Source of the DNA: Dehalococcoidia bacterium
GTDB taxonomy: Bacteria; Chloroflexota; Dehalococcoidia; Bin125
Length of the DNA: 64,000 nt
Direction: 5' to 3'
Assembly (NCBI GenBank): GCA_022822375.1
Contig: JAJEBU010000126.1
Span: 1 to 64,000, forward strand
The first letter of the stretch is position 1. Each line of letters opens with the position of its first letter. Both the position numbers and the translations under genes were made by a program. The notes below the pieces were generated by a model that made no database searches, was not told the DNA's origin, and was given only the letters and a program-made list of their open reading frames with translations. Below are positions 1-64,000 of the stretch, in pieces.

Positions 1-422
1 CTGACCACGGCCCGCTTGGAGGCCTGGTTGCGGCGCTGCTCGTTATCCATGGGGATCGTCGAGCGGCCGCCCGCGTTGGGGTTGTTCTTCTCGCCCGTGG
101 CGTCCTGGACGGCCATGACCAGATCGGGATCGCCCTCGATCACGTCCGCCTCGCCCTCGATCACGAGACCCTTGATCTTCGAGTACTCCGTACCGGACTC
201 GAGCATCACGGTGATGCGTGGGTCACGCTTGAGGTTGAGCACCTTTTGGGCCTTGGCGTAGGTCGTGAAGTGGATCTTGTCATCAATCACGCCGTACCAC
301 ATCGCGACGAGATGGGGGAATCCATTGTTGCCGTTGGATGCGACTTGCAGCGTCCAGCCGGTCTCGATGAACTCCTTGGCTTCCTCGTCGGTCATGGCGA
401 TCATGTTGCGTCGGCTGGGCAT
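1..422 (-). CDS. PPOX-class (pyridoxamine 5'-phosphate oxidase-like, possibly F420-dependent) enzyme, 3' end outside window
   Basis: Reverse-strand reading from ATG at 422 gives MPSRRNMIAMTDEEAKEFIETGWTLQVASNGNNGFPHLVAMWYGVIDDKIHFTTYAKAQKVLNLKRDPRITVML..., a split-barrel PPOX pattern; runs off the left edge and is absent from the ORF track. Confidence 0.8.
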   Translation of the reverse strand, partial: MPSRRNMIAMTDEEAKEFIETGWTLQVASNGNNGFPHLVAMWYGVIDDKIHFTTYAKAQKVLNLKRDPRITVMLESGTEYSKIKGLVIEGEADVIEGDPDLVMAVQDATGEKNNPNAGGRSTIPMDNEQRRNQASKRAVV

Positions 423-461
423 GGCTTCTCCACTCAGTGCTTCTGGTTCTTCGCAGTCTAG

Positions 462-1850
462 TTAAGGCCGCGTCATCGCCTCGGGCTGGACCCACTCGGC
501 GAACTGCTCTTCGGTCAGCAGTCCCAGTTCGATCCCGGCCGAGAGCAACGTGCCATTGTCTGCGTGCGCCTTCTTGGCGATGGCCGCCGCGTTGTCGTAG
601 CCGATGTGCGGGTTGAGCGCCGTGACGAGCATCAGCGAGGATCGCATCAACTCGTCGATGCGGCCGTAGTTCGGCTCGATGCCAACCACGCAGTTGTCGG
701 TGAAGGACACGGCGGCGTCGCCGAGCAGCTTGATGCTCTGCAGGTTGTTGAAGGCCATGACAGGCTTGAAGACGTTGAGCTCAAAGTGCCCGTTGGAACC
801 GCCGACGGAGACGGCGACGGCGTTGCCCATCACCTGGGCACAGACCATTGTCAGCGCCTCGGACTGCGTCGGATTGACCTTGCCTGGCATGATCGAGGAA
901 CCGGGCTCGTTGGCTGGCAGGTTCAGCTCGCCGAGTCCCGCGCGTGGCCCTGATCCGAGCATGCGCACGTCGTTGGCGATCTTCATGAGCGAGACGGCGA
1001 TGGTATTCAGCACGCCGGCCAGTTCGACCTGCGCGTCGTGCGCGGCGAGCGCTTCGAACTTGTTCGGCGCGGTCACGAAGGGCAAGCCGGTCAGCTCTGA
1101 GATCTCCGTCGCGACGCCGACAGCGTAGTCGGGATGCGAGTTGATCCCGGTACCGACAGCGGTGCCTCCGAGCGCCAGTTCGTAGAGGCGTGGCAGCGTC
1201 TGTTCGGCGCGGTGAATCCCGTAGGCGACTTGCTGCACGTAGCCGCTGAATTCCTGGCCCAAGGTCAAGGGCACCGCGTCCATGAAGTGGGTGCGGCCGA
1301 TCTTGACGATGCTGGCCCACTCCTCAGCCTTCGCGGCCAGCGCGTCGTGCAGGTAGCGCAGGCTGGGAATCAGGTGTTGCACCGTTTGCTCGGCAGTCGC
1401 GATTGCCATGGCGCCGGGAAAGACGTCGTTCGATGACTGGGACATGTTGACGTGGTCGTTCGGGTGAACCGGTGACTTCGAGCCAATCTCGCCGCCGAGG
1501 ATCTCAATCGCGCGATTCGAGATTACCTCGTTCGCGTTCATGTTGGACTGCGTTCCTGAGCCGGTCTGCCACACGACCAGCGGGAAGTGATCGTCCAGGT
1601 CGCCGTCGATGACCTGTTGCCCGGCTGAGCGGATTGCATCAGCGAGTTCACCATCGAGGCGACCCAGCTTCTGGTTGGCGCTCGCCGAAGCATGCTTGAC
1701 GATGCCCATTGCGCGCAGGATCGAGCGCGGCATCCGTTCGCCGCCGATCTTGAAGTTCTCGAGTGAACGTTGCGTCTGCGCGCCCCAGTAGCGGTCGGCT
1801 GGCACGTCAATCGTGCCCATGGTGTCTGACTCGACACGAATCTCTGTCAT
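462..1850 (-). CDS. fumC: Fumarate hydratase class II
   Basis: [33 protein letters not shown]... and [16 protein letters not shown] signature; start placed at MTEIR inside the longer ORF. Confidence 0.97.
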
Positions 1851-1870
1851 GGCTGTTGCCTTCATCTTCG

Positions 1871-1891
1871 CCCTCTCCCAAAGGGAGAAGG
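1871..1891. repeat. Short imperfect inverted repeat, REP-like
   Basis: ccctctcccaaagggagaagg in the mdh-fumC gap. Confidence 0.5.
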
Positions 1892-1905
1892 AATGTGTGA
1901 CCTTG

Positions 1906-2844
1906 TTAGCTGCTGAGTCGGGCCATGTCGTCAACGAGGCCCTGCACTGCATCGGCGGAGTGCTTGAGCTGGCCGGCTTCGTCGTCTGTCAGGTCGATTT
2001 CGAGAATCTGCTCGATGCCGTTCGCGCCGAGCACGACGGGCACGCCGATGAACAGCCCATCGACACCGTACTGACCATCGAGCAACGCGGCGCAGGGGAG
2101 GATGCGTTTCTTGTCGAGCGCGATCGCGTCGACCATCTGCGCCACGGCGGCAGAAGGCGCGTAGAACGCCGAACCGGTCTTGAGCAGGTTGACAATCTCG
2201 GCGCCGCCGTCTCGGGTGCGCTGGATGATCTCGTTGAGCTGATCCTGCGGAATCAGCTTGGTGATCGGGATGCCCGCCGCTGTGGTGTAGGAGGCCAGCG
2301 GCACCATCGTGTCGCCGTGTCCGCCGAGCACGAAGGCGTTGATGTCCTCGACCGAGATCCCCGTGGCCTCAGCGAGGAAGGAGCGATAGCGGGCGGTGTC
2401 GAGGATGCCGGCCATGCCAACGACGCGCGAGCTGGGAATGCCCGCTGCGTCATACGCGACGTGGCACATCGCGTCGAGCGGATTCGAGACAACGACGATG
2501 GTGGCGTCTGGCGACTCGGCAATCGCGGCGCGGGTGACGGAGTCGACGATGCCCATGTTGATCTGCAACAGGTCGTCACGCGACATGCCCGGCTTGCGGG
2601 CGACGCCGGACGTGATCACGACGATGTCCGAGCCTGCGGTCGGGCCGTAATCGGTTGCACCGGTGATCTGCGCATCAATGCCGATCACCGGCGACGCCTC
2701 ATACATGTCCAGCGCTTTGCCTTGTGGCAATCCCTCAACGATGTCAACGAGCACGACGTCGGCGTAACCGCGTTCAGCCAGACGCTGAGCGGTGGTCGCG
2801 CCGACGTTACCGGCGCCAATCACGGTGACCTTAGTGCGCATCAT
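1906..2844 (-). CDS. mdh: Malate dehydrogenase (LDH-like type)
   Basis: [15 protein letters not shown] nucleotide-binding motif, [11 protein letters not shown] active site. Confidence 0.96.
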
Positions 2845-2950
2845 CCAAGACCTTTCAGAGCATGGGCTGCCATACCCACGGGGGAGGTGGCGGGGCTTGT
2901 CCCATTGTTATCGGATGCAGCGGTTTGGGTCTGCTATGTGAATGGCGGAT

Positions 2951-2986
2951 GACCCTCATCCTGACCCGCTCCCTTAGGAGAGGGGG
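2951..2986. repeat. REP-like CCCTCATCCTGACC...TCCCTTAGGAGAGGGG element
   Basis: gaccctcatcctgacccgctcccttaggagaggggg in the acn-mdh gap; same family appearance as 1871-1891. Confidence 0.5.
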
Positions 2987-2992
2987 CCGGCG

Positions 2993-5260
2993 CTACTGCG
3001 ACGCCGCGATCTTGTTGAGCGCGCTGCCTGCCTGGAACCAGCTGATTTGCTCGTCGGTGAAGGTGTGATTGACCTGCACCTCATCGGCGCTGCCGTCCTC
3101 GTGGTCGATCTTCAGCGTCAACGGACGGCCGGGCGCGAAGTCGGCCAGTCCGAGCACACTCAGGCGGTCTCGCTCGCCGACGAGGTTGTAGTCGGCTGGA
3201 TCAGCGAAGGTCAGCGCGAGGATGCCCTGCTTCTTGAGGTTCGTCTCGGCGATGCGGGCGAATGATCGCGCGACGACCAGGTATCCGCCGCTCCAGCGAA
3301 TCTCCATGGAGGCGTGCTCGCGGCTCGATCCTTCGCCGTAGTTTTCGTCGCCCACCGCAGCCCAGCGGATGCCGGCGTCCTTGTAGCCGCGCGCGACCTC
3401 GTTGATTGGCTGGTCTGCCTGGCCGGTGATCTGGTTCAGGGTCGTGCCGGTGCCGTCCGTGAACGCATTCACTCCGCCACTGAACAGGTTGCCCGAGATG
3501 TTCTCGAGATGCCCGCGGAAGCGCAGCCAGGAGCCGGCCGGCGAGATGTGATCGGTCGTCGTCTTGCCCTGCGTCTTGATCAGCACAGACAGGTACGTGT
3601 AGTCGTCGCCGTCCCATGCGGGGAACGGCGTCAGACGCTGCAAGCGTTCACTTTCGGGACTCACGATCACGTCCACGCCACTGCCGTCCTCCGGCGGTGC
3701 GATGTAGCCCTCGTCGCCGGCGTCGAAGCCGTCGGCAGGCAACTCGTCGCCGGACGGCGCGGAGAAGCGGAACTCGCCGTCGTCAGTCGAGATCGCGTCG
3801 GCACGGGGATCGAAGCCGATCTCTCCGGCAAAAGCGGTGGCGACGACGAGTTCGGGAGAGCCGATGAAGGCCAGGGTGTTGCGGTTGGCGTCGTTGCGGC
3901 CGGGGAAGTTGCGGTTGAACGACGTGACGATCGTGTTCTGCTCGTCGCCCTCAAGGTCTGTGCGCTTCCACTGACCGATGCACGGTCCGCAGGCATTGGC
4001 GAGCACGGTCGCGCCGGCCGATTCGAAGGCATCGATCTGACCGTCGCGCTTGGTCGTGGCGCGGATCTGTTCCGAGCCCGGCGTGACCAGCAGCGGCGCG
4101 CGCAGCTCGAGGCCGGCCTCAGCGGCCTGCCGAGCGATGTTGGCCGCGCGGCTCATGTCCTCGTACGACGAGTTCGTGCATGAGCCGATCAGCGCATTCG
4201 TCACGCTGAGCGGGTACTCCTGGTCGTCCATGAACTGACGAATCTCGGCGACGGTGTTGCGCAGATCGGGTGTGTGCGGTCCGACCCAAGCCGGCTCCAG
4301 TTCGGACAGGTCGATCTCGATCACGCGGTCGAAGATCTCGTGGCGCGCATCCGCGACGCCGTCGTCGGCACGCAAGTGCTCGGCGTTTGCCTGGGCCAGG
4401 TCAGCGATGCCAGCGCGTCCGGTGCTGCGCAGATAGTCGGCGGTGCGGCGGTCGAATGGGAAGAGCGAGGTGGTCGCGCCGATTTCGGCGCCCATGTTGG
4501 TCACCGTGCCGCGGCCGGTTGCGCTCATCGAGTCGAGGCCTGGTCCGAAGTACTCGACGATCGCGCCGGTGCCACCCTTGACCGTGAGTTCGTCGGCGAC
4601 ACGCAGGATGACGTCTTTGGGCGCGGTCCAACCGTCCAGCTGGCCAGTCAAATGGACGCCGATCAGACGCGGCATCGTCACGCCCCAACCGAGGCCGGCC
4701 ATCACATCGACCGCGTCGGCGCCGCCGACGCCGATCGCGATCATGCCCATCCCGCCAGCGTTTGGCGTGTGAGAGTCAGTGCCGATCATCATCCCGCCGG
4801 GAAAGGCGTAGTTCTCGAAGACGACCTGGTGGATGATGCCCGAGCCGGGCTTCCAGAATCCCGCGCCGTAGCGGGCCGCAGCCGAGCGCAGGAACTCGTA
4901 GACTTCCTCATTCTCGGAGACGGCGGTGGACAGGTCCTCGTCCGCCCCGGCGAACGCCTGGATCAGGTGGTCGCAGTGGACCGTCGTCGGCACGACGACG
5001 CGCTGCAGGCCGGCCAGCTCGAACTGCAATAGCGCCATTTGCGCCGTCGCGTCCTGCAGCGCGACGCGGTCTGGTTGCAGCGCGGCATGGTCGACTCCGC
5101 GCTCGATCGGCTGGTTCGCCGGATCGGTGAAGTGACCGAAGAGGATCTTCTCGGCGAGCGTCAGCGGACGGTCGATCCGCCGGCGGGCGACATCAATGCC
5201 GTCGCGGAGCTTGGCGTAGGCGGCGTCGATCCGCTGCAGGGCGTCGGGTTCGTGGGCCAT
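2993..5260 (-). CDS. acn: Aconitate hydratase
   Basis: 755 aa; IGTDSHTPNAGGMGMIAIGVGGADAVD, IGSCTNSSYEDM, CGPCIGQW Fe-S ligands, GEGSSREHA swivel motif. Confidence 0.96.
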   Translation of the reverse strand: MAHEPDALQRIDAAYAKLRDGIDVARRRIDRPLTLAEKILFGHFTDPANQPIERGVDHAALQPDRVALQDATAQMALLQFELAGLQRVVVPTTVHCDHLIQAFAGADEDLSTAVSENEEVYEFLRSAAARYGAGFWKPGSGIIHQVVFENYAFPGGMMIGTDSHTPNAGGMGMIAIGVGGADAVDVMAGLGWGVTMPRLIGVHLTGQLDGWTAPKDVILRVADELTVKGGTGAIVEYFGPGLDSMSATGRGTVTNMGAEIGATTSLFPFDRRTADYLRSTGRAGIADLAQANAEHLRADDGVADARHEIFDRVIEIDLSELEPAWVGPHTPDLRNTVAEIRQFMDDQEYPLSVTNALIGSCTNSSYEDMSRAANIARQAAEAGLELRAPLLVTPGSEQIRATTKRDGQIDAFESAGATVLANACGPCIGQWKRTDLEGDEQNTIVTSFNRNFPGRNDANRNTLAFIGSPELVVATAFAGEIGFDPRADAISTDDGEFRFSAPSGDELPADGFDAGDEGYIAPPEDGSGVDVIVSPESERLQRLTPFPAWDGDDYTYLSVLIKTQGKTTTDHISPAGSWLRFRGHLENISGNLFSGGVNAFTDGTGTTLNQITGQADQPINEVARGYKDAGIRWAAVGDENYGEGSSREHASMEIRWSGGYLVVARSFARIAETNLKKQGILALTFADPADYNLVGERDRLSVLGLADFAPGRPLTLKIDHEDGSADEVQVNHTFTDEQISWFQAGSALNKIAASQ

Positions 5261-5313
5261 GTCGTGATCCAGTTCGCTGCGTTCACCGCTGGGATCCGGC
5301 AGGTCGGACCGGA

Positions 5314-6900
<1,587 letters not shown>

Positions 6901-7031
6901 GCGTCACCTGTCACTTCTGCTGACGTCATCCGCCTGACGGCCACTCGACAGAATGTGAGGCTACTACAGCGCGTGCGGAGCGGACAATCAAGCGGGATCC
7001 CGATGGGGATCATCATGCGCTGAACCGGCGA

Positions 7032-7700
7032 TCAGCCAGGCGGTTCGGATGAGCCGGTTTCCTCCGCCGCGCCTTCCCCCTCCACCTGCTCTGGCTCTGG
7101 ATCGGGCGGCGGCGGGATGATCAACGTTTGCCCCACCTGGAGATTGCCGGCCTGCGCTTCGGTCAAGCCGTTGTAGCTCATCAGATCGGTCCAGCTGAAG
7201 CCGAAGGCCGCTCCGATCTCGGCCAGCGTGTCGCCCGGCTCGACGATGTAGACCTCGCCAGGCGGCTGGACAGGATCGGCTGCTTCGGCTGGTTCGGCGG
7301 TCGTCTGGGGCGCGGCGACGCCGCATCCGCCCTCGCGGATCGGGATGCGCAGCTCCTGCCCGATGCTCAGCGACGCCACATCGACGATGTTATTGAGGCG
7401 CTGAACCTCCGCCAGGGTGATGCAAAACCCGTCCGCGATCCCGGCCAGCGTGTCGCCCGGCTGCACGACGTAGATGGTCTCCGTGATCTCCGGTTCCTCG
7501 ATCGTGATCTCATCGCGGAACAGGTACGGAGCGGGCAGTGGATCGGGCAGGGCTTCGACCGGGTACGATTCGGCGCCGGCGGACGATTCTGCCGCGCCCG
7601 TTGCGCCGCCCGCGTCAGCGGCAGGATCGGCGCTCCCGCTGCAGGACGAGGCCAGCAGCGCCAGGGTCAAGATGAGCGTTGCAGTCAGCAGGCGGTTCAC
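7032..7700 (-). CDS. Lipoprotein with two LysM domains
   Basis: Signal peptide MNRLLTATLILTLALLASSC with lipobox; two repeats, YVVQPGDTLAGIADGFCITLAEVQRLNN... and YIVEPGDTLAEIGAAFGFSWTDLMSYNG... Confidence 0.88.
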   Translation of the reverse strand: MNRLLTATLILTLALLASSCSGSADPAADAGGATGAAESSAGAESYPVEALPDPLPAPYLFRDEITIEEPEITETIYVVQPGDTLAGIADGFCITLAEVQRLNNIVDVASLSIGQELRIPIREGGCGVAAPQTTAEPAEAADPVQPPGEVYIVEPGDTLAEIGAAFGFSWTDLMSYNGLTEAQAGNLQVGQTLIIPPPPDPEPEQVEGEGAAEETGSSEPPG

Positions 7701-7733
7701 AGGACACAGTGTCGCACGCGGACGGAATCCGGG

Positions 7734-9197
7734 TTACTCGCCACAGGACAGCGGAGGGGTGATCTCAGCGCCCGCGCGATCCAGCAGACAGGCGAGGATG
7801 CCGTGGTTCAGCTCGCCGATCTCGCGAAAGAGCGGCCAGTTGACGTTGTCGAGATTGTCGGCTGGTGTGTGCAGCACCGCGCCGGGTGGGAACACGAACA
7901 CGACCGGCACGCCCGCTTGCGCAAACGGGCTGTGGTCGGAACCGAGATAGCGCGGCAGCGCGCCGGTTGCAGCATCGACACCCTGCTGCGTCGCGACGGC
8001 GGCGGTGAGCGTCTGAAGCGCCGGGGACGCGATGATCTGGATGGGGCGGACGCCGTCGCCAATCGCATCGAGGTTGAGCATGGCCGTCACCGATTCGAGC
8101 CAGCCCGGTAACGCGGTCAGGTGCAACGAACCATGCAGACCGAGTTCTTCAGCGCCGAAACCGATGAAGCAGATGTCAAGAGCAGCTGGATGAGGAGTCC
8201 AGATCTCAGCGAGCGCCAGAGTCAGCGCGGCGCCCGATCCATTGTCGTTGGCCCCAGCAACGCCTGGGACGGTGTCGTAGTGGCCGCCGACCACGACGCG
8301 GCACTCGCCGCCCGGCTTGCGGGCAATCACGTTCTGCGAAGCACCACTGGCCGGCGCTGCCGCAGGGATGCTGAGTTCGGCGCCGTCCACCAGTCGGAGG
8401 GCGCGGCCGTCTGCGGTGGAGACGTGCAGGACGGGAATCGCGCTGGTATCGCCGCCAAACGTCCCGCCGATGCTCTGGGCCGCCGTCTCATTGGCGATGA
8501 TCAGCGCTGCCGCGCCGGCCGCCTCGGCGTGAACAGCCTTGGCGCGAAACTCGATGACGCCGCGCCGCACGATCACGATGGCGCCGTCGACGTCGAAGCC
8601 TGCGTAGTCCGCAGGCTCGCCGAAGCCGGGTACCACGACGACGGGTCCGCTGGCCGCATCTCTGGAGGCGCCGGGAAACAGGAAGCCGACGGCTGGCTCG
8701 CGATTGGGCAGTGGGATCGGCGTGAACGTCGCCGCATTGACAAAGTCGAACTCCTGCAGCTCGACCTCATAGCCAAGTTCGGTGAAGACCTCGGCCATGT
8801 ACTCGGCCGCGATGCGCTCCTGATCAGTGGCCGACGCTCTCGGCCCGAGGACTCCTGCGATGTGTTCGAGATAGGACTCGGCGACGGCGAAGTCGAACGG
8901 AGGCGCGAGCTTCGCTTCAGCTGGGGCAGGCTGTTCCTGCGCGACGTCGACCGGCTGCGGGGCCGCCTGCTGCGATTGCTGCTGGGTCTGCTGCTGTTGG
9001 ATCAGCGTTTGTTGTGGCTGAGGGGCTTCGCTCGGCGATTCGCGGACCTGGTCTCCTCGCGGATCACTCGGCGGTGCAACGGCTTGCTGCTGATCTTGAT
9101 CGGGCGGAGGTTCGGCGTCCGCGCACGCGGACGCGACGGCCACGAGCAGCACGAGGAGGAGGACGAGGCGGGTCACGATCGTCAGGGTCGCGGTCAA
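7734..9197 (-). CDS. M28-family zinc peptidase with PA-like insert, predicted lipoprotein
   Basis: GGHYDT, GANDNGSG, GAEELG, LDAIG and HTPADN zinc/catalytic motifs; N-terminal hydrophobic segment with Cys and Q/P-rich linker; TTG start overlaps upstream stop (start uncertain). Confidence 0.88.
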   Translation of the reverse strand: MTATLTIVTRLVLLLVLLVAVASACADAEPPPDQDQQQAVAPPSDPRGDQVRESPSEAPQPQQTLIQQQQTQQQSQQAAPQPVDVAQEQPAPAEAKLAPPFDFAVAESYLEHIAGVLGPRASATDQERIAAEYMAEVFTELGYEVELQEFDFVNAATFTPIPLPNREPAVGFLFPGASRDAASGPVVVVPGFGEPADYAGFDVDGAIVIVRRGVIEFRAKAVHAEAAGAAALIIANETAAQSIGGTFGGDTSAIPVLHVSTADGRALRLVDGAELSIPAAAPASGASQNVIARKPGGECRVVVGGHYDTVPGVAGANDNGSGAALTLALAEIWTPHPAALDICFIGFGAEELGLHGSLHLTALPGWLESVTAMLNLDAIGDGVRPIQIIASPALQTLTAAVATQQGVDAATGALPRYLGSDHSPFAQAGVPVVFVFPPGAVLHTPADNLDNVNWPLFREIGELNHGILACLLDRAGAEITPPLSCGE

Positions 9198-9595
9198 CGG
9201 CCGCGGCGGAAGAGGCGGCGGATCGGATTCTGACTATCAGGCTCGTAACTGATATAGCGGTCGCGCCAGTAGCCGCCGCTGGGTTTGTTGGCTTTCGGAT
9301 TCCCGCCGCGTGACGTCCAGACCAGGCCGATCAGAAAGATCACGATGCCGGCAATCGCCAGCCACAGCCCGCCGCCGCGCAGGATCAATCCGATGATCAA
9401 CAGCCCCGCGCCAAGCAGCAGCAGGTGATTCGGTGTCAGCCCCGTCACGCGGTTCACCAGCGTCGACCCAATTCGCTGAACGGTGCGGCGAATCGGACCC
9501 GGCCTGCGCGAATGCCGCCGCCGCCAGTCAAAGTCCTCAATGTTCGACAGGACTTCTTCGACATCCCGTTCGAGTCGGTCAGAGCCGTCCGACAT
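9194..9595 (-). CDS. Small membrane protein of unknown function
   Basis: 133 aa with a strongly hydrophobic central stretch HLLLLGAGLLIIGLILRGGGLWLAIAGIVIFLIGLVW; GGAGG ribosome-binding site upstream; coupled to the downstream peptidase. Confidence 0.75.
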   Translation of the reverse strand: MSDGSDRLERDVEEVLSNIEDFDWRRRHSRRPGPIRRTVQRIGSTLVNRVTGLTPNHLLLLGAGLLIIGLILRGGGLWLAIAGIVIFLIGLVWTSRGGNPKANKPSGGYWRDRYISYEPDSQNPIRRLFRRGR

Positions 9596-9624
9596 GGTGT
9601 CCTCCGCAACCCGCAGGGTCTAGT

Positions 9625-11241
9625 TTAGCGCGGTGAGGATCGCCGCCGCGCCGCGCCCCAGCCTCCGCCGCCGGGCGTCTCGATGCGGATGATGTCGCCG
9701 GCCTCGACATCGACGGTGATCTTGCCGGGCAGGCGCCGACGTGTCGGCTTGCCGTTGGCGGTCGTGGTCTCGAGCGTGTTGCGGCCCGACTGGCCGGGTT
9801 CGCCGCCCTGCACGCCCCATGCCTGCTGTGTGCGCCGTTCCGTGATCAGCGTCACCTGCGCAGGGCCGAGGAACTGCGTGCGTCGAACCAGGCCGTGTCC
9901 GCCGCGCTGCTGGCCGCGTCCGCCGGAGCGGGGACGGATGCTGTTTTCCAACACGCGCAGCGGATAGGCCAGTTCGATCGCCTCGGCAGGCGTATTGAGC
10001 GTGTTGGTCATGTGCGAGTACGCGGCGTCGAGTCCCGGCCCATCGGGCGCGCCGCCGAGTCCGCCGCCTGACGTCTCGTAGTACGCCCACGGCTGTCCGC
10101 TGCGTGGGTCGATCCCGCCCGCGGTGAGATTGTTCATCGTGCCCGACGATGCGGCTGGCATGCGCTCCGGCAACAGCTGATTGAACGCCCCCCAGACGGT
10201 GTCCACGATGCGCTGAGATGTCTCGACGTTGCCCGCTGCCACTGCAACTGGCGGCGATGCGGCGACCACCGAGTGCTCGGGCAGGGTGAATGTGATCGGT
10301 CGGAAGAGTCCGCCGTTCATCGGCGTCTCGGGCGGCAGCAGGCAGCGAATCACGTAGTAGCAGGCAGAGCGCGTGACTGGGGCGACTGCATTGATCGACG
10401 CTGCACGCTGCGGAGCGCTGTCCGAGAAATCGAAGTGAACAAGGTCCTCGGCAATCGATAGTCGCAGCCGAATCGGAACCGGCTCGGGCGTATGGCCGTC
10501 GTCGTCGAGCGAGTCTTCGAACGTCCAGGTCCCGAATGGCAGCTTGGCGAGCTGTGCTCGCGTCAGCCGTTCGCCGTAATCGAGCAGCGCCGCCGCGGTC
10601 TGGACGTAGCGGACGTCTCCGTAGTCGGCATGCAGATCGGCGATGCGCCGCTCTCCGAGTCGTTGAGCCGCGATCTGGGCGTTGAAGTCGCCGCGCCGTT
10701 CGTCGGGCGTGCGGACATTGCGCAAGATCAGGGTGAGCGCCTCTTCGACCAGCTCGCCGGCGCGGAAGAGGCGAATCGGCGGGATCACGATGCCTTCCTG
10801 AATCAGCTCGCGCGCGACGGGCATGGAGCCGGGCGCCATGCCGCCGATATCCGCTTGGTGCGCACGGCTGGCGACGTATCCGATCGGGTCGTCGCCGTCC
10901 GCCGCGTCATGTGCGAAGACTGGCGAGACCATCGTGACGTCGGGCAGATGCGTGCCGCCCAGGAACGGATCGTTGAGAATGGCCAGGTCGCCCGGCTGCC
11001 ACGGAGCGAGTAGAGCGACGGCGCTGACCGACTCGGGCATGGCGCCGAGATGCACGGGAATGTGCGCCGCCTGCGCGAGCAGCTGACCCTCTCGGTCGAA
11101 GACGGCGCAGGAGAAGTCCGCGCGCTCTTTGATGTTGGGCGACAGCGCCGTATGACGCAGCGTGGCGCCCATCTCCTCTGCAATCGAGCTGACCAGGGAG
11201 TCGAAAATGGCCAGCCGGGCCGGGTCAACGTTGACAGCCAT
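9625..11241 (-). CDS. hyuB: Hydantoinase B / oxoprolinase family protein
   Basis: [49 protein letters not shown]..., [12 protein letters not shown]; adjacent to hyuA. Confidence 0.93.
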
Positions 11242-11243
11242 CG

Positions 11244-13268
11244 CTAGCCCTCTCCCGTACGTGTGAGCAGCAAACTGCCCGTCGGCAACGGCTCTGCGCG
11301 CCAGCCTGGCGGCACGGTCACCGTCGTGTCGAGTTGGGTGATGATTGCCGGTCCCGCAAGCCGCGAGGTCAGCGCATCGCGCGCCAGCACGGTCGTCGGG
11401 CGGCTTCGATCCCATCTGACGTCGATCGTGCGCGGAGCAGTCTGCTCAGCGGCCTGGCTCACGCTCATGTCGCCCTGGAAGCCCGCATGACGAGCCTTCG
11501 TTCGTGCGGTCACGACTTCGACTGCGGCGTCGGGCGAAGAGAATCCGAAGCGCTCGGCGTGCGCCTCGTGGAAAGCTGACCGAACGACCTCAGCGTGGAG
11601 GCCTGCGTCCAATGCCACGGTCAACTCGTGTGACTGTCCCTGGTAGCGCAGGTCAGCCGCGAACTCGACCGTCACGTCTGCTTCATAACCATCCTCTGCG
11701 AGTGCGCGGCGCGCGTGGCCGGCGAGCGCATCGAAGGCGCCATCGAGCACGGGAACTGCGCCCGCCGCGTCGGTGGCGATGGACAGATGAAGTCCCTGTT
11801 CGGCGTCGCGCGTGATGTCGGCGATGAGCATGCCCGAGGCGGAGAGAACGCCGGGCGCGGGCGGGATCAACGCCTGCGGCACACCGACGGCGTCGGCCAG
11901 GTCGCAGGCGTGCAGCGGACCGGCTCCTCCGAAGGCGACCAGCGTGAAGCGGGCAGGATCGTAGCCGCGCTCAACGGAGATAACGCGCAGCGCGCGCGCC
12001 ATGTTTGAGTTGACCACATCGATGATCGCCTGCGCCGCAGCCTCGACGCTGCCAAACGGCTCGGCGACGGACGCGATCGCGCGCCGCGCACGCTCAACGT
12101 CCAGCGACACCGTTCCGCCGAGTTGCTGCTCGGGCCGCAGACGTCCGAGTACGACATGCGCGTCGGTCACAGTCGGCACGGTGCTGCGGCCGTAGGCAGC
12201 GGGGCCCGGCAGGGCGCCTGCCGATTGCGGACCGACCCTGAGCGCGCCGCCAGGATCGAACCAGGCGATGGAACCGCCGCCCGCTCCGACGGTGTGCAGG
12301 TCAACGGCTGGCGTGCGGATCGGCATGTCGTCGACCAGCAGGTCAGTGCGTTCCAGCAAGCGACCAGGGCAGAGCGCGACATCAGCGGAGGTGCCGCCCA
12401 TGTCGAAGGTGATCGCCTGCGGGAAGCCGTCGGTCTCGGCCGCGGCGAACGCGCCGGCGACGCCGCCGGCTGGGCCAGAGAGCACGGTGCGCACGGCGTT
12501 GCGTCCGGCCGAGGCGGCGGACAGCGATCCGCCGTTGGACTGCATCACTCGCAGGCGCGGCGAGGATGCGACGCCGTCCTCCAGCCGCGCTGCCAGGCTG
12601 TCGAGATACTGGGTCATGACCGGCGCCAGGTACGCGTTGGCTGCCGTGGTGCTCAAGCGCTCGAACTCGCGGTGCTGGGGCAGAATGTCGTGCGAGGCGG
12701 AGACGCTCAGGCCGCGCGCGCGCGCCGCGTCTGCAGCGGTCTGTTCATGCTCAGGATTGATAAAGCTGAACAGAAAGCAGATGGCGACGCTATCGACGCC
12801 CGTTGCCTCGATCTGGTCGAGGACCACTTCGAGCTCGCGCCGATCTAATGGCGTCAGGACCTCGCCGTCCGCCGATACCCGCTCGTCCACCTCGAAACTC
12901 AGCCGCTGGGGGATCAAGGGCGGGTGACGCTCGGGATGGAGCGCGTACAAATCTGGTCGGGCCTGGCGGCCGATCGCGAGGGTGTCGCGAAAGCCCTTCG
13001 TGGTGATCAGAGCAGTCGGCGCTCCCGTCCGGGTGAGCAGCGTGTTGGTCGCGACGGTCGATCCGTGTACGACCTCCTCGGGCGTCCAGCCGAACTCCGC
13101 CAGACCGCTCACGATGGCACGACCGGGATCGTCTGGCGTCGACGGGCGCTTGGCGATCTGGACCCCGTCTTCGTTCAGGTAGACAAAGTCGGTGAATGTG
13201 CCGCCGACATCAACGCCGAGCAGTCTGGCCACACGGCTGGTGGGTTCGCGGGCAGGTTGGCTGGGCAT
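11244..13268 (-). CDS. hyuA: Hydantoinase A / 5-oxoprolinase N-terminal family protein
   Basis: LLGVDVGGTFTDFVYLNEDG, HGSTVATNTLLTRTGA, FDMGGTSADVAL; start set at ATG 13268 rather than the longer ORF start. Confidence 0.93.
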   Translation of the reverse strand: MPSQPAREPTSRVARLLGVDVGGTFTDFVYLNEDGVQIAKRPSTPDDPGRAIVSGLAEFGWTPEEVVHGSTVATNTLLTRTGAPTALITTKGFRDTLAIGRQARPDLYALHPERHPPLIPQRLSFEVDERVSADGEVLTPLDRRELEVVLDQIEATGVDSVAICFLFSFINPEHEQTAADAARARGLSVSASHDILPQHREFERLSTTAANAYLAPVMTQYLDSLAARLEDGVASSPRLRVMQSNGGSLSAASAGRNAVRTVLSGPAGGVAGAFAAAETDGFPQAITFDMGGTSADVALCPGRLLERTDLLVDDMPIRTPAVDLHTVGAGGGSIAWFDPGGALRVGPQSAGALPGPAAYGRSTVPTVTDAHVVLGRLRPEQQLGGTVSLDVERARRAIASVAEPFGSVEAAAQAIIDVVNSNMARALRVISVERGYDPARFTLVAFGGAGPLHACDLADAVGVPQALIPPAPGVLSASGMLIADITRDAEQGLHLSIATDAAGAVPVLDGAFDALAGHARRALAEDGYEADVTVEFAADLRYQGQSHELTVALDAGLHAEVVRSAFHEAHAERFGFSSPDAAVEVVTARTKARHAGFQGDMSVSQAAEQTAPRTIDVRWDRSRPTTVLARDALTSRLAGPAIITQLDTTVTVPPGWRAEPLPTGSLLLTRTGEG

Positions 13269-13274
13269 GTTGGC

Positions 13275-13280
13275 AGTGTA
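13275..13280 (-). promoter_or_regulatory. Candidate -10 element (TACACT) 6 nt upstream of hyuA ATG
   Basis: Reverse strand reads TACACT-gccaac-ATG. Confidence 0.4.
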
Positions 13281-13388
13281 TGGCGTACCACTGAACGCTT
13301 GATCGCCTGTAGGCGCGGCCATAGCGTCAACGGAACTGGCCGATACCCTGCGCAATGCAGGACTTCTGCGATTGGGATGGATGATCAC

Positions 13389-14054
13389 ATGTCTGACGCC
13401 GCTGAGTTGGTGCTGCAAGCGGAAACGCGCGCAGTGATGGGCAAGAAGGTCAAGCAACTGCGGCGCGACGGGCTCGTGCCCGCCAATGTGTACGGTCGCA
13501 ACCAGGAGTCGCGCGCGATCCAGGCGCCGCTGGCCGAGATTTCCCGTGTCTTCGGCGCCGTCGACCGCAACTCGGTGGTCACCATGTCCATCGACGGGGC
13601 GTCGGACACGATTCCGGTCGTGCTGCGCGAGATTCAGCGCCATCCGGTGACGCGCAACCTGCTGCACCTCGATTTCTACCAGGTCGACCTGACCCGCGCG
13701 ATCCACTCGGAGGCGCGGCTCGTACTGGTCGGCGACGCGGAGGCGGAGAGCAAGGGCGGCACGGTCGTGCAGTCGCTGGAACTGATCATGCTCGAGGCGC
13801 TGCCGACGGATATGCCCTCATCGGTCGAGGTCGATATCTCAGTCTTGACCGAGTTCGGGCAATCGGTGCTGATCCGAGACCTGACTCTGCCCGATGGTGT
13901 GGCGGCGTTGACGGACGATACGGTCGCTGTGGCCACCGCACTCGCGCCGCGTGTCGCCGAAGAGGATGAAGAAGCGGCCGACGAGCTGGATCTCGAAGGC
14001 GTCGAGGGCGAAGAGGGCGAGGCCGCCGAGCCGGGCGACGGCTCGGAAGAGTAG
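13389..14054 (+). CDS. rplY: 50S ribosomal protein L25 / Ctc family
   Basis: LQAETRAVMGKKVKQLRRDGLVPANVYGRNQES..., acidic C-terminal tail typical of CTC-type L25; alternative ATG at 13377. Confidence 0.94.
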   Translation: MSDAAELVLQAETRAVMGKKVKQLRRDGLVPANVYGRNQESRAIQAPLAEISRVFGAVDRNSVVTMSIDGASDTIPVVLREIQRHPVTRNLLHLDFYQVDLTRAIHSEARLVLVGDAEAESKGGTVVQSLELIMLEALPTDMPSSVEVDISVLTEFGQSVLIRDLTLPDGVAALTDDTVAVATALAPRVAEEDEEAADELDLEGVEGEEGEAAEPGDGSEE

Positions 14055-14057
14055 CGC

Positions 14058-15131
14058 TCAGCCGCTGTCCGAACGACCCGTATCTGAACGGCGCACGCGG
14101 TCTCCGCGCAGCTGTCCACAGGCGGCGGCGATGTCGCTGCCCTGTTCCACTCGGATGGTCACGGGCACGTTTCGATCTTGCAGCGCCTGCTGGAATCCCA
14201 ACACCGAGCGTCGCGACGGTCGGCGGCCCACGACGCCCGGCGACGGATTGAGTGGGATCAGGTTCACATGCGCCCGCAGACCGCGCAGACGGTCGGCGAG
14301 CCGGCGCGCGTGCGCACGGCTGTCGTTGACTCCGTCGAGCAGAACGTACTCGAAAGTGACGCGCCCGCCGGTCGCGTCGCCATGATCGCGGACGGCGTCG
14401 ATGATCTCGTCCAGCGAGGCGCCATCGACGGGCACGAGCTCTCGGCGCAGCTGCGGATCGGGCGCATGCAGGGAGACGGCCAGATTGACGCGCGGGTGGT
14501 CGATGGCCAGGCGTCGGATGTTCGTCGCGATGCCAACGGTGGACACGGTGATCCGGCGCGGGGACAACCCGAAGCCGTCGGGATCGGTGAGGCGGGCGAT
14601 GGCCTCGCTGAGGCGCGGATAGTTGGCGAGCGGCTCGCCCATCCCCATGAACACGACGTTCGTGAGATCGCGGCCCTCGTCGCGCGCCCAGGCGCGGGCC
14701 AGGATCGCCTGACGCAGAATCTCGCCGACCGTTAGCTGCCGCCGCAGCCCCTGCAACCCCGTGGCACAGAACACGCAGCCCATGGCGCAGCCCGCTTGCG
14801 ACGAGATGCACACCGTATCGCGCGGCGCAGATCGGATCAGCACGGTTTCAATCAACTCACCGTCGGACAGCGCGATCAGCGCCTTGCTGGTGGATCCATC
14901 CGCCGACGTTTGGACTTGCACGGGGTCATCGAGCGGTCCGCCGCTCGCCTGCGACAGCTGACGGCGCAGATCGGTTGGCAGATCGGTCATCTGCAACGGA
15001 TCGAGCACGCCGCGCTCATAGATCTGGCGCCAAATCTGCCGACTGCGGTAGGCGGGCTGGTTGATCGATTCGACGAGCGCCGCCAGCGCCTCGCGGTCAA
15101 GCTCCAACAGGTCGACGGCGCCCTCAGTCAT
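14058..15131 (-). CDS. rlmN: 23S rRNA (adenine2503-C2)-methyltransferase, radical SAM
   Basis: QAGCAMGCVFCATG radical-SAM motif, NVVFMGMGEPLANY, 357 aa. Confidence 0.96.
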   Translation of the reverse strand: MTEGAVDLLELDREALAALVESINQPAYRSRQIWRQIYERGVLDPLQMTDLPTDLRRQLSQASGGPLDDPVQVQTSADGSTSKALIALSDGELIETVLIRSAPRDTVCISSQAGCAMGCVFCATGLQGLRRQLTVGEILRQAILARAWARDEGRDLTNVVFMGMGEPLANYPRLSEAIARLTDPDGFGLSPRRITVSTVGIATNIRRLAIDHPRVNLAVSLHAPDPQLRRELVPVDGASLDEIIDAVRDHGDATGGRVTFEYVLLDGVNDSRAHARRLADRLRGLRAHVNLIPLNPSPGVVGRRPSRRSVLGFQQALQDRNVPVTIRVEQGSDIAAACGQLRGDRVRRSDTGRSDSG

Positions 15132-16074
15132 CCGGTGCGCCGAACCGTTGGCCGATGAGGTCTCGGGCGCCGCGTGCGAACTCCGCGGCGCTCAGTTCAC
15201 GCTTGCCGGCTCGCTGCAGACGTGTGACTCGGAGCGTGCCGATGCCCGTCGCGGTCTCAATGGCATCGTCAACGGCGAGGATCGAGCCCGGCGTCGCGTT
15301 GGACGTTGCGTCGGAGACGACTGCCTGCGCGATTCGCACCGACTCCGATCCGAGCGTCGTCATGGCGCCCGGCCACGGCGTGTACGCGCGGATGTGGCGC
15401 TCAATCTGTTCGGCCGACTGCGACCAATCGATGCGGCCATGTTGCTTCGTCACGCGACGCGCTCGTGTGGCCAGCGAGCTGTCTTGGCGCAACGGGGTGA
15501 TCGAGCCGTCGATCCATGCAGGGATGGTTTCCAGGAGCAAAGCTGCGCCGATCGACGCGAGTCGACTGCTGAGGCTCTCGGCGGTCTCAGTGGCAGGGAT
15601 CTGCGTCGACTGCTGGCGGACGATATCGCCGGTGTCTTCGGTCTCATCGACGAGCATGATGGTGACACCGGTCTCGGCGTCGCCATGCAAGATGGCGGCC
15701 TGAACTGGAGATGCGCCCCGCCAACGAGGCAAGAGACTGGCGTGGACGTTGAGACTGCCGTGACTTGGGAGGTCCAGAATCTCCTTGGGGATCAACTGGC
15801 CGTAGGCGGCGACGATCTGCAGGTCGGGCTTCAGGCTGGCGATCTGGGCGACGGCGGCGCGCTCTCGCAGTCGGACTGGCTGAATGGCGGGGATGCCATG
15901 TTCGGCGGCGAGCGCTTTGGTCGGCGGTGGACGGAGCGTGCGGCCGCGCCCGGCTCGTGCGTCGGGCTGCGTGACCACGGCGATCGGGCGGTACTCGCTG
16001 TCGATCAGCGCCTGCAGCGTGGGCACCGCGAAGTCGGGCGATCCATAGAAGAGAACCCGAGGCAGGTGGGGCAT
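15124..16074 (-). CDS. fmt: Methionyl-tRNA formyltransferase
   Basis: RVLFYGSPDFAVPTLQAL, NVHASLLPRWRGASPVQAAI. Confidence 0.96.
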   Translation of the reverse strand: MPHLPRVLFYGSPDFAVPTLQALIDSEYRPIAVVTQPDARAGRGRTLRPPPTKALAAEHGIPAIQPVRLRERAAVAQIASLKPDLQIVAAYGQLIPKEILDLPSHGSLNVHASLLPRWRGASPVQAAILHGDAETGVTIMLVDETEDTGDIVRQQSTQIPATETAESLSSRLASIGAALLLETIPAWIDGSITPLRQDSSLATRARRVTKQHGRIDWSQSAEQIERHIRAYTPWPGAMTTLGSESVRIAQAVVSDATSNATPGSILAVDDAIETATGIGTLRVTRLQRAGKRELSAAEFARGARDLIGQRFGAPDD

Positions 16075-16090
16075 GTCTCTGGCGTCAGTG

Positions 16091-16315
16091 TCAGACGCGA
16101 ACGGCAGCAATGCTGAGCCCGACGAAGATGAGCATCAGCACGATCGTGCCGCGAAACAGCGAGCGCTCGAGGCCGCGTCGAGTGCGGTAGCTGTCGCCAC
16201 CGGCGCCGCCAAAGATGTTGCCCAGCCCCGCGCCTTTGGCCTGCAAGATCACCGCGCCGATCACGACAAGCGCGACCAATATCTGGAAGATGTTGAGGAT
16301 GTCTGAGATTTCCAC
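16091..16315 (-). CDS. secG: Preprotein translocase subunit SecG
   Basis: 74 aa with two hydrophobic helices and QAKGAGLGNIFGGAGGDSYRTRRGLER motif; GTG start. Confidence 0.93.
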   Translation of the reverse strand: MEISDILNIFQILVALVVIGAVILQAKGAGLGNIFGGAGGDSYRTRRGLERSLFRGTIVLMLIFVGLSIAAVRV

Positions 16316-16342
16316 GGTCTGCGTCTCTGATGATGGTATGAC

Positions 16343-17749
16343 TCAGGAGGCTGGTACCGCGCGCTGGACGCGACGCGGCCGCACCCCGGCTTCACGGCTT
16401 TCATGGTACGCGGTCAGGATGGCATCGGCGAGCTTCGTGCTGTCGTGTCGGTAACGATTGCCCGCGTCGACCACATCAGCCTCGATGATCCGCGGCCATT
16501 CAGCGTGCTCAGCATCCGCGTCGAGATCGTCACTCTGGACCTGGACGGGCTGCGACTTCCAGCCGCGCGGCAGGCGGGCGCTCGTGTTGCTGTTGGCGAT
16601 GACGCCGTCAAACGGAGTACCGCCGATGTGCTCGGCGATGACTCGCACGTGGTCCTGGACGTTGAAATGATCAGTCTCGCCGTGCTGCGTGGCGACGTTG
16701 GAGACGTAGAGCTTCATCGCCGATGATTCTTGGAGGGCGATGCGCAGTTCGGGGACGAGCAGATTGGGCAGCACGGAGGTGAACAGCGAGCCGGGTCCGA
16801 CCACGATCAGGTCAGCGTTGCGGATGGCGTTGAGCGTCTCGGGATAGGCCGGTGGATGCTGCGGCTCGAGTGTCAGTTGGGCGATGCGACGGCCGGCCTC
16901 GGTGATCGAAGACTCGCCCCGAATCGTGTCGCCGTCGGATGTCATGGCTGCCAGGCGGATGTCCTCAAGGGTGGAAGGCAGAATCTTGCCGCGCACCGCG
17001 AGGACACGCCCGGTTTCGTGGATCGCCTCCTCCATCGAACCGGCAACGTCGCTCATCGCGACCAGGAAGAGGTTGCCGAACGAGTGGCCCTCGAGTCCGT
17101 TGCCGGATCCTTCCGGAAAGCGGTACTGGAAGAGCCGCGTCATCAGCGGCTCGGCGTCGGCAAGCGCGGCGATGCAGTTGCGCAGATCACCGGGCGGGAT
17201 GATGCCCAGATCGCGCCGAAGTCTGCCCGACGAGCCGCCGTCGTCGGCGACGCTGACCACCGCCGAGAGATTGTCGGTGTACGCCTTCAATCCGCGCAGC
17301 AGCACAGAGAGTCCAGTGCCGCCGCCGACGCAGACGATGCGGATGCCGCGGCCAGCGACCCGCTGGCGGTGCAGCAGCTCCACCAGCGGTTCTTCCGCGC
17401 CGCTGCGCCGGTCAGATCGGGCAGCCACGACGAGTCCGCCAGTGAAACGCAGGATGCCGAATCCGACGCAGAATACGGCGAGGCCGATCAGGATCACCCC
17501 GCGCACCGCGTAGGGCAAGAACTGCAGCGTGATGTAGTAGAACGCGCCCGGCAGCGTGACTGACAGGTACAGCTCGCGCGCGAGGAACGAAACACCAAGG
17601 CCAAGCAGCGCCATGCCTAGCAGCAGCAGCAGGAACCAGCGCTTGACACCGATGCCAGGCTGGAGCCAACGGCGCAGGTGCTGGACGGTCCCGCCGTCGT
17701 TTGACGTAACGGCAGGAGAGAAATCAGGAAGTCGGAACCGCCTGAACAT
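16343..17749 (-). CDS. yvcK: YvcK/CofD-like family protein with N-terminal transmembrane extension
   Basis: IVCVGGGTGLSVLLRGLKAYTDNLSAVVSVADDGGSSGRLRRDLGIIPPGDLRNCIAALA core, preceded by two hydrophobic segments. Confidence 0.92.
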   Translation of the reverse strand: MFRRFRLPDFSPAVTSNDGGTVQHLRRWLQPGIGVKRWFLLLLLGMALLGLGVSFLARELYLSVTLPGAFYYITLQFLPYAVRGVILIGLAVFCVGFGILRFTGGLVVAARSDRRSGAEEPLVELLHRQRVAGRGIRIVCVGGGTGLSVLLRGLKAYTDNLSAVVSVADDGGSSGRLRRDLGIIPPGDLRNCIAALADAEPLMTRLFQYRFPEGSGNGLEGHSFGNLFLVAMSDVAGSMEEAIHETGRVLAVRGKILPSTLEDIRLAAMTSDGDTIRGESSITEAGRRIAQLTLEPQHPPAYPETLNAIRNADLIVVGPGSLFTSVLPNLLVPELRIALQESSAMKLYVSNVATQHGETDHFNVQDHVRVIAEHIGGTPFDGVIANSNTSARLPRGWKSQPVQVQSDDLDADAEHAEWPRIIEADVVDAGNRYRHDSTKLADAILTAYHESREAGVRPRRVQRAVPAS

Positions 17750-17755
17750 GCGTCA

Positions 17756-17761
17756 AGTATA
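17756..17761 (-). promoter_or_regulatory. Candidate -10 element (TATACT) 6 nt upstream of yvcK ATG
   Basis: Reverse strand reads TATACT-tgacgc-ATG. Confidence 0.45.
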
Positions 17762-17860
17762 CGACCACGCCGTCAGACGCGGTAGGGTATGCATTGCATC
17801 GCGCGGGCAATCTCCGCCGCCCGCGGGCGCGACAGTCCCAACTAGGAATGATGGAACACG

Positions 17861-18880
17861 ATGGAACAGCGGCGATTCGGCAACTCTGATCTGGTTGCCT
17901 CAGCGGTCGGATTCGGCACCTGGGAGATGAGCGGCAACATGTACGGTCACATCGACCGCACCGAGGCCGCGCGCGCGGTCAACATGGCCATCGACCGCGG
18001 CATCACCCTGTTTGACACGGCAGAGGTCTACGGGCCCAACCACTCGGAGGAGCTGCTGGCCGAAGGGCTCGGCAGCCGTCGCAATGAGGTGGTGCTGGTC
18101 ACCAAGGTCGGCTTCGACTACAACGATGTCCCCCAGGTGATCGGCCTGAACTCGAAGAAGGATCACATCATCGAGCACACTGAGGGCTGCCTGCGTCGGC
18201 TCCAGACCGACTACGTCGACCTGATGCTGATTCACTGGCCCGATCACGACACTCCGTTCGACGAGACGATGGAAGGCCTCGAAGAGCTGAAGCAGGCCGG
18301 CAAGATTCGCCACTACGGCGTCTCCAACTTCAACATCGACATGATGGAGGAGTGCCAACAGCACGGCACGATCGTCGCCAACCAGGTCGGCTATCACATG
18401 TTCGACCGGCGGATGGAATCTCGCGTGCTCCCGTGGTGCATGGCCAACGGCGTCGGCTTCATGTCCTACGGATCGCTGGCATTCGGCCTGCTGACCGGCG
18501 CGTTCCAGCCCGATCACCAGTTCGAAGAGGGCGACTGGCGTGGCAATGGTGTCGCCTTCAACCTGCCGCTGTTCGAGGGCGAGCGGTTCAACCAGGAAGT
18601 CGAGATTGCCAACCGGCTCAACGAGCTCGCTGACGGCTACGGCAAGACAGTCGCGCAGCTCGGCATCGCCTGGGTGCTGGACCATCCCGGCGTCAGCTGC
18701 GCGCTGGTCGGCATGAGGAACGAGCGTGAGCTCGAAGAGAACGTCGCCGCGACCGACTGGAAGCTGACCGAGGAGATTCGCAGCGGGATCAACGAAATCT
18801 TCGAAGACGTCGGCGTCCCGACGTATCAGAATCTCGACCAGGTCGTCCACGTCGGCCGGGCCACGGGTCGGCGGCGCTAG
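17861..18880 (+). CDS. Aldo/keto reductase
   Basis: FDTAEVYGPNHSEELLAEGLGSRRNEVVLVTK, LMLIHWPDHDTPFDETMEGLEELKQAGKIRHYGVSNF. Confidence 0.95.
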   Translation: MEQRRFGNSDLVASAVGFGTWEMSGNMYGHIDRTEAARAVNMAIDRGITLFDTAEVYGPNHSEELLAEGLGSRRNEVVLVTKVGFDYNDVPQVIGLNSKKDHIIEHTEGCLRRLQTDYVDLMLIHWPDHDTPFDETMEGLEELKQAGKIRHYGVSNFNIDMMEECQQHGTIVANQVGYHMFDRRMESRVLPWCMANGVGFMSYGSLAFGLLTGAFQPDHQFEEGDWRGNGVAFNLPLFEGERFNQEVEIANRLNELADGYGKTVAQLGIAWVLDHPGVSCALVGMRNERELEENVAATDWKLTEEIRSGINEIFEDVGVPTYQNLDQVVHVGRATGRRR

Positions 18881-18909
18881 CGTCCGAGCCGAGCGCTGCG
18901 CAGAGCTGC

Positions 18910-20400
18910 TCAGTCGCTGCCCAGCGCAGCGACGAGCAGCTCAGACGCCTGCTGAGGGTTCGCCTGACCTCTGGAGTGGCGCATCACCTGTCCGACGAGG
19001 TACTTGAGCGCGGCTTCCTTGCCGCTGCGATAGTCATCGACCGCTGAGTCGTTGTCGGCGATCACTTGCTGGATGATCGGCGACAGCGCGTCCTCGCCGC
19101 TGATCTGCGTCAGACCCTTGGCCTTGACGACCGTCGCTGGCGTATCGCCGGTCTCATACATCGCCTCGAAGACCGTTCTGGCCTGGCTGCGGGAAATGTC
19201 ACCGCCGACGATGAGCCCGACCAGGTCGGCGATGTGCGTCGGTGTGATCGGCTGTGCATCGAGCTCCGGGTGTGCGAGGTCCTTGTTGATCTGCGCGAAG
19301 AGATCGCCCGTGATCCAGTTCGCTGCCTCGCGCGCATTCGACGGATCATCGAGCGCGGCAACGGCCGCGTCGAAGTAGTCAGCGCGCGCTGGCTCCTCGG
19401 TCAGTAGATTCGCCTCGAACTCACCGAGACCATACTCGGACTGGAAACGCGCGACACGTTGGTCCGGCAGCTCGGGAAGCTCGCCGCGGATCCGTTCGAC
19501 CGCTTCACGAGTGATCGACAGCGGCGGGAGGTCTGGCTCGGGGAAGTAGCGATAGTCATGCGCTTCTTCTTTGGATCGCTGCGAGAGCGTGATCTGTCGG
19601 TCCTCGTCCCAGCCGCGCGTTTCCTGGTCGATCACGCCGCCCGCTCGCAACACGGCCGCTTGGCGCACGACTTCGTGCTCCAGCGCGCTGTGGACGCCGC
19701 GGAAGGAGTTCATGTTCTTGATTTCGACCTTGGCACCGTACTCATCAGCGCCCACTGGCCGCAGCGAGACGTTGGCGTCGCAGCGGAAGGAACCTTTTTC
19801 CATATCCGCCGTGGAGACGCCGAGGTAGCGCAGGATTTGCCGCAGCTGGACTAGATAGACGCGCGCCTCGTCGGGCGAGCGCATGTCGGGCTCGGAGACG
19901 ATCTCCATCAGCGGCACCCCCGAGCGATTGACATCGACGAGGGAGTAGCGTTCGCCGGCTTCGTTCTCGCGATGCAGCAGCCGGGCTGTGTCCTCCTCGA
20001 GGTGGACGCGCGTGATGCCGATCCGCCGCAGGCCCAGGTCTTCCGTCTCGACATCCATCCAGCCGCCCTCCGATAGCGGCATGTCGTACTGCGAAATCTG
20101 GTAGCCCTTCATCAGGTCGGGATAGGGGTAGTTCTTGCGATCAAACTTGGACAGCTCGGGGATGGTCATGTTGAGCGCGAGCGCCGTGCGAATGGTCCAC
20201 TCGACCGCGGTGCGATTGATCACCGGCAGGGTGCCCGGCATGCCCAGACAAAGCGGGCACACGAAGGTGTTGGGCTCGGCCGATGCGTAGTCCGCCGGGC
20301 AGCGGCAGAACATTTTGCTTTGGGTACGCAACTGGCAATGGACTTCGAGGCCGATGACTGTCTCAAACTCGGTCGCAGCGTCGGGCGTCGTTGTGGTCAT
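18910..20400 (-). CDS. gatB: Asp-tRNA(Asn)/Glu-tRNA(Gln) amidotransferase subunit B
   Basis: [42 protein letters not shown]; start set at ATG 20400. Confidence 0.97.
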
Positions 20401-20407
20401 GTATGTC

Positions 20408-20413
20408 AGTGTA
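20408..20413 (-). promoter_or_regulatory. Candidate -10 element (TACACT) 7 nt upstream of gatB ATG
   Basis: Reverse strand reads TACACT-gacatac-ATG. Confidence 0.4.
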
Positions 20414-20495
20414 CGCGCAGACCATGAGCAAGCTGCTGCTAGTCTGCGAGCACGAGTCTGCCGCGTGGGAGCGGCGCTGGGAGTCTCTGCACGAC

Positions 20496-21332
20496 ATGAG
20501 TACTGATGTCTATCCGCCGCGGGCCGGGCTGCCGCAGGCGACGTCCGAAGTCCGACCGCTGCGGATGCTGCACACGTCCGATGTCCATCTCGGCGCGTAC
20601 ACCTCGCAGCCATACAGAGACGAAGGCCACGGCGAGCAGCTTGAGCCCGCGCTGGCAGCCTTCAAGCACGTGCTCGAGCTGGGCGTGAAGGCGGATGTCG
20701 AGGTGGTTGCGATTGCCGGCGACTTCTTCGATCACGTGCGGGTCAAACGGCCGTACGTCGAGGTCGCGGGCGAACTGATGGCGGCGGTCGAGCGACCGGT
20801 CGTGATCTTGCCCGGCAACCACGACCCGCACATGCCCGAGGGCATCTACGAGAAATTCGCCGACGCCTTTCCCTCCAATGTGCACATCATTGCCTCCGCA
20901 GAGGGAGAGCTCGTGTTGCTGGAGGACGTTGGCGTTCAATTCTGGGGTCAGGCGCACGAGAGCTACAACGACTTCTCGCCGGCATCGGCGCGGCCGGCTT
21001 GGGCTCACAGTAGCGAGCAGTACATCTGGCGCGTCGCGATGGCGCACGGCTACTACGTGGGCATGGGCGAGTCCCGCTATTCCTACCAGATTCGCGCCTC
21101 AGAAATCACCTCGATGGAGGCCGACTATGTCGCGCTCGGCCATATCGATGTCCACGAGGGCGTCGGCGAGGGTGGCGTGCCCGCCTACTACCCCGGCGCG
21201 CCGAGACACTCGGGCGGCGCAACGATCGTGGACTTCGCAGCCGACGGCGTGACCGTCCGACACGAAATGCACGATGGCGCCGCCGACGATCCGCAATCAC
21301 CGAATCCGATGATGGCCGCCCGCCTGCACTAA
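20496..21332 (+). CDS. SbcD/Mre11-like calcineurin-type metallophosphoesterase
   Basis: [38 protein letters not shown] phosphoesterase motifs; start uncertain (20424, 20496 or 20565). Confidence 0.85.
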
Positions 21333-21388
21333 CGTTCCCGCCCCTGTGTGAACGAGTGAGGACCGCGGGCGACAAGACAGGAGACGCC

Positions 21389-22378
21389 GTGAGCTTTCGA
21401 GCATTCGTGGTGACGAAGGATGATGACAACTTCGCCGCGTCGGTCCAGATGCTGGACGACGCTGACCTGCCGGATGGCGACGTCACCGTCGCGGTTGAGT
21501 GGTCCGACCTGAACTACAAGGACGGCCTGGCCTGCACACCAAACGGCCGCGTCGTGACGTCCTATCCGATGACGCTGGGCATCGACTTTGCCGGAACGGT
21601 TGTCGAGTCGTCTGATGCCCGCTACGCCGTGGGAGACTCGGTCGTCGCGACCGGCTACGACCTCGGTACGGGACATCCCGGCGGCTATGCCGAGCGGGTG
21701 CGCGTGCCAGGCGATTGGCTCTCGCCCATGCCCAAGGCGATGACGTCGGAAGAGGCGATGGTGCTCGGCACGGCGGGCATCACTGCGGCGATGTCGATTG
21801 ACGCGATTGAGCGAGCCGGCATTGGACCCGATGCAGGCCCGGTGATGGTCAGCGGCGCGACAGGCGGCGTTGGCTCTACGGCGGTTGCCATGCTCGCCGC
21901 CCGTGGCTACACCGTCCACGCGAGCACGGGCAAAGTCGCCGAGCACGATTTCCTGCGCGACCTGGGCGCCTCGGAGATCCTCGACCGCGAGGAACTGGCT
22001 GCGGAGTCTCGGCGTCCGCTGGAGCGCGAGCGCTGGGCAGCCGCCGTTGATCCGGTCGGAGGCTCGACCACGGTCTCGCTGCTGCGTCAGACGAAGTACG
22101 GCGGGGTGGTTGCCCTGTCGGGACTGACCGGCGGTGCGGGCATCTCGACGACGGTCATGCCGTTCATCCTGCGCGGTGTCACGTTGGCAGGCATCGAATC
22201 GGTCTATTGGCCGGGCGATGATCGACCGCGCTTGTGGGCGCGCATGGCCGAGGACTTCAGCGGCGGCAACCTGCTCGATCTGGTGGAATCTCGGATCGGC
22301 CTCGAGGATGTGCCCGAGGCCGCCGCCAAGATTCTCGGCGGCGGCGTGCGCGGGCGAATCCTCGTTCGACCGGCATAG
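21389..22378 (+). CDS. MDR-family NADPH oxidoreductase (acrylyl-CoA reductase AcuI/YhdH-like)
   Basis: SFRAFVVTKDDDNF, GIDFAGTVVESSD, VSGATGGVGSTAVAMLAARGY; GTG start after CAGGAG ribosome-binding site. Confidence 0.92.
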   Translation: MSFRAFVVTKDDDNFAASVQMLDDADLPDGDVTVAVEWSDLNYKDGLACTPNGRVVTSYPMTLGIDFAGTVVESSDARYAVGDSVVATGYDLGTGHPGGYAERVRVPGDWLSPMPKAMTSEEAMVLGTAGITAAMSIDAIERAGIGPDAGPVMVSGATGGVGSTAVAMLAARGYTVHASTGKVAEHDFLRDLGASEILDREELAAESRRPLERERWAAAVDPVGGSTTVSLLRQTKYGGVVALSGLTGGAGISTTVMPFILRGVTLAGIESVYWPGDDRPRLWARMAEDFSGGNLLDLVESRIGLEDVPEAAAKILGGGVRGRILVRPA

Positions 22379-22392
22379 CTTGGAGGCTTGAT

Positions 22393-23328
22393 ATGCAGAT
22401 TGGCATCTTCATTGGCGGGGCGGGCCCGGCCGACAGCGTTCGTGACGTCGTGGCGCAAGCCCAACGAGCCGAAGCAGCCGGATTCTCGACCTTTGGCATG
22501 GCCAACATCTTCTCGCACGACGCGATGGGCGCTTTGACTCTGGCCGCGGCCGAGACCGAGCGCATCGAGTTGATGACGGCCGTCGTGCCGACCTATCCGC
22601 GTCACCCGCATGCGATGGCTCAGCAGGCGCTGACCGTGCAGGCGGCGTCAGGCGGAAGGCGCTTCGTGCTCGGCATCGGACTGTCCCACCAGATTGTGAT
22701 CGAGGGCATGTTCGGTTACTCGTTCGACCGTCCCGCGCGTCACATGACGGAGTACCTCGATGTGCTCCTGCCGTTGCTCAACGGCGAGCCCGTGCGCACC
22801 GATGGCGAACACTACCGCGGTCAGGTGTCGCTGGACATTCCTGATGCCGAGAAGCCAGTCTCCTGCATGCTCGCCGCGATGGGACCCGTCATGCTCAAGC
22901 TGGCCGGTGCGCGGACTGACGGCACCATCCTCTGGATGACCGCAGCATCGGTCGTCGAGAGCTACATTGCGCCCACGATGAACGCCGCTGCGGCGGCGGC
23001 TGGCCGGCCCACGCCGCGTACGGTGGTGGGATTGCCAATCATGCTCGGCGGCGATGTCGACGCGATGCGCGAGACTGCGGCAGCGCAGTTCTCCAACTAC
23101 GGCAATCTGCCGTCGTACCGCTCGATGCTGGACAAACAGGGCGCGGCCAATCCCGAGGACGTGGCGATCCTGGGCAGCGAAGAGCAGATCGAAACGCAGC
23201 TGCGTCAGCTGCGGGACGCGGGCGCGACCGATTTCGTCGGCGTCACCTTCGGCTCGGATGATGCGCGGTCGCGGACAGAGGCGTTTCTCGCCTCATTGGC
23301 ACCGTCGCTCCAGACAGAGCGAAGCTGA
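22393..23328 (+). CDS. LLM-class flavin/F420-dependent oxidoreductase
   Basis: MQIGIFIGGAG..., AQRAEAAGFSTFGMANIFSHDAMGALTLAAAETERIELMTAV luciferase-like pattern; GGAGG upstream. Confidence 0.92.
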   Translation: MQIGIFIGGAGPADSVRDVVAQAQRAEAAGFSTFGMANIFSHDAMGALTLAAAETERIELMTAVVPTYPRHPHAMAQQALTVQAASGGRRFVLGIGLSHQIVIEGMFGYSFDRPARHMTEYLDVLLPLLNGEPVRTDGEHYRGQVSLDIPDAEKPVSCMLAAMGPVMLKLAGARTDGTILWMTAASVVESYIAPTMNAAAAAAGRPTPRTVVGLPIMLGGDVDAMRETAAAQFSNYGNLPSYRSMLDKQGAANPEDVAILGSEEQIETQLRQLRDAGATDFVGVTFGSDDARSRTEAFLASLAPSLQTERS

Positions 23329-23353
23329 GCACGTCCCGCTCGCAGGCCTGGGC

Positions 23354-25438
23354 CTACTCGATGTAGTCGCGGAGGCGCGTGGCGCGCGAAGGATGACGCA
23401 GCTGTCGCAGCGCTTTCGCCTCGATCTGGCGAATCCGCTCTCGAGTGACGTTGAAGTCGCGGCCGACCTCTTCGAGCGTGCGGGCACGGCCGTCTCCGAG
23501 TCCGAAGCGCAGCTGCAGCACCTCACGCTCGCGCGGGAGGAGTGAATCGAGGACGGCGCCGACCGTCTCCTTGAGCAGCTGCTGACCGGCGGCCGCGTCG
23601 GGCGGCGTGGTCTTGTCGTCCTCCACGAAGTCGCCCAGATGACTGTCGTCTTCCTCGCCGATCGGTGTTTCGAGCGAGACGGGCTCCTGCGAGACCTTGA
23701 TGATCTCGCGTACGCGCTGGGCGTCGACACCCATACCCTCGCCGATCTCTTCGAATGTCGGCTCGCGGCCCAGTTCCTGCACGAGCCGGCGTGAGACGCG
23801 GACCTGTTTGTTGATCGTCTCCACCATGTGGACCGGGATGCGAATCGTCCGTGCCTGATCCGCGATCGCTCGGGTGATCGCCTGGCGAATCCACCATGTC
23901 GCATAGGTCGAGAACTTGTAGCCCTTGCGGTAGTCGAACTTTTCGACGGCGCGGACGAGGCCGATGTTGCCCTCCTGAATCAGGTCGAGCATCGACATGC
24001 CGCGTCCGATGTATTTCTTCGCGACGGACACGACCAGCCGCAGATTGGCCTCGGTCAGGCGTTTCTCCGAGAGGTACGCGTCCTCCTTGAGCACGCCGAT
24101 CCGTCGTTCACAGCGCAGCGCGACGGTCTCGAGTCGGCTGTCGAGGTCGTTCGGACAGGGGATGAGGTTCTCGATCCCGTCGGTCGCGCGCAGCAGATGC
24201 CGCACGTGCCGCTCGTTGAAGATGTGCGTGACGACGGAGACTTGAACCAGACGTTCCTCGGCACGGGCTTCGTCATATGCCTCGTCAGCTGCACCAAAGA
24301 TCGTGACCAACGCCTCGCGCAGATCAGGGTCCATCTCCTGGTCGACGCGCTCGCGGAAGGTCTGATGCTTGGTCAGATCGAAGAGTGAGAGATCGGCGCA
24401 GTCAATCTGCTCGGCGATGACGGCGATTTCCGGCAGCAGCGACTCCAACTGCAAGAGCAGATAGATCGTCACTTCGATGGCGTTCGGCGCGCGGCCGTTC
24501 TGGATGCGCCACTCCTCTTCGAAGTCCCGGATCCAGTTTCCTTCTTCCATCTGTCGTGAGAGTTCGCGCTCATCTTCTGCCTTGAGCAGGTTGACGCGGC
24601 CAATCTCACGCAGATACATGCGGACCGGATCGTCGACGCCGTCCGCCTCTTCGTGAACGTTCTGTCGGCCTTCTTTGCGCAGTTCAATGATGCGACGGGA
24701 GCCGACATCCTTGCTGCGTTCGTAGAGGTCCACGGTGGGAATCTCAACCTCTGCCGCGGCCTTCTTGCTGCGACGGCGGCTCTTGCCGGTTGCAGCGCCC
24801 TTGCGGCGGGTGTTCTTCTTCGGCGTCGGATCGGGCCGCGGCTGCAGGGGACGGTCGAGGGCCGCCAGCAGTTCGCCAATCTTTTGCTTGTCCTCGTCGG
24901 TCTCTTCGCCGTTGAGCGTAAAGTTGGCGACGGCGGCGTGCGAAATCTGACGCTCCTCGTGCATCTTGGCCTGATTGCGCCGTTCGGCGGCCTTCTTCGG
25001 CGTCGGCGCGGCCTTGGTCGATTTCTTGGTCGTGCGCTTGGGCTGCTCGGCGAGGTTGATGGTGCGTCGGCCGGCGGGCATCGAGAACTCGTCGACCGGT
25101 GCGGTCAGCGCACGCACCCGCGCTTCTTCTTCCGACTGCGCCACGGCGCGCGGCTTTCGCTGACCCGGCGCCTCCGCCGTCATGCGCCGGTCGCCCAACT
25201 GGTCGTGGACGAGCTGGCGGAGGCGGCCCACGATGTGATCGCCCAGTTCGGCCGAGCGGGCTCGTTCGGCCAACACGGCGGCGGAGGCGACTGGTTGCTT
25301 GGGCTTTCGCTTCGTCGAGCGTCTGCGAGCGGGCCGCGCGCGTCCGCCGCCGCCGTTGGACCGATTGCCGGCCGCTTCCGAAGTCGGGGCCGTCTTGATC
25401 GGAGCAGACTTGGCCTCGTCAACGTTGGCTGTGGTCAT
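23354..25438 (-). CDS. rpoD: RNA polymerase primary sigma factor (sigma-70/RpoD)
   Basis: [53 protein letters not shown] region 2 and [20 protein letters not shown] region 4; about 270-aa basic N-terminus. Confidence 0.97.
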
Positions 25439-25494
25439 GCGTCGCGCCTCTCCTGTTGGTGCAACGTCCTGCCGACTCTGGTGCGGCCAGAGAA

Positions 25495-27393
25495 TCAGGC
25501 AGGCGTAGACGGTGCGGGTGTGTCGGGTGGACGATGCAGCCGCAGCGCTTCGTCGCGGAACTGGATCATGTTGAGCGCCTCCTGCAGGAGGTCAGGATCG
25601 TCGACGGCGTCGGTACCGCCTCGGTCCAGCAGCGCCGCCGCGCGGGCCGCATCGTCAGGCCGTGCGCCTGAACTCGTCAGTTGGAGTTCTTGGTTCTTCA
25701 GACGGAGACCCTCTTTGATGCGGCGCTTGCGGATGCGCGCAATCGCGTCCGCCATAGCGGCGGCCGCGTCATCGTCACTGTAGGGCGGAAGCTCGCCAGC
25801 GTCACGCGCGAGACGGCGAATTCGCTCCGCAACGTCAGGATTCAACGCGATCACGTCATCGAGCGACGCCGAAGGCTGGTCGGCCAGCGCGTTCAGAATG
25901 ATGCGATCCTCCGAGTCCTCGACCAGCTCGACATCGCCGAGCCCGAACATCTCGCGCACGCCCGGATGGCGGATCGCGAGATGAAGCAGGAAGGTCTGCT
26001 GCCGGTTCCGCGTCCGAGCAGGCTGCGGTACGGGCGCGTCGCCGCTGCGCCGACGGCCGCTGGACGGCGGCGCGTAGTCGCTCGCCAGCGTTCCTCGTTC
26101 CACACGCGCATATGCGGCGACCCGGCGCGTGTACTCCTCGCGGAGCACCGCGTCTCCGATCGTTCGAATGGTCGGCATCACTTCGGCGACATAGTCCGAG
26201 CGTCCGCGCGGCGATTCCATGTCGTGGTTGCCGCGCACGTGGTCCAACAGCCAATCGAGGAATGGAGGCGCAGTCTCGACCAGCTCGCGCCAGAGGTCCG
26301 GCTCGGCCCTGATCAGATCATCCGGGTCTCGCCCATCTGGCAGCGGAATGATTCGAATGTCGTTGGAGAGCGTCTGTTGCAGCTGACCGATGCGGCGGAA
26401 GTCGGTCGACACGGTCTGCTGGGCGCCGAGCGCCTCGCGGGCAGTGGCGATGCCGCGTCGAGCAGCGGCCTGTCCGGCGGCGTCAGGGTCCAAGGCCAGG
26501 CGGACGTCGGTGGCGATCGGCTTGAGCAGGCCGATCTGCGTTTCGGTCAGCGCGGTGCCCATCGAGGCGACGGTGTTGGGCGTGCCGAACTCGTGCGCGC
26601 TGATCACGTCCGTGTAGCCCTCGACGATGATCACTCGGCCCGTTTCGCGGACGGCTGTGCGGGCGAGATCGAGGCCGTAGAGAATGTCGCGCTTGCGGAA
26701 CAGGCCGCTCTCGGGCGTGTTGATGTACTTGGCCGGCTCGTCGATCAGGGTGCGGCCGCCAAAGCCGACGGTTTCAGATCGCGCGTTGCGGATCGGGAAG
26801 ATCAGCCGGTCGCGGAAGCGGTCGAGCGGCCCGCGCTCGGTCGAGATGATCAATCCCGCCGCCTCGGCGTCCTCCAATCGGTGTCCACGCGCCGAAAGAT
26901 GATGGACGAGCGCGTCGGAGTCGGAGACGGCCACGCCGAGATTGAACTGTCGAGCTGCGTCGATGGAGATTCCGCGCGCCTGCAGATAGTCGCGCGCGTC
27001 GCGGCCAATCGACGGTTCGTGCAGGTTGCCGCGCCAGAAATGCATCGCCGCGTCGTTGGCGAGCAGCAGCCGTTCGCGCCGTTCGTCTTGCTGTTGCTGT
27101 TCGGCGGTGCGCGGGCGCAGTTCGACGCCGGCTCGTTCGGCCAAACGCCTCAAGGCCTCGCGAAAGTCGACGTTGTGCCGCTTCATCTCCCACGAGAAGA
27201 CGTCGCCACCCTCGGAACATGCGCCGAAACAATGCCACGACTGACGCTCGGGGTTGACGACGAAGGACGGAGTGCGCTCGGAGTGGAACGGACAGGGCGC
27301 CTTGTACGTCGAGCCGCTGCGTTTGAGCGCGACTTCGGAGGAAATCAAGTCAACGATATCGGTGCGCGCCTTGACCTCTTCTGCAGCAGTCAC
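25495..27393 (-). CDS. dnaG: DNA primase
   Basis: [33 protein letters not shown] zinc finger, [14 protein letters not shown] Toprim; GTG start. Confidence 0.97.
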
Positions 27394-27443
27394 GATCCGA
27401 CCCCCAACCGCGCACCGCCAAGCGGTTCCCCAAGCATTAAGTG

Positions 27444-27472
27444 AATGTAAAGCGAACTGCCGTCTTTTTCAA
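27444..27472 (-). promoter_or_regulatory. Predicted sigma-70 type promoter for dnaG
   Basis: Reverse strand TTGAAA - 17 bp - TACATT, about 50 nt upstream of dnaG start. Confidence 0.5.
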
Positions 27473-27498
27473 TCGCGCCCGGTACTCAGTGAGACCGA

Positions 27499-29418
27499 TC
27501 ACTCGTCCAGCGACATGGTGATGGTGTTGTTCGAGGTGTCCGACTCGGCCAGATTTCCAGTGGTCACGATGGTCATCGTGATCTCGCCGCTGTGCGGCTG
27601 GTTGCTGGCCAGAGTCTCCACGCCGCCCGCGGCCAGCGGTGAGACGTCGGCGGAGCGTCGCGGGATGACTTCGAGTTCCGTCTCAGCCGAATCCGCGATG
27701 ACCACGAAGAATGACTCCGCCGGCCCGTCGCCTTGATTGACGACGGTGAACAGGACGTAGCCGTCGCGAGTGCTCTGCGTGTCGAGGAAGGTCAGGTCGG
27801 GCAGCTCCGCGGGCTGTTGCACCGGCGTGTCTGTCGGCTGATCGGTGTCGGCGTCTTGCGCAGAATCCTCTTGCTGGCCGTCCGATCCATCCCCGACCGC
27901 GCCGGGCGCGGACAGCGAGACCTGGAAGGTGTTGTTGGCAGAGGTCGTGTCGATCGCGGACTCGAGCACGATCAGCGCTTGAACGTCCACGCCGTCATCG
28001 AGGTCGAGGTCCAGCGGGATCGAGCGCAGGTCATCGGGAGCCATGCTGAGCACGACGGCGGCCGATCCAAGCTCGACCCCGCTCGCCGCGTCGACGACGG
28101 AGATGAGGACATCGGCGCGCTCGATATCGACATCGCTGGCGTTGGTGATCGACACGTTGAGCCGGCGCAGGTCGTCAGCAGTCTGGCGGGCGGTGACGAT
28201 GGCGATGTCCACCTCGTCCCGCAGAGCTTCCTGTCCCGGTTGGTCACTATCGGGGTCCGCGGATGATTGCTGCTGGGCAGCATCGTCCGCTGCGCCCTCC
28301 GCAATCACGTGAATCACGATCCGATCGTCGTACCGATCATCCTCAGGCGTGAAGACGACCAGCTGCAGTTCATAGGAGCCTGAGTTGGTGATCCAACGCT
28401 GGATGTCTTCTACCACTTCGGCGTACGGGTCGGCCGGGCCTTCAGCGGAGTGAATGAGCACCGAATTGCCGAGGGTGTTGTCTGGCGAGATCGGCGTGAG
28501 ATAGAGCAGCGCACTGCTGACGGTCACATTGGGCGCGCTGATCTCCACATCGAAGGCGAAGTCGTCGCCGAGCATGAAGCGTGCCGCATTGGTCGGGGAG
28601 TCGATCTGTGCCGCGCCGATGCCGCTAGATGTCTGCCCGTTGGTCGAGCCTGGCGTTTGTGATTGGCTGCCCGACGATGCCGCTGCGTCGTCCTGCGGCA
28701 GCGCTCCGCCCTGCGGGACGAGGACGACCGGTGTGGCCTGCCGTTCCTCGCGACCCGCGGCGTCGATCGCCACGATCGTGACCTCCACCTCGCCCGTCTC
28801 GCCCGGCGTCCAGTCGATGTTCGCGAGGTACTCGTTGTCGACCAGCGCTGGGGTCACAGAGACGACGCGGTTCCCGTCGACGAGCATGTCGAACCTCTCG
28901 ATTGGTTGGCTGCCGGTCGCGGAGATGGCCAGGCGGACCGTCGTCCCGGTGACGATCTGCTGCAGCGGCGAGATGCCCAGCACCTGAAGTCGCAGGGCGG
29001 CGGCGACCCGTGCCTGGTCATCCGTGACCTCGACGCGAATTTGCCGCTCGGTCTCGACGCCCTCGGCGTCCAGCGCGACGATTCTCAACTCCGCGAAGCC
29101 CAGCCGCGTCGGCGTCCACACGAACGTGCCGATGTACGCGCCCCGATCGGCCGAGTAGGCGGGCAGGACGGAGACGAGCGATTGTCCGTCGACGAACAGT
29201 TCCAAGGTCGCGACGGGGTTGCCTGAGGAGATGGTGACCGTGATGCTCTGCGGGTCTTCCAGCAATACCAGTTCGCCGTCGTCGACCGAGATGACGACGA
29301 GCGGCGCATTGGGCTCGTTCGAGTTGAGCACGTCGAGTGTGAGGATCAGCACAGCCACGGCGGCGACGATGCCGCTGATCACGACGAAGATGGCAATCGA
29401 ACCGATGCGGCTGCCCAT
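27499..29418 (-). CDS. Membrane-anchored extracellular protein with Ig-like repeats and C-terminal CARDB-like domain
   Basis: N-terminal hydrophobic anchor IAIFVVISGIVAAVAVLILTL, repeated WTPxxxGxxEVxIVAxDAxG units, C-terminal VVNQGDGPAESFFVVI...ESDTSNNTITMSL. Confidence 0.78.
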   Translation of the reverse strand: MGSRIGSIAIFVVISGIVAAVAVLILTLDVLNSNEPNAPLVVISVDDGELVLLEDPQSITVTISSGNPVATLELFVDGQSLVSVLPAYSADRGAYIGTFVWTPTRLGFAELRIVALDAEGVETERQIRVEVTDDQARVAAALRLQVLGISPLQQIVTGTTVRLAISATGSQPIERFDMLVDGNRVVSVTPALVDNEYLANIDWTPGETGEVEVTIVAIDAAGREERQATPVVLVPQGGALPQDDAAASSGSQSQTPGSTNGQTSSGIGAAQIDSPTNAARFMLGDDFAFDVEISAPNVTVSSALLYLTPISPDNTLGNSVLIHSAEGPADPYAEVVEDIQRWITNSGSYELQLVVFTPEDDRYDDRIVIHVIAEGAADDAAQQQSSADPDSDQPGQEALRDEVDIAIVTARQTADDLRRLNVSITNASDVDIERADVLISVVDAASGVELGSAAVVLSMAPDDLRSIPLDLDLDDGVDVQALIVLESAIDTTSANNTFQVSLSAPGAVGDGSDGQQEDSAQDADTDQPTDTPVQQPAELPDLTFLDTQSTRDGYVLFTVVNQGDGPAESFFVVIADSAETELEVIPRRSADVSPLAAGGVETLASNQPHSGEITMTIVTTGNLAESDTSNNTITMSLDE

Positions 29419-29444
29419 GTGCCTCCTGCGGACGCGGCAGTCGG

Positions 29445-31736
29445 TCAGCCTCGGCGAGCGGCCTCGGCGTTGGCCACGAGGTGGCGGGTCTGCTCAATCA
29501 CGTCCGGCGTGACGGAGATCGAGGTGATCCCCCAATCCACGAGACGCTGCGCGAGGTCAGGATGTTCCGACGGCCCCTGTCCGCAGACCGACACGGTGAT
29601 GCCGCGGCGCTTGGCCGTGTTGATCACGCGCTCGATGGACTTGAGCACCGCCGGGTTGCGCTCGTCGAAGGACTCGGCGAAGCGCTCGGAGTCGCGGTCG
29701 ATGCCGAGCGTGAGCTGCGTCAGGTCATTCGAGCCGATCGAGACGCCGTCAATGCCGCAGTCGATGAACTCATCCAGCAGCAGCACGTTGGACGGCACCT
29801 CGACCATCATCCAAAGCTGGAAACCGCCGGGCGTCGCTGCATCGCGGACGAGGCCGTAGTCGGCGACCTGCCTGGCGACCTGCGCCATCTCGTCCGGGGT
29901 GCGAACGAAGGGGATCATCAGGTGCAGGTTGGGATGATCCTCGCGGACCTGCTCCAGCGCGCGCAGCTCGAGCTCGAATAGGTCAGGCTCGCGAATGTAG
30001 CGGGCAGCGCCGCGGTAGCCGATCATCGGGTTTTCTTCGTCAGGCTCGTAGAGGTCGCCGCCCGTCAGGTTGGCGTACTCGTTGGTTTTGAAGTCCGTCG
30101 CGCGGTAGACGACGGGGCGCGGGTCAAACGCGGAGGCAATCTTGCGCATGCCCTCGGAGAGCCGGCGTACGTACTCGTCCTGGCGGCCCGTGTTGATGAA
30201 GCTGCGCGGGTGCTCGCCTAGCCGTGCGATGATGAACTCGGCCCGCAGCAGTCCGACGCCGTCGACGTCGCGCTCGGCGACGCGGTCAGCAATCTCCGGC
30301 TCGGCCAGGTTGACATAGAGCCGAGTCTCGGTCTCGACCTTGGCGTAGCGCTCCTCCTGGCGGTCGGCCCACCAGGCGATCAGCTCAGACTCGATTCCGT
30401 CGTAAACCAGGCCGTTGCCGCCGTCGACGGTCACCTCGCGGCCATCGGCGAGGGTGGCTGCTCCAGCCGCGCCGACGACGCAGGGCACTCCGAGCTCGCG
30501 CGAGATGATCGCCGCGTGGCAGGTGCGACCGCCCCGCTCGGTGATGATCGCCGCCGCCCGCTTCATCGCCGGGACGAAGTCTGGCGTGGTCATTTCCGCG
30601 ACGAGCACGTCGCCCTCGCCGATGCCGGAGGTCTCCTTCGCGTCGAGGATCACGCGGATGCGTCCGCTGGCGACGCCAGGCGAGGCCGGCGACCCGTCGA
30701 GGATCGGCGCCCGGGCGACCTGTGGCGCCGGATTCGCGCCGTTGGTCAGCGTGGATGGACCGACGGTCGTGATGGGCCGCGTTTGGAGCAGGTAGAAGTT
30801 GCCGTTGGCGCGGCCCCACTCGATGTCCTGCGGGGAGCCGTAGTGGGTCTCGATGCGTTGACCGATGGCGCTGAGTTCGAGGATCGCATCATCGCTCAGC
30901 TTGGGCGTGGAGCCGTCTGCTGATGACAGCGCCTGCCACTCATTGGCGCCGTGCTCCGCGTCGATCCGTCCATCGGCGGCGCGGACGAGTTGGCGATCCT
31001 GGACCAAGACTTGGCGCTCGATGATCTGCCCGGCGCGTTTGTCGACTTCGTAGTGGTCGGGCGAGACGAGACCGCCCACGACGGCTTCGCCCAGGCCGAA
31101 CGCCGCTTCGATGACGACCTTGTTGTGGTCGTTGCTGATCGGGTCCACCGTGAACATGACGCCCGATGTCTCCGACTGCACCATCTGCTGTACCGGCACG
31201 GCGAGATCGACGTCGAGGTGTCCCCAGCCCGCTTGTTCTCGGTAGAAGACGGCGCGCGCCTCGAAGAGCGACGCCCAGCAGCGCTGAACGGCCTCGACGA
31301 CATTGACGCTGCCCTCGATGTTGAGGAATGTCGCCTGCTGGCCGGCGAATGACGCTTCGGCCAGGTCTTCCGCCGTCGCCGAGCTGCGCACTGCGACGGG
31401 ACCCTCACCCAGCGCCGCGTAAGCGGCGATGATTTGCTGCTGAATCGCGGCCGGCATCTCCGCCTGCTCGATGGCGTGTCGGACTGCGGCCGAGCGCTCG
31501 TTGAGCTGGGCGTCGTCGTTGACGTCGAGCCCGTGGAGGATGTCGCGGAGCTGATGGTCGAGCCCAGAATCCTCGATGAAGTGCCGATACGCGCGCGTGC
31601 TGACCACGAAGCCCGGCGGCACCGGAATGTTGGCCTGGGTCAGCTCGCCGAGGTTGGCGCCCTTGCCGCCCACGAGCGGTACGTCGTCTCGTCCGACATC
31701 GGCGAACCAGACGATGTGTGAGGAATCAGATGTCAT
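29445..31736 (-). CDS. ppsA: Phosphoenolpyruvate synthase
   Basis: GGKGANLGEL, VRSSATAEDLAEASFAGQQ, GGRTCHAAIISRELGVPCVVG, SIGSNDLTQLTLGIDRDS. Confidence 0.96.
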   Translation of the reverse strand: MTSDSSHIVWFADVGRDDVPLVGGKGANLGELTQANIPVPPGFVVSTRAYRHFIEDSGLDHQLRDILHGLDVNDDAQLNERSAAVRHAIEQAEMPAAIQQQIIAAYAALGEGPVAVRSSATAEDLAEASFAGQQATFLNIEGSVNVVEAVQRCWASLFEARAVFYREQAGWGHLDVDLAVPVQQMVQSETSGVMFTVDPISNDHNKVVIEAAFGLGEAVVGGLVSPDHYEVDKRAGQIIERQVLVQDRQLVRAADGRIDAEHGANEWQALSSADGSTPKLSDDAILELSAIGQRIETHYGSPQDIEWGRANGNFYLLQTRPITTVGPSTLTNGANPAPQVARAPILDGSPASPGVASGRIRVILDAKETSGIGEGDVLVAEMTTPDFVPAMKRAAAIITERGGRTCHAAIISRELGVPCVVGAAGAATLADGREVTVDGGNGLVYDGIESELIAWWADRQEERYAKVETETRLYVNLAEPEIADRVAERDVDGVGLLRAEFIIARLGEHPRSFINTGRQDEYVRRLSEGMRKIASAFDPRPVVYRATDFKTNEYANLTGGDLYEPDEENPMIGYRGAARYIREPDLFELELRALEQVREDHPNLHLMIPFVRTPDEMAQVARQVADYGLVRDAATPGGFQLWMMVEVPSNVLLLDEFIDCGIDGVSIGSNDLTQLTLGIDRDSERFAESFDERNPAVLKSIERVINTAKRRGITVSVCGQGPSEHPDLAQRLVDWGITSISVTPDVIEQTRHLVANAEAARRG

Positions 31737-31883
31737 GAAGCACGCCCGCGCTGCTGGAGGTATCGAAACCGTCGAGGCACAACTAGCAGGATATCACCGC
31801 GTTAACGAACTTCCTGTATCGCGTTGTGGACAGCAGCTCAGGCCAGGTCATGCTTGTCCGTCGGCGGGCGCGCTGGGGTGGAA

Positions 31884-31900
31884 CGACCGTTACTCGACCG

Positions 31901-31916
<16 letters not shown>
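31884..31916 (+). repeat. Three tandem 11-bp units (CGACCGTTACT / CGACCGTCACT / CGACCGTCACT) spanning the glmS stop codon
   Basis: Read directly; glmS stop is complement of 31901..31903. Confidence 0.85.
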
Positions 31917-33757
<1,841 letters not shown>

Positions 33758-33771
33758 GGCGATCCCCGCGC

Positions 33772-35205
33772 CTAGCCCGCCACCGACGTCGTCCAACTGC
33801 GACCGTTCGATCGCTGCGCCGTCCCCGGCTGCCTATGACCCGAGTCGGCGCGGCCAACGTCTTCCTGCAACGACTCTAGGAGGTCTGAGAGCGTGTAGAC
33901 GAACGAGACCGGCCGATTGATCGCAGATTCGAGCTCTTGGGGCGTCAGATCATCGAGAAACTTTGCGCCGAAGTAATCAAGCGACGCTCGAGGTAAGAAG
34001 ATTCGCGGAGGCAACGGCCTTCCAGCCCGATTCGACGTCAACGCTGTTTGGAAATCCCGACCGGGGATCAGTCCGCTGACATTCACCCGCTCGCCGAAAA
34101 GCGTGTTCTCGACGGGCACGATCTCGAACTGCGCGCCGGTGAGGTCAGATACCTCGCGGCACAGCTTCCGCAGCGTCGGCGCGATCAAGGTCCCGCTGGC
34201 GATCAGCACTGATTCAGCCGGCGCCGACAGCCGACCTGCGCGAATCTTGCGGCGCGTCGATCGCCAGTCATCGATCAGCGTCCGCGTCATCCCGACGCCG
34301 TTCTCCCATTGCGGAAATCCGTCGTAGCGCCTGGCTGACGGAATCTGCGCGTTCGCTGTGAGGTAGAACTCGTCGCTGGGAAACACGATCGATGCGCCGC
34401 GTTCGGCGCGGGTCTGACGTTGCCAGCGTCGAATCTGTCGGACCACGCGCGTTGCCTCGGCGTGCGTGTGCGCGCGCATGCCGTCGTTCTGGATGCGCTC
34501 CTCACCCTCTAGCGATGAGCCGACTGGCACGACGCCGATCGACACGACCGAATCAATCTCCAACAGGTCGCTGATGGTTTGGTCCAGTGCCGCTCCGTCG
34601 TTGACGCCGGGACAGAGGACGACCTGCGTGTGCGCCTCGATGCGCATTGTGGCGAGGCGGCGCAACTGCTCACGGACATCGGGCGCGCGTGGGTTGCCGA
34701 GCAGCTGGCGGCGCAGCTGCGGATCCGTCGCGTGGACGCTGACGTGCAATGGACTTAGCCGCTGCGTCTCGAGCCGCTGCCAGTCATCGTCGGCGAGGTT
34801 CGTCAGCGTCACAAAATTGCCGTGCAGAAAGGACAGGCGGTAATCATCGTCCTTGACATAGAGCGGCCGCCGCAGCCCCTTCGGCAGCCCTTTCAGAAAG
34901 CAGAAGAAGCACTTGTTGTTGCAGATGCGGGTGCCGTCGAATGCGTCATCCTCGAACTCAACGCCCAACGGCTCGTCGATCGACTTCTCGAACTCCACCA
35001 CACCCCGCTCGCCGTCAGCGACCACTTCAAGCTCGATGAAATCGTCAGTGGTCTGGAAGCGGAAGTCGACCGGGTCGCGAATGGGCTCGCCGTTGACGGA
35101 GACAACCTGGTCGCCGGCTTGCAGGCCTGCCTGATCGGCGAGCGAACCGGGTTCGATCGCGTTGATCGACCCAGCGGGTACGCGAGTGCGGCGGGGGCGG
35201 GTCAT
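33772..35205 (-). CDS. DUF512 protein with PDZ-like and radical-SAM-like regions
   Basis: N-terminal PDZ-like INAIEPGSLADQAGLQAGDQVVSVNG; CNNKCFFC (Cx3Cx2C) and FLKGLPKGLRRPLYVKDDDYRLSFLHGNFVTLTNL typical of the DUF512 family. Confidence 0.88.
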   Translation of the reverse strand: MTRPRRTRVPAGSINAIEPGSLADQAGLQAGDQVVSVNGEPIRDPVDFRFQTTDDFIELEVVADGERGVVEFEKSIDEPLGVEFEDDAFDGTRICNNKCFFCFLKGLPKGLRRPLYVKDDDYRLSFLHGNFVTLTNLADDDWQRLETQRLSPLHVSVHATDPQLRRQLLGNPRAPDVREQLRRLATMRIEAHTQVVLCPGVNDGAALDQTISDLLEIDSVVSIGVVPVGSSLEGEERIQNDGMRAHTHAEATRVVRQIRRWQRQTRAERGASIVFPSDEFYLTANAQIPSARRYDGFPQWENGVGMTRTLIDDWRSTRRKIRAGRLSAPAESVLIASGTLIAPTLRKLCREVSDLTGAQFEIVPVENTLFGERVNVSGLIPGRDFQTALTSNRAGRPLPPRIFLPRASLDYFGAKFLDDLTPQELESAINRPVSFVYTLSDLLESLQEDVGRADSGHRQPGTAQRSNGRSWTTSVAG

Positions 35206-35248
35206 ACGGTTCCTACAGCCGGGAACGGCACGAGGATCGACGGCGCGA

Positions 35249-36133
35249 CTAGGTGGCCGGCAGCGCTCGCTTGAGTTGCTCATCAATCGCGCCGATGCGG
35301 TCAACCACGGCGTCGATTGAGAAATCCGGCGTCGACGCGCCTGCCGTCACGCCGATGTCGTCGTGCCCCTCAAACCAGCCGGGTTCCAGCTCTTCGGCGG
35401 TCTCGACGTGGTAGGTCTCGACGCCGTTCGCGCGGGACAGCTCGGCGAGGTGGCGTGTGTTGGCGGAGTTGTAACCGCCAACCACGATCATCAGGTCCAC
35501 ATCCTCAGTCAGGTCGCGGGTGGCGGCCTGCTGCGACGTCGTTGCATTGCAGAGCACGTTGACCACACGAATCTCCGTGATCTGATCGATCCGCGCTTCC
35601 ATCAGGTTCGAGACGAAGGCCGCGAAGCGCTCGGGCGTGTGCGTGGTCTGAGAGATCACGCCAATCTTGGCCGGCAGATAGTCGGGCAGGTCCTCGAGCG
35701 ACTCGTTCTTGATCACGATCCCGCGGCCGCGGCACCAACCGAGCACGCCCTTGACCTCAGGGTGAGTGGGGTCGCCGAAGATCACCACGGTGAAGCCGCG
35801 CTCGGCCAGATTGCGAGCCGCACGCTGCGACCGCGACACGAACTGGCAGGTCGTGTCAATCACGTTCAGTCCGCGCGCCTCAATGTCGCGCACGACGGTC
35901 TCGCCAACGCCGTGGGCGGTGATCGCCACGACATCGGTATCGACGTTTTCGGCGAGACGGTCTTCTTTGACGGAGATGCCCGTGCTCTCCAGTTGCTCGA
36001 CAACTTGCGGGTTGTGCACGACCTGACCGAGCGTGGTCACGCGGGTACCGTTGGCGGCTGCTTCCTTCATCATGTCGACGGCGCGACGGACGCCGAAGCA
36101 GAAGCCCATGTCGCTGGCGCGGTGAATCTTCAT
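35249..36133 (-). CDS. ispH: 4-hydroxy-3-methylbut-2-enyl diphosphate reductase
   Basis: GFCFGVRRAVDMM, VITAHGVGETV, DTTCQFVSRSQRAA, GGYNSANTRHLAEL. Confidence 0.97.
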   Translation of the reverse strand: MKIHRASDMGFCFGVRRAVDMMKEAAANGTRVTTLGQVVHNPQVVEQLESTGISVKEDRLAENVDTDVVAITAHGVGETVVRDIEARGLNVIDTTCQFVSRSQRAARNLAERGFTVVIFGDPTHPEVKGVLGWCRGRGIVIKNESLEDLPDYLPAKIGVISQTTHTPERFAAFVSNLMEARIDQITEIRVVNVLCNATTSQQAATRDLTEDVDLMIVVGGYNSANTRHLAELSRANGVETYHVETAEELEPGWFEGHDDIGVTAGASTPDFSIDAVVDRIGAIDEQLKRALPAT

Positions 36134-36960
36134 GCTGCTGCTCCTGGCTCGTGCGGTCGCGTCGCCGCCTCCTCGTCGATGACTGGCTCAGTTGGTGGTT
36201 CGGAGCCATCCTCGACCAAGTGAGCGTACACGCCACGATAGGCAGACGGTAGCTGCTCTGCAATGGCCTTCATGATGGTGAGGTGCGCACGGTCGATGTC
36301 ATCGCGCGTGATCCGTCGTCCAGCGGGCTCGACGACGAAAGGGTGAGAGGCGGTCATCCGCACTTGCGTGCGCGCAAACAAAGCCCGCCAACCAGCCCGC
36401 ATCCGTTCCGAACCGGTGATTCCGACGGCGACGACCGGGGCGCGTGAGCGCAGCGCGAGCAGCGCCGTGCCTGAGTGCGCCTGCATCAGCCCGCCAGTGT
36501 CGGAGCGGTGGCCTTCCGGGAACATGCCCAGCGCCGCGCCTTCCGACAGCAGCCGCTCCGCCTCGCGGATGGCCTGGCGGTCGGCGGCGCCGCGCCGCAC
36601 CGGGAACGCGCCGGACAGCGCGAACAGGTAGCCGATGATTGGCTCTTTCTGGAACAGTTCAATCTTCGCCATGTAGCGCGGCGAGCGCGGATAGATGGCC
36701 GACGCCATCATCGCCGGGTCGGCCGAGGACACGTGGTTGGACGCGATGATCACGCCGCCCCGCGGGATGCGGTCGAAGTCCACCCACTCGCAGCGGACGA
36801 TCCGCATGAAGGCGAGACGCGCGAAGAATCCTGCAACCAGGAACCACACCCGCGACGCGTTGGGCATGCCAGGCATGCCGATTGCCGCCAAGGCCTGGTG
36901 CTCACCGAAGACGAGGCGCGTGAGTTGCCGCGTGAACCATCGGTAGGCGCGCCGACGCAT
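36130..36960 (-). CDS. plsC: 1-acyl-sn-glycerol-3-phosphate acyltransferase (PlsC-like)
   Basis: IIASNHVSSADPAMM (NHxxxxD), MFPEGHRSDTGGLMQAHSGTALLAL. Confidence 0.93.
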   Translation of the reverse strand: MRRRAYRWFTRQLTRLVFGEHQALAAIGMPGMPNASRVWFLVAGFFARLAFMRIVRCEWVDFDRIPRGGVIIASNHVSSADPAMMASAIYPRSPRYMAKIELFQKEPIIGYLFALSGAFPVRRGAADRQAIREAERLLSEGAALGMFPEGHRSDTGGLMQAHSGTALLALRSRAPVVAVGITGSERMRAGWRALFARTQVRMTASHPFVVEPAGRRITRDDIDRAHLTIMKAIAEQLPSAYRGVYAHLVEDGSEPPTEPVIDEEAATRPHEPGAAA

Positions 36961-36963
36961 GGC

Positions 36964-37698
36964 TCACGCCTCTCCGCCGACGACTGAGACTGGCATGGGC
37001 AGATGCGCGCGGATGATCTGCTCCGCCCGATCCACGGCCTCAACCAACGAGAGGCTCGATGTATTCAGTGTGATCGCGTCCTGCGCGGCAACGAGCGGAG
37101 ATGCCGCGCGGCGCTGATCCAGCTCGTCGCGCCGATTGGTGGCGGCAAGGACCGAGGCTCGGTCGGCGTCCTGGTTGCGCTCCTTCGCCCGACGCTGAGC
37201 GCGAACCTCAGCGCTGGCATCGAGGAAGATCTTAACCGGCGCGTCTGGCAGAACCACCGTGCCGATGTCGCGTCCGACGACGATCATGCAGCCCTGCATG
37301 GCCTGCTGCTGCTGAATCTGCACCATCAGCGTGCGCACGCCAGCGATGGCCGCCACGGTGGGAACGCCCGACTCGACTTCGGGCTCGCGCAGGTGCGGCG
37401 TTGCGTTCTCGCCATCGACGTAGACCTCGAGCTCAACTGAGTCCGCTGTCGCGGGCGCACGAAGCTGGAAATCGGAATGGCGGATCAGCTCGACGACGGA
37501 CTCATCGTCGTCGAGGTAGATGCTGCCCTTTTGGGCCTGCCAGGTGGCTGCGCGATACATGATGCCGGTATCGAACAGCCGCCAGCCCAGCCGACGGGCC
37601 AGCTCGCGGCCGACCGCCGTCTTGCCCGACGCCACTGGCCCGTCGATGGCGACGAGCCGCTGCCGGCAATCGCGGTCGGATGGTCGAAAGGAGCTCAC
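36964..37698 (-). CDS. cmk: (d)CMP kinase
   Basis: VAIDGPVASGKTAVGRELARRLGWRLFDTGIMYRA, VVGRDIGTVVLPDAPVKIFLDASAEVRAQRR; GTG start. Confidence 0.96.
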   Translation of the reverse strand: MSSFRPSDRDCRQRLVAIDGPVASGKTAVGRELARRLGWRLFDTGIMYRAATWQAQKGSIYLDDDESVVELIRHSDFQLRAPATADSVELEVYVDGENATPHLREPEVESGVPTVAAIAGVRTLMVQIQQQQAMQGCMIVVGRDIGTVVLPDAPVKIFLDASAEVRAQRRAKERNQDADRASVLAATNRRDELDQRRAASPLVAAQDAITLNTSSLSLVEAVDRAEQIIRAHLPMPVSVVGGEA

Positions 37699-37728
37699 AG
37701 ACTCATGGTAGTACGCGCCTGAGCATCG

Positions 37729-38490
37729 TCAGTCGCTGCCCAGCCCCGCCGCTCGCCGCAGCTGGCGCGTCTCGCGATTCGTCAGCGCCCGTGCATGGCC
37801 GAGCGGCAGATCGCGGAGCAGCAGCGGTCCAAATCGCACGCGCTGCAGTGACAGGACCGGATGGCCAATGGCGTCGCACAATCTGCGCAACTCTCGCTTG
37901 CGCCCCGTATGCAGCGACAGTGTCAACCAGGACGACGAGCGTCCGCGGTCCAACTCGCGGCCCGGCCGCCGTGATCGAGCCGGCTTCGCCTGCAGCAACT
38001 CACCGTCGACCTCAATGCCCTCGGAGATGCGATCGAGCGCGGCGTCGGTCGGCGCGCCGATGACTTCCGCCAGGTAGACCCGCTGCACCTCGCGCGACGG
38101 GTGCGAGAGTCCTGTGACCAGCGGGCCATCGTTCGTCAGGATCAACAGACCCTCGCTGTCCAGGTCGAGGCGTCCGACCGGCACGCATCGAGGCGCGTCG
38201 TCGGGCAGCAGGTCCACCACCGTGCGCCGACCGCGGTCATCGCGAGACGTCGACAGGACCCCGCGTGGCTTGTTCAGCACGTAGTAACGCAACGGCTCGG
38301 ATGCTGACAGCGGGCGGCCATCGAGGAGGATCGTCTGCGTGGACGGATCGACCCGCGTGGAGAGATCGGTCACGATCTCGCCGTCCACCTGGACTCGCCG
38401 CGCGCGCACGATCGTCTCGGCGCCGCGCCGCGAAGCGACGCCGCTGCGGGCAAGCGCGACCGCGATCCGGATGCGTGTCGAGTCGGTCAC
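37729..38490 (-). CDS. RsuA/RluB-family pseudouridine synthase
   Basis: S4-like N-terminus LARSGVASRRGAETIVRARRVQVDG, YYVLNKPRGVLSTSRD, PVGRLDLDSEGLLILTNDG. Confidence 0.95.
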   Translation of the reverse strand: MTDSTRIRIAVALARSGVASRRGAETIVRARRVQVDGEIVTDLSTRVDPSTQTILLDGRPLSASEPLRYYVLNKPRGVLSTSRDDRGRRTVVDLLPDDAPRCVPVGRLDLDSEGLLILTNDGPLVTGLSHPSREVQRVYLAEVIGAPTDAALDRISEGIEVDGELLQAKPARSRRPGRELDRGRSSSWLTLSLHTGRKRELRRLCDAIGHPVLSLQRVRFGPLLLRDLPLGHARALTNRETRQLRRAAGLGSD

Positions 38491-38492
38491 GA

Positions 38493-40820
38493 TCAGGACT
38501 CGTCATCGAGTGGTTCAGTGGGCTCGGGCGGCGGTCCGCCGTAGACCACCATCTCAGGCTGCTCCGAAGCAGAGGCCTTGACCTCGGGCGGCGGCCAGCG
38601 GCGGATGATGAGCATCAGGATCACTCCAATCAGCGCGAACGTGACAATCATCCACGCGTTCGTGCCCTGCTCGACAGGAGCAGCGACGATAGGAAGCGGC
38701 TCGCTCGGACTCGATGGCGGCAGCACCGTGGGGGACCGCAGCGCCTCGTCGATCAGGGGCGTCACGTCGTCAGAGCCCGGCGACGGCGATCCGCTCACCA
38801 CCCAGCGCCGAGGTTCCAGAGCGATGGACAGTCCGCGATCAGGCGCGGGTAGATCATCACTGCCGTAGGTCACGATATCCACGGCGACGCCGTCCGCGTC
38901 GAGCAGTTCCAGCGTGTCGCCGTCGTTGTTCAGCCCATTGCCAATCCGGTCAACGACTTGGTCGGCACCGTCGATCGGTTGGTTGGCAATCACGAAGCGG
39001 CCATACGGCGGAATCTCGCCATCAAGGGGCGTTTGCCGCGCCGCATCGCCAATCGCCCAGCCGCTCAAGTCCACCGGCGACGATCCCAGGTTGATCAGTT
39101 CCACCCACTCCGCTTGACCGCTCAGCGGCGCAGGCAGCAACTCTGCGAAGTGCACCACCGCCGTGGACGAAACGATCTCGACGACACGGACGCTGCCAGC
39201 TTGGCCCGCTGCCTCGTCGGGAGCGCGCTGATCCGATGCCTCATCCTGCGTCTCATCCGCAGTCTCATCCTGTGCCGACTCAGCCGGGCTTACGGTGCTT
39301 GCGGACTCCAACTCGCCTGCGCTTGGGCGGCCCAGACGCAGCGACCCGCCCTTGGTCGCGCGCTGCACCGATTCGTCGTTCTGCGGAGCGGAGACGCGGC
39401 CAAACTCGTCGTTGTTCCCCCAACTCATGGCGTCCACCACGACGCCGTGCGGGTCGATCAGACGCAACTGATCGCCTGAGTTCGCCAGCCCGTTGCCAAT
39501 CCGCCCATCGGCCACGACAAAGACGACGCCGTCGACCGCCAGTTCCGAGCCAGCCACGACCAGCGTCCCGCCAGCCGGCAGCGTTGCTCCTGCCAGGCTG
39601 TCGGCGGCGGTGTTGTCGCCAATCGTCCAGCCGTCGAGGCTGATCTCCTCGCCGGTGGGGTTGGACAGTTCAAACCACTCATAGGCGGGGTCGTCGCGGC
39701 CCTGCCCCGCGTTGGGATACGCCTCGCTGATCCAAACGTCGGATGTTCCCTCTTGCATGATCTGGCGAGCCTGCGCCGGCCGCTCGAAGCGCAGCGAGAT
39801 TGAGTCCACGGTCATTCGGCTCGAACGAGTATCGGCTGCCCAACCGGGCTGATCATCACCGTGCCGCTGGCCGATCCTCGGCCTGACTCGATCTCGATCG
39901 CTGAAGCCCAACTCCTGACCCTCGTCTGGCGCGGTCAATTGGTGAAAGACGCTGTCCGAGCCATAGCTGGCCGTCGAGATCCAATGTCCGCGCCAATCGC
40001 GAAGAACCAACGATCCGCCACGGTCGGCGAATCCGGCGCTCAGCCCCAGCTCCTCCGCGCTGAACGCGCGCTGTTCGCCTGGTTCGAGGCGAACGGACGG
40101 CAGCGTGACTGAACTGTTGCCCACGCTCAGCGACCAGTTGATGGTCAGTTGCGGTTGGTCACCATGATTTCGGATGGTGACCAATTCCGGCTCGTCTTCG
40201 AGTGGTTTGGGCACGACAGACACGATCGAGACGGCGCCATCGAGGGCGACGGCCTGGTCGACGCCGCGAGCAAGTCGGCGGCCGTCGTCCGCCTCCCAGG
40301 GCGACGGCGCATCGGACAACCGTGCGTAGCCGCTGCTGCTGCGGACGATGGACTGCGACTCATCAGGCCTCGGCAGCGCAAAAGGGATGTAGCGGTCGCC
40401 CCAGCTGACGGCATCGTGACGCGTCCCGTACGGATCGATGAGCGCCACCCGGTCGCCAGGGTTGCGCAGTCCGTTGCCGATCCGTGCGGAGTCCAGACGA
40501 ATCAGCGTCCGACCGGCCGGCGCGACGAACTCAGTACCGTGTCCAATCACGACAACGGCGCCGCCGCCCGCAATCTCAACGTTGGGAAGCAGGCTGAAGG
40601 CGTCCGAGTCCTCCAGGAACCAGCCGTCCAGCGACACCGGCTCGTTCGAGGGGTTGTGCAGTTCGACCCATTCCACGTCGCCGACGGGGCGCACCTCGCT
40701 GATCATCAGCGGCGACGCCGCCATATTTTCCGCGCTCAACGATGCCGCCAACGCGGACGTCAACAGGACTGCGACGATGACAACGGCGGAACGGATGAGA
40801 ATGGATCGGCGACGTTGCAT
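38493..40820 (-). CDS. Cell-surface protein with multiple lamin-tail (LTD) domains and C-terminal transmembrane anchor
   Basis: Repeated VEWVELHNPSNEPVSLDGWFLED / YEWFELSNPTGEEISLDGWTIGD / AEWVELINLGSSPVDLSGWAIGD units, each followed by RIGNGLxNxGDxxxLxDxxG; C-terminal MIVTFALIGVILMLIIRRW. Confidence 0.88.
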   Translation of the reverse strand: MQRRRSILIRSAVVIVAVLLTSALAASLSAENMAASPLMISEVRPVGDVEWVELHNPSNEPVSLDGWFLEDSDAFSLLPNVEIAGGGAVVVIGHGTEFVAPAGRTLIRLDSARIGNGLRNPGDRVALIDPYGTRHDAVSWGDRYIPFALPRPDESQSIVRSSSGYARLSDAPSPWEADDGRRLARGVDQAVALDGAVSIVSVVPKPLEDEPELVTIRNHGDQPQLTINWSLSVGNSSVTLPSVRLEPGEQRAFSAEELGLSAGFADRGGSLVLRDWRGHWISTASYGSDSVFHQLTAPDEGQELGFSDRDRVRPRIGQRHGDDQPGWAADTRSSRMTVDSISLRFERPAQARQIMQEGTSDVWISEAYPNAGQGRDDPAYEWFELSNPTGEEISLDGWTIGDNTAADSLAGATLPAGGTLVVAGSELAVDGVVFVVADGRIGNGLANSGDQLRLIDPHGVVVDAMSWGNNDEFGRVSAPQNDESVQRATKGGSLRLGRPSAGELESASTVSPAESAQDETADETQDEASDQRAPDEAAGQAGSVRVVEIVSSTAVVHFAELLPAPLSGQAEWVELINLGSSPVDLSGWAIGDAARQTPLDGEIPPYGRFVIANQPIDGADQVVDRIGNGLNNDGDTLELLDADGVAVDIVTYGSDDLPAPDRGLSIALEPRRWVVSGSPSPGSDDVTPLIDEALRSPTVLPPSSPSEPLPIVAAPVEQGTNAWMIVTFALIGVILMLIIRRWPPPEVKASASEQPEMVVYGGPPPEPTEPLDDES
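39238..39273 (-). repeat. Three imperfect tandem 12-bp units encoding an acidic linker in the LTD protein
   Basis: gcctcatcctgc / gtctcatccgca / gtctcatcctgt. Confidence 0.75.
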
Positions 40821-40829
40821 CGCCCAAGG

Positions 40830-41111
40830 CTAGGATGCCATGGTGATCTTACGTCTGGTCGTCGTGTGTTCTTCGATCAGGATGACCTGCTTCTGCTGCG
40901 CAGGGAGCGCGAGGCTCTTGGCCGCGTCGACGATGGCTGGTGCGGCGTAGCGGGCGGTGAACTCGGCGACAGCGGCCATGGCGAGCAGCTGAGCGGCTCC
41001 GCGAATGGCAGGCATGAATGGGGCGAGGTCATCGCGGATGGCGGGCAGCAGCTCGCGCCGGCGCGGCTCGATCACGACTGGCGTCAGGACGGGCGGGTCG
41101 GGCTCGCACAT
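40830..41111 (-). CDS. Small protein of unknown function
   Basis: 93-aa ORF ending 9 bp upstream of the LTD gene, same strand, otherwise empty interval. Confidence 0.55.
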   Translation of the reverse strand: MCEPDPPVLTPVVIEPRRRELLPAIRDDLAPFMPAIRGAAQLLAMAAVAEFTARYAAPAIVDAAKSLALPAQQKQVILIEEHTTTRRKITMAS

Positions 41112-41202
41112 ATGGGCCGCCGTTCTAAACTGTTGAGTCGTGTGATCAGTTTACCAATTCGAAGCGTTGCTGGCTTCACATAACGCTGATGTCACGCCTG
41201 TG

Positions 41203-41979
41203 TCACGTTTGGCTCAGCGCCCGTTCGACAGCCTCGCTGATCTCCACTCCAACGGATGTCGCTGCGCCCGCCAACAGTGCACGATCGCCCGCGACAGCCT
41301 GCAGCGACTGGATGATGAAGGCCGGCTCGCGGCTGGCGCCGGCGCGGCGTATGGCCTGGAACAGCGGCGTCTCCCAGTCGGTGGTGCGGCCATGCTCGTC
41401 CCAGAGCGGATCGAACTGCGGCCCGCGGATCGGATACTGCGCCCAAGTCACCGTCGGGCCGCGATCGAGTTCTGTCGTGACCCGCTGCAGTACGAGTCCT
41501 GATCGATCCGCGCGTTGCCGGATCAGCTCGTGAATGACCTGCTGCCACGTGCCGATCGGGCCGTCCGGCAAGGCCGGATGCAGGTTGAGGCAAGGCACGG
41601 CGTCGCAGATCACCTCGCTGAGGATGAGCATGTAGCCGGCCAGCATGGCCGCGTCGGGCTTGAAGGGCTCCATGCGCTCGAGCAGGCGACGGTCGAAGTC
41701 CCGCCGCCACGCGGCAAGGTCGGCGCCAGGAACCGAACGCTCGCCGCCGACCCGCCGCCGCCAGTCGCGTGAACTTTCGGTGATCAGCGGAACGCCCGCA
41801 GCCGTCACTTCGGCCAGAAACGAGTCTGTCTGTTCCGCCTGGCCAGCGTTCCGATTGCAGACGACGCAGACGATCTCAGCATCCAGCCGGCCGGACCGAA
41901 TGGCGTCGCACGCAGCCCGGAACAGCAGGCGCGAGCTCGTGCCGCGCGCCGTGGCGAACCAGGCCAGACGCAGCGGCAC
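41203..41979 (-). CDS. Formyltransferase-fold protein (PurN/Fmt-like, substrate unclear)
   Basis: CLNLHPALPDGPIGTWQQVI with conserved N and H, and LDRGPTVTW with candidate catalytic Asp. Confidence 0.8.
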   Translation of the reverse strand: MPLRLAWFATARGTSSRLLFRAACDAIRSGRLDAEIVCVVCNRNAGQAEQTDSFLAEVTAAGVPLITESSRDWRRRVGGERSVPGADLAAWRRDFDRRLLERMEPFKPDAAMLAGYMLILSEVICDAVPCLNLHPALPDGPIGTWQQVIHELIRQRADRSGLVLQRVTTELDRGPTVTWAQYPIRGPQFDPLWDEHGRTTDWETPLFQAIRRAGASREPAFIIQSLQAVAGDRALLAGAATSVGVEISEAVERALSQT

Positions 41980-41982
41980 CGC

Positions 41983-42186
41983 TCAGGACTCGCTGCGCAA
42001 GGCGTCGATCCGCAGTTCGGCGTCGGTCAGCATCTGCTGCGCTTGATCGCTCAACGCGACGCCGCGCGCGTAGGCGTCGAGCGAGCGGTCCAGCGGCAGG
42101 CCGCCGTCCTCAAGCTCCGCCAGCACGGTCTCGAGCGCCTGGACGACCTCTTCATATGTTGGATGGTCAGGCGGTTGGTCAGGCAT
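41983..42186 (-). CDS. xseB: Exodeoxyribonuclease VII small subunit
   Basis: TYEEVVQALETVLAELEDGGLPLDRSLDAYARGVALSDQAQQMLTDAELRID; adjacent to xseA. Confidence 0.93.
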   Translation of the reverse strand: MPDQPPDHPTYEEVVQALETVLAELEDGGLPLDRSLDAYARGVALSDQAQQMLTDAELRIDALRSES

Positions 42187-43510
42187 GGTCACCCTCTCTG
42201 GTTGGTCCGGCGGTGGTCCGCGCTGGGATGCCGCCATCGGAAAACTGGATGTGAATGTCCTGGTCGGCTGATAACCCAGCAGTAGATGTCACGATGTTGC
42301 CAGCGGCATCTGAGACGACGGCGTAGCCCCGCTGGAGCGTCCGCTGTGGATTGAGCGTCTGCAATCGGAGCACGTGGGCGGCGCTTTGTGCCTGCAGCGC
42401 GTCGATCAGACGATCAAGCGCCTGGTCGAGGTCGCGCCGTCGCTGGGAAATGTCGACGCGCAGCGTCGGCGGATGCGGAGCAGCCCGTTCGAGCCGTTCG
42501 CGACCCAGGCGGACGCGCTGGCCCGCGTCTGTGATCAGTCGGTCGACGCAGTGGTCGGCTGCCTGTCGGATTCCGCCGATGCGGGCCGCCTCTTCCGCCC
42601 GATCGGGCACCGCGATCTCGGCGGCGGCTGATGGTGTCGGCGCGCGACGATCGGCGACGTGATCGGCGATGCTCACATCGGTCTCGTGGCCGATGGCAGA
42701 GATGATCGGAATGTCGCTGGCAAAGATGGCGCGAGCGACGGCTTCCTCGTTGTAGGCCCAGAGGTCCTCGGGTGACCCGCCGCCGCGCGCGACGATGATC
42801 ACGTCCGGCTCGTTCTCGGTGAGCAGGTTGAGCCGCTCGATGGCGTCAGCGATCGAACGCGCCGCGCCCGCACCCTGGGTGAGGCATGGCGAGAGCGTCA
42901 GGGGCGTCAGCGGCCAACGTCTGCCGATGACTTGCTGGATGTCGTGCCAGACGGCGCCGCTGGACGAGGTCACCACGCCGATCCGCTTCGGATACGCCGG
43001 CAGCGGACGCTTACGCGCCGGGTTGAACAGGCCGGCCTCCTCGAGCGTGCGGAACAGGCGCTCGTACTCCGCCTGCAAGACGCCCTCGCCGATCGGACGC
43101 AGGTCGTCGACGATGATCTGCAGCGAGCCTCGAGCCAGGTAGATGTCGACGCTGCCGTGCACCAGCACCTGGTCGCCCTGCTCGACGGCCATGCCGCGAT
43201 TCTCGCGGCGGAAGAACGCGCACGACAGCACGGTCTCCGAGTCAGCGTCGGACAGGTCGAAGTAGTAGTGTCCGGCTCCCGAGCGGCTGAAGCTGCGAAC
43301 CTCGCCTTCGATCCAGATGTTGTTGAGGGTTGGATCGGAGCTCAGGCTTCGCTTGATCTGTCGAGCGATCTCTCCGACGGGGCGGGATTGCGGCGCTGGT
43401 CGCGCGTCCCCAGCGGAGCGTGCATCTTCGAGGTCCGCCCGGCGATCCCAGTCGAACGAATGCTGCTCCTGTCGGCGGTCGTGGAATCCGCGCGGGGGGC
43501 GTTGGGGCAT
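42179..43510 (-). CDS. xseA: Exodeoxyribonuclease VII large subunit
   Basis: NIWIEGEVRSFSRSGAGHYYFDLSD, IGVVTSSSGAVWHDI, IIVARGGGSPEDLWAYNEEAVARAIFASDIPIISAIGHETD. Confidence 0.96.
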   Translation of the reverse strand: MPQRPPRGFHDRRQEQHSFDWDRRADLEDARSAGDARPAPQSRPVGEIARQIKRSLSSDPTLNNIWIEGEVRSFSRSGAGHYYFDLSDADSETVLSCAFFRRENRGMAVEQGDQVLVHGSVDIYLARGSLQIIVDDLRPIGEGVLQAEYERLFRTLEEAGLFNPARKRPLPAYPKRIGVVTSSSGAVWHDIQQVIGRRWPLTPLTLSPCLTQGAGAARSIADAIERLNLLTENEPDVIIVARGGGSPEDLWAYNEEAVARAIFASDIPIISAIGHETDVSIADHVADRRAPTPSAAAEIAVPDRAEEAARIGGIRQAADHCVDRLITDAGQRVRLGRERLERAAPHPPTLRVDISQRRRDLDQALDRLIDALQAQSAAHVLRLQTLNPQRTLQRGYAVVSDAAGNIVTSTAGLSADQDIHIQFSDGGIPARTTAGPTREGDHA

Positions 43511-43523
43511 GCTGCGCTGCCGA

Positions 43524-44081
43524 TCATGCGCGCTCGAGGTACTGTCCCGAGCGGGTATCAACCTTGACCGTGTCGCCAGGGCCGATGAACAACGGCACAT
43601 TGACCGTCAGTCCGGTCTCCAGCGTGGCGGGCTTGGTTGCGCCTGTCGCGGTGTCGCCCTTGACGCCGGGATCTGATTCGGTGACCTGCAGCGTCACGGC
43701 GGCGGGCAGTTCCACGGCAACGGGGCTCTCCCCGACGATCAGCACTTCGGCTTCCGCGTTCTCAGCGAGGTAGTGGACCGCGTCGCCAACGACGTCGAGC
43801 GAGAGCGGCTCCTGCTCGAACGTCTCGGTGTTCATGAAGTAGAGCAGGTCGCCGTCGCGGTAGAGGTACTGCATCGTCTGATGCTCGGTGCGGATGCGGC
43901 GGAATTTGGAACCGGCCTGAAACGTGCGCTCGATCGTGTGTCCGCCGCGGATATCGCGCAGCTTGAGCCGCGCTTGCGCGGAGCCGCGCCCCACCTTGAT
44001 GTGGTCCCAGTCCACGATCTGGTACTCGTTGCCGTCGAGTTCGATCACGAAGCCGCGCTTCAGGTCGCCAGTGGAGATCAT
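43524..44081 (-). CDS. efp: Translation elongation factor P
   Basis: MISTGDLKRGFVIELDGNEYQIVDWDHIKVGRGSAQARLKLRDI..., C-terminal TGLTVNVPLFIGPGDTVKVDTRSGQYLERA. Confidence 0.97.
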   Translation of the reverse strand: MISTGDLKRGFVIELDGNEYQIVDWDHIKVGRGSAQARLKLRDIRGGHTIERTFQAGSKFRRIRTEHQTMQYLYRDGDLLYFMNTETFEQEPLSLDVVGDAVHYLAENAEAEVLIVGESPVAVELPAAVTLQVTESDPGVKGDTATGATKPATLETGLTVNVPLFIGPGDTVKVDTRSGQYLERA

Positions 44082-44094
44082 CTTGTGCCTGTCA

Positions 44095-44112
44095 GTCTTG
44101 TCGGTCTTGTCG
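44095..44112 (-). repeat. Tandem 9-bp duplication in the efp 5' leader
   Basis: gtcttgtcg gtcttgtcg read directly. Confidence 0.7.
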
Positions 44113-44150
44113 ATGTTGCCGGTGTGGCTGGTATGACGTGCAGCCGTATG

Positions 44151-45257
44151 TCAGACAAAGCGTAGCTTGGGCGTGCCGCTGAACGAGTGGAAGCCGTCCT
44201 CGTCCAACAGGCCCATATCCTCAATGCGGACGCCGCCCCAATCGGGCAGGTAGATGCCCGGCTCGATCGTGAGCACCATGCCGGCCTCCAGCGTGTCCTT
44301 GGACGATGGGCCCAGGTACGGATCTTCGTGGATCTCAAGGCCGACGCCGTGCCCGAGCCCGTGCCCGAACTGGTCTCCGTAGCCGGCATCATCAATCACG
44401 CGGCGAGCCAACCCGTCAGCGTCTTGGCCCGACATGCCTACTTCGACCATCTCGGCGGCGGTCTCGTGCGCGGCGAGGACGATGTCGTAGATGCGTGGGA
44501 ACGTTTCGTCGTGCGCGCCGAGCACGATCGTGCGGGTCATGTCGGCGCAGTATCCCTCGACTTTGGTGCCCATGTCGATCACGACTGGCTCGCCCTCACA
44601 GATGGCTTCGGCTCGCGGACGCGCATGCGGACGAGCGCCCCATGTTCCCGCGGCGACGATTGACTCGAAGGCCATCGCCTCCGCGCCGTTGACTCGGGCG
44701 TACTGCTCGATCTCCCACGACATCTGTACTTCCGTCCAACCGGGCTGGACGACGCTGGATGCGTGGGCAAAAGCATCGTCCGTGAGCGCAGCAGCGCGGC
44801 GCAGCGTGGCGATCTCCTCAGCGTCTTTCCTCGCCCGCACGCCTTCGACGACGCGGCCGGCCTGGACTAATGCGGGGCGCTGACTGGCCGGCAGCTTGGC
44901 GTTGGCGTCGCGCAGACCCTTGTGCGAGGCGACGCTGAGATGGGCGGCTTCGAAGCCCAGCCGCTCGCGCCCGAAGCGCTTGACCAGATCGCCCCACCAC
45001 TGCTCGACTCTGCCTGTCGTGCGAACAATCTCAAAGTCCGGCGACTGCTCAGCAGCTTGATCGAGATAGCGAAAATCCGTCGCGAGCAGCGGCGGGCGGG
45101 CGTCGTCAACGGGAATGATCACCCATCCACTGGAACCGCTGAAACCGGTCGCGTAACGACGATTGACTGGGTCGGTGATCAGCAGCGCGTCAAGCTTCGC
45201 CTCGTCGGCGGCGGCTCGAATGCGGCTCAGCCGCTCGTTCGCGATCAGGTCGGTCAT
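44151..45257 (-). CDS. Xaa-Pro aminopeptidase/dipeptidase, M24 family
   Basis: VIDMGTKVEGYCADMTRTI, GHGLGHGVGLEIHEDPYL, LTIEPGIYLPDWGGVRIEDM metal-ligand motifs; start set at ATG 45257. Confidence 0.94.
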   Translation of the reverse strand: MTDLIANERLSRIRAAADEAKLDALLITDPVNRRYATGFSGSSGWVIIPVDDARPPLLATDFRYLDQAAEQSPDFEIVRTTGRVEQWWGDLVKRFGRERLGFEAAHLSVASHKGLRDANAKLPASQRPALVQAGRVVEGVRARKDAEEIATLRRAAALTDDAFAHASSVVQPGWTEVQMSWEIEQYARVNGAEAMAFESIVAAGTWGARPHARPRAEAICEGEPVVIDMGTKVEGYCADMTRTIVLGAHDETFPRIYDIVLAAHETAAEMVEVGMSGQDADGLARRVIDDAGYGDQFGHGLGHGVGLEIHEDPYLGPSSKDTLEAGMVLTIEPGIYLPDWGGVRIEDMGLLDEDGFHSFSGTPKLRFV

Positions 45258-45730
45258 AAGCCAGGCGCCCCGGCGTCGCCGCTGGTCGGACGGCCGTGTC
45301 GTTCTTGCAGCATCGGCACCAGTGCATCGAGCGCGGCGAGGTAGCCGCGCCAACCGAGACCAGCCACGACGCCGTCCATGATCGGCGCGGTGACCAGATT
45401 GTGGCGGAACGCCTCGCGCGCGTGGACGTTGGATAGGTGCACTTCCATCTTGCCGCCCGGGAACGCCTCGAGCGCGTCGCGCAGCGAGTAGCCGTAGTGG
45501 GACAGCGCGCCCGGATTGATGATCAACCCTTCGGCCGAGCGTTCCTGTTGGATGAAATCGATGATCGCGCCCTCGTGGTTGGATTGGTAGGGACGAATCG
45601 TGACGCCCCACTCCTTCGCCCGTTTGTTGACGAGATCCTCGATGTCGGCCAAGGTCTGGGAGCCGTAGATTTCTGGTTGGCGCTGGCCCAGGATGTTCAG
45701 ATTGGGGCCAGAGATCAGCAGCACTTTCAC
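45254..45730 (-). CDS. aroQ: Type II 3-dehydroquinate dehydratase
   Basis: LLISGPNLNILGQRQPEIYG, QSNHEGAIIDFIQ, IINPGALSHYGYSLRDAL, EVHLSNVHAREAFR; GTG start. Confidence 0.96.
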   Translation of the reverse strand: MKVLLISGPNLNILGQRQPEIYGSQTLADIEDLVNKRAKEWGVTIRPYQSNHEGAIIDFIQQERSAEGLIINPGALSHYGYSLRDALEAFPGGKMEVHLSNVHAREAFRHNLVTAPIMDGVVAGLGWRGYLAALDALVPMLQERHGRPTSGDAGAPGL

Positions 45731-46692
45731 GTCGAGAGCCCCTCCGTTCGGTCGCGCCGGCGACGCTCGCGGCCGCGTTCGGCAAGCGTATCGAGCGCCT
45801 GCTCGATGGTGTCGCGGCGGGCGGCGTCGCTGACGTGGGTGTAGATCTGGGTCGTCGCGACCGACGCATGACCCAGCAATTCCTGCACGATGCGGACGTC
45901 TGCGCCTCCATCGAGCATATGAGTGGCAAAGGAGTGCCGCAACAGATGAGGATGCATCCCCGGCGGCAAGCCCGCGCACTGCGCATGGCGCTGCATCGAT
46001 ATCTGCACCGCCCGCGCCGACAGCGGTCCGCCGAAGCGATTGAGCCACAGCCACGACGCCGACTGCTCGGACAGCAGCTGCGGACGCCCGTCCAGCAGAT
46101 AGCCGCGCAGCCAACGCCGCGCCGCTCCCCCGAGCAGCGCGAACCGCTCCTTGTTCCCCTTGCCGACCACGCGCAATCCGATCGCGTCGTCGTCGTAGTC
46201 GGTCGTTCGCAGCCCGATCAGCTCCGAGACACGCAGTCCTGCGCCGTACAGCACTTCCAGGATCGCCCGATCACGCAGCCCGCCCGGCGTCGCGGTGTCG
46301 GGCGCAGCCAGCAGCGCCTCAACCTGCTGCTGGCTCAGCACGGTCGGCAGACGCGACGCTGCCTTCGGCGTCGAAGCCAACGCGAGCGGATCGCGTTCAA
46401 AGAATCCCGTGTGTGTGAGCTGCCGGCTCAACGCCTTGATCGTCGAGGCTCGGCGGCGGACGGAAGCCTCCGCCGCGCCGTCCGCTTGCAGGCTGGCCAG
46501 GTACGACCGGTAGCCGGCGCGGTTCAAGCTCGCCAGTTCACGCCCGTCGTTCTCCAGCCAGCGCAGAAACTGCTCAAGGTCTGAGCGGTAGTTGCGGATC
46601 GTGTGCGGCGAGAGGCCGCGCCCATGCTCGAGCGCGTCCAGGTAGCGGTCGAGCGCGGTGCGGTGTCGTTCGGAGAGCGGTGCAGTGGCCAC
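45727..46692 (-). CDS. xerC: XerC/XerD-type tyrosine recombinase
   Basis: N-terminal SAM-like core-binding region; YGAGLRVSELIGLRTTDYD, HLLRHSFATHMLDGGADVRIVQELLGHASVATTQIYTHVS; GTG start. Confidence 0.93.
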   Translation of the reverse strand: MATAPLSERHRTALDRYLDALEHGRGLSPHTIRNYRSDLEQFLRWLENDGRELASLNRAGYRSYLASLQADGAAEASVRRRASTIKALSRQLTHTGFFERDPLALASTPKAASRLPTVLSQQQVEALLAAPDTATPGGLRDRAILEVLYGAGLRVSELIGLRTTDYDDDAIGLRVVGKGNKERFALLGGAARRWLRGYLLDGRPQLLSEQSASWLWLNRFGGPLSARAVQISMQRHAQCAGLPPGMHPHLLRHSFATHMLDGGADVRIVQELLGHASVATTQIYTHVSDAARRDTIEQALDTLAERGRERRRRDRTEGLST

Positions 46693-46722
46693 GTGTCCAC
46701 TGTAGGACGATGATCCAATTGC

Positions 46723-46763
46723 GTGCAGCTAGCGAGGTGCAGCAAGCGGTCGTGCAGCTAGCG
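46723..46763 (-). repeat. Three iterated 12-mers between topA and xerC
   Basis: Plus-strand gtgcagctagcg (46723-46734), gtgcagcaagcg (46737-46748), gtgcagctagcg (46752-46763). Confidence 0.85.
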
Positions 46764-49247
46764 CCGCGCGGGGCGTCGACCCCGACTTCCGGATGCGCGG
46801 CTTCGTCCGCGCCGTTGCTGCTTTGGTTCCTTCAGCAGTTCGAGCGCGCGTTCGAGGTCAATGGTGTCGAGCTCGTCGGTGTCCTTCAGGTTGCGGCGCT
46901 CGTCGCCGCAGCTCACGTACGCGCCCCAACGTCCGGGCCTGACCGTGACGTCTTCGCCCAGCTCCGGATGCTGACCCAACAGCTTGGGCCACTGGAGCCA
47001 ATCGATCGCGTGCTCGATGTTGACGTCCTCGAGCTCCATGCCCTTTGGGACCGATGCGCGGCGCGGCTTCGGCTGCCCCTTCTTCGGCCTGCCCATCTGA
47101 TTACCGACTTGCACGAAGGGGCCGAACCGACCGTTCATCAGCCAGACGTCGTCTTCATAGTCTGGGTGACGCCCCAGCAGGCGCGGCAGCTGCATGGTGG
47201 TTTCCAGTAGCTCGTCCGCCTGGGCGTGGGTGAAGTCCGCGGGCGCGAGATCGTCGGGCAATGGCGCGGTACGCGCGTCGTCGCCGCTGCCGCGCCGGAT
47301 GAACGATCGTCCGCCGCGGACGCGGACCTGAATCTCGTCCGGCTCGGCCTCGTCTCCGCCGCGGCTGAAGCCGTCCTCGTCGAGCTGCAACGCCCAGAAC
47401 GGAATCGTGTCGATCTTCTCCGCGACGCGCCGCTTGAGTCCGCTCTCGCCGCCGCCGCTGCCGAAGTAGAAGTCCTGCAAGTGCTCCTGCGAGTGCGCTT
47501 CACCACGCGCAATCTGGTCGAGCGTGTCCTCCATGTCCGCCGTGAACTCGGCGTTGACCAGGTCAGCGAAGTGCTCGGTGAGCAGATCGCTGACGCCGAA
47601 TCCGAGGAATGTCGGAATCAACGTGCGGCCGTTGCGCGTGGCGTAGTTGCGATTGGTCAGCGTCTGGATGATCGCTGCATAGGTGCTCGGTCGGCCGAGT
47701 CCGTCATCTTCGAGCTTCTTGACCAGCGATGCTTCGGTGTAACGCGCGGGCGGTTGAGACTCGCTGCCGCGTAAGGTCAGCTCGACCAACGGCAGCGGAT
47801 CACCCTCCGCTACGTCGGGCAGCAGTTGTGGTCCGTCGCCGCGCGGCGGCAGGACGGAGTACCAACCCGGGAACAGCACGACCTGGCCGTTGGCGACCAT
47901 CACCGCGGGCGAGTCGTCGGGCCGCTCCGTCAGCTCGGCGGCGATCTCGACACGGGTGCGCTCCACCCGCGCATCGGCCATTTGGCTGGCCAACGTCCGC
48001 CGCCAGATGAGGTCGTAGAGGCGGAAGTCGTCGTCGTCCAACGTGCCGCGCAGCGATTCCGGGGTTCGCGATACGTCGGTCGGACGGATCGCCTCGTGTG
48101 CTTCCTGGGCGTTGCGCGACTTGGTCTTGTAGGTGCGGAACTGGTGCGATTCCTCGCCATAGGTCTTCTGGATGTACTCGGACGCCTGAGCCAGTGCCTG
48201 ATCTGACAGCGTGACCGAGTCGGTGCGCATGTAGGTGATCAGCCCGGTTCGCTCCCGCCCGAGATCGATGCCTTGATACAACCGCTGGGCGGCCGCCATC
48301 GCCCGAGCCGAGCCCATGCCGAGTCGATTCGAGGCAGCCTGCTGCATCGTGGACGTGGTGAATGGCGCGGCCGGACGCATCTTCGCCTCGGTCTTGGCCA
48401 CCGAGCTCACCCGCCACGGCGCGGCCTGCAGGTGCGGCTTCAGGTCGGTCAGCGAGGCCTCAGTCTCCCAGCGCTTGCGTTCCGCAGAGAGCAGGCCCGT
48501 CGCGGGGTCAAAGTCGGACGTGCCGCTCGCCAGGTCAGCGCCGGCCAGCGACTGCAGCTTGGCTGAGAGCGGCTGCCCGCCGCTGCGAAACTCGCCTTCG
48601 GCGCCCCAGTACTCGGCCGAGACGAAGGCCATGCGCTCCCGCTCGCGATCGACCAGAAACTTCAGCGCGACGCTCTGCACGCGGCCGGCCGAGGTGCCCT
48701 GTCCCAGCTTGCGCCAGAGCACCGGGCTCAGCGAGTACCCGTAGAGACGGTCCAGGATGCGGCGCGACTCCTGCGCCTCGACGAGGTGCTCGTCGATTGC
48801 GCGCGGCGACTCAATCGCTCGTTCGATGGCCGTCGGCGTGATCTCGTGAAACACGATCCGCTCAAACGGCACCTTCGGCTTCAGCACTTCGACCAGGTGC
48901 CAGCCGATCGACTCTCCCTCTCGATCCTCATCGGTCGCGAGCAGCACGCGGTCGGCCTGCTTCAGTTCCTTGCGCAAGCGAGTGACGTGCTTCTTCGACT
49001 CCGACGGCACGATGTAGTAGGGCTCGAAGCCATGGTCGACATCGACCGCGAGGTCGGCCCATGGTTGGCCCTTGATCTTCTCAGGACGCTCCGCGGCGCG
49101 GCGGGGCAGGTCGCGGATGTGGCCAAAGCAGGCCGTCACGACATACTCATCGTCGAGGAACCGTGAAATCGTGTCCGCCTTCGCGCCCGACTCGACAATC
49201 ACCAGTGTTTTGCCGTCGGACGGTGCGGTCGTGTCAGCGTCGGGCAT
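46758..49247 (-). CDS. topA: DNA topoisomerase I
   Basis: TLVIVESGAKADTISRFL, TDEDREGESIGWHLVEVL, GLITYMRTDSVTLS, ATRNGRTLIPTFLGF; C-terminal repeats and RRGRSRASGSRGRRPARR basic tail. Confidence 0.97.
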   Translation of the reverse strand: MPDADTTAPSDGKTLVIVESGAKADTISRFLDDEYVVTACFGHIRDLPRRAAERPEKIKGQPWADLAVDVDHGFEPYYIVPSESKKHVTRLRKELKQADRVLLATDEDREGESIGWHLVEVLKPKVPFERIVFHEITPTAIERAIESPRAIDEHLVEAQESRRILDRLYGYSLSPVLWRKLGQGTSAGRVQSVALKFLVDRERERMAFVSAEYWGAEGEFRSGGQPLSAKLQSLAGADLASGTSDFDPATGLLSAERKRWETEASLTDLKPHLQAAPWRVSSVAKTEAKMRPAAPFTTSTMQQAASNRLGMGSARAMAAAQRLYQGIDLGRERTGLITYMRTDSVTLSDQALAQASEYIQKTYGEESHQFRTYKTKSRNAQEAHEAIRPTDVSRTPESLRGTLDDDDFRLYDLIWRRTLASQMADARVERTRVEIAAELTERPDDSPAVMVANGQVVLFPGWYSVLPPRGDGPQLLPDVAEGDPLPLVELTLRGSESQPPARYTEASLVKKLEDDGLGRPSTYAAIIQTLTNRNYATRNGRTLIPTFLGFGVSDLLTEHFADLVNAEFTADMEDTLDQIARGEAHSQEHLQDFYFGSGGGESGLKRRVAEKIDTIPFWALQLDEDGFSRGGDEAEPDEIQVRVRGGRSFIRRGSGDDARTAPLPDDLAPADFTHAQADELLETTMQLPRLLGRHPDYEDDVWLMNGRFGPFVQVGNQMGRPKKGQPKPRRASVPKGMELEDVNIEHAIDWLQWPKLLGQHPELGEDVTVRPGRWGAYVSCGDERRNLKDTDELDTIDLERALELLKEPKQQRRGRSRASGSRGRRPARR

Positions 49248-50352
49248 AGGTCATCGATCCTACCTGGTGAATCAGTCCCTTGAGTTCAAGTGTGGCCATC
49301 GCGGCGGCGGTCTCGTGGACCGGCTGACCGATCAGCCGCGAGAGCTCGTCGACGTGGATGGGCTCGGCGCCGATGTGTTGCAACAGCAAGGATTCGACAG
49401 GATCCTCGGGCAGTTGTTCGACGAGCTCCGCCTGCCGATCGATCGGGCCGATGTTGAGCTCCTCGAGGATGTCCTGCGCGGTCATCACCAGCTTGCCCAG
49501 CCCGCGCTGGATGACGTGGTTGGCGGCCGTCGACTGGGCGGATGTGATCGGTCCGGGCACGGCGAAGACCTCGCGGTTTTGGTCGAGCGCTGCCGTGACT
49601 GTATGCCAGGTGCCGGACTTTTCGCCCGCCTCCGTCACGAGTGTGCCCAGCGATACACCAGCGATGATGCGGTTGCGACGCGGAAAGTACCGTGCGCCTG
49701 GCCGAGTGCCGAGCGGGTACTCACTGAGGATGGCGCCGCCGCTGTTCAGAATCTGCTCGGCGAGCGGCTTGTGATTGGGCGGATAGACGATGTCCAGCCC
49801 GCTCGCGACCACGGCGATCGTGCGGCCGCCCTGCTCCAATGCCGTCTCATGCGCGATACCGTCGACGCCGCGAGCGAGCCCCGACACGATCGTCAGACCC
49901 TGTGCGGACAGCTCGGAGGCCAGCGTTCGCGTGACTTGTTTCCCGTAGGCCGTGGGCCGGCGTGTGCCGACGATGGAGACCGACCACTCGTCGCGGTCCT
50001 GCAGCTCGCCTTTCAGGTAGAGCAGCGGCGGCGGATCGGGAATTTCCCGCAGGCGGCGGGGATAGGCGGGATCATCCACAGTCAGAGCCTGAATGCCAGC
50101 CTCGAGATAGCGCTCGTAGGCCTCGGCCGGGTCCAGCTGCTCGCGCGTCGACACGAGCTGGTCGATCGAGTTGTTGTCCAGGCCGGCGTCGCGCAGCATG
50201 CCGCGATCGGCGCGCCAGGCGTCGGACAGGCTGTCGAAGAAGCGCTCCAGCCCGGCCAGGCGCAGCGGTCCGATGCCCGTCACGTGCGAGAACGCGACGC
50301 GGTGGGTGATGTCCTCGGCGGACGCTGGGGTTTGCGGTTGAATGTCGGACAC
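49234..50352 (-). CDS. dprA: DNA-processing protein DprA
   Basis: VSIVGTRRPTAYGKQVTRTLASELSAQGLTIVSGLARGVDGIAHETAL, SEYPLGTRPGARYFPRRNRIIAG. Confidence 0.96.
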   Translation of the reverse strand: MSDIQPQTPASAEDITHRVAFSHVTGIGPLRLAGLERFFDSLSDAWRADRGMLRDAGLDNNSIDQLVSTREQLDPAEAYERYLEAGIQALTVDDPAYPRRLREIPDPPPLLYLKGELQDRDEWSVSIVGTRRPTAYGKQVTRTLASELSAQGLTIVSGLARGVDGIAHETALEQGGRTIAVVASGLDIVYPPNHKPLAEQILNSGGAILSEYPLGTRPGARYFPRRNRIIAGVSLGTLVTEAGEKSGTWHTVTAALDQNREVFAVPGPITSAQSTAANHVIQRGLGKLVMTAQDILEELNIGPIDRQAELVEQLPEDPVESLLLQHIGAEPIHVDELSRLIGQPVHETAAAMATLELKGLIHQVGSMTYARR

Positions 50353-50363
50353 GGGTGCTTACG

Positions 50364-51650
50364 TTAGTGGGCGGAGACGCTCTGGTCTGTGGCGGCGGGG
50401 TCTTCCGCCACAGCGCGCATTTGTATCACACGACGCCCGTTCATGCGCTCGACGGTGACGGTGAGGTTGCCGAATTGCACTTCGTCGCCGATGACTGGGA
50501 TGCGGCCCAGCCGGTCAAAGACCAGCCCGGCGACCGTGTCGTAGTCGGCCGCTTCGACGTGTCCGCCAATCTGCTCGAGCGCGGCGAGCTGCGCTCGGCC
50601 ATGCAGCACCAGCGCCCCGTCGACCAGGCGCGCTTCATCATCGTCAGCGCCCGCGGGATCGTACTCGTCGGCGATCTCACCCACGATCTCTTCCAGGATG
50701 TCCTCCAGCGTGATCAACCCGACAGTTCCGCCGTACTCGTCGAGCACCATCGCCATGTGCACGCGCGAGCGGCGCAGCTCGTGCAGCAGGTCGTCGATCA
50801 GCATCGACTCGGGGACGAGGATCGGCTCGCGGCTGATCTCGTGGACGAGCCGCTCGGCGTCGGTGCCCTTGAGCATTTCGGCCATCACGTCCTTCGCGTA
50901 CACGATGCCGGTGATGTAATCGATCGATTCCTCAAAGATCGGCACTCGCGAATAGCCGTGCTCGAGCAGGAAGTTCGCGGCGTCCGTCAGGCTGGTGTCG
51001 TGCGACAGCGCCGCGATGTCGGGTCGAGGCGTCATCGCCTCGCGCACCGAACGGTCGCCGATGCTCATGACGCCGCGAATCATCTCGCGTTCGTCGTCTT
51101 CGATCTGCTGGTCTTCCTCTTCGATCAGGACTTCGATGTCGGTCGGCTGCGGTGCGACCTCGGTGTGGCGCCGCCCGACCCCGGTGACGAGGCGCGCGGG
51201 CGCCTCGAGGATCGCGGCCGGCCAGAGGAACACCGCATCGAGCAGGTCAATCGCGGGCACGAATGCCATCGCGAAGCCTTCCGGCCAGGTCGCCGCCAGT
51301 CGGCGCGGCACCGAGTGAATCAATGCCGCCACGATCGCCGACACCAGCCCCGTGACGACCATCGTCTCCCACTGAAAGCCGGTCTCGCGGACAACGATGT
51401 AGAAGATCGCGGTGAATCCTGACGCCACCGCGACGGTGCGCCCGACGGCGAACGATCCCAAGGCACGCTCTCGCTCGGCGGTGATCACGGTCAGGCGGTT
51501 GGCGCGCGTCGATTCGGGGCGTCGGCTGGCGAGCAATCGCGCGCGGGAACGAGACAGGGAGATCACGCCCGCCTCGGCGATGGCCTCCAGCGTGAGCAGG
51601 ACAACCGCCAGTAGCAGGATCAGCAGCGCGATGATCGAGCTATCGCTCAT
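50364..51650 (-). CDS. CNNM/CorC hemolysin-family protein with CBS pair
   Basis: Hydrophobic N-terminus, DDEREMIRGVMSIGDRSVREAMTPRPDI, LDEYGGTVGLITLEDILEEIVGEIADEYD. Confidence 0.95.
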   Translation of the reverse strand: MSDSSIIALLILLLAVVLLTLEAIAEAGVISLSRSRARLLASRRPESTRANRLTVITAERERALGSFAVGRTVAVASGFTAIFYIVVRETGFQWETMVVTGLVSAIVAALIHSVPRRLAATWPEGFAMAFVPAIDLLDAVFLWPAAILEAPARLVTGVGRRHTEVAPQPTDIEVLIEEEDQQIEDDEREMIRGVMSIGDRSVREAMTPRPDIAALSHDTSLTDAANFLLEHGYSRVPIFEESIDYITGIVYAKDVMAEMLKGTDAERLVHEISREPILVPESMLIDDLLHELRRSRVHMAMVLDEYGGTVGLITLEDILEEIVGEIADEYDPAGADDDEARLVDGALVLHGRAQLAALEQIGGHVEAADYDTVAGLVFDRLGRIPVIGDEVQFGNLTVTVERMNGRRVIQMRAVAEDPAATDQSVSAH

Positions 51651-53065
51651 GGTCGCTGCTCACCATCCTGCTGCGCACGTTGCGGCATCAGCCGCGCCGG
51701 ATGCCCCACGGCGTTGCCGTCGTCGGGCACGTCCTTGTTGACGACCGACCCGGCCGCTGTCCGCGCACGGTCGCCGACGCGCACGGGTGCGATCAGCATC
51801 GTGTCCGAACCGATGAATACGTCCGCTCCGATCACGGTCGCGTGCTTCTCTGTGCCGTCAAAGTTGCAGGTCACGGCTCCCGCCCCGATGTTGGTGCGAG
51901 GCCCGACCACGGTGTCGCCGACATAACTGAAGTGCCCGAGCTGCACGTCATCACCGAGTTGGGCCGCTTTCAGCTCGGCATGGGTGCCGATGTGCACTCG
52001 ATCGCCGATCTCGCATCCAGGCCGGATGGTGGAGTACGGCCCGACCTCAGTGCCCGCGCCCAGCCTGGACCGTTGAACCGTGCAAGATTCCAGCCGGCTC
52101 TCTGGGCCCACACTGGCGTCCTCGATGACGGCGTTGGGACCGATCCGAGCGTTGCGGCCGACGATGCTGAATCCGCGTACGTGTGTGCCTGGTTCGATCT
52201 CCGCTCCGGACTCGATGCGCGCGGTCGCGTCGATCCAGACAGCGCGCCGATCTCGAATGCGGACGCCGTCGTTCAGGAGTGAATCGATGATGCGGCCCTG
52301 CAGACAGATTTCAGCATCGGCGGCGTCGGACAGCGTCTCGACGTTGAGCCGTCCATTCGGCGCGCCCACATCGATCGCCGCGGCGGCATCACGAGCCACC
52401 GCGATCGGCACGGCGTCTGTCACATACGCCTCCCCGGCTGAGCATGAGACGATCCCATCCAGCGCGTCCCACAGGAAGTCCGTGCGGAACCGGTAGAGCC
52501 CCAGGTTCACCTCACGGACCGCGCGCTGCTCGAGCGAGGCATCGGCAAACTCCACGATTCCGCGCAGCTCGTCGCGCGAACCGCGAACAAGCCGGCCCAT
52601 CTTGGCCGGATCGTCGACGTGCGCCGTGGCGATCACGACATCGGCGGTTGGCGCATCAACGATCTGCGCGATCTGCTCCGATGTCAGCAGCGGTAGGTCT
52701 CCGTTGACGACGACCACGTACGGACTGTCCGCCAGCTGCCTGGCAGACAGCACGGCGTCGGCGGTGCCGCGTGGTTCGTCCTGGACGGCGAAGGCGAGGG
52801 GCATCGCTGGCGCGTCTGAGCGCAGCGCCGCGACGATCTCGGCGCCGCGTTCACTGGGCGGCGTGACGACGACCGCGCGGTCGATGCCCGCCGCGGCCAA
52901 CGCGTGCAGCACGTGCGAGGCCATGGCCCGGCCACAGATCGGAAAGAGCGGCTTCGGCGTCGCCGATTGCAGGCGTCGCCCGCGGCCGGCGGCGAGAACG
53001 ACCGCCGTCACCTGTGCGCTTCGGGAGATGTGGTCGGATTCTGGCGGATCGTCGTCGGAACTCAA
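51647..53065 (-). CDS. glmU: Bifunctional GlmU (N-acetylglucosamine-1-P uridyltransferase / glucosamine-1-P acetyltransferase)
   Basis: VVLAAGRGRRLQSATPKPL, hexapeptide repeats, GAGAVTCNFDGTEKHATVIGADVFIGSDTMLIAPV; TTG start. Confidence 0.95.
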   Translation of the reverse strand: MSSDDDPPESDHISRSAQVTAVVLAAGRGRRLQSATPKPLFPICGRAMASHVLHALAAAGIDRAVVVTPPSERGAEIVAALRSDAPAMPLAFAVQDEPRGTADAVLSARQLADSPYVVVVNGDLPLLTSEQIAQIVDAPTADVVIATAHVDDPAKMGRLVRGSRDELRGIVEFADASLEQRAVREVNLGLYRFRTDFLWDALDGIVSCSAGEAYVTDAVPIAVARDAAAAIDVGAPNGRLNVETLSDAADAEICLQGRIIDSLLNDGVRIRDRRAVWIDATARIESGAEIEPGTHVRGFSIVGRNARIGPNAVIEDASVGPESRLESCTVQRSRLGAGTEVGPYSTIRPGCEIGDRVHIGTHAELKAAQLGDDVQLGHFSYVGDTVVGPRTNIGAGAVTCNFDGTEKHATVIGADVFIGSDTMLIAPVRVGDRARTAAGSVVNKDVPDDGNAVGHPARLMPQRAQQDGEQRP

Positions 53066-53104
53066 GCTCGGCTCCGGTTCAGTCGGACTGGTGACTGTGC
53101 CGTA

Positions 53105-53134
53105 ACGCTACGTAGGGATTTTGCGGACTGTCAA
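53105..53134 (-). promoter_or_regulatory. Possible glmU promoter
   Basis: Reverse strand TTGACA (53134..53129) - 18 bp - TAGCGT (53110..53105). Confidence 0.35.
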
Positions 53135-53265
53135 TACCCGCTGCGTATACGCTGAGTCCGACGACGCGGCCAGCAGCGGCGACGATCGCCCAAGTCGAGC
53201 GCGGCTGCAGGCTGCGTCGTCGCCCATCGGGTGACGAATGAACAGGACACGGCGGTCGCCGAGCT

Positions 53266-55911
53266 ATGGACGCACAGACGATTCGACAGACATTCACGGA
53301 TTTTTTCGTACAGCGTGACCATCTCGCGGTGGCGTCGGCGCCGCTGACCGCGCCCGGCGACCCGACCCTGCTCTTCACCAGCGCAGGCATGGTTCCCTTC
53401 AAGCCGTTCTTCCTGGGCGAAGCGCAACCTCCGCATCACCGCCTCACGAGCATCCAGAAGTGCTTCCGAACCACCGATATCGACGAGGTCGGCGACGCCT
53501 CGCATCTGACGATGTTCGAGATGCTGGGCAACTTCTCGCTGGGTGACTACTTCAAGGCCGAGGCGCAGGCCTGGGCATGGGAACTGGTCACCGACGTGAT
53601 CGGCATTCGACCCGAGCGGCTCGTCGCGACGGTCTTCACCGATGATGACTTCGCCTACGACCAGTGGAAGAAGATCGGCTTGCCCGATTCGAAGATCTAT
53701 CGCTACGGCGAAGATCAGGGCAACTTCTGGGCCGCAGGACCGACTGGGCCGTGCGGCCCGTGCTCGGAACTGCATTACGACATGCGCCCGGGCTACCGCG
53801 ACGACGCGGGACCAGCCGACGCCGAAGAGAAGTGGCTGGAGATCTGGAACCTGGTCTTCATGCAATGGACCCGCTTCGACGACGGCCGCCGCGAAGACCT
53901 CCCCGCTCAGAGCATCGACACGGGTGCCGGGCTCGAGCGCTGGGCGATGATGCTGCAAGACGAGGACAATCTGTACGACACTGACCTCTTCGCGCCGCTG
54001 CTGGACTACATCGGCGGCCGCTGTCAGCTCGAGTATCACGGGGCCAGCGAGTTGCAGCGGCGCGCGATGCGCGTCGTCGCCGAGCACGGCCGAGCGATGA
54101 CGTTCCTGATCGCCGACGGCGCAATGCCCGGCAACGAGGGCCGCGGATACGTGCTGCGCCGTCTCATCCGGCGAGCCCTCTACATGGCCGATTCGCTAGG
54201 CATCGCTGACGACTTGCTGGCCGATCTCGCCGTCGAGGTACGCAGCGGGATGGGCGCCTGGTATCCAGAACTGATCGAGCATGCGGCGCTCGTCGCCAAC
54301 GTCCTGAACCAGGAAGAACACCGCTTCCGACGCACGCTCTCAACCGGGCGCGCCCTGCTGGAGGACCGGCTCGCAGCCTCGGGCGGCGCAGTCAGCGGGC
54401 AGGACGCATTCGAGCTGTACGACACCTACGGTCTGCCCTTCGAGGTCACGGCGGAAGTCGCACGCGACCGCGGCGCGCTCGTGGATGAGGCGCATCTCCG
54501 CGCGCAGTTCGACAGTGCGCTGGAAGAACAGCGCCAGCGATCCCGCCAGCAGGCCGCCTTCCGCTACGACGAAGACGCCGCCCGCTACGCAGAGCTTGAA
54601 TCGGCGACCGAGTTCACCGGCTACGACTCGGTCGAGTCTGAGTCACGGATCGTCGCCATCGTCGCTGGCGGTGAGCGCGTCGCGCGAGCAGCGACCGGCG
54701 AGGAAGTCAGTGTCGTCCTGGACCGCACTCCGTTCTATCCCGAAGGCGGCGGCCAAGTCGGCGACGCCGGCTGGCTGCGCGGCCGCGATCTGCAAGTGGA
54801 CATCGAGGACACCCGCGCCTTCGGCGACGTCATCGCCCACGTGGGCACCGTCGCATCTGGCGGCCTGGCCGTCGGCGATCAGGTGACGGCCAGCGTCAGC
54901 AACGGCCGCCGCGACGACGCGGCGCGCAACCATACCGCGACGCATCTGCTGCACGCGGCGTTGCGGCAGGTGCTCGGCGATCATGTGCGACAGGCCGGCT
55001 CGCTCGTCGCGCCCGATCACTTGCGCTTCGATTACACGCAGCCCGAGCCGCCGGCCGCCGCCGACCTGCGAGCTGTGCAACAGCTCGTCCAGGAGCGGAT
55101 CCGCGACAACATCCCCGTCGCAACGTCGGAGATGGCGTACGACGACGCGCTCAAGACTGGTGCGATGGCCATCTTTGGCGAGAAGTACGAGACCGATGTG
55201 CGTGTGGTCGAGATCTGCGATCCCGCGCCGCATGTCCACGACTGCTTCTCGAAAGAGCTGTGCGGCGGTACCCACGCGCCTGCCACGGGCTTCGTCGGCG
55301 CATTCCAGATCGTCTCCGAAGGCAGCGTGGGGGCCGGCGTGCGCCGCATCGAGGCCCTGACCGGCGCCGCCGCGTCCGCCTGGACCGACGCTCGCATTGA
55401 TGCGTTGGCCGAGATTGCCGCGAACGTCCGAGCCACGCCCGACAGCGCCGCCGAACGGATCGCGCAGCTGCAGTCGGAGGCCGCCGATCTGCGCCGCCGA
55501 CTACAAGCGATCGAAGCGCAGTCGGGCGCGAACGCGGCTGAATCGATCGCCGAAGGCGCGGTCGCCGTTGGATCGGTCGCGGTCGCGGTTGGACGCGCTG
55601 ATGTGGAGTCCGCCGACATGCTGCGCCGCACCGGCGACGAAGTGCGCAAACGCCTGCTCGGCGACGGTCGTGAGGCCGTGGTGGTGCTCGGCGCGGTCGC
55701 CAATGATCGGCCGCTCTTCGTGGCGATGGCGACGGACGGGGCGGTTGCTGCGGGCGTCAACGCGGGACAGCTGATTGGCGGCGTCGCTCGTGTCGCGGGT
55801 GGCGGCGGCGGGGGCAAGGCCGATATGGCACAAGCCGGCGGCCGAGACGCCGCAAAGCTCGACGACGCGCTCGCTGCAGCCCTCCCTGCTGTCCAGGAGC
55901 AGTTGGGATAG
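53266..55911 (+). CDS. alaS: Alanine--tRNA ligase
   Basis: LLFTSAGMVPFKPFFLG, HLTMFEMLGNFSLGDYF, HTATHLLHAALRQVLGDHVRQAGSLVAPDHLRFDY, CGGTHAPATG. Confidence 0.98.
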   Translation: MDAQTIRQTFTDFFVQRDHLAVASAPLTAPGDPTLLFTSAGMVPFKPFFLGEAQPPHHRLTSIQKCFRTTDIDEVGDASHLTMFEMLGNFSLGDYFKAEAQAWAWELVTDVIGIRPERLVATVFTDDDFAYDQWKKIGLPDSKIYRYGEDQGNFWAAGPTGPCGPCSELHYDMRPGYRDDAGPADAEEKWLEIWNLVFMQWTRFDDGRREDLPAQSIDTGAGLERWAMMLQDEDNLYDTDLFAPLLDYIGGRCQLEYHGASELQRRAMRVVAEHGRAMTFLIADGAMPGNEGRGYVLRRLIRRALYMADSLGIADDLLADLAVEVRSGMGAWYPELIEHAALVANVLNQEEHRFRRTLSTGRALLEDRLAASGGAVSGQDAFELYDTYGLPFEVTAEVARDRGALVDEAHLRAQFDSALEEQRQRSRQQAAFRYDEDAARYAELESATEFTGYDSVESESRIVAIVAGGERVARAATGEEVSVVLDRTPFYPEGGGQVGDAGWLRGRDLQVDIEDTRAFGDVIAHVGTVASGGLAVGDQVTASVSNGRRDDAARNHTATHLLHAALRQVLGDHVRQAGSLVAPDHLRFDYTQPEPPAAADLRAVQQLVQERIRDNIPVATSEMAYDDALKTGAMAIFGEKYETDVRVVEICDPAPHVHDCFSKELCGGTHAPATGFVGAFQIVSEGSVGAGVRRIEALTGAAASAWTDARIDALAEIAANVRATPDSAAERIAQLQSEAADLRRRLQAIEAQSGANAAESIAEGAVAVGSVAVAVGRADVESADMLRRTGDEVRKRLLGDGREAVVVLGAVANDRPLFVAMATDGAVAAGVNAGQLIGGVARVAGGGGGGKADMAQAGGRDAAKLDDALAAALPAVQEQLG

Positions 55912-55920
55912 GGCCCGACG

Positions 55921-56436
55921 GTGCGCACGGCGGCCGAAGGTTGCATCATCGGGATCGATCCCGGTGAACGCTGGGTCGGTGTCGCCCGCGCCGCGCCGGG
56001 CACTTCACTGGCGCTGCCCGTCGGCACGCTCGACCGTCGGCAGGGCGATGACTTGCTCGTGCAGATGCTCCACCGCCTGCTCGGCGGCGAGGCCGTCGCG
56101 ACCCTCGTGGTCGGCGTCCCGCTGCGTCCCGACGGACGTGAAGACGTGCAGGCGTCCGCATTTCGACAGTTCGGAGAGTGGCTCGCAACTTCGATTGGCG
56201 CTGAATGCGTCCCGCAGGACGAGCGGTTCTCGAGCGAGCCCGCACCGACGCCGCAATCGCCTCCACACGGCCGCAAGGCGCGCGCCAGCGGACGCAAGAG
56301 CGTCCAGCGGCAGCGGCGCGAGCGAGAGCGATCACACGCGGCCGCGGCAGCCCGCATCCTGCAGCGCTGGATCGACATCCACGACGGCGCTCAGGCCCGT
56401 GCCGCCGTCGTCGCGAGCGGGGACCAATGCTGCTGA
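55921..56436 (+). CDS. ruvX: RuvX/YqgF-family RNase H-fold protein (divergent)
   Basis: IIGIDPGERWVGVARA, LVVGVPLRPDGREDVQA, DERFSSE; C-terminal SHAAAAARILQRWID; GTG start. Confidence 0.85.
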   Translation: MRTAAEGCIIGIDPGERWVGVARAAPGTSLALPVGTLDRRQGDDLLVQMLHRLLGGEAVATLVVGVPLRPDGREDVQASAFRQFGEWLATSIGAECVPQDERFSSEPAPTPQSPPHGRKARASGRKSVQRQRRERERSHAAAAARILQRWIDIHDGAQARAAVVASGDQCC

Positions 56437-57494
56437 CACCTCGTACGGTCATCATGATTGCCGCGGCGATCGCCGCGATCATCGCGGCTGCGTCCGCCGT
56501 CGTCGCGGTGTCGCGAAGCCCGCAACAGATCAGCCGCAGCGTGCTCATCGAACCGCCGTCGTCGGGAACGGCGCAGGTCTCGACCGTCGTAATCGCTCCT
56601 GGCGACAGCGCGTCGACCATTGGCCGGCTGCTGCGATCCCATGGCGCGGTTGATTCCCAGACTCGTTTTGAACTACTCGCGCTGCTGATGGATTGGGAGC
56701 ATCAGCTCGAGGCGGGCGAGTACTCGTTCGAGCCCGCGCTGCCCACGTTCGAAGTGCTCAGACGCATACACTCGGGTGAGACCTCGCCACAGCGAGTGAT
56801 CATCCCGGAAGGCCTGAGGATTGAACAGGTGATCGAACGCCTCGCCGCAGCCGAAGTCAGCGATTCGGCGAGCCTCGCCGCAGTCATCTCGGACGGGCGC
56901 ATCGGCGAGGCTGGCCGTTATGCGGCGCAGCGGCCGGCCGGCGCGTCGCTGGAGGGCTATCTCTTCCCTGCCGACTATCGCTTTTCGCTGGAGGCGTCGC
57001 CGCTGGATGTGACGGTCGAGATGCTGCAGCGCCTCGACGAGGCCATCACGCCGGAGATCGCCCGACAAGCCGCGGCCCGCGGTGCGACGATGCACCAGAT
57101 CCTGACCATCGCATCGATCATCGAGCGCGAAGCGGCCGTTGAGCACGAGCGCCGGCTGATCTCGGCCGTGATCTGGAACCGTCTAGTTGCGGGGATGCCG
57201 TTGCAGATGAACTCCACGATCCAGTACGCCGTCGGACAACCGTCGAACTGGTGGAAGGCCGAGCTCTCGGATGCGGACCTCGTGATCGACTCGCCCTATA
57301 ACAGCTATCGCTACAGCGGTTTGCCGCCGACGCCGATTGCATCGCCCGGCCTGCCATCAATCGAGGCCGCGGCCAATCCCGATGACGCCCCCTACCTCTA
57401 CTTCGTCGCGAAGGGCGACGGTACACACGCCTTCTCTCTGACGTATGAAGAGCATCTGGACAATGTCGAGCGCTATCTGGGAGGCTCCGAATGA
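56427..57494 (+). CDS. mltG: Endolytic transglycosylase MltG (YceG-like)
   Basis: N-terminal TM, VIPEGLRIEQVIERLA, LTIASIIEREAAVEHERRLISAVIWNRLVAGMPLQMNSTIQYA, SPYNSYRYSGLPPTPIASPGLPSIEAAANP. Confidence 0.95.
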   Translation: MLLTPRTVIMIAAAIAAIIAAASAVVAVSRSPQQISRSVLIEPPSSGTAQVSTVVIAPGDSASTIGRLLRSHGAVDSQTRFELLALLMDWEHQLEAGEYSFEPALPTFEVLRRIHSGETSPQRVIIPEGLRIEQVIERLAAAEVSDSASLAAVISDGRIGEAGRYAAQRPAGASLEGYLFPADYRFSLEASPLDVTVEMLQRLDEAITPEIARQAAARGATMHQILTIASIIEREAAVEHERRLISAVIWNRLVAGMPLQMNSTIQYAVGQPSNWWKAELSDADLVIDSPYNSYRYSGLPPTPIASPGLPSIEAAANPDDAPYLYFVAKGDGTHAFSLTYEEHLDNVERYLGGSE

Positions 57495-58360
57495 GCTCAG
57501 CTGCCTGGCGCGTCGGCGTGATCGGGCATCCGGTCGCGCACAGCATTTCTCCGCGCTTCCAACAAGCAGGCTTCGACGCAGCGGGGCTTGATGCGCGCTA
57601 CGAAGCGTGGGATCTCGAACCGTCGCAGCTGGAGAGTCACATCGATTCGCTGCGCGAAGAGGACGCGCTCGGCGCGAATGTCACGATTCCGTACAAGGAG
57701 GCCGCGCTGAGGCACATGGACGGCCTGCACGAGACGGCTCGCTTTGTCGGCGCGATCAACACCGTAGTCAACAACGACGGCCACCTGCAGGGCTACAACA
57801 CCGACGTGACCGGCTTTCAGCGTTCGCTGTCGGAGGCGGGAGTCGATCCCGCTGGCGCCCGCGTGGTGCTCTGGGGCGCCGGCGGAGCAGCCCGAGCCGT
57901 CGCTTGGGCACTGATCTGGCGCCGAGCGGCCGCGCTGACCATCGTCAACCGCACCGCCGTCTGAGCGGGGAGATTGCGGCACGACCTCGCCTCGGCGTCT
58001 GCGTCGGCCGCGCTGCAATCGTTCGGAGCCGACGACGATCGCATCGCAGATGCGCTGCGCGGCGCTGATCTCGTTGTCCAATGCACGTCTGTCGGTCTGC
58101 GCGGCAGTGAAACGGCCGCTGACCTGCCGTTCGATCCCGAACGGCTCGGTCCTGACACCTTCGTCGTCGACCTGATCGCGAATCCGCTCGAAACGCCCTT
58201 GGTTCAGGCCGTCAACGCGTCCGGTCGGCGCGCGATTGGCGGGCTGCCGATGCTCGTCTACCAGGGTGCGGCCGCGTTTGAGTTGTGGACGGAGCAGGAA
58301 GCACCGGTTGCGGTGATGATGGCCGCGGCTCACGACGCCATGGCGGGGACGATGACATGA
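57491..58360 (+). pseudogene. aroE: Shikimate dehydrogenase interrupted by an in-frame TGA at 57962-57964
   Basis: First part VGVIGHPVAHSISPRFQ...NVTIPYKEAA...INTVVNNDGHLQGYNTDVTGF...NRTAV; same frame resumes AGRLRHDLASASAS...VVQCTSVGLRG...MLVYQGAAAFELWTEQEAP. Confidence 0.85.
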
Positions 58361-59028
58361 ATGAAGGCGTGACCATCGGCTTCGCCCTGATCGCCGCGTT
58401 CTTCGGCGGTGTCGGCCTGCTGCTCTTCAAGGAGGCGCGCACGCACCGATTTTGGCGACAGCTCGTCGCGCAGAATGACATGGATGCCATCCAGGGCATT
58501 CTCGACCAGGAGCTGGAGCACTGGCGAACCCAGCGTCCGCCGAAGGATGTCAGCGCGGCCGTCTGGTCGGGCGTACAGGGACTGGACCTGGTCAGCGCCT
58601 CGGCCGACCATGTCCGCGTCAGTACCTCCGCCGACCCCGAGTTCGGCACGATCGACGGGCAACGGCAGCAGATCGCATCGTCGTTGGACACGGCCTACGC
58701 CACTGCGCTGCGACTGGTCGAAATGATCTTCTACGACGTGCCAAACTTCCGTCCAACGTTCGTCCGCGTCGACGTGTACACCACGTTCCGCAACGAGGAC
58801 GGCGTCGCTGAGGCACGGCCGATTCTGTGTGTTGAAGCGGATCGTGGATCGGCGATGAGCCTGGATTGGAATCTGCCGCCGCAATCGCTTGCTCGGGAGT
58901 TTGAGGTGATCGCGAACCGCGCGCCGACCGGCGAGCCGCGTCCGATCACGCTGCCCGATGATCGCTTCACCGATATCGTGGACGATGCAGCATCCGTCGC
59001 GTCGACCGACGAGCGGAGGGACGATTGA
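58357..59028 (+). CDS. Membrane-anchored protein of unknown function inside the shikimate operon
   Basis: N-terminal TM VTIGFALIAAFFGGVGLLLF; ATGA overlap with aroE and TGATG overlap with aroC. Confidence 0.75.
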   Translation: MNEGVTIGFALIAAFFGGVGLLLFKEARTHRFWRQLVAQNDMDAIQGILDQELEHWRTQRPPKDVSAAVWSGVQGLDLVSASADHVRVSTSADPEFGTIDGQRQQIASSLDTAYATALRLVEMIFYDVPNFRPTFVRVDVYTTFRNEDGVAEARPILCVEADRGSAMSLDWNLPPQSLAREFEVIANRAPTGEPRPITLPDDRFTDIVDDAASVASTDERRDD

Positions 59029-60227
59029 TGGGCAGCTTTCGCTGGCTCACCGCGGGTGAATCGCATGGCCCGGGTCTGACGGTGATCATCGACGGCGTTC
59101 CGTCGGGGCTGCCGCTGTCGGAGGCGCAGATTCGAGCACAGCTCGCGCGCCGCCAACAGGGCTACGGACGCGGCGGGCGCATGAAGATCGAGACCGACTA
59201 CGCGCAGATCCGCGGCGGCGTCCGGCAGGGACGCACGATCGGCAGCCCGGTCGCGCTGTGGATTGAGAACCGTGACTTTGACCAGGGTCTCGGCCCTGAC
59301 AAGCGGGCATGGCGCGAGACCATGTCGTTGGACGTGGTTGATCCGCCGCCGACGCAGGTGACGCGCGTGCGTCCCGGTCACGCCGATCTGTCCGCGTCGC
59401 TGAAGTACGGCTACGACGACGTCCGCGACTCACTCGAGCGCGCCTCCGCCAGAGAGAGCGCCGCGCGCGTCGGCGCGGGCGCCGTCGCACGACGGCTCTG
59501 CGAAGAACTGGGTTGCGAGTTCAACAGCCACGTCGTGCAGATCGGCTCAGTGGCGCTGGCGCCAGGCGTCCCGCTGGACTGGCCGGAGGTTGAGGCGTCC
59601 CCGGTCCGCTGCGCGGACCCTGATGTTGCGCAAGCGATGATTGACGCGATCAACGCAGCCAAGCAGGACGGCGACACACTCGGTGGGACGCTCGAGGCAC
59701 GCGTCTCGGGTGTGCCATTCGGCTTGGGATCGCACGTCCAGTGGGATCGCAAGTTGAGCGGACGGATTGGCCAAGCCATCCTCTCGATGAACGCGTTCAA
59801 GGGCGTCGAGATCGGCGACGGCTTCAGCGGCGCCGCGCTGACCGGTCGCGGATATCACGACGTCGTCCTGCCCCAGGACGCCTGGGGCGGCCAACCCTGG
59901 CGTCGCCAGACCAATCACGCCGGCGGCATCGAGGGCGGCATCTCCAACGGAGAGGATCTCGTGGTCCGAGTGGCGGTCAAGCCGATCGCGACGCTTGCCC
60001 ACCCGTTGCCGTCCGCTGACCTCTCGACCGGTGAGCGGGTCGAGGCGCACTACGAACGGTCCGATGTCTGCGTCGTGCCGGCCGCAGGCGTGATCGTCGA
60101 AGCGATGCTCGCCTTGGTCCTCGCCGACGCCATCCTGGAGAAGTTCGGCGGAGATTCGCTGTCAGAAACCCGCCGAAACATGGACGCGTTCCTGGCCACC
60201 GCCGTCCCGCGCCAGGAGTGGCCATGA
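59028..60227 (+). CDS. aroC: Chorismate synthase
   Basis: FRWLTAGESHGPGLTVIIDGVPSGLPL, GRGGRMKIETD, RPGHADLSASLKYGYDDVRDSLERASARESAARVGAGAVAR. Confidence 0.98.
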   Translation: MGSFRWLTAGESHGPGLTVIIDGVPSGLPLSEAQIRAQLARRQQGYGRGGRMKIETDYAQIRGGVRQGRTIGSPVALWIENRDFDQGLGPDKRAWRETMSLDVVDPPPTQVTRVRPGHADLSASLKYGYDDVRDSLERASARESAARVGAGAVARRLCEELGCEFNSHVVQIGSVALAPGVPLDWPEVEASPVRCADPDVAQAMIDAINAAKQDGDTLGGTLEARVSGVPFGLGSHVQWDRKLSGRIGQAILSMNAFKGVEIGDGFSGAALTGRGYHDVVLPQDAWGGQPWRRQTNHAGGIEGGISNGEDLVVRVAVKPIATLAHPLPSADLSTGERVEAHYERSDVCVVPAAGVIVEAMLALVLADAILEKFGGDSLSETRRNMDAFLATAVPRQEWP

Positions 60228-61969
60228 GTGCGCCCAACGGGTTCCGCCGCGTCGTGTTGATCGGCTTCAGCGCGACCGGCAAGTCAGTGCTCGCACCGAT
60301 GATTGCGCACCAGCTGGGCTGGGACGCCGTCGACCTCGATGTCGAGATTGAGCGCTCGGCAGGCCGACCGATTCCCGAGATATTCGTCGATGAGGGCGAG
60401 ACAGGCTTCCGCGCCCGCGAACGCGCTGCCGTTCGCGCGGCCTCGGAGCGCGAGGGCTGCGTGATCGCCACCGGCGGCGGTGTTTGGCTCGACGCCGAAA
60501 ACCGCTCGTTGCTCGCCGATGGTGGATTCGTGGTCAGCTTGGAAGCGCGGGCCGCGACGATCCTCGCCCGCTACGCCGAGACCGAACAGGGCACGACCGA
60601 GGTGCGCCCAATGCTCGCCGGCGTCGATCCGCGACGCCGAGTCGAGACCCTCAAGGCTGCGCGTCAACCCTTTTACGCCCTCTCCGATCTGACGGTGCAC
60701 ACGGACGAGATTGCCATCGGCGAGGCGGTCGACGAGATTGTCGATGCCGTCCAGCGGCGATCCGCGCGAGCGCTCGCATCGGACGCCCGTCTGCGCGAGA
60801 TGCAGAGCGGGCCGGGCGTTGCTGCGCCGCCGCAGAACGACTTCGGGCCAGATGTCGCCTGCATCGTCGAGGCTGGAACCTCGCGCTATCCCGTCTACTG
60901 CGCGTGGGGTCTGCTCGAGCGCAGCGGCGACATCATGGATCGATTGGGACTCGGCGGACGCGTCTTCCTGATGGTCGATCAATCAATCGCCGACTCGCAC
61001 GGGGAGTCAGTGATCGCGGCGCTGACGGCAGCCGGACGCTCCGTGCAGTCGTACCGGGTGCCGTCTGGTGAGTCCAGCAAGTCGCTGGCCCAGCTGGACG
61101 CGCTGTATGGCTGGCTGTCCGAGCATCGCGCCGAGCGGCGAGACGTCATCTTCGCGCTCGGCGGCGGCGTGACGACCGATCTGGCTGGTACAGCTGCGGC
61201 GACCTATCTGCGCGGCATGCCGCTCGTCCATGCGCCGACGACCGTGCTCGGCATGGTCGATGCGGCGATCGGTGGCAAGGTCGCCATCGATCTGCCATCA
61301 GGCAAGAATCTGGTCGGCGCCTTCTATCAGCCGCGCGCGGTGTTGGCCGATGTCGCGACGCTCGCGACGTTGCCTGCACGCGAACTGCGCTCGGGTTTCG
61401 CGGAAGTGATCAAGCACGGCTTTATCCGCGACGAGCCGATGCTCGACCTGCTCGAGGCCGAGGCGGACACCCTGCTGAATCCCGCCTCGGCAGCAGAAGA
61501 TCAGCGCAGTCGGCAGCTGTTGGTCGACGTGATCACCCGCAATCAAGCAATCAAGGCGGCGGTCGTGTCGGCGGACGAGCGGGAGTCGGACCTGCGAGCC
61601 ATCCTGAACTACGGCCATACGCTCGGCCACGCGATCGAGGCGGTGACGGGCTACAGCGCCGTCTTGCACGGCGAGGCGGTGGCGATGGGGATGGTCGCCG
61701 TGGCCGAGATCGGCGCAGCGCTGGGCCTCATCGACGAGGCGGTCGTCAGCCGCCACCGACGGTTGCTCGATCGCTTCGGTCTGCCTACGCAAAGTCCGCC
61801 CGGACTCAGTCGCACCGACCTGCTCGATGCGATGTCGCGCGACAAGAAAGTCGTGGGCGGCAAGCAAAACTGGGTGCTGCTGGAGAGCGTGGGCAATCCA
61901 ATCGTGAGGCACAACGTGCCGCCCGAGGTCGTCAGCGAAGCCATCGACACCGTCGTCGGTCCGTCATAG
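60224..61969 (+). CDS. aroKB: Fused shikimate kinase / 3-dehydroquinate synthase
   Basis: N-terminal VVLIGFSATGKSVLAPMIAHQLGWDAVDLDVEIE...CVIATGGGVW (AroK); C-terminal IFALGGGVTTDLAGTAAATYLRGMPLVHAPTTVLGMVDAAIGGKVAIDLPSGKNLVGAFYQP...FAEVIKHGFI (AroB). Confidence 0.96.
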   Translation: MSAPNGFRRVVLIGFSATGKSVLAPMIAHQLGWDAVDLDVEIERSAGRPIPEIFVDEGETGFRARERAAVRAASEREGCVIATGGGVWLDAENRSLLADGGFVVSLEARAATILARYAETEQGTTEVRPMLAGVDPRRRVETLKAARQPFYALSDLTVHTDEIAIGEAVDEIVDAVQRRSARALASDARLREMQSGPGVAAPPQNDFGPDVACIVEAGTSRYPVYCAWGLLERSGDIMDRLGLGGRVFLMVDQSIADSHGESVIAALTAAGRSVQSYRVPSGESSKSLAQLDALYGWLSEHRAERRDVIFALGGGVTTDLAGTAAATYLRGMPLVHAPTTVLGMVDAAIGGKVAIDLPSGKNLVGAFYQPRAVLADVATLATLPARELRSGFAEVIKHGFIRDEPMLDLLEAEADTLLNPASAAEDQRSRQLLVDVITRNQAIKAAVVSADERESDLRAILNYGHTLGHAIEAVTGYSAVLHGEAVAMGMVAVAEIGAALGLIDEAVVSRHRRLLDRFGLPTQSPPGLSRTDLLDAMSRDKKVVGGKQNWVLLESVGNPIVRHNVPPEVVSEAIDTVVGPS

Positions 61970-62039
61970 CGTCGTGGCGGGCCCGCCTTCAAATGAATGG
62001 GACGCCCACTGCATTGGGCGACTCTACATGGGCACGCAG

Positions 62040-62732
62040 CTAAGGACGTGGACAAGAGAACATCACTAGCGACGATTGCCAAAATCCGGCATCAACAGCC
62101 AGCATCACGTTCGCTTCATGGTCTACAGCCATAGCGACATAGTCCTCGCCCATGCTCACACTGCGTGGCAACAACTCGACTGCTCCGCCGGCACCGATTC
62201 GCATCTTGTCGACCATCTCCTCGATGCTGCTCACCGTTACGAACGCCTCAACCAGCTCGCAGTCGGATGGTGGAAAGAGGCCTGCCCTGGTCTGCATGTA
62301 CTCAAGCGCAGCCCACAAGTGGTCCCCGTTCGGCAGCGCGAAAATCCTCGATCGTGAGGCATTTGCTTGGGTCAATCGAGGATCATCTGACTCTTGAACT
62401 GGTTCCACATGCTCTTCGGACTCCTGATCGTCAGAGCCCATGATCCAGTCCGGGCCGGAGCCTGAAGGAGACTGCGGCACACTGCTTCTTCTCGTTCTAT
62501 CTGGAACGACTTGCTCCTCCTCGACACCGAAAATCTCTTCGTCGCAATGGTTGGATGGGGCCGGGATGTTCTCGTCAATGGTGAAGCACTGACCATCTTG
62601 GACGCTCACTGGCACGAGCGGTGAAGCCCCAATCGCATACGGGATAGTCACGACGACCATCGCGATGAGAAAGACAATCCAGTCTCCTCTTTTGCACATC
62701 CTCATTCTCCTATCACCGCACGTTGTCGTCAT
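62040..62732 (-). CDS. Secreted or membrane-anchored protein of unknown function
   Basis: 230 aa; N-terminal hydrophobic segment WIVFLIAMVVVTIPYAIGA then acidic linker and a C-terminal domain. Confidence 0.65.
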   Translation of the reverse strand: MTTTCGDRRMRMCKRGDWIVFLIAMVVVTIPYAIGASPLVPVSVQDGQCFTIDENIPAPSNHCDEEIFGVEEEQVVPDRTRRSSVPQSPSGSGPDWIMGSDDQESEEHVEPVQESDDPRLTQANASRSRIFALPNGDHLWAALEYMQTRAGLFPPSDCELVEAFVTVSSIEEMVDKMRIGAGGAVELLPRSVSMGEDYVAMAVDHEANVMLAVDAGFWQSSLVMFSCPRP

Positions 62733-62830
62733 GTCATCTCGTTTGACATCCCGCTCGACATGCTCGCTGCCGGGCGCGGCGAGATTCCAGACAAGCTGGA
62801 ATGACGGAGATTGCAGCGATGACCGATTGG

Positions 62831-64000
62831 CTAGTCGGCGGTGACGGCGGCCTGTGCCTTGGCCAACGAGGCTCCGCTTGAGCGCTCCACACGGATGTCG
62901 AGGTGTCGCAAGCCGCGCAGCACGATGTTTGGCTTGTAGACGGGAGTGCGCCGGCCGAGCTGGATGTCGCTGAAGCGCTCGATCATCGCCTCGAACGCGA
63001 TCTTTCCTTCCAGTCTGGCAAGCGGTGCACCGAGACAGTGGTGAATGCCACGACCGAAGGAGATGTTGCCAGCATCCTCGCGGGTGATGTCGAGGCGCTC
63101 TGGATCGGTGAACGCCTCCGGATCGCGGTTGGCGCCGCCGATCAGCAGCGAGACAGGCTTGTCGGGCTTCAAGGTGTGGCGGTCGATCTGACACTCGTCG
63201 AGCGTGACGCGGCCGTCGACCTGGACGGGCGAGTCGAAGCGCAGCAGTTCTTCGATCGCGTTGTCGATCAACTCGGGCTGCTGGCGCAGCAGCTCCAGCT
63301 GCTCTGGATGCTCCAGCAGTGCCTTGAGCCCGTTACCGATCAGGTTCGTTGTCGTCTCGTTGCCGGCGACGAGCAGCAGGCGCAAGGTGACGATCATCTC
63401 CTCCTCGCTGAGCTGATCGCCCTCTTCTTCTGCCTCGATCAGGCGCGAGACGAGGTCGTCGCGCGGCTGCTCGCGATGTTGTGCCACGATCTGCTTGAAG
63501 TAGCTGTCGAAGCGCTGGGCGGTGTCGAAGACCTGGCCAAGTTCACGCTCGTCGAGGTTCGGTTCGAGGACGCGGGCAAATCGGTCCGACCACTGCTTGA
63601 ACTGCGCTCGATCTTCGGTGGGGACGCCGATCATCTCCGCGATCACGACTGTCGGCAGCAGCGAGGCGAGGTTGGACATCAGGTCGAACTCGTGCTGGTC
63701 CTCGACCTCGTCGAGCAGCGCGTGAGCCGTGGCTCGGATGTGGTCTTCCATCTTCGCGATCTGGCGCGGCGTGAAGGCTCGGCTGACCAGTCCGCGCAGG
63801 CGTGTGTGATCGGGCGGGTCGAGCGTCAGCATCGAAGGCTGGATTTCGCTCTGGATCTGCTCGGCCACGCCGCGACGGACGCGATTGCTGCTGCTCGCGC
63901 GGGCGCGGCCGTTGGAAAAGACCTTGTAGTTGCGCAGAACCTCGTCAATGTCCTCGTACTTGGAGAGCACGAGCGCGCCAGTCAATGGGCTGGGATGGTA
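62831..64000 (-). CDS. Cytochrome P450 (5' end outside window)
   Basis: Heme motif FGRGIHHCLGAPLAR, I-helix LLVAGNETTTNLI, ELLRFDSPVQ; reading frame stays open to the right edge (YHPSPLTGALVLSKYEDIDEVL). Confidence 0.96.
   Translation of the reverse strand, partial: YHPSPLTGALVLSKYEDIDEVLRNYKVFSNGRARASSSNRVRRGVAEQIQSEIQPSMLTLDPPDHTRLRGLVSRAFTPRQIAKMEDHIRATAHALLDEVEDQHEFDLMSNLASLLPTVVIAEMIGVPTEDRAQFKQWSDRFARVLEPNLDERELGQVFDTAQRFDSYFKQIVAQHREQPRDDLVSRLIEAEEEGDQLSEEEMIVTLRLLLVAGNETTTNLIGNGLKALLEHPEQLELLRQQPELIDNAIEELLRFDSPVQVDGRVTLDECQIDRHTLKPDKPVSLLIGGANRDPEAFTDPERLDITREDAGNISFGRGIHHCLGAPLARLEGKIAFEAMIERFSDIQLGRRTPVYKPNIVLRGLRHLDIRVERSSGASLAKAQAAVTAD

Follow-up and report, generated by a model that had tools for sequence, protein, structure and literature searches.

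The shikimate dehydrogenase gene (aroE) in the 64,000-nucleotide stretch of a Dehalococcoidia contig analysed here (the window) is interrupted by one in-frame TGA, which raises the question of whether the organism has lost the enzyme, produces it in an unusual way, or only seems to have lost it because of a wrong base in the assembly. The draft genome comprises 158 contigs that add up to 2.72 Mb and is 95.6% complete.

Translation of positions 57491-58360 (forward strand) gives a single aroE frame of 289 codons, with the TGA at 57962-57964 (codon 158) as the only internal stop and a terminal TGA at 58358-58360. An earlier note on this DNA had described two aroE ORFs in the same frame with a lone TGA between them, and both the translation and a check of the sequence agree with this, including the codons it quoted and the lack of a frameshift. 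The 5' ORF (57491-57964, forward, 157 aa) codes for the substrate-binding domain and, as far as NRTAV, for the beginning of the NADP-binding fold, and the 3' ORF (57974-58360, forward, 128 aa from a TTG) holds the remaining NADP-binding fold and the C-terminal domain; on its own, the latter is probably not translated. In profile searches Shikimate_dh_N was matched by the N-terminal part of the gene and SDH_C by its C-terminal part. When the stop was replaced by X, the frame matched TIGR00507 (AroE) end to end with 220.2 bits against a cut-off of 200.2, which neither half reached alone, and along nearly all of its length the sequence could be aligned with shikimate dehydrogenases of known structure (e.g. 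PDB 2egg, 1nvt and 1nyt). The likeness to AroE extends over the full length, with both domains and, as far as the stop, the NRTxxR/K region, whereas the difference lies in the nonsense codon at the Arg of this motif, leaving the two domains without one uninterrupted frame. A chance pair of ORFs was ruled out, as the sister genome carries the same frame without the stop. No further lesion was seen in the frame, and the gene is otherwise intact, as had been claimed.

The codon replaced by the stop is that of the final residue in the NRTxxR/K stretch, which belongs to the NADP(H) pocket; this position contacts the NADP phosphate through Arg or Lys and is not a redox site of the Cys/Sec kind. In E. 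coli AroE the corresponding residue would be Arg154, judging from its position in the alignment. The equivalents of E. coli Arg150, Thr151 and Arg154 in the mycobacterial enzyme are Arg149, Asn150 and Lys153, which would explain the preference of that enzyme for NADPH (review, PMC7144000).

Comparison with the closest relatives, which had been proposed as a check, showed the interruption in none of them. Fourteen genomes of the same genus were searched for aroE, and the gene was uninterrupted in all 13 that have it; no match was obtained in the remaining one, a fragmented draft of about 470 contigs. The close relatives that a protein search brought up were metagenome-assembled Chloroflexota/Dehalococcoidia. 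In the nearest of them, the sister genome (G007/L002), the AroE protein is 94% identical and the gene is nearly identical around codon 158, except that CGA stands where the window has TGA, and so the suggestion that a CGA-to-TGA change is the simplest explanation is borne out. In the codon alignment an Arg codon was also present at this position in the 16 next-closest homologues (L003-L017 and L041) and in L018, and the distant L019 alone differed, with AAC. A recent nonsense pseudogene should have orthologues that are intact, as they are in the 13 genomes of the genus, and that carry a sense codon there, as the sister and the next-closest homologues do. An uninterrupted gene in close relatives is also what the earlier note had named as refuting its reading, but this outcome cannot tell a mutation and an error apart, since a wrong consensus base at 57962 would look identical to a mutation at the level of the assembly.

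The loss of the enzyme would matter for the organism, as aroE seems to be its only shikimate dehydrogenase gene. The search for a second aroE, also proposed earlier, was carried out and found no second shikimate dehydrogenase domain, aroE copy or quinate/shikimate paralogue in the assembly (95.6% complete), and plasmids and viral contigs yielded no near copies of the locus. A type I dehydroquinase of the kind present in fused dehydratase-dehydrogenase enzymes was considered and not found; a type II 3-dehydroquinate dehydratase domain (aroQ, 45320-45727, reverse strand) is present instead. This gene is intact, as are chorismate synthase (aroC, 59025-60227, forward) and a 583-aa aroK-aroB fusion of shikimate kinase and 3-dehydroquinate synthase (60218-61969, forward). 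With a true null aroE, one step of the pathway should be blocked, unless the cells take up aromatic compounds or the 4-5% of the genome that the assembly lacks contains another copy. As the single aroE lies beside intact aroQ, aroKB and aroC, a fixed null would carry a high cost in cells that do not obtain aromatic compounds from their surroundings, and this speaks against a real mutation.

The lesion appears to be young. The sister contig is collinear over 15.7 kb with 92.8% identity, and the dN/dS of aroE against the sister was 0.10 before the stop and 0.15 after it, both between the extremes seen in ten neighbouring genes (0.04 and 0.29). These are simple Nei-Gojobori counts from few substitutions, and for glmU, topA, dprA and aroE they come from gapped alignments that are a little rough. 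Purifying selection seems to act on both halves of aroE, with no sign of relaxation after the stop, and such constraint, similar to that of the neighbours, suggests little time since the interruption.

The explanation that we favour, at slightly better than even probability, is that the sampled strain recently acquired a C-to-T nonsense mutation. A transition at a CpG would have turned the CGA Arg codon into TGA at codon 158 of a single-copy aroE that is normal in all other respects, and the altered base would be present in the strain or population represented by the metagenome-assembled genome. The protein would break off within the NADP-binding fold after 157 residues, and no shikimate dehydrogenase would be made. 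The event would be recent, with the downstream part of the gene still evolving under constraint. The analysis shows the stop, the sense codon in relatives, the single copy and the constraint, and from these we infer a base that is truly present in the organism and a product without activity.

This recent mutation is only slightly favoured over an error in the consensus, or a minority strain variant picked by the assembler, in which case aroE would be intact in the living population. Such an error has a considerable chance of being the correct explanation, although somewhat below even, and it is nearly as likely as the mutation because the lesion sits in a single-copy gene beside intact pathway genes. 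The draft state of the genome with its 158 contigs, the intact aroE in every close relative where the gene was found, and the isolated nature of the change, a single-base transition in a conserved gene without relaxed selection, are all consistent with it. However, the consensus does not seem to be generally poor, as a comparison of 164 kb of the contig, the one contig that this baseline covers, with a genome of the same genus gave about 149 homologous segments and, apart from aroE, no clearly interrupted conserved gene. General decay of the contig was likewise rejected, as the other flagged stops were shadow frames or gene boundaries, judging by overlapping ORFs and base composition.

Whether mutation or error, the finding is biologically ordinary, and beyond the one-base lesion no functional system or mechanism is present. 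The gene resembles an ordinary recent pseudogene in having one substitution, no other damage and intact counterparts in the relatives that have it, but differs from one in that the lesion hits a single-copy biosynthetic gene next to otherwise intact genes of the pathway. At face value, this uncultured lineage of Chloroflexota (related to Dehalococcoidia) would be auxotrophic for aromatic compounds. The case is also a warning that apparent auxotrophy in a metagenome-assembled genome can hang on a single base.

UGA is a working stop in this genome, as indicated by the frameshift TGA of prfB, the anticodon of tRNA-Trp and the neighbouring genes ending in TGA, mltG among them. The prfB gene (L119, G000:C53:16233-17270, minus strand) keeps the canonical in-frame programmed-frameshift site CTT-TGA-C, which serves the self-regulation of RF2. 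The tRNA-Trp has the anticodon CCA, and of all the tRNAs found only one carries UCA, encoded by a convincing tRNA-Sec gene (L120, G000:C24:6442-6535). Genome-wide reassignment of TGA, which the earlier note had considered unlikely, is excluded by these same observations, tRNA-Sec being the only decoder of UGA in the set. In the same tRNA collection we observed a tRNA-Arg with the anticodon GCG (L083, 1501-1577; G000:C141:1770-1843); most bacteria use tRNA-Arg ACG, read as ICG.

The tRNA-Sec gene shows that UGA can carry a second meaning in this genome, and the lineage probably makes selenoproteins. Some full-length AroE could then arise by reading through the stop, either by near-cognate misreading or by insertion of selenocysteine, and the codons past the stop do look constrained. 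However, a recent lesion would leave these codons looking constrained in any case, and the stop was seen in no close relative. Selenocysteine at codon 158 was rejected and is not supported, as the homologues have Arg and not Cys at this phosphate-contacting position, the RNA just downstream of the stop, where a SECIS-like hairpin would be expected, folds no better than its shuffles (z 0.12), and the region had no Rfam match at the gathering score. Read-through in either form is very unlikely. Even less likely is a split AroE, with the two ORFs made as separate chains that assemble into an active enzyme and the second started from the TTG at 57974, 10 bases past the stop and preceded by a GGGGAG stretch, as the TTG and GGGGAG are ordinary codons of the uninterrupted sister gene, the purine stretch nearly abuts the TTG and leaves too little spacing to serve as a Shine-Dalgarno site, the break interrupts the Rossmann fold with loss of the conserved basic residue, and no close relative has a split gene. 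Even with read-through and a two-chain enzyme counted together, an active shikimate dehydrogenase from the interrupted gene is highly improbable, and of the four options listed in the earlier note the recent mutation and the consensus error stand while these two are disfavoured.

The genes around aroE are arranged in an operon-like layout, in which the start of aroE overlaps the end of mltG, its terminal stop overlaps the next ORF, and aroC and the aroK-aroB fusion lie downstream. Between aroE and aroC there is a 222-aa ORF (58360-59028) with no Pfam match, yet comparison with the sister genome shows strong conservation (dN/dS 0.06).
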